Positions 1 through 35,777 of a stretch of DNA of 35,777 nt are shown here, piece after piece; the first letter of the stretch is position 1, and every line of letters begins with the position of its first letter. Source of the stretch: Anaerococcus sp. (GTDB lineage: Bacteria; Bacillota; Clostridia; Tissierellales; Peptoniphilaceae); NCBI GenBank assembly GCA_022780515.1, contig JALEUV010000102.1, positions 1 through 35,777 on the forward strand, given 5' to 3'. The notes under the pieces were generated by a model. The model worked only from the letters and a program-made list of their open reading frames with translations, ran no database searches and was not told where the DNA came from. A program made the translations under genes and the position numbers.

Positions 1-822
1 GTTTTGTCTTGGAGCCTAGGACATCTAAAAGTGATCAAGACCAGCTTGAAAGAACAAAAAAGAAAGCTGAAGTTTTCACTCCTTCATGGATTGTAAATCA
101 GATGAACAATTTATGTGATGAAGAGTGGTTTGGCAGAAAAACAGTTTACTGAATTAAATTCTATTATACAAAAAATGAATACATTTAATTATAAATCTTT
201 GTCCACAATAATGCGAAGACAGAATACTTATAAATTTTCAGAAAAGTTACACGAAGATTATGAATATATAGAAGGTAGATTGAGTAAAGGACATAAATAT
301 GATTTAACAACAAGTATTTTTGATAAATTACCCGAGATATTTTTAGATGATGTTGACAATAAAGAAGATTATATGCAAATAATTGGAAGAAGTAATGGTA
401 AAAGAGTCTATAAATGGATTAGGAGAGCTTATATTAGACCCAACGATACCCTCCTCAAGTATAAGGTTGTTCTCCCTAAATCTAATGGATCAGGGGCTAT
501 AGGAGAGGTTCTAAGCACACACCTAATCGGGTATACTCAAACTTTTATTAGCCTTGGGTCTTTTGATAATTATTTAGAGGTAAACAATTGCCTGAAATAT
601 ATAAAATCTAAATTTGCAAGAACTATGTTGGGAATTTTAAAAATAACTCAGGATAATCCACCTGCAAAATGGAAATATGTTCCACTCCAAGACTTTACAG
701 AATCTTCTGATATAGATTGGTCTAAGTCAATTTCAGAAATAGATAGGCAGTTATATAAAAAATATGGCTTAAATGAAGAAGAGATTAATTTTATTGAAGA
801 GAAAGTACAGGAGATGGAATAA
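1..822 (+). pseudogene. Remnant of an Eco57I-like / N-6 adenine-type restriction-modification DNA methylase: N-terminal part joined to C-terminal part with frameshift and loss of the catalytic core (gene also runs off the left edge)
   Basis: Frame 3 from nt 3 reads FVLEPRTSKSDQDQLERTKKKAEVFTPSWIVNQMNNLCDEEWFGRKTVY* (the VFTP..I.NQMN motif at the start of such methylases). A different frame (ORF 115-822) carries the C-terminal part (IMRRQNTYKFSEKLHEDYEYIEGR...SKFARTMLGILKITQDNPPAKWKYVPLQDFT...DRQLYKKYGL). The NPPY motif region between them is absent; junction at ~133-141. Confidence 0.8.
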
Positions 823-1283
823 TGATAAAGATTAATATAAACACAGCCAAAGAAGTTCTCCCACAATGTTATGCCTATACCACTCCCGGAGTTAGCTACC
901 ATGAAGGTTGGACTAAAATAGGCTATACAGAAAGGGATGTAGCTACAAGAATAAAAGAGCAAACCCACACCGTAGGTATTAAGCCTAAAATTCATTGGAA
1001 CAAAAATGCAACTTATGAGGGTTCTAATGAAACTTTTACAGACAAAGACTTCCATAGCTATTTGTCTAAATTAGGGGTAGAGAGATATGAGCATACTGAA
1101 TGGTTTAAAATAGATCCAGATTCAGCGAAGTTAGACTTCAATGATTTTAGGGAAAATAGAGGGATTATAGAGGGTAATCAAGATCCTATTTTCTTTGATT
1201 TGGGTTATATTGATGATGTAAGTAAATATTTTAAAAATATTAAAGTTCTTAAGTTATATAGTGATTGGAGGCTATATGTATAA
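822..1283 (+). pseudogene. Truncated restriction helicase: N-terminal T5orf172/GIY-YIG-like domain only, with an unrelated-looking C-terminal tail
   Basis: CYAYTTPGVSYHEGWTKIGYTERDVATRIKEQTHTVGIKPKIHWNKNATYEGSNETFTDKDFHSYLSKLGVERYEHTEWFKI is the typical N-terminus of long DEAD/DEAH restriction helicases of this RM type. The ORF ends after 153 aa with no helicase motifs. Start codon overlaps the methylase stop (TAATG). Confidence 0.72.
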
Positions 1284-2913
1284 AAATTTTAAAAAAATGT
1301 TGAAATTAGCAGATATAAACTCTAAAACTTTTTTATTTTTTATTTTTATATCTGTACTATCATCAATATTCAATATTGGATTTTCTCTTAATATTAAACC
1401 ATTGTTAGATAGATCATTGCAAAATCATCAAATTATGAGTGATAGTTTAATTAAATTTATTATTTTTGCATTTTTCATGACTCTATTAAAACATATTAGA
1501 CTTATTATTTTTGATATTTTTTCTGTTAGTGTAGAAGAAAAACTGACTGAAAAGATTGTATTGAAAATTAGAGAAAGAAATATTGATTATTTTGAGAATA
1601 CAAAAGAAGGTGCCTTATCTCACCTTATTAATAATAGAATAGAGGAGTTTTCGGAGTTTTTAGGAAATAATGTTTCAAATATATTTTATTTACCTATATA
1701 TTTTCTATTTGTTTTTGTGACATTAATAATTATAGACTATAGGGTTAGTATCATTATTATACCAACTATATTTTTGGGTGTTTATCTAGATTTAAAAAAT
1801 TCTGATAGATTATTAGAAACTTCCAATATATACTATGAAAGTGAAAGAAATCTCTCGGCATTTCAAAAAGAGATGATAGAGAATGCTTTAGAGATAAAAA
1901 TAGAAAATATGGATAATTATATAATTAGTCAGCATTCTAATAAAGTTGATTATTTTATTTCAAAAGGAAATAAGCTAAATGAAATGTCTCAAAGAGCCTA
2001 TGTCCCAGCTCTGATAAATGAATATTTGCCTAGCATTGTTCTTGTATTTCTCATCATATTTAAGTTTGCAAACAATGAACCAATAACATATGGGAAATTT
2101 TTGACTATTTTATCTCTAACTAGCAATGTTTCTTTGCCGTTTGCGAATTATTTACGTTCTTTAGCAAAACTAAAGAAAATTAATCCTTTAATGGATGAAC
2201 TTCTAGAGATAATAAATTTAGAAGAAGAAAGTTGCATAATCCACACTGATAGTGACTACATAATCGATATAGAAAATTTATCGTTTTCTTATAATGGTAA
2301 TCCTATACTAAGGGATGTTGATTTGAAGGTAAAAGATGGAGAAAAAATAGGAATAATTGGTAAATCTGGATCGGGAAAATCAACACTATTAAAACTTATT
2401 GTTGGCATATATAAACCAGATATCGGCAAGATAAGTGTGTTAAATACGCTTACTAATGAAAACATAGAAGAGATTTTGCGAAGTATTTCCTATGTTGATA
2501 ATAAAAATTATATGCTAGATGGGAGTATTAGATATAATATTTTATTAAAAGATATCGAAAATATTCCAGAAAGAGAAATTTCTTTAAAAATGATATCTGA
2601 AAAAATATATATGGATGATATATTAAATTTAAAAAATGAAGACAGTATTAATTTTAATATTAGTAATCTATCAGGAGGTCAGAAATCAAAAATTTCAATT
2701 GCTAGAGCTTTATTAAAGGAAGAATCAAAGATTTTGATACTAGATGAGCCTAGTGCATCTATGGATGTAAAATCTGAAAAAGGTTTACAAAAATTATTGG
2801 AAGAGTCTGATAAAACTATAATCCTCACTACGCATAGGAAAAGTTTATTAGAAATTTGTGATAGAATATATAATTTGAAAAATGGAAACTTAATAGAGGT
2901 AAACTATGTATAG
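1276..2913 (+). CDS. ABC transporter, fused permease/ATP-binding half-transporter (consensus signature LSGGQ)
   Basis: N-terminal hydrophobic TM domain; Walker A GKSGSGKSTLLKL, signature NLSGGQKSKISIARALL, Walker B ILILDEPSAS, H-loop TTHR. ORF opens at 1261 but MYKNFKKML at 1276 has the better start context (ggaggctat). Confidence 0.9.
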   Translation: MYKNFKKMLKLADINSKTFLFFIFISVLSSIFNIGFSLNIKPLLDRSLQNHQIMSDSLIKFIIFAFFMTLLKHIRLIIFDIFSVSVEEKLTEKIVLKIRERNIDYFENTKEGALSHLINNRIEEFSEFLGNNVSNIFYLPIYFLFVFVTLIIIDYRVSIIIIPTIFLGVYLDLKNSDRLLETSNIYYESERNLSAFQKEMIENALEIKIENMDNYIISQHSNKVDYFISKGNKLNEMSQRAYVPALINEYLPSIVLVFLIIFKFANNEPITYGKFLTILSLTSNVSLPFANYLRSLAKLKKINPLMDELLEIINLEEESCIIHTDSDYIIDIENLSFSYNGNPILRDVDLKVKDGEKIGIIGKSGSGKSTLLKLIVGIYKPDIGKISVLNTLTNENIEEILRSISYVDNKNYMLDGSIRYNILLKDIENIPEREISLKMISEKIYMDDILNLKNEDSINFNISNLSGGQKSKISIARALLKEESKILILDEPSASMDVKSEKGLQKLLEESDKTIILTTHRKSLLEICDRIYNLKNGNLIEVNYV

Positions 2914-4492
2914 AATTTTTAAAAAATCATATCTTATAAGTGGTTATATTGGATTTATTATGAATTCTTTTCAAAGCGTTCTTTCTCAATTTTTATTTGG
3001 TTATTTATATTTTTTAATATTTGAAAAATATTCAAGCGGAGAGTTATCTACTGCTCTAATAATATTTTTTACAATATTAATTGCTATTTACTTTATTTTG
3101 GCAATTCCACTCTGGGGATTTTTGATGGAATATTCCCAAAATATATATAAAGGAAATTTAAAAAAGAGATTTTTTAAAAACATTTTTAAAAATAGAAACC
3201 AGAATTTTGATGATCCAACTAACATATTGACGCTTTTACAAAGGGATATAAATAATGTACAAAAATTAGCGGGATGGGATTTAGTAGTTTTATTTCAATC
3301 TATATTATCTGGTTTAATTTCTGCAATTGTAATTTCTAAAATTTCTATAAAGTTAGTATTAATTATTATAGTAGTGGGGTTGTTACCAATTATTGTAAAT
3401 ATATTTGTATCAAAATATTTTAAAAAGTGTAGTATTATTTTAAGAAAATTGTATCAAGAAAAATTAAAAGCCTCTTTAAATTATATTAATAACCTAATAA
3501 TGATAAGAATATATGGGTTAGATGAAGAAACAGCTAGTAAAATTAATGAAAATGGTAAGTTAATAAAAATTGAAAAGAGTAAACAAGTTATAATTAAAAA
3601 TATTTCCATGTTTTTTGATTCACTAATCTATGAATCATTTTATAAAGTAATATTAATTTATTTTGGTGTGAACATGATTATAAAAAATGAAATAAATTTT
3701 GGTTTACTTATTTTAGCTTATTCAATGTTAGAAGGGATATCATTTTTCCTTTCCTATGTTGGCTATTATATTAAAAATATACAAAACATTATGGTTTCAG
3801 TAGATAATTTAAAAGGTTATTTTGATGAGATAGAATATAATGTTCTAAATCTAGAAAGTGAGAATATTGATAGCATAGTCATTGACAATATAGATTTTTC
3901 ATATGATGATTCAGAAAATGTGTTTGATAATTTTTCTATAACGCTAAATCTACCCAATAATTTTTTAATTGAAGGCCCAAATGGTTCTGGAAAGAGCACA
4001 TTACTTAAGTTGATTGCTGGTATATTTGTTCCAGATGAAGGTAGCATTAAATTTATGGATAATAGTAAAAATCCAACATATAAAAATATATCATATGTTG
4101 GTCAAGAACCCTTTGTAATCAATGATTCATTATTAAACAACTTAACATTAGGTGACGAAAAAATTAGTATTTTACAAATAGAAAAGGCGCTCGAAACAGT
4201 TGGATTAGAAAAATGGTATAAAACATTGCAAAAAGGGTTGGATACCCAACTTGATGAAAAAGGTAAAAATATATCAAAGGGTGAAGAAACTAGACTTTGT
4301 ATTGCTAGAGCACTGCTTAAAGATAAAACTATAATTTTGTTAGATGAACCTGATGCAAATATAGATGCTCTAACTATGCAAAAAATGATGAAATCTATTG
4401 AGAATAATTACAAAGTTAGCATTATTATGGTAAGTCATTTGAGGGGTATCCATAACTTATTAGATAATTTTCAACTGATTAGTTTAGTTTAA
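2906..4492 (+). CDS. ABC transporter, fused permease/ATP-binding half-transporter (degenerate signature ISKGE)
   Basis: TM domain plus Walker A EGPNGSGKSTLLKLIAGI, Q-loop YVGQE, signature NISKGEETRLCIARALL, Walker B IILLDEPDAN, H-loop VSH. Overlaps the previous gene by 8 nt, suggesting a heterodimer. Confidence 0.9.
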   Translation: MYRIFKKSYLISGYIGFIMNSFQSVLSQFLFGYLYFLIFEKYSSGELSTALIIFFTILIAIYFILAIPLWGFLMEYSQNIYKGNLKKRFFKNIFKNRNQNFDDPTNILTLLQRDINNVQKLAGWDLVVLFQSILSGLISAIVISKISIKLVLIIIVVGLLPIIVNIFVSKYFKKCSIILRKLYQEKLKASLNYINNLIMIRIYGLDEETASKINENGKLIKIEKSKQVIIKNISMFFDSLIYESFYKVILIYFGVNMIIKNEINFGLLILAYSMLEGISFFLSYVGYYIKNIQNIMVSVDNLKGYFDEIEYNVLNLESENIDSIVIDNIDFSYDDSENVFDNFSITLNLPNNFLIEGPNGSGKSTLLKLIAGIFVPDEGSIKFMDNSKNPTYKNISYVGQEPFVINDSLLNNLTLGDEKISILQIEKALETVGLEKWYKTLQKGLDTQLDEKGKNISKGEETRLCIARALLKDKTIILLDEPDANIDALTMQKMMKSIENNYKVSIIMVSHLRGIHNLLDNFQLISLV

Positions 4493-4635
4493 TTGTAATA
4501 ACAACTAATTACAAATTATATTGTGAAATTTAAGGTAAACTAAGTTTGTGTGTATAGATTGTCATTGCAAATATTTCATAGTTATAGTTTTAAAATTATC
4601 CTAGAATTAAATAATTATTCATATAACCTAAAGGT

Positions 4636-4690
4636 AGTCAAGTCCTTAATATTGTGTAAATTAGTCTAGTACAATATTAAGGACTTGACT
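4636..4690. repeat. Perfect 20-bp inverted repeat with 15-nt spacer; resembles two facing IS256-family terminal repeats with the interior lost
   Basis: AGTCAAGTCCTTAATATTGT (4636-4655) / ACAATATTAAGGACTTGACT (4671-4690). No T-tract follows, so it is not a classical terminator. Confidence 0.85.
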
Positions 4691-5000
4691 CAAAATTCCT
4701 TACTGAAGACATTCCGACTTCATTAGGAGTTTCTGAAGAAGAATTAAAAAAACTATCTCCTTTTTTAATATATTTTGATTTTTATCAATTTTTACTTGGC
4801 CTAATTTGCTTATATCTGTAATGGGGTTGGTTAATATATTTGAAAACTCAATAAATTTACCATCTCCAATACCAAAAGATCTTTAGTTTTTCCAGAAAAA
4901 TCACTGTATGTTTCTCCCATATTAGCTAATATTATTTCTTCCCACTCCCCATCAAAGCACTTAAATCTTATATCTGGTATTTTTTTCTCTGTGATTGCCT
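4691..5000 (-). pseudogene. hsdS: Type I restriction-modification specificity subunit (HsdS) fragment, frameshifted at least twice
   Basis: Reverse complement reads, across frames, ITEKKIPDIRFKCFDGEWEEIILANMGETYSDFSGKTKD / FGIGDGKFIEFSNILTNPITDISKLGQVKIDKNQNILKK / GDSFFNSSSETPNEVGMSSV. This is the conserved HsdS target-recognition-domain pattern (RFxxFxGEWEE..., GKT..FG.G..KFI.., SSETP.EVGMSSV). Confidence 0.85.
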
Positions 5001-5117
5001 ACCTTTTTATTCTCTTATATAAAGTGAATAAGATTTTTCTATTTATTTCAAAATTTTTGATTAATGGTTATTAATAAGGAGGATTTTCTATGGATAGTAT
5101 TTTATATATTTTCTAGT

Positions 5118-5912
5118 CTAAAATCCACTACTAGTGTATCTCTTCAAGCACTTCATCCAGATAAATATACTTAAGGCGAAGAAGATTAACGAATAGAAGA
5201 CAGTGAATAACAAACTGCCTATATTGAATACAGTGTATCCTCTAAGGTATATCAAACTCGGATAGTATGATGCGAATCCTATGGGAAGAATTACCGTAAA
5301 GATAAATCTAAAGAAGTCGTTATATATACTCAAGGGGTATTTGGCAAATTCATTTATCTGAATGGTAAAATTCGTTATATCGGAATTATTAATTGTGAAA
5401 AATGATATTGTCGATAGGAGTATTGATATACCTGCATATATAAAGGAAGTAATTATCCGTAGGAAGGGCAAGAGCAAGAGTAGGGGTGTGAATAATTCCA
5501 GTCTTACTATTGCAATAAGGCTTATTACTATACCCAAGATAAGTTGACTCCGTCCGTCATCATCAAAGCCATCTATTAAAATTAAGAATAAGGGATTGCA
5601 GGGTTTAGTTAGGAATCTGTCGAATTCTCCAGTTTTTATATAATAGGGAATTGTTAAGGTATTTATAAAGAATGAGTGCCATATACCGAATGATGCTGTG
5701 CTGAATCCGTAGAGAAAAAGCATTTCATTAAAGGTCCGTCCCTTTATATCGCTAACCAAACTAAATAATATCAAAAGGATTGAAAAATTAATTAATGTTT
5801 TTACCAGCATGGCAATAATTCCTATTATAAAGTCAAAATTGTAAGCCATTAAAGATTTAATATTCAATTTAAACATAGACTTATAGAGCCTTATATATTT
5901 ATTCAATTTCAT
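5118..5912 (-). CDS. ABC-2 family transporter permease
   Basis: 264 aa, six hydrophobic segments; GEFDRFLTKPCNPLF motif typical of the ABC-2 (DUF990-like) permease pairs; adjacent to a second permease and an ATPase. Confidence 0.8.
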   Translation of the reverse strand: MKLNKYIRLYKSMFKLNIKSLMAYNFDFIIGIIAMLVKTLINFSILLILFSLVSDIKGRTFNEMLFLYGFSTASFGIWHSFFINTLTIPYYIKTGEFDRFLTKPCNPLFLILIDGFDDDGRSQLILGIVISLIAIVRLELFTPLLLLLPFLRIITSFIYAGISILLSTISFFTINNSDITNFTIQINEFAKYPLSIYNDFFRFIFTVILPIGFASYYPSLIYLRGYTVFNIGSLLFTVFYSLIFFALSIFIWMKCLKRYTSSGF

Positions 5913-5913
5913 A

Positions 5914-6729
5914 TCAACCTCCTTGAACTGTAAGTTTCCTCAGTAATTTATTGAATAGAAACCTGTATATAGTATATAAGATTATAATATTTACCACAAG
6001 TAAAATTACCGATTTTAAAAAATAAGTTCCTTCACCCAACAAGGTTATTATAGGTATATTATAAAAATATTTGAAGGGAAGAAGATTTGATATTTTATAT
6101 AAAAAATCGGGATATACTTGTATTGGTATAACTCTACCTGATAATAGTAAAAGTAGAGCATATTTTAAGTTTTGTATACCCCAAGTACTGATAGTATAGA
6201 AACTTAAAATTCCGAAGAATATTTCAAATATAAAATAGTAAATATAGGTTAGACCTGTTATTATAATAAATTGAACCAAGTTTGGCAAAGTTATATCAAT
6301 GCCAACAAATATTCCCAATAGGTAAAAGGGTATGTTTAAAATTACAAGTCTGAACAGACTTTTGCCTAAGCTTTGGTAGAATAATTGTTCTATAAAAGAA
6401 AAAGGTCTCAATAGAGTAAATATTATATCACCCTTTTTTACGGAAATTCCTATCTCTTGACTTACTTGGGTAGGGTAAATATCTTCAATAATTGTTGAAA
6501 TGATAATATAAGTAAACATTTGTTCAAAGCCTAATAAGCCGATATTGTTGCCAGCATATATAGCCTTCCATATGAAATATTGAATTGTTATAAATAACAG
6601 ATCGCTTATTATTTTTACTATGTTGGCTTCTTTATATACTTGATTAGTCAAAAATCCAATTTTGATAAGTCTTTTTCTAATTCTATTTTTGCCATTGATA
6701 ATTTTAGAATTCGTCATTTTTCTCTCCAA
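5914..6729 (-). CDS. ABC-2 family transporter permease
   Basis: 271 aa hydrophobic protein; KGDIIFTLLRPFSFIEQLF motif parallels GEFDRFLTKP of the neighbour; overlaps the ATPase gene. Confidence 0.8.
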   Translation of the reverse strand: MERKMTNSKIINGKNRIRKRLIKIGFLTNQVYKEANIVKIISDLLFITIQYFIWKAIYAGNNIGLLGFEQMFTYIIISTIIEDIYPTQVSQEIGISVKKGDIIFTLLRPFSFIEQLFYQSLGKSLFRLVILNIPFYLLGIFVGIDITLPNLVQFIIITGLTYIYYFIFEIFFGILSFYTISTWGIQNLKYALLLLLSGRVIPIQVYPDFLYKISNLLPFKYFYNIPIITLLGEGTYFLKSVILLVVNIIILYTIYRFLFNKLLRKLTVQGG

Positions 6730-7687
6730 GGAAGTACTTTAAAGAATCTTTAAAACTAATATTGGCAAACTTAATGGAATCTATGGACGAAGCCAAATCA
6801 TCGTATATATTTTTTACTAACTCCGATCTATCTTTTATATTCGATATGTCAATAATTGCTTTATTATTGTCGAAAGATAAGTCAAGATCCTTAGCTAAAA
6901 GTTTGCTTTTTATATTCTCGTCAATTTTTTTGAAGTAAACTTCAAGTTTTTCTATATTATATATTTGTGAGATGTATTCTTTACTACTGTCGTTTATAAC
7001 TTTTCCATGATGTAAAATAATAACCCTGTCACAAATCCTTTCTATGTCTTCAAAATCATGAGTTGTAAGAATAATAGTTGTTTTCTCCTTAATAGTATTC
7101 AAAAAATCTAGGATTGAATCTTTTGTCAATATATCTAAGCCTATGGTCGGCTCATCAAGGAATACAATTTGTGGATTGTACAAAAAGGCACTTATTAGCT
7201 CCGCTTTCATCCTTTGACCAAGGCTAAGGGTTCTAACAGGATTGTTAATAAAATCTTTGACATCCAATATGTCGGTTAAATAATCAAGCCTTGATTTAAA
7301 ATCTTCATCACTTATATCATACATATCTTTTATTATATAATAAGATTCCATAGGAGATACATCCCGTCTTAGATTGGATCTTTGACCGAAAACAGTAGAA
7401 ATTTTTTTGTTATTGATTTCTCTTTTTTCAAAAGGATCATTGCCGAAGACTCTTACAGATCCTGAACTAGGGGCTAAGATACCTGTCATCATCTTGATTA
7501 GGGTACTTTTACCTGCTCCATTTAATCCGATAAGACCAACGGTTTCACCACTATTTATTTTAAAGGATACGGAGTCAACAGATGTAACAATCTGTTTTTG
7601 GGATTTAAATTTAAAATAATCGATGAATGACTTGTTTTTATTAACTTTAAATTGCTTAGTGAGATTATTTGTTTCAATTAAGGCCAT
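6704..7687 (-). CDS. ABC transporter ATP-binding protein (multidrug/daunorubicin-resistance-like)
   Basis: Walker A GLNGAGKSTLIKMMTG, signature LSLGQRMKAELISAFL, Walker B IVFLDEPTIGLD, H-loop TTHD; overlaps the downstream permease gene by 26 nt. Confidence 0.92.
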   Translation of the reverse strand: MALIETNNLTKQFKVNKNKSFIDYFKFKSQKQIVTSVDSVSFKINSGETVGLIGLNGAGKSTLIKMMTGILAPSSGSVRVFGNDPFEKREINNKKISTVFGQRSNLRRDVSPMESYYIIKDMYDISDEDFKSRLDYLTDILDVKDFINNPVRTLSLGQRMKAELISAFLYNPQIVFLDEPTIGLDILTKDSILDFLNTIKEKTTIILTTHDFEDIERICDRVIILHHGKVINDSSKEYISQIYNIEKLEVYFKKIDENIKSKLLAKDLDLSFDNNKAIIDISNIKDRSELVKNIYDDLASSIDSIKFANISFKDSLKYFLGEKNDEF

Positions 7688-7798
7688 TATATTTTAAATT
7701 CCTTTCTTATAATTGTAGTTTTGCTACCTTATATTTGATTTTAATTGAGTAAATAATTAATATTCCATTCATATAATTCCATATCAACGAGTACACTT

Positions 7799-7829
7799 AT
7801 TATATATCATATAATTAATTATATGTCAA
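7799..7829 (-). promoter_or_regulatory. Putative sigma-A promoter for the ABC-2 operon with an embedded operator-like palindrome
   Basis: On the minus strand TTGACA (7829-7824) and TATAAT (7804-7799, 19-nt spacer) or TATATA (17-nt spacer). Perfect 18-bp palindrome CATATAATTAATTATATG (7808-7825) lies across the -35/spacer. Confidence 0.55.
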
Positions 7830-7919
7830 TATATATTTTGATATTATTTATTTAAAGTAGCAATTTTAAAAAATCTCCAAAGTTCAATTGGAGTATAATA
7901 TTAGATAAAGGAAGGTATT

Positions 7920-8642
7920 ATGAAGATTATTATTTCACCTGCAAAAAGGTTTAAACATTTTGATAATATAGAGACTAAGGCTTTGATTTATCCTGATAAG
8001 ACCAAGGCCTTGGTTGATGAGATTGCTAAGCTTAGTATGAATGAGATTGGGAATTTGAATAAGACTAATGATGAGTTAACTGAGAAGTCTTATTTTGATT
8101 TTAAGGATTTTGATTTTGATGAGCTTAATAATCCGGCTCTTTTTTCTTATGATGGTTTGGTTTTTAAGCAATTTAATATGGAAGACTTTAATGATATGGA
8201 GTATCTCAATGACCATGTTTATATAATTTCTGCCCTATATGGGATTTTGAAGCCCTTTACAGGCATTCGTGATTATAGGCTTTATTTTAATAATGACCGC
8301 TACGACCTCTATAAGTTCTGGGGATCTGATATTTATGATGAGCTTTTTAAGGATAATGATTTGGTTATCAATCTTGCATCCAAGGAGTATTCTAAGACTA
8401 TAAGACCTTATTTAAAGGATTGGGATAGCTTTGTTACTATTGATTTTAAGGACGAACGAAATGGCAAGCTAAGATCAATTGTTTCCTACGCCAAACAAAT
8501 GAGGGGTAGGATGCTAAAGAAGCTTATACAAGATAGAATTGATAAGGTAGATGATATTAAGGCTATTGAAATGGATGGTTATAGGTATGATAATCTCCTA
8601 AGTAAGAAGGATAATTTGGTTTTTGTAAGGAGAGAAAGTTGA
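7920..8642 (+). CDS. yaaA: YaaA family peroxide-stress protein
   Basis: MKIIISPAKRF N-terminus, LFSYDGLVFKQF, YIISALYGILKPFTGIRDYRLYF, VINLASKEYSK motifs; RBS ggaagg upstream. Confidence 0.93.
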   Translation: MKIIISPAKRFKHFDNIETKALIYPDKTKALVDEIAKLSMNEIGNLNKTNDELTEKSYFDFKDFDFDELNNPALFSYDGLVFKQFNMEDFNDMEYLNDHVYIISALYGILKPFTGIRDYRLYFNNDRYDLYKFWGSDIYDELFKDNDLVINLASKEYSKTIRPYLKDWDSFVTIDFKDERNGKLRSIVSYAKQMRGRMLKKLIQDRIDKVDDIKAIEMDGYRYDNLLSKKDNLVFVRRES

Positions 8643-9754
8643 GATTGTTGCACCTATCAGACCTTCATATTGGAAAAAGCTTGGGGGCCTATGACTTATT
8701 AGAAGACCAAAGGCATGCCCTCGAGCAAATCTTATCTATCATAGAGTCAAGGGATGTCGACCTTGTAATGATAGCTGGGGATATTTTTGATACGTCTATT
8801 CCTAGCTCTGAGGCCCTAGATCTTTATTCTTATTTTGTAGAAAGAATTGTATTTGACCTCAATAAGAATGTGTTAGCTATTCCTGGAAACCACGATTCTA
8901 GTAAGAGGCTTGATATTAACAGGAAATTCTATAGGTCCAATAATTATTACTTGGTGGGCGACCTTGATGTGAAGCCAATAAGCTTTAGTGATGACTTAGG
9001 TCCTATTAATTTTTACCTTATTCCCTTTGTGTCTATTAATAGGGCGAGGGCAGAAATTGACGATTCTATTGAGGATTTTTCTGATGTTTATAGGAAGCTT
9101 TTGGAAAATGTTGATTATAAGGGTCGTAATGTCCTTATTACCCATTGCTATGCGACAGACCTTGGTGGAAAACTTGGAAAAGAGACCTACAATGAAGATC
9201 AAAAACCTCTAAGTGTCGGTGGCTCTGACTTTATGGATGTAGACTTGTTTAGGAATTTTGACTATGTTGCCCTTGGTCACTTGCATAGGGCCCATTTTGT
9301 CAAGGAAGAAAAGATTAGGTATGCTGGTACCTTTATGAAGTATTCTTTTGATGAAATTAAGACAAGAAAGTCTGTTACCCTGGTTGATCTAGGGGATAGC
9401 CTTGAGGTAGAAAAGATTGAGATAAGTCCCCTCCGTGATCTAGAGATTAGGGAAGGGTTTTTTGAAGAAATTCTAAGGGGAGAGCCTTCAGATGCCTATA
9501 TCAAATTTCTGATAAAGGATGACTTTACTATAGAAAATGCTATGGCTAAGTTAAGGACTAAGTTTCCCCATGCAGTATCGCTTAGCTATGTAAACAAGGG
9601 GGCCTTGAGTAAGAATTTTCACGAGATAGATATTGACCTTGAGAATAAGGACTTAATTGACTTGTTTAAGGACTTTTATTCTTATAAGATGGATGAGGAT
9701 TTATCCAAGGGGGACCTAGAAATATTGAGGAGGATAGCTGATGAGACCTTCTAA
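8639..9754 (+). CDS. sbcD: Exonuclease SbcCD subunit D (Mre11-like nuclease)
   Basis: LLHLSDLHIGKSLG, MIAGDIFDTSIPS, AIPGNHDSSKRL, ALGHLHRAHFV phosphoesterase motifs; TTG start overlapping the yaaA stop. Confidence 0.95.
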   Translation: MRLLHLSDLHIGKSLGAYDLLEDQRHALEQILSIIESRDVDLVMIAGDIFDTSIPSSEALDLYSYFVERIVFDLNKNVLAIPGNHDSSKRLDINRKFYRSNNYYLVGDLDVKPISFSDDLGPINFYLIPFVSINRARAEIDDSIEDFSDVYRKLLENVDYKGRNVLITHCYATDLGGKLGKETYNEDQKPLSVGGSDFMDVDLFRNFDYVALGHLHRAHFVKEEKIRYAGTFMKYSFDEIKTRKSVTLVDLGDSLEVEKIEISPLRDLEIREGFFEEILRGEPSDAYIKFLIKDDFTIENAMAKLRTKFPHAVSLSYVNKGALSKNFHEIDIDLENKDLIDLFKDFYSYKMDEDLSKGDLEILRRIADETF

Positions 9755-12700
9755 GCTAACCATGCGTGGCTTCATTACCTACAAGGATGAAGTTAGTATA
9801 GATTTTGAAAAGCTTTATAAGAAGAAAATATTTTTGATTTCTGGAGATACTGGTTCAGGCAAGACTACCATCTTCGATGCCATAAACTATGCCCTATATG
9901 GGGTATCATCCAGGGGTATCGATAATTTGAGGAGTGATTTCCTTACAGAAGATGATCCCTACACCTATGTGAATCTGGACTTTGTAGTTGGAGATAGGTC
10001 CTATAGGATAGAGAGAATTCCAAGGCAAAGGGCAAGAAAGACTAAGAAAGCTCAAAATATCAGTAATAGCGTTGCCCTTTTTGATACGACCAAGGAAAAG
10101 AAACTATTATCTGAGAAGAGCAAGGATACAGATAACCAAATCAAAAAAATAATAGGCCTTGACCAAAGGCAATTTTCTAAGGTTATGCTCTTAGCTCAAG
10201 GGGAATTTCAAGAATTTCTCAAGGCATCCTCCAAGGACAAAGCGAGCCTGTTGGGAGATATCTTCAAAACCTATGAATATAAGGATTTCGAAGATAGGAT
10301 AAAGGATTACGCCAAGGAAGCTATAGCCAAGGCAGAATTTATTGATACTAAGCTAGAAGACCTATTGATCAATAACGAAGATTTGAAAACTTTGATCGAT
10401 AAGGACCTTATCATAACCCATGACTTTGAAGAGATTTTGGCAAGGTTAAAGGGGAAATATAGGGAACTTAGTGAAAGTCACATGGCTGGTAAGAAAGGAT
10501 TAGATGAAAAAGAAAAAAGCTTGGTAGACCTCTATGAGAAATTAAATAAGGGCAAGAGCTTCAATGAATCTATAAAAATCCTAGAGGAAATAGAAAAAGA
10601 TCTTGCAAGGGAGAAGCAAAAAGAATCTTCCTACAAGGACCTTAAAACCGAACTTGACCTAGCCCAAAAGGCGTCAAATATCGAGATTTACGAAAATAGG
10701 CTAAGGTCAAATACCAAGGACCTAGAAGAAGAGAAGTCCTTCTTAGAAAAATTAAAGGAAGATATTAAAATCAAGGACCTTGCCTTTAGGGAAATAAAAG
10801 AGGCCTTCGATAATAAGAAAGACCTAGAAAAAAGCCTAGAAGCAACTAAGGATAAGGGCAAGGACTTACGAAAACAAATCATAGATTTTAATAACTTTAA
10901 ACAAAGCGAGAAGGCCTACAAGGATCTTGAAGGTCTAAGGGAAGACTATAATAAGGTCCTAAAGGAAGAAAATGACCTTACAAAAGCCAAAGAAGAACTT
11001 AGCAGAGAAAGATCCCTAGTAGATGAGCTAATCTTCTCCCTAAGGGATAAGGAAAGTATCCTAAGAGAAAATCTTGATAGGTCAAACAATGACTTAAAAG
11101 ATCTAAAAGACCTTTACCAAAGGGCGAGAGATTTAAATAAACTAGAAGCAGATATCAAAGCCCTTAGTGATAGTAAAAAGGCCCTTGCGAAAAAGGAAAA
11201 GTTAGCCCTAAAAAACCTTGATCAAATTCAACTAAATACCTACATAGATAGGCTAAATGAAAGTGGAATTTGTCCTGTATGTGGAACTTCTCATGAAGAT
11301 AAATTTCCAAAATACCAAATCGAAAATTATGATATAGATGATATTAGAAAAAATATGGCAGATCTCACTTCTAGAATTGAATACAAAAATGACAAGGCAG
11401 GAGAGATTAGCCAAAGCCTAAAAGAAGCACTTAGCCTAGAGCTTTTGGAGGAAAAAATTAAGACAACCTCATCTGATATAGAAAATTATCAGGAAAAAAT
11501 AAGACTCTTAGCTAAAAAAATCAAAGAGAAGAAAAGTGCAAGAATCAGCTTGGTAGAAGATATTGACAAACTTTCCGAAAAAATCGAAGTTAAAAAGCAA
11601 GCAATCAATGCCCTTGACCAAAAGCTTAGTAAGTCGAAGGAAATAGAAGCCAATTACCTTGCTCAAAAGGATATCTTCCTAGACTTTGATGAGGAGAAAA
11701 AAAATTCTGAGATAAAAAAACTAAGAGATATCTATAAAAAAGATAAGGAAAAGCTTGATAATATCAACGATTCCTACACCAAGGGCCTAGTCGAGATAAA
11801 TAATATAAGGCAAAATATAGCCAATAGCCAAAGGCAAATAGAAAACCTAGAAGAAAAAGATAGGGCCTACAAGGAAGAATTCGAGGAGAAGTTGGCCCAA
11901 GTCTTCGAAAACTATGGGCTATATAAGTCTTCCAAGGAAAATATGGCATGGCTTAGCCCTAGAAAAGATGAAATAGAAGGATACTTTAAAAATTTAGAAA
12001 GACTCCTTACAAGGTTAGATACCTACAAGGACTTTAGGGGAAAAAGCCCAGTCGACCTTAAAAAGATTGAAGAGATGATAGAAAATACCCAATGGGAAAA
12101 AGAAAAGATATCTGCAGATATCAATGAAATCTACTTAGGTCTTAATCTTTATGAAAAAATCATCTCATCTGTAGAAGACCTAGAAGAAAGCTTTGCTGCC
12201 AATACCAGGGAGGCAGACAATCTAGCTAGACTTTCTAAGGTGGCAGATGGTTCTTATGGGAAGGTAGCTGGAAGGGAAAAGATAGACTTCGAGTCCTTTG
12301 TCTTGACCTATTACTTTGATAAGGTCCTAAGCTATGGCAATGCTAGGCTTCTTACAATGACTGACAATCAATTTACTATGGTTAGGTCTAGCAACAATTC
12401 TGACCAGAGGTCTAAGTCAGGTCTTGATATCGAGATCCTAGATGCCAATACTGGAAAGCTCAGGCCAGTCGAGACCCTATCAGGAGGGGAAACTTTCCTG
12501 GCATCTCTAAGTCTTGCCCTAGGCTTATCTGATGAGATAAGTGCCTCAAATGGGGGAATAAAGATGGGAACCCTCTTTATAGATGAGGGTTTTGGAACTC
12601 TTTCCAAGGATTATTTGGTAAATGTAATCAAGGCCATCGAAAAATTATCCAATGAAAACAAGCTCGTGGGTCTTATATCCCATGTCGATGACCTAAAAGA

Positions 12701-12770
12701 TGCCATAGATGCCAAGGTACTTGTTAGTTACGATCCTTCCTATGGAAGTAAAGTAGAGGTTTTAGCATGA
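9741..12770 (+). CDS. sbcC: Exonuclease SbcCD subunit C (Rad50-like SMC ATPase)
   Basis: Walker A ISGDTGSGKTTIFDAI, long coiled coil, zinc hook CPVCG, signature ETLSGGETFLASLSLALGLSD, Walker B TLFIDEGFGTL. Confidence 0.96.
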   Translation: MRPSKLTMRGFITYKDEVSIDFEKLYKKKIFLISGDTGSGKTTIFDAINYALYGVSSRGIDNLRSDFLTEDDPYTYVNLDFVVGDRSYRIERIPRQRARKTKKAQNISNSVALFDTTKEKKLLSEKSKDTDNQIKKIIGLDQRQFSKVMLLAQGEFQEFLKASSKDKASLLGDIFKTYEYKDFEDRIKDYAKEAIAKAEFIDTKLEDLLINNEDLKTLIDKDLIITHDFEEILARLKGKYRELSESHMAGKKGLDEKEKSLVDLYEKLNKGKSFNESIKILEEIEKDLAREKQKESSYKDLKTELDLAQKASNIEIYENRLRSNTKDLEEEKSFLEKLKEDIKIKDLAFREIKEAFDNKKDLEKSLEATKDKGKDLRKQIIDFNNFKQSEKAYKDLEGLREDYNKVLKEENDLTKAKEELSRERSLVDELIFSLRDKESILRENLDRSNNDLKDLKDLYQRARDLNKLEADIKALSDSKKALAKKEKLALKNLDQIQLNTYIDRLNESGICPVCGTSHEDKFPKYQIENYDIDDIRKNMADLTSRIEYKNDKAGEISQSLKEALSLELLEEKIKTTSSDIENYQEKIRLLAKKIKEKKSARISLVEDIDKLSEKIEVKKQAINALDQKLSKSKEIEANYLAQKDIFLDFDEEKKNSEIKKLRDIYKKDKEKLDNINDSYTKGLVEINNIRQNIANSQRQIENLEEKDRAYKEEFEEKLAQVFENYGLYKSSKENMAWLSPRKDEIEGYFKNLERLLTRLDTYKDFRGKSPVDLKKIEEMIENTQWEKEKISADINEIYLGLNLYEKIISSVEDLEESFAANTREADNLARLSKVADGSYGKVAGREKIDFESFVLTYYFDKVLSYGNARLLTMTDNQFTMVRSSNNSDQRSKSGLDIEILDANTGKLRPVETLSGGETFLASLSLALGLSDEISASNGGIKMGTLFIDEGFGTLSKDYLVNVIKAIEKLSNENKLVGLISHVDDLKDAIDAKVLVSYDPSYGSKVEVLA

Positions 12771-15700
12771 TAAATACAATTATTTCAAAAAATCCAGACC
12801 AAATATCAAATTATATCTACAAGGAAATAGAAAGGGATCTAAAGGCCCATAAAAAGGCAATTTTGCTAGTGCCAGAGCAATATACTCTCGAAAGTGATAT
12901 TAATTTTATAGAAAATATCGGATTTGATGCAGTGATGGATGCCAAGGTTTTATCCTTTTCTTCTCTAAAGTCTATGATTTTTAGAAAGATAGGTCTAGAA
13001 GAGAAAGACTTTTTATCTAAGCAAGGAAAGATTATGGTAATTACGAGCATTTTGCAAGACTTAAATGATGACCTTGCCCTCTTTAAGAACAAGGCTTCCA
13101 ATATTGATTTTGTCAATTCTATAAGCGATTTGATAGGAAGCTTTAAGGAGAACAATTTTGACCAAGAATTTTTTGCTAGGGTAGAAGAAAGCGAAGACGA
13201 GCTAACCAAAATTAAGTTTAGGGAGCTTAAGCTAATATTAGATGCCTATGAACAGACTCTAGGCGATAAGTTTGTCGATAATGAAGATAGCATGGCCTTC
13301 CTTAGTGAAAATATAAAGGCTTGCGACTTCCTAAAGGATGTTAATTTTTACTTTGATAAGTTCGATTCCCTATCAGACCTAAAGGCAGATTTTGTAGGGG
13401 CCTTACTTGATAATAATAATAAAATTACCTTTGGTATAACTCTTGATTATGCTTTGATAAAAAATCCTCTCCTATCCGACAAGGAATACTTTGATTCATC
13501 AATAAGGCTTTATAATAAGCTTAGATCCCTGGATACTTGTAAGGACATATTTTTGGAAGATAAGGAAGTAGAAAGCGATCTAGGCTACCTTGCCCATAAC
13601 TTCGAATCCTATAATCCTCAAAAATATAGGGGAAAGATTGAGAATATAAGGTTTATCGAAGCTCCATCTACCGTAGATGAGGTAGAGAGTCTTGCCATAA
13701 TTATAAATGTCCTCATCAAAAAATACGGACTTCGCTACAAGGATATAGGGGTCTATATAAGTGATGAGGAAGAATTCCAAAATGAACTTTCTAAAATCTT
13801 TAATAGGTATGACTTTCCCTATTTTATGGATAGGGAGAGGAAGCTTTCCGATAACCACATCATAAAGACCTTTGCAGCCATCCTAAGACTTGCCCTCTAT
13901 AAGTTTAATGAAGATGACCTAAGCTTTGTTCTAAGATCAAATATATTTACTTTTGGGGAAAATTTTGAGGCGAGGGCAATCAATTTTGATAATTTTATCA
14001 GAAATCGCAAGATTAAGGGAGAGATGGTCTTTGATGATAAGTATTTTGAAATGGATGAGGACTTTTATCGAAATATCTACAAGGATGATCCAAGGGGTCA
14101 GATAAAATTTGAAGAGAAGGTTAAAGAATACGAGGATATAAGGGCCATAAGGGCAAGGCTTTTGGACTTATTAGCTCCAATCCTTGGTATAGGAGAGGCT
14201 CCTGCAAGGGAGATTGTAGGGAAAATATATGAAGTTATAGACAATGAGGCCATCAAGTCTGGCATCTCGTCCTACCAAAATATCTTGCAAGAGATAGGGG
14301 ACTTGGATGACTTTAAGGAAAATCACCAGGTTTGGGATAAGTTTGTCGGAATCCTTGAAGAAATCAATAAGATTATGGGTGATCGCAAGACTAGTCTATC
14401 TAGGATATATGACTTAATTGAATCTACCTTAAAGGATATTTCTATAGGAATAATCCCACCAAGCAAGGACCACATCCTTGTAACAAGCCTCGCTAGGTCA
14501 AGGATTGCCAAGAGAAAGGTCAACTTTGTCCTAGGCCTAAATGATGTATTTTTCCCTAAGGGATCTAGGAATAACCTCATAATAGGAGAAGATAACCTTG
14601 ATTGCCTAAGAAAGATGGGACTTGATCTCAAAGTTTTTGATGAGGATCTAGAAGAGCGTGAAAAGCTAAGCCTTTATAGACTTATAACTATGTCAGAGAG
14701 GCTCTTCTTGTCTTTTAGCCTAGCCAACAAGGAGGGTGAAAAGATTAATAAGTCCATGGTCTTAACAGCCATTATGAAAATTTTTGGAGATGATAAGGCA
14801 AGGGTCGCAGACTATGCTATGATATATCCTAATAAGCTAAAGTATTCTAGCATAAAGTATAGTTTTAGCAAGGTTCAAGAATATGCCCTAAATATTATCA
14901 GGGATATAGGTAAAAAAATAGAAGTAAGTCCAAAGGAAAAAGACCTTGCCAAGGCCTTCCTATCCTACTTGGAAGCAAAGGAGAGGGTAGGACTTATCAA
15001 AAAAGCCTTGGTCTATACCAATGATAAGAAAAACTTGTCCGTGGATAATAGAAATAGCCTCTATAACAAAAACCACTTCAATATTTCTGAGATTGAAACT
15101 TATTCAAGGTGTCCATACAGGTATTTTATATCCTACGGGATAAGGCCAAATATAGAAGAGCCCTATGATATAGAAAGCCTTGAAGTAGGTAACATAGTCC
15201 ATAAGCTAATGGAAGATATAAGTAGCCAAATCAGTAAGAGAGAGATAAAAGATCTTAGCAAGGAAGAATTTGAAGAGCTCCTCCTAGAAGAATTTAAAAA
15301 GGCAACTTCGGAGAACCTGGATAAGACCCGTATATCTTCCCCTAGGAATAAATTTGTCCTAGAAAATGTCTACGATTCGACCAAGAATAATGCTCAGAAA
15401 TTGATGGATCAAATGAAAAATAGCGATTTTAAGATATATGCAGTAGAAGAAGACTTTGGCTATGATGAATCTTCTAGGCTTGATAAGGTCTTTGTTGATG
15501 ATATCAACTACCTTAGGGGGAGGATCGATAGGATAGACAAGGATAAGAATTTTGTAAGGGTAATAGACTATAAGACTGGCAATAAGGAATTTAAAATAGT
15601 AAATCTTCTAAATGGCATAGACCTTCAACTATTGATATATATGATGGCAATAGGAGATATGAAGGAAGAAATGATTCCTATAGGGGCCTTCTATATGCCC

Positions 15701-16138
15701 CTTGCCGATGAGTTAGTAAGCCTAAAAGAAGCCTATAACCAAGAATCCATAGAGGATAATAAGGCAAATAAGTTTAAGATGTCGGGCATCATAGTTGATA
15801 TAGATGGGGCAAGTAAGCTTTTGGATAAGAATGCTGATGATTTAGAAAATTCCACTATAATAGATGGGAAAAAAAGTGCAGAGCTTACAGAAAGAGAAGT
15901 AAGGCTCCTAGAAAATTTTGCCAAGAAGACTATATCAAACTTTATCAGAGAAATCAAAGATGGCTCTATCCAAATAGTTCCCCTAGCCTATGATCAAAAT
16001 TCCAATGAATGCCAATATTGTAGCTATAGGGGGATATGTAAGATCGACTACACCATAGACCAACTAAGGTATAGGATCTTTGATAAGGATAAGAGCATAG
16101 ATGGCCTAGAGGGGGATGATAATGATGGAATTTACTAA
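12767..16138 (+). CDS. addB: ATP-dependent nuclease subunit B (AddB/RexB type)
   Basis: 1123 aa; C-terminal nuclease with RCPYRYFISYGIRP, RIDRIDKDKNFVRVIDYKTG and Fe-S cysteines NECQYCSYRGIC; directly upstream of addA; ATGA overlap with sbcC. Confidence 0.93.
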   Translation: MINTIISKNPDQISNYIYKEIERDLKAHKKAILLVPEQYTLESDINFIENIGFDAVMDAKVLSFSSLKSMIFRKIGLEEKDFLSKQGKIMVITSILQDLNDDLALFKNKASNIDFVNSISDLIGSFKENNFDQEFFARVEESEDELTKIKFRELKLILDAYEQTLGDKFVDNEDSMAFLSENIKACDFLKDVNFYFDKFDSLSDLKADFVGALLDNNNKITFGITLDYALIKNPLLSDKEYFDSSIRLYNKLRSLDTCKDIFLEDKEVESDLGYLAHNFESYNPQKYRGKIENIRFIEAPSTVDEVESLAIIINVLIKKYGLRYKDIGVYISDEEEFQNELSKIFNRYDFPYFMDRERKLSDNHIIKTFAAILRLALYKFNEDDLSFVLRSNIFTFGENFEARAINFDNFIRNRKIKGEMVFDDKYFEMDEDFYRNIYKDDPRGQIKFEEKVKEYEDIRAIRARLLDLLAPILGIGEAPAREIVGKIYEVIDNEAIKSGISSYQNILQEIGDLDDFKENHQVWDKFVGILEEINKIMGDRKTSLSRIYDLIESTLKDISIGIIPPSKDHILVTSLARSRIAKRKVNFVLGLNDVFFPKGSRNNLIIGEDNLDCLRKMGLDLKVFDEDLEEREKLSLYRLITMSERLFLSFSLANKEGEKINKSMVLTAIMKIFGDDKARVADYAMIYPNKLKYSSIKYSFSKVQEYALNIIRDIGKKIEVSPKEKDLAKAFLSYLEAKERVGLIKKALVYTNDKKNLSVDNRNSLYNKNHFNISEIETYSRCPYRYFISYGIRPNIEEPYDIESLEVGNIVHKLMEDISSQISKREIKDLSKEEFEELLLEEFKKATSENLDKTRISSPRNKFVLENVYDSTKNNAQKLMDQMKNSDFKIYAVEEDFGYDESSRLDKVFVDDINYLRGRIDRIDKDKNFVRVIDYKTGNKEFKIVNLLNGIDLQLLIYMMAIGDMKEEMIPIGAFYMPLADELVSLKEAYNQESIEDNKANKFKMSGIIVDIDGASKLLDKNADDLENSTIIDGKKSAELTEREVRLLENFAKKTISNFIREIKDGSIQIVPLAYDQNSNECQYCSYRGICKIDYTIDQLRYRIFDKDKSIDGLEGDDNDGIY

Positions 16139-19100
16139 AGACCAAGAACTTGCTATAGATACAAGGGGTAAAAATATAGTAGTTTCTGCAGCAGCAGGAT
16201 CTGGTAAGACTTCTGTCCTAGTAGAGAGGATTTTGAGATTAGTAATAGATGACAAAGAAGATATAAGGTCATTTATAATAGTTACCTTCACCAACAAGGC
16301 TGCAATCGAGATGAAAGATAGGATAAGGTCAGGACTAGAAAAAAAGCTAAGGGAAAGTAAGGAAGATTTTAAATTTATAAGGGATCAAATAAAGGGTCTA
16401 AGGTCTGCCCATATACAAACCCTCCACAGCTTCTGTGCTGATATGCTTAGGGAAAACTTCTATTTCTTTGATGACCTATCTCCAAACTTTAAGGTGATAA
16501 ATGATAGGACTACTACAATTTTAAAAACAAGAGCCATGGACTTTGTCTTTGATAGGGCTTACGAAAAAATGGATGATAGTTTCAAGAAATTCCTCCATTC
16601 CTTTGGTTCATCTAAAAATGACAAGGGAGCAAGAGAAGTTATATTGAAGACCTACACCAAGTCAAGGGGTCAGATTGACCCTATGGGCTGGCTTGAGGAT
16701 GCCACTACAAAGGGCCTTAACCTTGACTTGTTTAAAAAGAGCTTAAGCCTAGAGCTTAGTCAAATAGAAGCCATGTCCTTAAATAATGTTAACATAGCCA
16801 AAGACAATCAAATGTCAGATAAGCTCTTGGGGATAGTTAATGAGGATTATGATATAGTTCGTGGACTTATATCCGATTACAACAAAGACTGGGATGACTT
16901 TATAAAAAAAATTATCAAGGTTACATTTCCTAGGATAGGCAAATTAAAGAGCGATGATAAAGCTGTCTATGAAAGAATAAAGGCAGATCGTGATGCCTAC
17001 AAGGATAGAATTAAAACTATAGGTAAAATCATAAAAAATTCTGACAGTCAAACCCTAGCCAAGTTTTCAGACTTAGAAAAAGAGCTTTTGGCAGAGATAA
17101 GACTCCTAGTTACAAACTTTGATTTGATTTATACAAGGCTTAAGGAAGAAAAATCTTATATGGACTTTGACGACCTAGAGCATAAGTTTATAGACCTCCT
17201 TAAAATAGATGAGGCTAGGGAGAAACTTAGGGGGAAGTTTAACCATATTTTCTTTGATGAATACCAAGATTCTAATGAAATCCAAAATTTCATAATCGAA
17301 AGCCTTAAATCTTCTAATAACTTGTTCTTTGTAGGGGATGTCAAGCAATCTATCTATGGCTTTAGGAGGGCTGAGCCAAAGTTGTTCTTAGAAAAACTTG
17401 ACTCCTACCAGGAAGATGATAACTCGACTAGGATAGATCTAAACCAAAATTTTAGGTCAGAGAAGGATATATTGGACTTTGATAACTTTATATTTGATAA
17501 TCTTATGACCAAGGAATCTTCTGATATTGACTACAAGGATGGGGGCCACAGGCTAAATTTCACCAAAAATAATCCAACTTCCTACAAAAAGGTAAATGTG
17601 AGAGTCTTAGATAAGAAAATTAGAGAAGAAGACTACCTGGTTGAGCTAATAGAAGAAATAAGGTCCCTTGGCTTTGCCTACAAGGATATAGCTATCTTAC
17701 TTAGGTCAGGGGCCAAGTCTTATATCTACGAAGAGGCCTTCAAAAAGGCAGGTCTCCCATTTTTTAATGACATATCCAAGGTCTCCTTTAGGGCAGTCGA
17801 GGTAGAATTTTTTATCAATATGCTAAAATATCTGGTAAACCCAAAGGATGATCTGGTCTTGCTATCAGTAATAAGGTCAGAAGTCTTTGGCTTTAGTGAA
17901 GATGATATAAGTGCAATCAAGCTTTCGGGAAAATTTACTAGCTTTGAAGAAGCCTTCTCTGCCTATGACAGGGCAGATGACTTAGGTGAGAGGATAAGAG
18001 ATTTTAAGTCCAACTTTAGGAACCTATCCTACCTTCTAACTATCAATAAACTATACGACTTTGGGAACTTGCTCTTTGAAAGCTCAGGCCTCTATGAATT
18101 TCTCCTAGGTCGAGATAGGTCTAGCGAGAGGATAGGCAATGTAAACGCCTTTATTGAAACCATGGGCGAATATGATAAGACCAACGATAATGGCCTCTAT
18201 GGCTTCCTATCCTATATAGAAACACTTTCTCTTAACCAAAGTGATAACATCCTTGAGGCAAGAGACTTATCAGCAAGTGAAGACCTGGTTAGGATAATGA
18301 CCATCCACAAGTCCAAGGGACTAGAATTTCCTGTGGTAATTCTAGCTGATAGTGCTAAGCAATTTAATAGGAAACACTTAATGGAAAGTGTTGTTTTTGA
18401 TGATGATATAGGGCTTGGTATCAATATTTCAGATTACAGTAACAAGGTAAGATTTGCTTCACTAAGCAAAAATATCATCAGTGAGAAAATAACTATCGAA
18501 AATAAAAAGGAAGAGATGAGAATCCTCTATGTGGCCATGACTCGACCAGAGACCATGCTTTTTATAACTGGAAATAAAAGTATGGCTACAGCCCAAAAGT
18601 TAAGGGCAAGGACTGACTTCCTAAATATGTCTTCCTACCTAGATTGGATATTAGCTATATTATCTGGAGAAAAAATGGCAGATCAAATTTATGAAGGGGC
18701 CTATTCTAGTAAACTAAGTGAGATTGCAAGACTTGATTTTGTAGATGAGGTTAAAGAGATTGATAAGTATGAAAAGGAAGACCTAAGGGATTTCTTAGAA
18801 GATAAGAAGGTAAATCCTAGCCTTTATAATGAAATAGAGAATCTCTATGATAGGGAATATCCCTTTGATGAAGATACGAGGAGCCTACTTAAGAGGTCAG
18901 TTACAGAAATCTCTAAGGACTTTGACCATAGGAGTTCGGGCTTTGAACCCTTTGATGACAGGACCTATAAGGAAAAATCTGATTTTAGAAAGCCAAATTT
19001 CTTGGAAGAAGAAAAGACCTACAAGGCTGTAGAAGTAGGATCTATTATCCATAGGGCCTTTGAAGTTCTTGACCTAAAGACCTATGACGAAGATAGCCTA

Positions 19101-19481
19101 GAGCTGGCCTTAGAAGAAAGTGTTAGGAAGGGTCTAATGGATAAAGCTGACCTCAAGGTCCTAGATTATGACTTGCTCTTAGGCTTCTTTAACTCAGATA
19201 TCTTACAAGAGGCACTTGTTTCATCTGTTGATATTAGAAAAGAAGAGTCCTTCCTCATGGTCTATGGGGACTCCTATATAAATGGACAGATAGACCTGAT
19301 GATAGAAAAGGAAGACGATATAATCCTTATCGACTTTAAGACTGATAGGGTAAAAAGAGAGGGGCTCTATGATAAGCAACTTAAACTTTATAAGTCAGCC
19401 ATCGAAAAGTCCCAAGCCAAAAATGTAAGCCATTGCTTTATTTATTGGTACAACTTCAATGAATTTGAAGAAATAAATTAA
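16116..19481 (+). CDS. addA: ATP-dependent helicase/nuclease subunit A (AddA)
   Basis: UvrD-like motifs: VVSAAAGSGKTSVLVERIL, IQTLHSFCADMLR, FDEYQDSNEIQ, VGDVKQSIYGFRRAEP, RIMTIHKSKGLEFPVVILAD, LYVAMTRPE; nuclease GQIDLMIEKEDDIILIDFKTDR. Confidence 0.97.
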   Translation: MIMMEFTKDQELAIDTRGKNIVVSAAAGSGKTSVLVERILRLVIDDKEDIRSFIIVTFTNKAAIEMKDRIRSGLEKKLRESKEDFKFIRDQIKGLRSAHIQTLHSFCADMLRENFYFFDDLSPNFKVINDRTTTILKTRAMDFVFDRAYEKMDDSFKKFLHSFGSSKNDKGAREVILKTYTKSRGQIDPMGWLEDATTKGLNLDLFKKSLSLELSQIEAMSLNNVNIAKDNQMSDKLLGIVNEDYDIVRGLISDYNKDWDDFIKKIIKVTFPRIGKLKSDDKAVYERIKADRDAYKDRIKTIGKIIKNSDSQTLAKFSDLEKELLAEIRLLVTNFDLIYTRLKEEKSYMDFDDLEHKFIDLLKIDEAREKLRGKFNHIFFDEYQDSNEIQNFIIESLKSSNNLFFVGDVKQSIYGFRRAEPKLFLEKLDSYQEDDNSTRIDLNQNFRSEKDILDFDNFIFDNLMTKESSDIDYKDGGHRLNFTKNNPTSYKKVNVRVLDKKIREEDYLVELIEEIRSLGFAYKDIAILLRSGAKSYIYEEAFKKAGLPFFNDISKVSFRAVEVEFFINMLKYLVNPKDDLVLLSVIRSEVFGFSEDDISAIKLSGKFTSFEEAFSAYDRADDLGERIRDFKSNFRNLSYLLTINKLYDFGNLLFESSGLYEFLLGRDRSSERIGNVNAFIETMGEYDKTNDNGLYGFLSYIETLSLNQSDNILEARDLSASEDLVRIMTIHKSKGLEFPVVILADSAKQFNRKHLMESVVFDDDIGLGINISDYSNKVRFASLSKNIISEKITIENKKEEMRILYVAMTRPETMLFITGNKSMATAQKLRARTDFLNMSSYLDWILAILSGEKMADQIYEGAYSSKLSEIARLDFVDEVKEIDKYEKEDLRDFLEDKKVNPSLYNEIENLYDREYPFDEDTRSLLKRSVTEISKDFDHRSSGFEPFDDRTYKEKSDFRKPNFLEEEKTYKAVEVGSIIHRAFEVLDLKTYDEDSLELALEESVRKGLMDKADLKVLDYDLLLGFFNSDILQEALVSSVDIRKEESFLMVYGDSYINGQIDLMIEKEDDIILIDFKTDRVKREGLYDKQLKLYKSAIEKSQAKNVSHCFIYWYNFNEFEEIN

Positions 19482-20206
19482 TAAAAGCCACCATTTATAT
19501 CAGCAATGTTGCCAGTTATATAGCTTCCTTCATCTGATATCAAGAAGGCAAGAAGGTCTGCTACTTCGGAAGGTCTGGCAAATCTACCGAGGGGCAGGTT
19601 TTTTTCTAACTCTTCTAGCTCCTCTCTATTAAAATCTCCCCTCATCATATCAGTATCAACGATGCCTGGAGCTATGGCATTGACCCTGATGCCAGATGGA
19701 GCAAGCTCCTTTGAAATGGCCTTGGTAAAGGCATTGATCCCACCCTTGGTTAAAGAATATAGGCTCTCCATAGAAGCGCCCTCCTTCCCCCAAATGGAAG
19801 AAATGTTTACTATGACTCCATACTTATGACTTATCATTGAAGGGGCAGCCCTCTTTGTCGTGAGAAAGACTGACCTTAAATTAGTGGCAACTATCTTGTC
19901 AAAATCATCAGCAGTTTCATCTTGGATAAGGGAGAAGTGAGAAATCCCAGCATTGTTAATGAGAATATCCACATGGCCAAAATTTTTCTCAGCCTGGTTA
20001 AAGACTTCATCAACTTCCCTTTCTTTTGATACATCTGCCTTGACTGCTATTATATTTGGATTAATTTCTCGAAGCTCGCCCAAGAGGCTTAGGGCTTTAT
20101 CCTTGCTGTGGTTATAATTAATTACGAGATTATAAGACCCTGCAAGGCGTCTTGCTATAGCCTGCCCTATCCCCCTAGAGGCTCCTGTTATAAGTACTGT
20201 TTTCAT
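19478..20206 (-). CDS. Short-chain dehydrogenase/reductase (3-oxoacyl-ACP reductase FabG-like)
   Basis: TGASRGIGQAIA, LINNAGIS, YSLTKGGINAFTKAISKELAPSGIRVNAIAPGIVDTDM; the expected catalytic Y...K (YSLTK) is present. Confidence 0.93.
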   Translation of the reverse strand: MKTVLITGASRGIGQAIARRLAGSYNLVINYNHSKDKALSLLGELREINPNIIAVKADVSKEREVDEVFNQAEKNFGHVDILINNAGISHFSLIQDETADDFDKIVATNLRSVFLTTKRAAPSMISHKYGVIVNISSIWGKEGASMESLYSLTKGGINAFTKAISKELAPSGIRVNAIAPGIVDTDMMRGDFNREELEELEKNLPLGRFARPSEVADLLAFLISDEGSYITGNIADINGGFY

Positions 20207-20285
20207 ATCCTTATTTTATCATAGAAAAATCCTGGTAGAAAGTATATTTTTGGGTATGAAAGAAATAGAAGATAAAGGAGGTATA

Positions 20286-21122
20286 ATGAAATACTACACA
20301 CTTAATGACGGAATACAAATCCCAAGCCTAGGACTTGGTACTTATAGGATAGAAGATGAGAAGACAATAGATGAAGTAATAAAGGCAGCCTTTGAAGCAG
20401 GTTATGAATATATCGATACAGCAAAATTTTACAATAACGAAGAATATATAGGCAGGGCATTGAAGAATTCTTCCAAAAACCGAAGCGACTACAAGATAGC
20501 TACCAAGATTTGGCCATCAGATTTTGAAACTGATAAGGCAAAGTATGCCATAGAAGATAGCCTAAAGAATTTACAAACAGACTATATTGATGTTCTCCAC
20601 CTCCACTGGTATGGTAGGGACTTTGATAAGGCTTGGAAGGTTTTTATGGACTACAAGGACCAAGGGATAATCAAGTCCATAGCAGTATGTAACTTTATGC
20701 CAAACCAACTTGGAGAGCTCTTAGAAGTAGGAGAAAGGCCAGTAATGGATCAATTAGAATCCCACCTCTTCCTCCAAGATCCAGAAACCAAGCAATTCTT
20801 GGATGAAAATGGCATCCTCCACCAAGGATGGAGTCCACTAGCCAGGGGCAAGGATAATATTTTTGAAGAAAAAGTCCTAGTGACCCTTGCAGAAAAATAT
20901 AAGAAGACCCCAGCCCAAATTGCCCTAAGGTGGCACATAGAACGTGGGTCAATGGTTATACCAAAGTCTGTCCACCCAGACCGTATCAGGGAAAATATAG
21001 ATATATTTGACTTTTCTTTAGACGAAAGTGATATGCACGCACTGGCAAGTCTTGATAAGAAAAAAAGATTCTCAAACGACCCTTTGGATGAAAAATGGCT
21101 TGAAAAAGCTCGCAATATGTAA
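20286..21122 (+). CDS. Aldo/keto reductase
   Basis: IPSLGLGTYRI, YIDTAKFYNNEEYIGRALK, DYIDVLHLHWYG, IKSIAVCNFMPNQLGEL, IPKSVHPDRIRENIDIFDF. ORF opens at 20250 but the AAAGGAGG RBS sits before the ATG at 20286. Confidence 0.93.
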   Translation: MKYYTLNDGIQIPSLGLGTYRIEDEKTIDEVIKAAFEAGYEYIDTAKFYNNEEYIGRALKNSSKNRSDYKIATKIWPSDFETDKAKYAIEDSLKNLQTDYIDVLHLHWYGRDFDKAWKVFMDYKDQGIIKSIAVCNFMPNQLGELLEVGERPVMDQLESHLFLQDPETKQFLDENGILHQGWSPLARGKDNIFEEKVLVTLAEKYKKTPAQIALRWHIERGSMVIPKSVHPDRIRENIDIFDFSLDESDMHALASLDKKKRFSNDPLDEKWLEKARNM

Positions 21123-21144
21123 GAAAGAATAAAGAGATTAAAAT

Positions 21145-21345
21145 ATGAGATATTAATTTACTGATATAAAAGCTAAGCGTGGCTTAATGGGAAAAAATAC
21201 AGAAGCCTTTGATGAGTGCATAAGAATAGTCCAAGAGAAAGCTAAAATGGGCTGGGAGCTTGTGCAAATTGTTCCAGTAGCAAATGAGAAAACTGGCTTA
21301 GGAGATATTGCGAAGTATACTATTATTTTTAAAGTTAATGACTAA
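21145..21345 (+). pseudogene. Small DUF4177-like protein gene with in-frame TAA at codon 4 (or shorter ORF from ATG 21187)
   Basis: ATG AGA TAT TAA then FTDIKAKRGLMGKNTEAFDECIRIVQEKAKMGWELVQIVPVANEKTGLGDIAKYTIIFKVND*. GWELVQIVPV...YTIIFK is DUF4177-like. Confidence 0.6.
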
Positions 21346-21365
21346 AAATTTCCTTACAACTAGTG

Positions 21366-21415
21366 CTGACCTCCAAAAATTGGACTAATAGTCTAATTAA
21401 GGAGGTCAGTTTTTT
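21366..21415 (+). terminator. Rho-independent terminator (long imperfect hairpin)
   Basis: CTGACCTCC (21366-21374) pairs with GGAGGTCAG (21401-21409), an inner partly paired AATTGGACTA/TAGTCTAATT, then T6. Confidence 0.75.
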
Positions 21416-21728
21416 ATTTAACCAAATTGTAGTCGTAGTAGTTAAGGCCTTCGCCTACATAGACAAAGTCAAAGCCATTTGATTTAAGGCTAAGTCTTGC
21501 TATATTTGCCCTGTTATTTGAGGCACAGTAGACAATAGTTGGCTCTTTCTTATCAAGCTTGTCTATATTTTCATTTATTTCATCATAGGCGATATTAATC
21601 GCTCCTTCAATATGACCTTGGTCGTATTCTTCTTTTGTTCTAACATCAACGACCACAAAGGCATCCTTGTCCTTTTCTACCTTATCACCTGGAATAATGT
21701 GTTCTATCATAATCACCTTCTTTCTCAT
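21414..21728 (-). CDS. Rhodanese-like domain protein
   Basis: VVDVRTKEEYDQGHIEGAINIAYDEI...IVYCASNNRANIARLSLKSNGFDFVYVGEGLNYY; single rhodanese domain with catalytic Cys. Confidence 0.9.
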   Translation of the reverse strand: MRKKVIMIEHIIPGDKVEKDKDAFVVVDVRTKEEYDQGHIEGAINIAYDEINENIDKLDKKEPTIVYCASNNRANIARLSLKSNGFDFVYVGEGLNYYDYNLVK

Positions 21729-21795
21729 TTAATTATACTGAAAATTTCCTATATAAAAAGTTAAAATTTTGATATGATTATATAAAGGAGGTCTT

Positions 21796-22818
21796 ATGGT
21801 GTATATTATTTTAATTTTTGTAATTATATTGCTAGTTCCTCAAATATACTATGCTAGGTATAATAGGAATTTTAGGAAGATGGTAGAAAACCATAAATTT
21901 TTTAAGAGATGTGACCTAATTAAAGAAGATGGATATAGGGAATACTACCTGACAGATGCTAGTGGCTTTGATATTTTTGTTAGGGAATACCTTCCACCAA
22001 GTCCCAAGGGTCTAGTCCATATTATCCATGGGATGGCAGAGCATGGGGGAAATTATGAGGACTTTGCTAGGTTCTTGAGGGAAGAAGGCTATCTTGTGGT
22101 AGTCCATGACCATAGGGGCCATGGCAGGTCCATTTCTTCATCTTACCCTAGTGGCTATATGAAAAGCTCTGATGAGCTAGTGTCAGATAGTCTTCTTGTA
22201 AATGAACATGTAAGAAAGATCTACAAGGATCTGCCAGTCTATCTCCTAGGCCACAGCATGGGGTCAATGATAGCAAGGCTAATGGTTGCAAGTGATGATA
22301 AGAGCTTTGACAAGGTATTTTTGACAGGGACGGTTGCCTACAATAAGCTTGCCCCTGTGGGATATTTTTTCTTTAATGTTCTAAGCTTCTACCTGGGAGA
22401 AAAAACTCCTACCAAGCTCATAGGCCTTGCCCTAGGTTCTAATCCTGATTCCCTAGACTTCATATCCTATAGTAAGAAAAATAGGGAGATTAAGTCTAAG
22501 GACAGGCTAAGAATTTTCTCCTTTACCTATAGGTACACAGGAGTCCTCATTGACCTTAACCGCAAGATGGTTCAAAGGAAAAGATACAAGGCTCAAAATA
22601 AAAACCTAGAGATTTATTCCTTGACAGGAGTAGATGATATAATCACAGGAGGGGCTAGGGGACTTAAGGCAAGTCTAGAATTTTTAAAAAGTCTAGGTTA
22701 TCAAAAAGTTTATTCTAAGGTCTACCCTAATATGCGCCACGAAATCCTAAATGAAGCTGATAATTACTTGGTTTATAAGGATATAATCGACCTTATAAAA
22801 AATGAAAAAACCTTGTAG
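21796..22818 (+). CDS. Alpha/beta hydrolase (monoacylglycerol lipase / S33-like) with N-terminal membrane anchor
   Basis: HIIHGMAEHGGNYEDFARFL, VHDHRGHGRS, LLGHSMGSMIARL nucleophile elbow, late His in MRHEILNE. Confidence 0.9.
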   Translation: MVYIILIFVIILLVPQIYYARYNRNFRKMVENHKFFKRCDLIKEDGYREYYLTDASGFDIFVREYLPPSPKGLVHIIHGMAEHGGNYEDFARFLREEGYLVVVHDHRGHGRSISSSYPSGYMKSSDELVSDSLLVNEHVRKIYKDLPVYLLGHSMGSMIARLMVASDDKSFDKVFLTGTVAYNKLAPVGYFFFNVLSFYLGEKTPTKLIGLALGSNPDSLDFISYSKKNREIKSKDRLRIFSFTYRYTGVLIDLNRKMVQRKRYKAQNKNLEIYSLTGVDDIITGGARGLKASLEFLKSLGYQKVYSKVYPNMRHEILNEADNYLVYKDIIDLIKNEKTL

Positions 22819-22876
22819 AATTTAATCTATATATTGGTATACTTTATAGAGAATAAATAGAAAGAAGGGGAATGAT

Positions 22877-23989
22877 TTGGATAAGAAATATGAAAATATG
22901 AGCGTGGTTTTGGAGGGGGTTTCCAAGACCTATGACGATGAAGTTGCTCTAAAAACTGTTGACTTGGCCTTAGAAAAGGGAAAGTTTTATACCCTTCTGG
23001 GTCCTTCTGGCTGTGGCAAGACTACGATATTAAATATTATTGCAGGCTTTGTTGAGCCATCATCAGGCAATGTCTACATAAATGGTGAAAATGTAAATGA
23101 CCTACCTGCCAACAATAGAAAGGTAAATACAGTTTTTCAAAACTATTCGCTTTTTCCCCATATGAATGTCTATGACAATATAGCTTTTGGCCTTAATATA
23201 AAAAAGGTCGACAAGAAAACTATAGATGTCGAAGTAAAAAAGGCCTTGGAAATGGTAAACCTTGAAGGTTTTGAGAAGAGAAAAATCTCCCAAATGTCAG
23301 GAGGTCAAAGGCAAAGGGTTGCCATAGCCAGGGCGATTGTAAATAGGCCTGATGTTTTGCTCCTTGATGAGCCTCTCTCTGCCCTTGACCTCAAACTCCG
23401 TAAGTCCATGCAAGTTTTATTGTCTAACCTTCAATGGGAGCTTGGCATTACCTTTATTTTTGTAACCCACGACCAAGAAGAGGCCCTTGCCCTTAGTGAT
23501 GAAATTTTTGTAATGGATAAAGGGGAGATAGTCCAATCAGGATCTCCAGTAGATATCTATGATGAGCCTATTAATAGGTATGTAGCAGAATTTATAGGTG
23601 AGTCCAATATTCTAGAGGCTATCATGGTCGATGACTACAAGGTTAAGTTCTCCAACAAGGTATTTGACTGCGAAGATGCTGGTATACCAAGTGGGGAGAG
23701 GGTAGAAGTTGTAATAAGGCCAGAAGATATTACTGTAGCAAGTCCAGAACACTCTGATATAAATATGAGGGTAGACAATGTCTTGTTTAGGGGCGTTTTT
23801 AATGAACTTATTTGCTATGATGATGATAATTTTAGGTGGAAAATCCACACCACTAGGCGCTTCTACGAAGAGCAAGTCATAGGCATTGATATAGATCCTT
23901 CTGACATCCATGTTATGAGGTTTAATGAGAGCGAAGATGACTTCGATAAGAGAATAGAAAAATATGCCCTAGGAGATGATGATGAATAA
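22877..23989 (+). CDS. potA: Spermidine/putrescine ABC transporter ATP-binding protein
   Basis: Walker [19 protein letters not shown], signature [30 protein letters not shown]-terminal TOBE-like domain; upstream of potBCD; TTG start with aagaagggg RBS. Confidence 0.93.
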
Positions 23990-24770
23990 GAAGTATAAGT
24001 TATTATCAAGTCTTTATTATGGCTGGATCGTGCTTTTTATAGTAGCACCGATACTACTTCTTCTATACCAGTCATTTTTTGATATTTATGGTAATTTTAC
24101 TTTTGATAACTATATAGCATATTTTTCATCACCTAATTACCTAACTATGACCTTGAACTCATTTTTGACAGCCTTTTTGATAACGGTAACTACCTTAATT
24201 ATTTCCTACCCCTTTGCCTACTTACTTACAAAGACTGCCTACAAGGAAATATTTTTGCTATTAGTTACCCTACCAACTTGGATAAATCTAATCTTGAAGG
24301 CCTATGCTTTTATAGGACTGTTTAATAAAAATGGAATCCTTGCAAGTCTTATTGCACCAAATAATGGATTCTTGTTTACCAACCCTGCCTTTATCTTGGT
24401 AGCATCTTATGTGGAGCTTCCCTTTATGATTTTACCAATCTTTAGGTCCTTGGACTCCATACCAGAGGAGTATGTTATAGCCTCCAAGGACTTGGGAGCA
24501 AATGGATTTCAGACCTTTAGCAAAATTACCCTACCCCTATCAAAGGATGGAGTTATAGCAGGAATCCAAGCAGTATTTATCCCAGCCTTATCTCTTTTCT
24601 TGATTACAAGAATTATAGGGGGTAACAAGATTATAACCTTGGGTACGGCTGTAGAAGAGCATTACCTAGTTACTCAAAACTGGGGCATGGGGGCGACTAT
24701 TGGACTTGTCCTAATTGTTTTGATGTTTGTGATTATGAAAATCTTAAATAAGGGAGAGGAGAAGCTATGA
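23976..24770 (+). CDS. potB: Spermidine/putrescine ABC transporter permease PotB
   Basis: Six-TM permease with EAA-like loop [33 protein letters not shown]; overlaps potA. Confidence 0.92.
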
Positions 24771-25564
24771 AAAAATTTAAAATTTCAAATTTGTATTTGA
24801 TCTTTGTCTTTGTCCTCCTTTATTTGCCAATCGCCTACCTCATAGTCTATTCCTTCAATAGCGGGGATAATATGAATAATTTTTTGGGCTTTTCCCTTGA
24901 GCATTATAGGGAGCTTGTAGATGATAGTAGGCTCTGGATCATTATGATAAATACCTTGATCTTATCGCTCTTATCTTCCTTATTAGCGACAATTATTGGT
25001 ACAATTGGTGGCATAGCTATTTACTATCTTAGGGACAAGAGAATTCGTCATAGGGTGCTAAATTTCAACTCAGTCCTTATGGTTATGCCTGATGTTATGA
25101 TGGGGGCGAGCTTCTTGGTTTTATTTACCTTCTTGGTAAAAATTCCTATGGGCTTTTGGACTGTCCTCTTATCCCATATAGCCTTTTCCATTCCTATAGT
25201 AGTCCTTATGGTCTTACCAAGGCTCTATAGTTTAAATGAGTCCATGATATTAGCAGCAGAGGACCTTGGGGCAAGTGATATGCTTATTTTAAATAAGATA
25301 ATCCTACCTAATATAGCAGGAGGAGTTTTCTCAGGATTTTTTATGGCCTTGACCTATAGCCTAGATGACTTCGCTGTAACCTTCTTTGTAACTGGTTCTG
25401 GATTCTCAACCCTAAGTGTAGAGATTTATTCTAGGGTAAGGGCTGGGATTTCCCTTGAGATAAATGCCCTATCAACCCTAATGTTTATGGGATCTTTGAT
25501 TTTGGTAGTGATTTATTACTTCCTATCAAAAAGAGAAATCAAGGCTGAGGAGGCGAGGTCATGA
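24767..25564 (+). CDS. potC: Spermidine/putrescine ABC transporter permease PotC
   Basis: LNESMILAAEDLGASDMLILNKIILPNIAGGVFSGFFMALTYSLDDFAVTFFVTG is characteristic of PotC; 4-nt overlap with potB. Confidence 0.93.
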   Translation: MKKFKISNLYLIFVFVLLYLPIAYLIVYSFNSGDNMNNFLGFSLEHYRELVDDSRLWIIMINTLILSLLSSLLATIIGTIGGIAIYYLRDKRIRHRVLNFNSVLMVMPDVMMGASFLVLFTFLVKIPMGFWTVLLSHIAFSIPIVVLMVLPRLYSLNESMILAAEDLGASDMLILNKIILPNIAGGVFSGFFMALTYSLDDFAVTFFVTGSGFSTLSVEIYSRVRAGISLEINALSTLMFMGSLILVVIYYFLSKREIKAEEARS

Positions 25565-26640
25565 ATAAGGTATATAAATTTTTTGTAGGAGTCATCGTAG
25601 GGGTTTTTGTACTTTTTGGAGCGAGGAAACTTATCGAAAATAGCCAAGTCAATAGGCAAAAAAATGCCCTCTACTTTTATAACTGGGGAGACTATATAGA
25701 TCCTGACTTGATAGATGAATTTGAAGAAAGAACAGGTTATCCAGTAGTTATGGAGACCTTTGATTCTAATGAAGCCATGATTACAAAGATAAAGCAAAAT
25801 TCAACAAATTATGACCTTGTTATCCCATCAGAATATGCAGTGTCTATGATGAGGGATGATGGGCTACTAGAGAAGCTTGACCATAGTAAGATCAAAGGGC
25901 TTTCTAATATCGACCCAAGGTTTCTTGACCAAGCCTTTGACCCAAATAATGAATATAGTATTCCATACTTCTGGGGGACCTTTGGTATCCTTTATAATGC
26001 TAAAAAATATGATGAAAGTGATTTTTCTTCATGGAGAAAACTTTGGGATCCTAAGTTTAGAGGGGAAATCCTAACCTTTGATGGGGCCAGGGAGACCCTT
26101 GGTATTGGACTCTTGGCAAGGGAATTATCGTTAAATACAGAAGATAAGGAGACCCTTTTAGATGTCCGAAATGACCTCATTGGTTTTATGAAAAATGTAA
26201 AGGCTATTTTGGCTGATGAGATTAGGATGTATGTAGCGCTTGAGGAAGCAGACATTGGCATAACTTTTTCGGGAGATGCATCTATGGCAATGGACTCTAA
26301 CGAAGACCTAGCCTATGCCATCCCTAGGGAAGGATCTAATATTTGGTTTGATAATATAGTTATACCAAAAACATCAAAGAACAAGGAAGCAGCCTATGCC
26401 TTTATTAACTTTATGCTAGAGCCAGACATAGCGGCTAGGAATGCAGAATATATAATGTATGCAAGTCCAAACGCAGAGGCCTTCAAGCTCTTGCCTGAAG
26501 AGATTAGGACAAATAAAACCTTGTATCCAGATGATGAAATAATAGATAAGCTTGAGGTATTTACATTTTTGGATAGGGAAACTACAATTCTCTATAATGA
26601 CTTGTTCTTAGACCTAAAAATCTCACCCCAAGCTGAGTAG
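25561..26640 (+). CDS. potD: Spermidine/putrescine ABC transporter substrate-binding protein
   Basis: LYFYNWGDYIDPDLIDEFEERTGYPVVMETFDSNEAMITKI, YDLVIPSEYAVSMM, PYFWGTFGILYN; 4-nt overlap with potC. Confidence 0.95.
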   Translation: MNKVYKFFVGVIVGVFVLFGARKLIENSQVNRQKNALYFYNWGDYIDPDLIDEFEERTGYPVVMETFDSNEAMITKIKQNSTNYDLVIPSEYAVSMMRDDGLLEKLDHSKIKGLSNIDPRFLDQAFDPNNEYSIPYFWGTFGILYNAKKYDESDFSSWRKLWDPKFRGEILTFDGARETLGIGLLARELSLNTEDKETLLDVRNDLIGFMKNVKAILADEIRMYVALEEADIGITFSGDASMAMDSNEDLAYAIPREGSNIWFDNIVIPKTSKNKEAAYAFINFMLEPDIAARNAEYIMYASPNAEAFKLLPEEIRTNKTLYPDDEIIDKLEVFTFLDRETTILYNDLFLDLKISPQAE

Positions 26641-26648
26641 GAGGAAAC

Positions 26649-27944
26649 ATGAAAAATAAATTTAAAATCTTGACTCTCTTAGCCCTAAGCCTTTTTTTGG
26701 GAGTATCCTGTGAAGAGAAGGCAGACCAAACTTTACCAGAAGAAAGTCAAAGTGAGTCAAGCCAAGAGATAAGTCAAGTAAGTCAAGTTAAAGACCTTGC
26801 ATTATCAATAGATGACTACCTTAGTAAGTCTGATAATAATTTGGGCAAGGAATCAACTACTGAGAGCAAGGCTGAAGACACTAAAAGTATTGAAGAAAAT
26901 AAGGAAGTTAAGACTGCCCGTCTTCTCTTTGGTGGAGATATCTTGCCCCACATGCCTATAAATGACTATGCCTACAATTATGGGGGAGGGGTCTATGATT
27001 ACTCTAGGTCTTTTGAAGATCTAAAGGACTTTGCAGAAGACTATGATTTCTTTATGGTAAATAACGAATTTACAGTAAATCCTAACCTTGAGCCTTCAGG
27101 TTTTCCTCAATTTAATTCCAACAAGGAAATCTATAGGGCCTTAAAGGATGCAGGTGTCGATGTAATGACAACTGCCAACAACCATAGCCTTGATACGGGT
27201 TTCGAGGGATTATCGTCCACTATTGACTTGATGAATTCCTACGGCATAGAAAATACTGGTACATCCAATACAGGCGAAAGGTCTCAGTTAATCTATGAAG
27301 TAAATGGAATAAAACTTGGCATCTTATCCTATGCCGAAATCCTAAATGGCTTTGAGTATATGCTAGATACAGAGGAAAAGGCCAAGATGGTAAATATGCT
27401 TGAACCTGACCAAATCGAAGAGGACATAAGAAATATCAAGGACCAAGTAGACTTTCTAGTAATCTATCCTCATTGGGGTATAGAATACTCATCCTATCCA
27501 GAGCAATACCAAATAGACCTGGCCCACGATATGATAGATTGGGGGGCTGATCTAGTCATAGGTAACCACCCTCACGTAATCCAAGGGATGGAAGAATACG
27601 AGAGCCAGGATGGTCGCGATGGAATTATTTATTATTCCCTAGGAAACCTCATATCTAACCAAAAACAAGCTGCCTTTGAAGGAGATTATAGGGTAGAACA
27701 AGGTCTCTTGGTAGAAGCTGAGATAGAAAAAAGTGGCAATAAGAAGGCAAGGCTTGTCAACCAAAGCTACCACACAACTTGTGTCGATAGGTCCTATGAT
27801 GAATTTGGTAGCCTCCTTAAGACCTTCGTAGCTACTCCATATTTAGAAGATGAGGAAAAAATGGGTGCTATAGATCCTGGAACAGCCTGGCTTATTGAAA
27901 ATGCTAAGGAAATGAATAAGGCAACAATTGATGCAGGTATCTGA
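26649..27944 (+). CDS. CapA family (poly-gamma-glutamate capsule/metallophosphatase-like) lipoprotein
   Basis: Signal LLALSLFLGVSC; RLLFGGDILPHMPIN, MVNNEFTVNP, VDVMTTANNHSLDTGFEGL, VIYPHWGIEYSSYP, ADLVIGNHPHVIQGME, IIYYSLGNLI. Confidence 0.93.
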   Translation: MKNKFKILTLLALSLFLGVSCEEKADQTLPEESQSESSQEISQVSQVKDLALSIDDYLSKSDNNLGKESTTESKAEDTKSIEENKEVKTARLLFGGDILPHMPINDYAYNYGGGVYDYSRSFEDLKDFAEDYDFFMVNNEFTVNPNLEPSGFPQFNSNKEIYRALKDAGVDVMTTANNHSLDTGFEGLSSTIDLMNSYGIENTGTSNTGERSQLIYEVNGIKLGILSYAEILNGFEYMLDTEEKAKMVNMLEPDQIEEDIRNIKDQVDFLVIYPHWGIEYSSYPEQYQIDLAHDMIDWGADLVIGNHPHVIQGMEEYESQDGRDGIIYYSLGNLISNQKQAAFEGDYRVEQGLLVEAEIEKSGNKKARLVNQSYHTTCVDRSYDEFGSLLKTFVATPYLEDEEKMGAIDPGTAWLIENAKEMNKATIDAGI

Positions 27945-28800
27945 GATGGAAGAGATTTTTAAAAACTTGCCTATTGAAGTAAAGGACATTAGGGCCCTTC
28001 CCGGAGGAGATACCAATGAGGCCTATAAAATCCTAGGTCAAGACGAGCCCTATTTTCTACTAATCCACCCAGGGGGAAGTGAAGGATTCTTCGATGGGGA
28101 AGCTAAGGGGTTAGAGCTTTTTAATGAAAATAATATTGCAGCTCCAAGGTTAATAGATAAGGGCCTTGTAGATGATAAGGCCTACCTCCTTATATCTTAC
28201 TTGGAGGAAGGACCTGTGGGGTCTATGGGAGATTTGGCAAGGCTTATGAAAGAGCTCCACCAGATAGAAAGTCCTAATGGTAAATTTGGCTTTGACTTCC
28301 CCTACGAGTCCGACCATATCAAATTTACAAATGCCTATGTGGATACTTGGACTGAGCTTTTTATAGGCCAAAGGATGGATGTATTATCTAAAAGCCTGAT
28401 CAAAAAAGGCCTCTGGCAAAATCAAGATAAGCTCCTTTATCATAACATAAGAAGAATAATGGAGAGGGTCCTAGGAGAGAGGAAGAGTCAGCCTCATCTC
28501 TTGCATGGGGACTTCTATTCAGGAAATTATATGTTCTTAGAAGATAAGAGCCCAGCGATCTTTGATCCCAACCCCCTCTATGGAGATTATGAGTTTGATA
28601 TAGGTATAAGTATGGCCTTTGCTCCTCTTGGTAGGGACTTTTATAATGAGTATTTTAAAACCATAAAGAGGGATAAGAACTTGCCCCTAAGGCTTGAATT
28701 TTATAGGCTCTACTTTTATATGATACATTTAAATAAGTTTGGTAAAGTTTACAAGAATCTTGTAGATGAATCCATATATAAAATTCTTAAAAGTTCATAG
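27928..28800 (+). CDS. Fructosamine kinase / aminoglycoside phosphotransferase-like kinase
   Basis: GGDTNEAYKI, LLISYLEEGPVG, catalytic LLHGDFYSGNYMF, DPNPLYGDYEFDIGISMAF (FN3K family pattern); overlaps capA by 17 nt. Confidence 0.88.
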   Translation: MMQVSEMEEIFKNLPIEVKDIRALPGGDTNEAYKILGQDEPYFLLIHPGGSEGFFDGEAKGLELFNENNIAAPRLIDKGLVDDKAYLLISYLEEGPVGSMGDLARLMKELHQIESPNGKFGFDFPYESDHIKFTNAYVDTWTELFIGQRMDVLSKSLIKKGLWQNQDKLLYHNIRRIMERVLGERKSQPHLLHGDFYSGNYMFLEDKSPAIFDPNPLYGDYEFDIGISMAFAPLGRDFYNEYFKTIKRDKNLPLRLEFYRLYFYMIHLNKFGKVYKNLVDESIYKILKSS

Positions 28801-28823
28801 GTCATATGGTCTATGAATTTTTT
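28794..28823 (+). terminator. Rho-independent terminator of the pot-capA-kinase operon
   Basis: TTCATAG (28794-28800) / CTATGAA (28811-28817) followed by TTTTTT; the kinase stop codon TAG lies inside the stem. Confidence 0.65.
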
Positions 28824-28861
28824 AAATTTGGGTATATATTATATAAGGTGATGCTGATATT

Positions 28862-29779
28862 ATGAAAGAAAACAAATTTATTATTGATGAATGTAAAAAC
28901 CCAAAAGAATTTTCGATTAAACATGGGCAAGTTCCTATAAAACTATCAGAAGACTTGGACGAATCAATCAAGTACTTGCTCTGGTACGTGCCAAATATTT
29001 CTTCTGAGCAAGCTAGCAAGAACGCCCTCCTCCTAAATCCTGAATATGACGATTATATTTTTGATGAAATAAGGCTAAAAATGGACCTAGGAGAAGAGGA
29101 TGTCTTGATAAGTGATGAAATAACAGAAGAGCTAGCCGATCATTTTAGGGACTCAATATGTACAGATGAGCAAAAGCTTGTAATGACCCTATCAGATAAC
29201 AAGGAAACCAAGACCATGGCCTTGTTGAGGCATATAAGAAATGCCATAGCCCATGGAAACTTTAATGTGATTGATGACCTAGTTATAGGCTTTGATGTAA
29301 AAAAGAGCCAAGACTTTGTAGAGTATAGGGGGATTTTTAAGATAAACCCTAGCAATTTATTAAAGGTCCTTAGAAAAATAGATGTCGAGCTAACTAGCGA
29401 AGCCTTCATAGCTGATGCCTTCAAGAGATCAGGCTACCATGTGGAGCCTTTTGAAGAGAAATTTCAAAGGTCCCATAGGTTTGACCTCTTTGCCAAGAAG
29501 AAAGACAAGGCCTATGCTATCGAAATTTTAAATCTAAAAAATAGTGACAAACTTGACGAAGACTTTGTAAGGGATTTAATAAATACTATGGCAGATATCG
29601 AATCAACTGCCAAACCTATACTTATTATTAATTCCTCTTACCTCACAGAGGCTAGCAAGGAAGAGCTACTTAAGAGAGATATCATAATCCTTGATATAAA
29701 AAATATTAAGAAGATGAATCAGGGAAGAGATATGGTTAGTGAAATTGTTAGAGATCAAGAAGTATATAAAAATTTGTAA
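28862..29779 (+). CDS. Predicted two-domain protein: HEPN-like (pEK499_p136-like RNase) + PD-(D/E)xK/Mrr-like nuclease fold
   Basis: MALLRHIRNAIAHGNFNVIDDLVIGFD matches the HEPN R-N-x3-H motif context. The C-terminal AFIADAFKRSGYHVEPFEEKFQRSHRFDLFAKKKDKAYAIEILNLKNSDK...PILIINSSYLTEASKEELLKRDIIILDIKNI matches the Mrr-like restriction endonuclease pattern (D...E-x-[L], then beta-strand NSS..T..A). Confidence 0.65.
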   Translation: MKENKFIIDECKNPKEFSIKHGQVPIKLSEDLDESIKYLLWYVPNISSEQASKNALLLNPEYDDYIFDEIRLKMDLGEEDVLISDEITEELADHFRDSICTDEQKLVMTLSDNKETKTMALLRHIRNAIAHGNFNVIDDLVIGFDVKKSQDFVEYRGIFKINPSNLLKVLRKIDVELTSEAFIADAFKRSGYHVEPFEEKFQRSHRFDLFAKKKDKAYAIEILNLKNSDKLDEDFVRDLINTMADIESTAKPILIINSSYLTEASKEELLKRDIIILDIKNIKKMNQGRDMVSEIVRDQEVYKNL

Positions 29780-29871
29780 AAAAATGTGATTTTTTGAAAT
29801 CAAGGGGTATATTAAATAAGTAAGAATATTCTGAAATATATTTGTTATGAAAAACAAAATAAGGAGGACTT

Positions 29872-30942
29872 ATGACAGAAAATCGTAGAAGAAGAGACGA
29901 TAACAAAATTTATGAGAGAGCAACATCTCCACAAACTGCCGGCAAAAACCTATCATGGGGAGCCATCTTTGCAGGTGCTATATCTGCAGCAGCAGTATTT
30001 TTAGTATTAAACCTTATAACAGCAGCTTTAGGATTTGGTTTCCTAAATCCAACTGATCCAAACCCACTATCAGGTATCGGAGTAGCAACAGGTATTTGGA
30101 CAATAGTTACATTAATTGTGTCATTCTTAGCTGGTGGATTTGTAGCAGGTTATTCTGCAAGATCAACAGGTATTCTACACGGTGGAATTACTTGGGCTTT
30201 AGCTATCCTTTTACTATTCACACTAGTATTTAACGCTCTAGCTTCAGCACTAGGTTTTGCAGGAAACGTACTAGGAACTGTAGCAGGTGGAGTTGGAAGT
30301 GCAGCTACAAGCGTTGCAACTACAGCAGAATCAGCTATTAGTGATAGCCTATCAAGCGTTGGAGATTCTATAGCAGAAGTTGACACAGAAGAACTTCAAA
30401 ACAACCTAGAAACTTATCTAGCCGACACAGAAGTAGAAGAACTACAACCTGACTACATCAAAAACAAACTACAAGAAAGTAGAGATGAAGTAACAGCGGC
30501 AGTAAAAGATTTAGCTGTTAACCCAGAAAATAGTGAACAAATCGTAACTGACCTAGCAAACAGCCTAGGAGAAAAAGCTGGTTCAATCCTTGAAGCAGTT
30601 GATGAAGATGCAGTTTACACAGCAGTATCAAACAACTCTGATTTAAGTGAAGAAGAAATTCAAGAAATATCTTCAAACATCTACAACGGATTAACAACAG
30701 CAGCAGAAGCAGCTCAAGAAACACTAACAGTAGCAAGCGAAGAAGCTTCTAAACTTGTAAACCAAGTAGCAACATCAGTTAACCAAGGTGTTGAAGATGC
30801 TAAACAAGGTGCTCAAGATGCAACAAACAAAGCATCATTTGGATCTGTTCTAGTATTCGTTGGTTTACTATTAGCCTTAGTAGTAAGTGCTATCGGTGGT
30901 AAACTTGGAGAAAAAGCATCACTACGTTTTGTAGAAAGATAA
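29872..30942 (+). CDS. Membrane protein with N-terminal 3-4 TM 'WGAIFAGA' module, long Ala/Glu-rich helical insert and C-terminal TM
   Basis: LSWGAIFAGAISAAAVFLVLNLITAALGFG, GIWTIVTLIVSFLAGGFVAGYSA, LHGGITWALAILLLF resemble 'PhnA-like/YrzE-like' membrane proteins; strong RBS aaggagg. Confidence 0.75.
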   Translation: MTENRRRRDDNKIYERATSPQTAGKNLSWGAIFAGAISAAAVFLVLNLITAALGFGFLNPTDPNPLSGIGVATGIWTIVTLIVSFLAGGFVAGYSARSTGILHGGITWALAILLLFTLVFNALASALGFAGNVLGTVAGGVGSAATSVATTAESAISDSLSSVGDSIAEVDTEELQNNLETYLADTEVEELQPDYIKNKLQESRDEVTAAVKDLAVNPENSEQIVTDLANSLGEKAGSILEAVDEDAVYTAVSNNSDLSEEEIQEISSNIYNGLTTAAEAAQETLTVASEEASKLVNQVATSVNQGVEDAKQGAQDATNKASFGSVLVFVGLLLALVVSAIGGKLGEKASLRFVER

Positions 30943-30954
30943 TAAAAAACTAAG

Positions 30955-30983
30955 AGCTTTCGGTTTAGCCGAAGGCTTTTTTT
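30955..30983 (+). terminator. Rho-independent terminator
   Basis: AGCTTTCGG-TTTAG-CCGAAGGCT stem-loop followed by T7. Confidence 0.9.
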
Positions 30984-31160
30984 GTACACAAATTAAAAAG
31001 ATAATTATGAAATACCTATCTCTCTACTAAGAAAAATAAGCAAGTCCTATGATGACTACTATAAGAAAATGTTAAGGGCAAATGACTTATACCTTATGCA
31101 AAAAAGTAAGTGTAAATGGTATAATAATATAAGTTAACATTATTTTTGAGGAAGAGCATT

Positions 31161-31632
31161 TTGGTCATATTAATTACTGGGTCAAGTCTTACTGGCAAGA
31201 CCTTTTAGAAAGATACAAGATACCTTATTTTTCCATAGTCCACATTAAATGAGCCTAATTAGGTCAAAGTATACTGATTTTACTGCCTATGACGATGATG
31301 AATTGACAAGGAAAATGTGGCCTATCCTAAGGGAGATGATAAAAACAGTTATAGAGAATAATCAGAATTTAATAATAGAGGGGGCCTATATACCAAAAGA
31401 CTGGTACAAAGACTTTGATAGAAACTACCTTAAATAAATTAAATTCTATTGTCTAGTTATGGACTTGTTCTTATATAGAAAAAAATTATGAGTCCATCAT
31501 AACCAACAAAGATATAATAGAAAATAAATAGTCAGATATCCAATAAAAGGAAGAACTTATAGCAGACAATCTTAGAAACTATGAGGACTTTAAAGGGCAA
31601 AATATAGTTTTATCTATAAATAATGCCAAATA
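31161..31632 (+). pseudogene. Decayed P-loop (zeta-toxin/adenylate-kinase-like) kinase
   Basis: Reads across frames LVILITGSSLTGKTF / LERYKIPYFSI.HIK / MSLIRSKYTDFTAYDDDELTRKMWPILREMIKTVIENNQNLIIEGAYIPKDWYKDFDRNYLK / ..IKFYCLVMDLF..., with stops and frameshifts; Walker A GSSLTGKT visible. Confidence 0.8.
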
Positions 31633-31652
31633 AAAATAGCTGAATAAATCAG

Positions 31653-32996
31653 CTACTCTACTATATCGATAAGAGCCTTATAGGGGTTATCGGAGTTTAT
31701 TCTATGGTCATAGGTAAGATAGGTTGGATCTCCTTCTTCTATGCTTGTATTTAGTGATATTACCAGGCCGCTATGGTCTAGGTAAAATAAATCTGCTGGC
31801 ATAAATTTAACTAGTTCACGACTAGTAGCTTCTGTTTCTAGGGCGTTTTTAGTTAGGTGGGCGCCGGCTTTTTCTTTCAATAAGTAAGCAAATCTGATAG
31901 CTTCATTTGCTGTATTATCGTTGGTTAGGACATACAAGGCTCTTTTCTTGAAACTGGTATCTTTCTTTAAATTAAGACTAACCTTATCATAGTACATAAA
32001 GTCATTTTTATCGAATTTATCACTAGGATTTTCATACTTGGCTGCTAGGTTAGAGGCTAGGGCAGTTTGGTAGGCTGAATCCTTTATGCCTTTTATATCT
32101 TCCAAGTTTTTTTGGAAAAGATCCCCCCTATAGAAGTAAAGTTTTTCATCATTATAGTCTTGGTCTATAAAATAAGTTAGTAGCTTGTTGGTGTAGATAA
32201 AATCTATGGACTTATTATCAGATAGGTCAAAGGCTATAGAATTTATTTCCTTGGAGGTTATAGTATTTGTTATCTCTTCGAGATCCTTATCAAAATTATT
32301 GGCATCAAAGTTAGGGAGCTTAATTATCAAGAGGCCTTGGTTAGAAGTATCTAGACTCATAGTTGATGGATTATTTTCCTTGCCTATCATCCTATTGTAC
32401 CTATCTACAACTTGATCAACTCCAAGTATCTTGGCTTTATTAGTATCCTTCATATTTTTGTAGTGGTCAAATAGACTATCATAGCTAGACTTATCTAGGA
32501 TAAAGGATGAATCATCTCCGAGTTTACCCATAAGTTCTGTAAGGATTTCAAAAAACTCTTGGTCAGTCTTAGAATTTAGGGTTCTCTTTCTATATTCATC
32601 ATAGGCCTTCTCAAAATTAAGGTAATTTTCCTTGTTGGCATTAGTTACTGCAAAATTAGCCAGGACTGTATCATAGACCTTATCAAAGTCAGAGAGTTTT
32701 TCAGAAGTGGTAAGACTTCTTCCCTTAGTATCTGATACTATGGCCCTTGTAGCTAAATCCCTTAGGACTTCTTCCCTAAAGGCAGGATAGCCAGCTCTTC
32801 CATAGGCTGTCACTTTCTTATAAATAAAAATAGAAGGTATAAGGATTATTACTAGGAGACTTACTGAAAGGAAAATCCTCCTTCTCCTATACTTGGCCCT
32901 TAGCCTTTTTTTTGCCCTTCTTGAGGGTGGATTTTTGGACCTACTTACCACCCTGATTTCACTTTTGCCTCTAGATTTTCTTTTCTTTTTCTTCAT
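31653..32996 (-). CDS. Membrane-anchored S41 peptidase-like (tail-specific protease fold) protein, probably catalytically degenerate
   Basis: Very basic N-terminus + TM (RRRRIFLSVSLLVIILIPSIFIY); N-terminal helical part LSDFDKVYDTVLANFAVTNANKENYLNFEKAYDEY; S41-like order ...LLIIKLPNF..., ALYVLTNDNTANEAIRFAYLLKEKAGAHL..., LDHSGLVISLNTS. ATG at 32996 follows the HK stop. Confidence 0.65.
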   Translation of the reverse strand: MKKKKRKSRGKSEIRVVSRSKNPPSRRAKKRLRAKYRRRRIFLSVSLLVIILIPSIFIYKKVTAYGRAGYPAFREEVLRDLATRAIVSDTKGRSLTTSEKLSDFDKVYDTVLANFAVTNANKENYLNFEKAYDEYRKRTLNSKTDQEFFEILTELMGKLGDDSSFILDKSSYDSLFDHYKNMKDTNKAKILGVDQVVDRYNRMIGKENNPSTMSLDTSNQGLLIIKLPNFDANNFDKDLEEITNTITSKEINSIAFDLSDNKSIDFIYTNKLLTYFIDQDYNDEKLYFYRGDLFQKNLEDIKGIKDSAYQTALASNLAAKYENPSDKFDKNDFMYYDKVSLNLKKDTSFKKRALYVLTNDNTANEAIRFAYLLKEKAGAHLTKNALETEATSRELVKFMPADLFYLDHSGLVISLNTSIEEGDPTYLTYDHRINSDNPYKALIDIVE

Positions 32997-32997
32997 A

Positions 32998-34332
32998 TTA
33001 TTGTGCTTTCTTATCAAAAATAACAGTAAAAGTTGTTCCTTCTCCAAGCTTGGAGACAACATCTATTTTACCATTTAGAGCCTCTACAAAGTTTTTAACG
33101 ATGGATAGGCCAAGGCCCAAGCCGTTGGTCTTGGTGTTTCTTGAATCATCTATTCTATAAAATCTTTCAAAAATCATATCAATTTTATCTTGAGAAATAC
33201 CTACTCCATCATCAGCGATTTTTATAGAAACTGACTTGGACTTCTCTATCACACTAACGCTAATATTTCCGTTGGTATTTATTGCCTTGATGGCATTAGT
33301 CAAAAGATTTTGGATGATCTGATATAACTTGGTCTTATCGCTTATCAGATGAACATTTTGCTCTAGGTTTACATGGAGGGTTATATTTCTCTTTAAGAAA
33401 TTTGCCGTAAAATTGTTTAGTAGCTCTTCTACAAGCTCTGTAACATTCGTATCTTCTAGATTAAGCTTATTCATTGATACGCTTTCATTAAAACTATCCT
33501 TTAGACCATTAACCAAAGCCTCTAGCCTTTTGATTTCTCCATTTAGGGTACTAGCTACCTCAGTATCAAAATTGATTATTCCACTCTCGAGGGCTTCAAC
33601 AACCAAGGCAAGGTTGGCTAGGGGAGTCCTTAGCTCATGAGAGATATCTTGAGCATACTTCTTCCTTATTTCTTCTTCCATATTGAGGGATTTAGACAAG
33701 AAATTAATATTATCCTGAAGGCTGGTTATCTCTCTTATATCAGAATCTATCTTATCATTATCAGTATATATTCCTTTTTTTAATTTTACTGTGGTAGAGT
33801 TAATTCCAAGAATAGGTCTAGCGATATTGGTTGCTAGAAGTATAGCTATAACTATCCCTATTACAAGGGAAAATAATATAGCGATAATAAAAAATACCCT
33901 GAAATCATTCTTAAGCTTGATCATAAAAGAATGATCAGACCCGTACTCTACAATCAATTTACCTGCATCTGTCTTCTTTCCAGTGTTAAAAATATTGTAG
34001 GACTTGGTCTTGATTTCAGTATTTTTGGAATCCTCCATGGAATTAATAAATCTCAATAATTTACCATCAATATCTACATACTTGATATTGACATTTTGCT
34101 GCTCACTTATATCGGATAAATACTTCCACATTTCTTCAGAAGTTATATTTTCGTTATTATTAAGTCTGATAAACCACTCACCTATGAGGTCTGGTTTCTT
34201 ATCATCTATTATCTTAACCAAACCATCATATTTTATATTAATAAAGAGGATAATTAAGATCGAAGATATCAAGATACATTCCAACATACCAGCTATAAAG
34301 TTCTTGGATAATTTATTCCTTAATGATGTCAT
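32998..34332 (-). CDS. Two-component sensor histidine kinase
   Basis: Two TMs flanking an extracytoplasmic domain, HAMP-like region, H-box QDISHELRTPLANLALVVEALE, N-box IIQNLLTNAIKAINTNG, G-boxes IADDGVGISQDKIDMIFERFYR, GLGLGLSIVKNFVEALNGKIDV. Confidence 0.96.
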   Translation of the reverse strand: MTSLRNKLSKNFIAGMLECILISSILIILFINIKYDGLVKIIDDKKPDLIGEWFIRLNNNENITSEEMWKYLSDISEQQNVNIKYVDIDGKLLRFINSMEDSKNTEIKTKSYNIFNTGKKTDAGKLIVEYGSDHSFMIKLKNDFRVFFIIAILFSLVIGIVIAILLATNIARPILGINSTTVKLKKGIYTDNDKIDSDIREITSLQDNINFLSKSLNMEEEIRKKYAQDISHELRTPLANLALVVEALESGIINFDTEVASTLNGEIKRLEALVNGLKDSFNESVSMNKLNLEDTNVTELVEELLNNFTANFLKRNITLHVNLEQNVHLISDKTKLYQIIQNLLTNAIKAINTNGNISVSVIEKSKSVSIKIADDGVGISQDKIDMIFERFYRIDDSRNTKTNGLGLGLSIVKNFVEALNGKIDVVSKLGEGTTFTVIFDKKAQ

Positions 34333-35026
34333 CTACACCACCAGATTTATATCCCATACCGTAGATTGTCTTGATATATTTTGGCTTTTTTGGATTATCC
34401 TCGATTTTTTGCCTAATATTTTTTATATGAGTATCTATAGCCCTATCATAGGCATCATAGTCAAGGCCAAAAGTTAGTTCAATTATTTCATCCCTTGAGA
34501 AAATTTTGTTTGGAGATGAGAAGAGGGTTTTCAAAATCGCAAATTCATTTTTGGTTAGAGAAATTTCTTCCCCATCCTTTTTGATTCTATTGTATTTTAG
34601 GTCAATTAAGAGCCTATCGTCAGATGTTTTTATAATCTCTGCCCTTGGCATATTATATTTTTCAACGCGTCTTAAGACCACTCTAACCCTCTCACCAAGT
34701 TCTTCTAGAGAATATGGCTTTATAAGATAATCATCAGCTCCAAGCCTTAATCCATTGATCCTATCAGTCTCTTCGACCTTGGCTGAAGTTATAATTACTG
34801 GTAGGTCTGATTTACTCCTTATATCCTTAAGAATTTCCTCGCCAGAAATTTTGGGTAACATAAGATCTAAAATTACTAGATCGATCTTTTCTGAGTTCAA
34901 TATAGATAGGCCTGTTTGTCCATCAAAGGCCTGCAAAACATTATATCCTTGGTTTGTCAGAAGAACCTTAGCCATATTAGACATAGGGGCTTCGTCTTCT
35001 ATAATTAAAATATTTATATCTGTCAT
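34313..35026 (-). CDS. OmpR/PhoB-family response regulator
   Basis: ILIIEDEAPMSNMAKVLL, VILDLMLPKISGEEIL, PVIITSAKVEETDRINGLRLGADDYLIKPYSLEELGERVRVVLRR; winged-helix LTKNEFAILKTLFSSPNKIFSRDEII...DTHIKNIRQKIEDNPKKPKYIKTIYGMGYK. Confidence 0.97.
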   Translation of the reverse strand: MTDINILIIEDEAPMSNMAKVLLTNQGYNVLQAFDGQTGLSILNSEKIDLVILDLMLPKISGEEILKDIRSKSDLPVIITSAKVEETDRINGLRLGADDYLIKPYSLEELGERVRVVLRRVEKYNMPRAEIIKTSDDRLLIDLKYNRIKKDGEEISLTKNEFAILKTLFSSPNKIFSRDEIIELTFGLDYDAYDRAIDTHIKNIRQKIEDNPKKPKYIKTIYGMGYKSGGVDDIIKE

Positions 35027-35176
35027 AATATACCTCTCAATTATTATACCATATTAAGAGAAAACTATTTGATAACTTTGTAGTAGCTAAAAAAATGTTT
35101 AGAAATTTTGGAAATGGTTATATATATAAAGTACTAATAGTAATATTAGAAATGAATAAAATATAAAGGAGAAAAT

Positions 35177-35443
35177 ATGGGAAACTATGGATTTTTTGCT
35201 TCAATTATAATTGGAGCTCTTGCAGGATGGATTGCAAGTAAACTTATGAATAGAGACGCACAAATGGGTGCCTTTGCCAACATTATAGTAGGTGTACTAG
35301 GTGGAGGACTAGGTAACTGGCTCTTCAGAACTCTATTCAACGCATCTACACCTGGATTTTTCTTGCAAATAATCTACGCAATAATAGGTGCATGCATCTT
35401 ACTATTTATAGTAAACCTAGTAACAGGTAGAAGTAATAAGTAA
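35177..35443 (+). CDS. GlsB/YeaQ/YmgE family stress-response membrane protein
   Basis: 88 aa; IIIGALAGWIASKLMNRDAQMGAFANIIVGVLGGGLGNWLF...IIYAIIGACILLFIVNLVTGR. Confidence 0.92.
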   Translation: MGNYGFFASIIIGALAGWIASKLMNRDAQMGAFANIIVGVLGGGLGNWLFRTLFNASTPGFFLQIIYAIIGACILLFIVNLVTGRSNK

Positions 35444-35476
35444 CATTAAAATGAGGACTTAAGAAGTCCGTTAGAA

Positions 35477-35502
35477 ACGGGGATAAAAAGTCCCCGTTTT
35501 TT
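35477..35502 (+). terminator. Rho-independent terminator
   Basis: ACGGGGA-TAAAAAG-TCCCCGT followed by T-run; preceded by a second small hairpin GGACTT-AAG-AAGTCC (35455-35469). Confidence 0.9.
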
Positions 35503-35668
35503 GTGAGCAAAATATATTAAGTGATAATCTATTTATGATTTGAGCTCTTATGAAGAACTTAAGGATATTTATAAAAGTTTAATAGAAAATTCCTTTTTTA
35601 TGATGTATTTTTAAGAATAATTGTAAAGAAAAATATAAAGTAAAAGTCTATCCCTTGATTTTTACTCC

Positions 35669-35777
35669 TTAGATTAAGGAAATAAAAGGTATTACTAGGA
35701 TTGAAACGGCGAAGATGATCATGGTTTTTATGAAAGTTGCCTCTCCAGTAGCCTGGTTAAAGTCTTCTGGCTTTAGG
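35669..35777 (-). CDS. C-terminal end of a membrane protein (partial, runs off right edge)
   Basis: Reverse frame reads LKPEDFNQATGEATFIKTMIIFAVSILVIPFISLI*; hydrophobic C-terminal segment. Confidence 0.5.
   Translation of the reverse strand, partial: LKPEDFNQATGEATFIKTMIIFAVSILVIPFISLI

Follow-up and report, generated by a model that had tools for sequence, protein, structure and literature searches.

A predicted HEPN-Mrr two-domain protein encoded by a core, vertically inherited gene of Anaerococcus

HEPN toxins are common. The conflict systems in which HEPN and Mrr domains are usually encountered are mobile and patchy, and defence genes usually evolve fast and have a patchy distribution. 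The hallmark of metal-independent HEPN ribonucleases is Rx4-6H with a polar residue after the arginine (PMC3710099). Among the described families the pEK499_p136-like HEPN proteins (PF18736; Anantharaman et al. 2013, PMC3710099) carry an Rx4H site. In Table 1 of that paper they are given without REase fusion and have only operon neighbours (R-M, ART, Macro, NamA, Pgl). The DUF4145-REase and EC042_2821 HEPN-REase fusions of the same table do combine HEPN and REase-fold domains in a single chain; their HEPN families are different ones, and helicase, wHTH or zinc-ribbon parts and R-M operons often accompany them. AbiF/AbiD (Abi_2 HEPN) of C. difficile are solo RNxxxH HEPN ribonucleases of Bacillota, prophage-borne and patchy, with an RNA antitoxin and no Mrr domain (PMC12373285). 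PMC3710099 does not list a small core gene that joins a pEK499-like HEPN to Mrr_cat, and a literature search gave no paper in which HEPN and Anaerococcus occur together.

The window analysed here is a stretch of 35,777 nucleotides from Anaerococcus sp. (contig JALEUV010000102.1). It contains a 305-aa open reading frame, present where a sequence-only reading had placed it, and its product is referred to as HEPN-Mrr. The features of the locus are given in Table 1. An RBS-like AAGGTG is located ~11 nt 5' of the start. The gene had been described as lying directly after a terminator, which was borne out by a hairpin of -12.2 kcal/mol with a folding z of -5.75 and a U-tract after it. The leader is only ~60 nt long and is mostly occupied by this terminator of the upstream gene. 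The product of the downstream neighbour gave no match in a Pfam search.

Table 1. Features of the HEPN-Mrr locus, in positions of the window.
Feature	Position	Strand	Basis
HEPN-Mrr two-domain protein, 305 aa (domains predicted)	28862..29779	+	ORF call and homologues in 31/31 genus genomes
Predicted HEPN domain, ~residues 30-172	28949..29377	+	Pfam pEK499_p136 matches, hhalign 74%
Putative HEPN catalytic motif R126-N127-A-I-A-H131	29237..29254	+	R, N and H invariant in 52/52 homologues
Mrr_cat (PD-(D/E)xK-fold) domain, residues 180-285	29399..29716	+	PF04471 and hhalign
D208, first catalytic carboxylate position	29483..29485	+	D or E in 52/52
E221-I222-L223, degenerate E-x-K	29522..29530	+	Position 223 compared across homologues
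Intrinsic terminator of upstream fructosamine-kinase-like gene	28789..28822	+	Hairpin, then U-run
GGGTAT, sigma-B-type -10-like element in HEPN-Mrr leader	28830..28835	+	GGGTAW enrichment in genus leaders
GGGTAT 5' of syntenic membrane-protein gene	29805..29810	+	GTTTxA-N13/14-GGGTAW there in several other lineages
Alanine-rich predicted membrane protein, downstream neighbour	29872..30942	+	Syntenic in nearly all Anaerococcus

The RNxxxH motif noticed in the mid-region of the protein lies in residues 121-134 (LLRHIRNAIAHGNF), which contain R126-N127 and H131. R126, N127, A130, H131 and G132 were each invariant in all 52 members of the alignment. The motif is beyond chance, as it is kept in 52/52 members with identity as low as 27%. 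Further near-invariant positions in the HEPN half of the 52-sequence alignment were L39-L40-W41-Y42, P44, S48, Q50, D80 and K105. Residues 39-50 (LLWYVPNISSEQ) form a near-invariant block specific to the HEPN-Mrr family, with the pattern LLWYVPxI-x-S-x-Q. No counterpart of this block was found among known proteins.

The best Pfam match of the HEPN half was pEK499_p136, which was matched at E<=1 by 43 of 50 HEPN-Mrr members (best 3e-5). The match to the window protein covered residues 105-148 (E 0.0011) and scored 19.1 bits against a gathering cut-off of 26.6; the best score in the genus, 24.8 bits, was also under the cut-off. The HEPN half was therefore classed as HEPN-like and not as a member of PF18736. 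The pEK499_p136-like context proposed from the sequence thus held as a resemblance and failed as family membership. Comparison by hhalign with a profile of two genuine pEK499-type proteins, the only members found, gave 74% across the region of the motif. AlphaFold with a three-sequence input predicted helices but these were unreliable, with a pLDDT of 35 for the full protein and 38 for the HEPN part, so the assignment of a HEPN fold rests on the motif and the sub-threshold profile matches. A PDB sequence search with the window protein returned chance-level matches only, the best being EcoRV at E 0.14. The invariant motif and the pEK499-type profile matches, taken with the published criteria, point to the N-terminal ~175 residues being a divergent and probably active HEPN domain. 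That this half acts as an RNase is considered likely.

The C-terminal half had been read as an Mrr-type restriction fold and this was upheld. Pfam Mrr_cat (PF04471) matched residues 180-285 at E 4.3e-6 and 27.3 bits against a cut-off of 21. Alignment by hhalign to 15 independent Mrr_cat proteins gave 95% probability (E 2e-8, residues 165-287). The protein is thus predicted with high confidence to have both a HEPN and an Mrr-type domain. Conservation among homologues agreed for both halves. The HEPN R and H were kept throughout, position 208 was D or E in 52/52 and position 221 was D or E in 51/52.

The canonical D...E-x-K triad is absent in the window protein, where it reads D208, E221 and L223, and most homologues outside the genus retain it in full. 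E-I-L in place of E-x-K had been correctly noted, and the lysine is lost relative to homologues. Outside the genus position 223 was K in 18/21. Inside Anaerococcus it was R in 15, K in 13, L in two and I in one. The L, L and I residues belong to the window protein and its two nearest relatives, a three-species clade with EIL or EII. Lacking the lysine, the window protein has an Mrr fold by profile but is not a canonical Mrr nuclease. The earlier suggestion that the lysine two residues on had migrated into the role was rejected, as the K226 column is variable and holds Asp in the sister protein L003. K213, invariant in 52/52, is the sole nearby lysine conserved throughout.

Both domains are under strong purifying selection. 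The dN/dS of the Mrr domain was 0-0.14 across pairs, and 0.089 for the lysine-less pair formed by the window protein and L002 (94% identity); that of the HEPN half was 0.02-0.13. In the clade of the window the Mrr-type domain is probably non-catalytic. It has lost the lysine yet stays constrained, which suggests a binding or sensing role there. The idea of an inactive or sensor-like second domain therefore fits the window's clade and not the family at large, as most non-genus homologues keep D...E-x-K.

A protein search found the gene in 49 of 150 related genomes, including 31/31 Anaerococcus. Two Anaerococcus records carry homologues at 94 and 69% identity. When 250 genomes of the order were searched with a profile, full-length matches were confined to the Peptoniphilaceae, and other matches in the order covered the C-terminal part alone. 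No full-length match outside the family was found among 399 genomes of the phylum, only single-domain partial matches. Partial matches to a 1116-aa protein in three genomes were set aside as likely chance matches to a helicase-like protein. Within the family the gene is present in many other genera and absent from many others. No relatives were found in the IMG/VR, plasmid and phage collections.

The HEPN-Mrr tree followed that of GyrA in Anaerococcus (n=16, Mantel r 0.954, permutation p 0.0005) and outside the genus (n=14, Mantel r 0.669, permutation p 0.0005), and the branching order inside the genus was largely the same in both trees. At the Anaerococcus loci the downstream membrane gene is kept and the upstream neighbours vary by lineage. 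Outside the genus no recurrent partner gene was found across lineages, the neighbours being lineage-specific. The search for homologues of the same architecture and their neighbourhoods placed the architecture in the Peptoniphilaceae only, with no partner shared across genera. In one complete genome (L008, G022; ~1501-2481, minus strand) the homologue has a stop near the C-terminus, unlike other genus members.

The distribution, the synteny, the agreement between trees and the low dN/dS speak for a core role on the chromosome. They speak against a mobile cassette with a toxin or defence function. HEPN-Mrr is, with high confidence, a core, non-mobile, vertically inherited chromosomal gene. The earlier proposal of a toxin or defence effector gained no support from the distribution, as the gene is universal and syntenic in the genus, is inherited vertically and was not found in phages, plasmids or viral contigs.

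Defence could nevertheless be fixed in lineages. The gene may encode a single-gene abortive-infection effector in which the Mrr-type domain would sense the DNA of a phage, such as DNA that is modified or replicating, and free the HEPN RNase to stop translation. This is judged unlikely. In its favour, both kinds of domain are found repeatedly in defence systems, where HEPN-REase fusions are described (PMC3710099), and PADLOC gave weak matches to a DRT-associated HEPN profile (E 0.003). Some horizontal movement is suggested by additional divergent copies in three Anaerococcus genomes. These second copies (L051, L053 and L054; ~5968-6879, minus strand) are 32% identical and lie beside thioesterase and GNAT genes. 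They group with a homologue of another genus, a pattern suggestive of transfer inside the family. Against a defence role stand the universal presence at a conserved locus, the agreement with GyrA, the low dN/dS of both domains, the lack of defence-gene neighbours at the copies examined and the absence from records of phages and plasmids. Fixation of an innate defence gene could also account for the universal presence.

The same core, vertical pattern under purifying selection would suit a housekeeping RNA-processing or quality-control nuclease, acting in the decay of rRNA, tRNA or mRNA, in which the Mrr-like domain would be structural or nucleic-acid-binding. However, many genera of the family lack the gene, so that it is not essential family-wide. 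The conserved acidic pair and the E-x-K outside the genus also argue for DNA cleavage in ancestral proteins. A housekeeping nuclease is, like abortive infection, held to be improbable.

The gene had been described as standing alone with no obvious antitoxin, and this was supported, with no conserved partner found as either protein or RNA. A toxin of an unrecognised toxin-antitoxin pair would need an antitoxin, either encoded by an adjacent gene or present as a leader RNA, in the manner of AbiF of C. difficile, which uses an adjacent antitoxin RNA (PMC12373285). The neighbourhood comparison found no small gene that is conserved beside HEPN-Mrr across genera, and no Rfam RNA was found in 28400-31300. 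The leader, mostly terminator, has no room for an RNA partner as in AbiF, which was rejected, and the upstream neighbours differ between lineages. A toxin-antitoxin pair is accordingly regarded as very improbable.

The leader contains a candidate sigma-B-type element. Of the HEPN-Mrr genes in the genus that have an intergenic leader of their own, 13/14 carried GGGTAW, compared to 1/20 leaders of other genes at the same loci. The 13 positive leaders represent about four independent lineages, which makes the contrast suggestive and not conclusive, and most leaders outside the genus are without GGGTAW. The window has 32 GGGTAW sites, of which only those at 28830 and 29805 fall clearly between genes. 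A GGGTAT at 20252 is probably also in a leader, that of an aldo/keto reductase (20250-21122) whose real start is likely ~20295 and which is divergent from a short-chain dehydrogenase (19478-20206).

The sigma-B promoter pattern tested was GTTT-N12-15-GGGTAW. The full fit was strong for HEPN-Mrr only in L035 and L039, from two other genera (shuffle p 0.003 each). In the window leader the shuffle p was 0.043; the -35 is not conserved and is weak in the window's clade. In several other lineages GTTTxA-N13/14-GGGTAW occurs in the leader of the downstream membrane gene (shuffle p 0.003-0.04). With sigma-B-like promoters of this form in several species, its product is a possible envelope stress protein. 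No sigma-70-type promoter was detected on the plus strand 5' of HEPN-Mrr. The C. difficile sigma-B consensus is WGWTT-N13-17-(G/T)GGTWA (PMC7494833); none of the HEPN-Mrr leaders matched it and one neighbour-gene leader did. In the same genome as the window (L135, 2458-3879, contig C64) the genes after gyrA are rsbV (STAS), a short rsbW-like ORF and one for a SigBFG-family sigma factor (sigB). One SigBFG-family match over the cut-off was found per listed Anaerococcus genome. The -10 hexamer and the sigB operon make sigma-B control of HEPN-Mrr a possible link.

The universal, stable presence in the genus and the sigma-B-like leader element suggest a stress or stationary-phase role, although a stress link is thought plausible and somewhat short of probable. 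The best overall reading is of a vertically inherited, stress-linked, DNA-associated HEPN RNase fused to an Mrr-type domain, and this is favoured tentatively, at slightly below an even chance. The HEPN domain would dimerise and cut RNA without metal. The Mrr-type domain would bind DNA, and would cleave it in members keeping D...E-x-K. In the window's clade, with the lysine lost, it may serve as a DNA or nucleic-acid sensor or tether controlling the RNase; such control by DNA sensing is rather doubtful. Under stress or in stationary phase the outcome would be RNA decay and a growth slow-down on damaged or foreign DNA. The most specific form, a core sigma-B-linked RNase/DNase with an Mrr domain that is catalytic outside the genus, a DNA sensor in some Anaerococcus and in control of the HEPN RNase, is quite unlikely as a whole. 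If true, HEPN-Mrr would act as a stress-dormancy switch of the housekeeping kind and not as a mobile immune gene, and its family would provide a natural Lys, Arg, Leu series of a REase domain turning from enzyme to sensor.

HEPN-Mrr places both predicted domains in one small protein that is vertically inherited under strong selection in a family of human-associated anaerobes. It offers a testable case in which conflict nucleases would have been recruited to core physiology, and in which a restriction domain has lost the catalytic lysine yet stays constrained. With the pEK499_p136-like HEPN it shares the Rx4H site, as RNxxxH, but it scores under the cut-off and has its own 39-50 block. It matches Mrr_cat over the cut-off and most members outside Anaerococcus keep the catalytic residues, while the lysine is lost in the window's clade and replaced by Arg in half of the genus. 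Several of the compared Mrr_cat proteins have other N-terminal regions where HEPN-Mrr has the HEPN domain. Like AbiF/AbiD it is a solo RNxxxH protein of Bacillota, but it is unlike them in mobility, distribution, RNA antitoxin and Mrr domain. Compared with the DUF4145 and EC042_2821 fusions, HEPN-Mrr is a compact 305-aa solo core gene.
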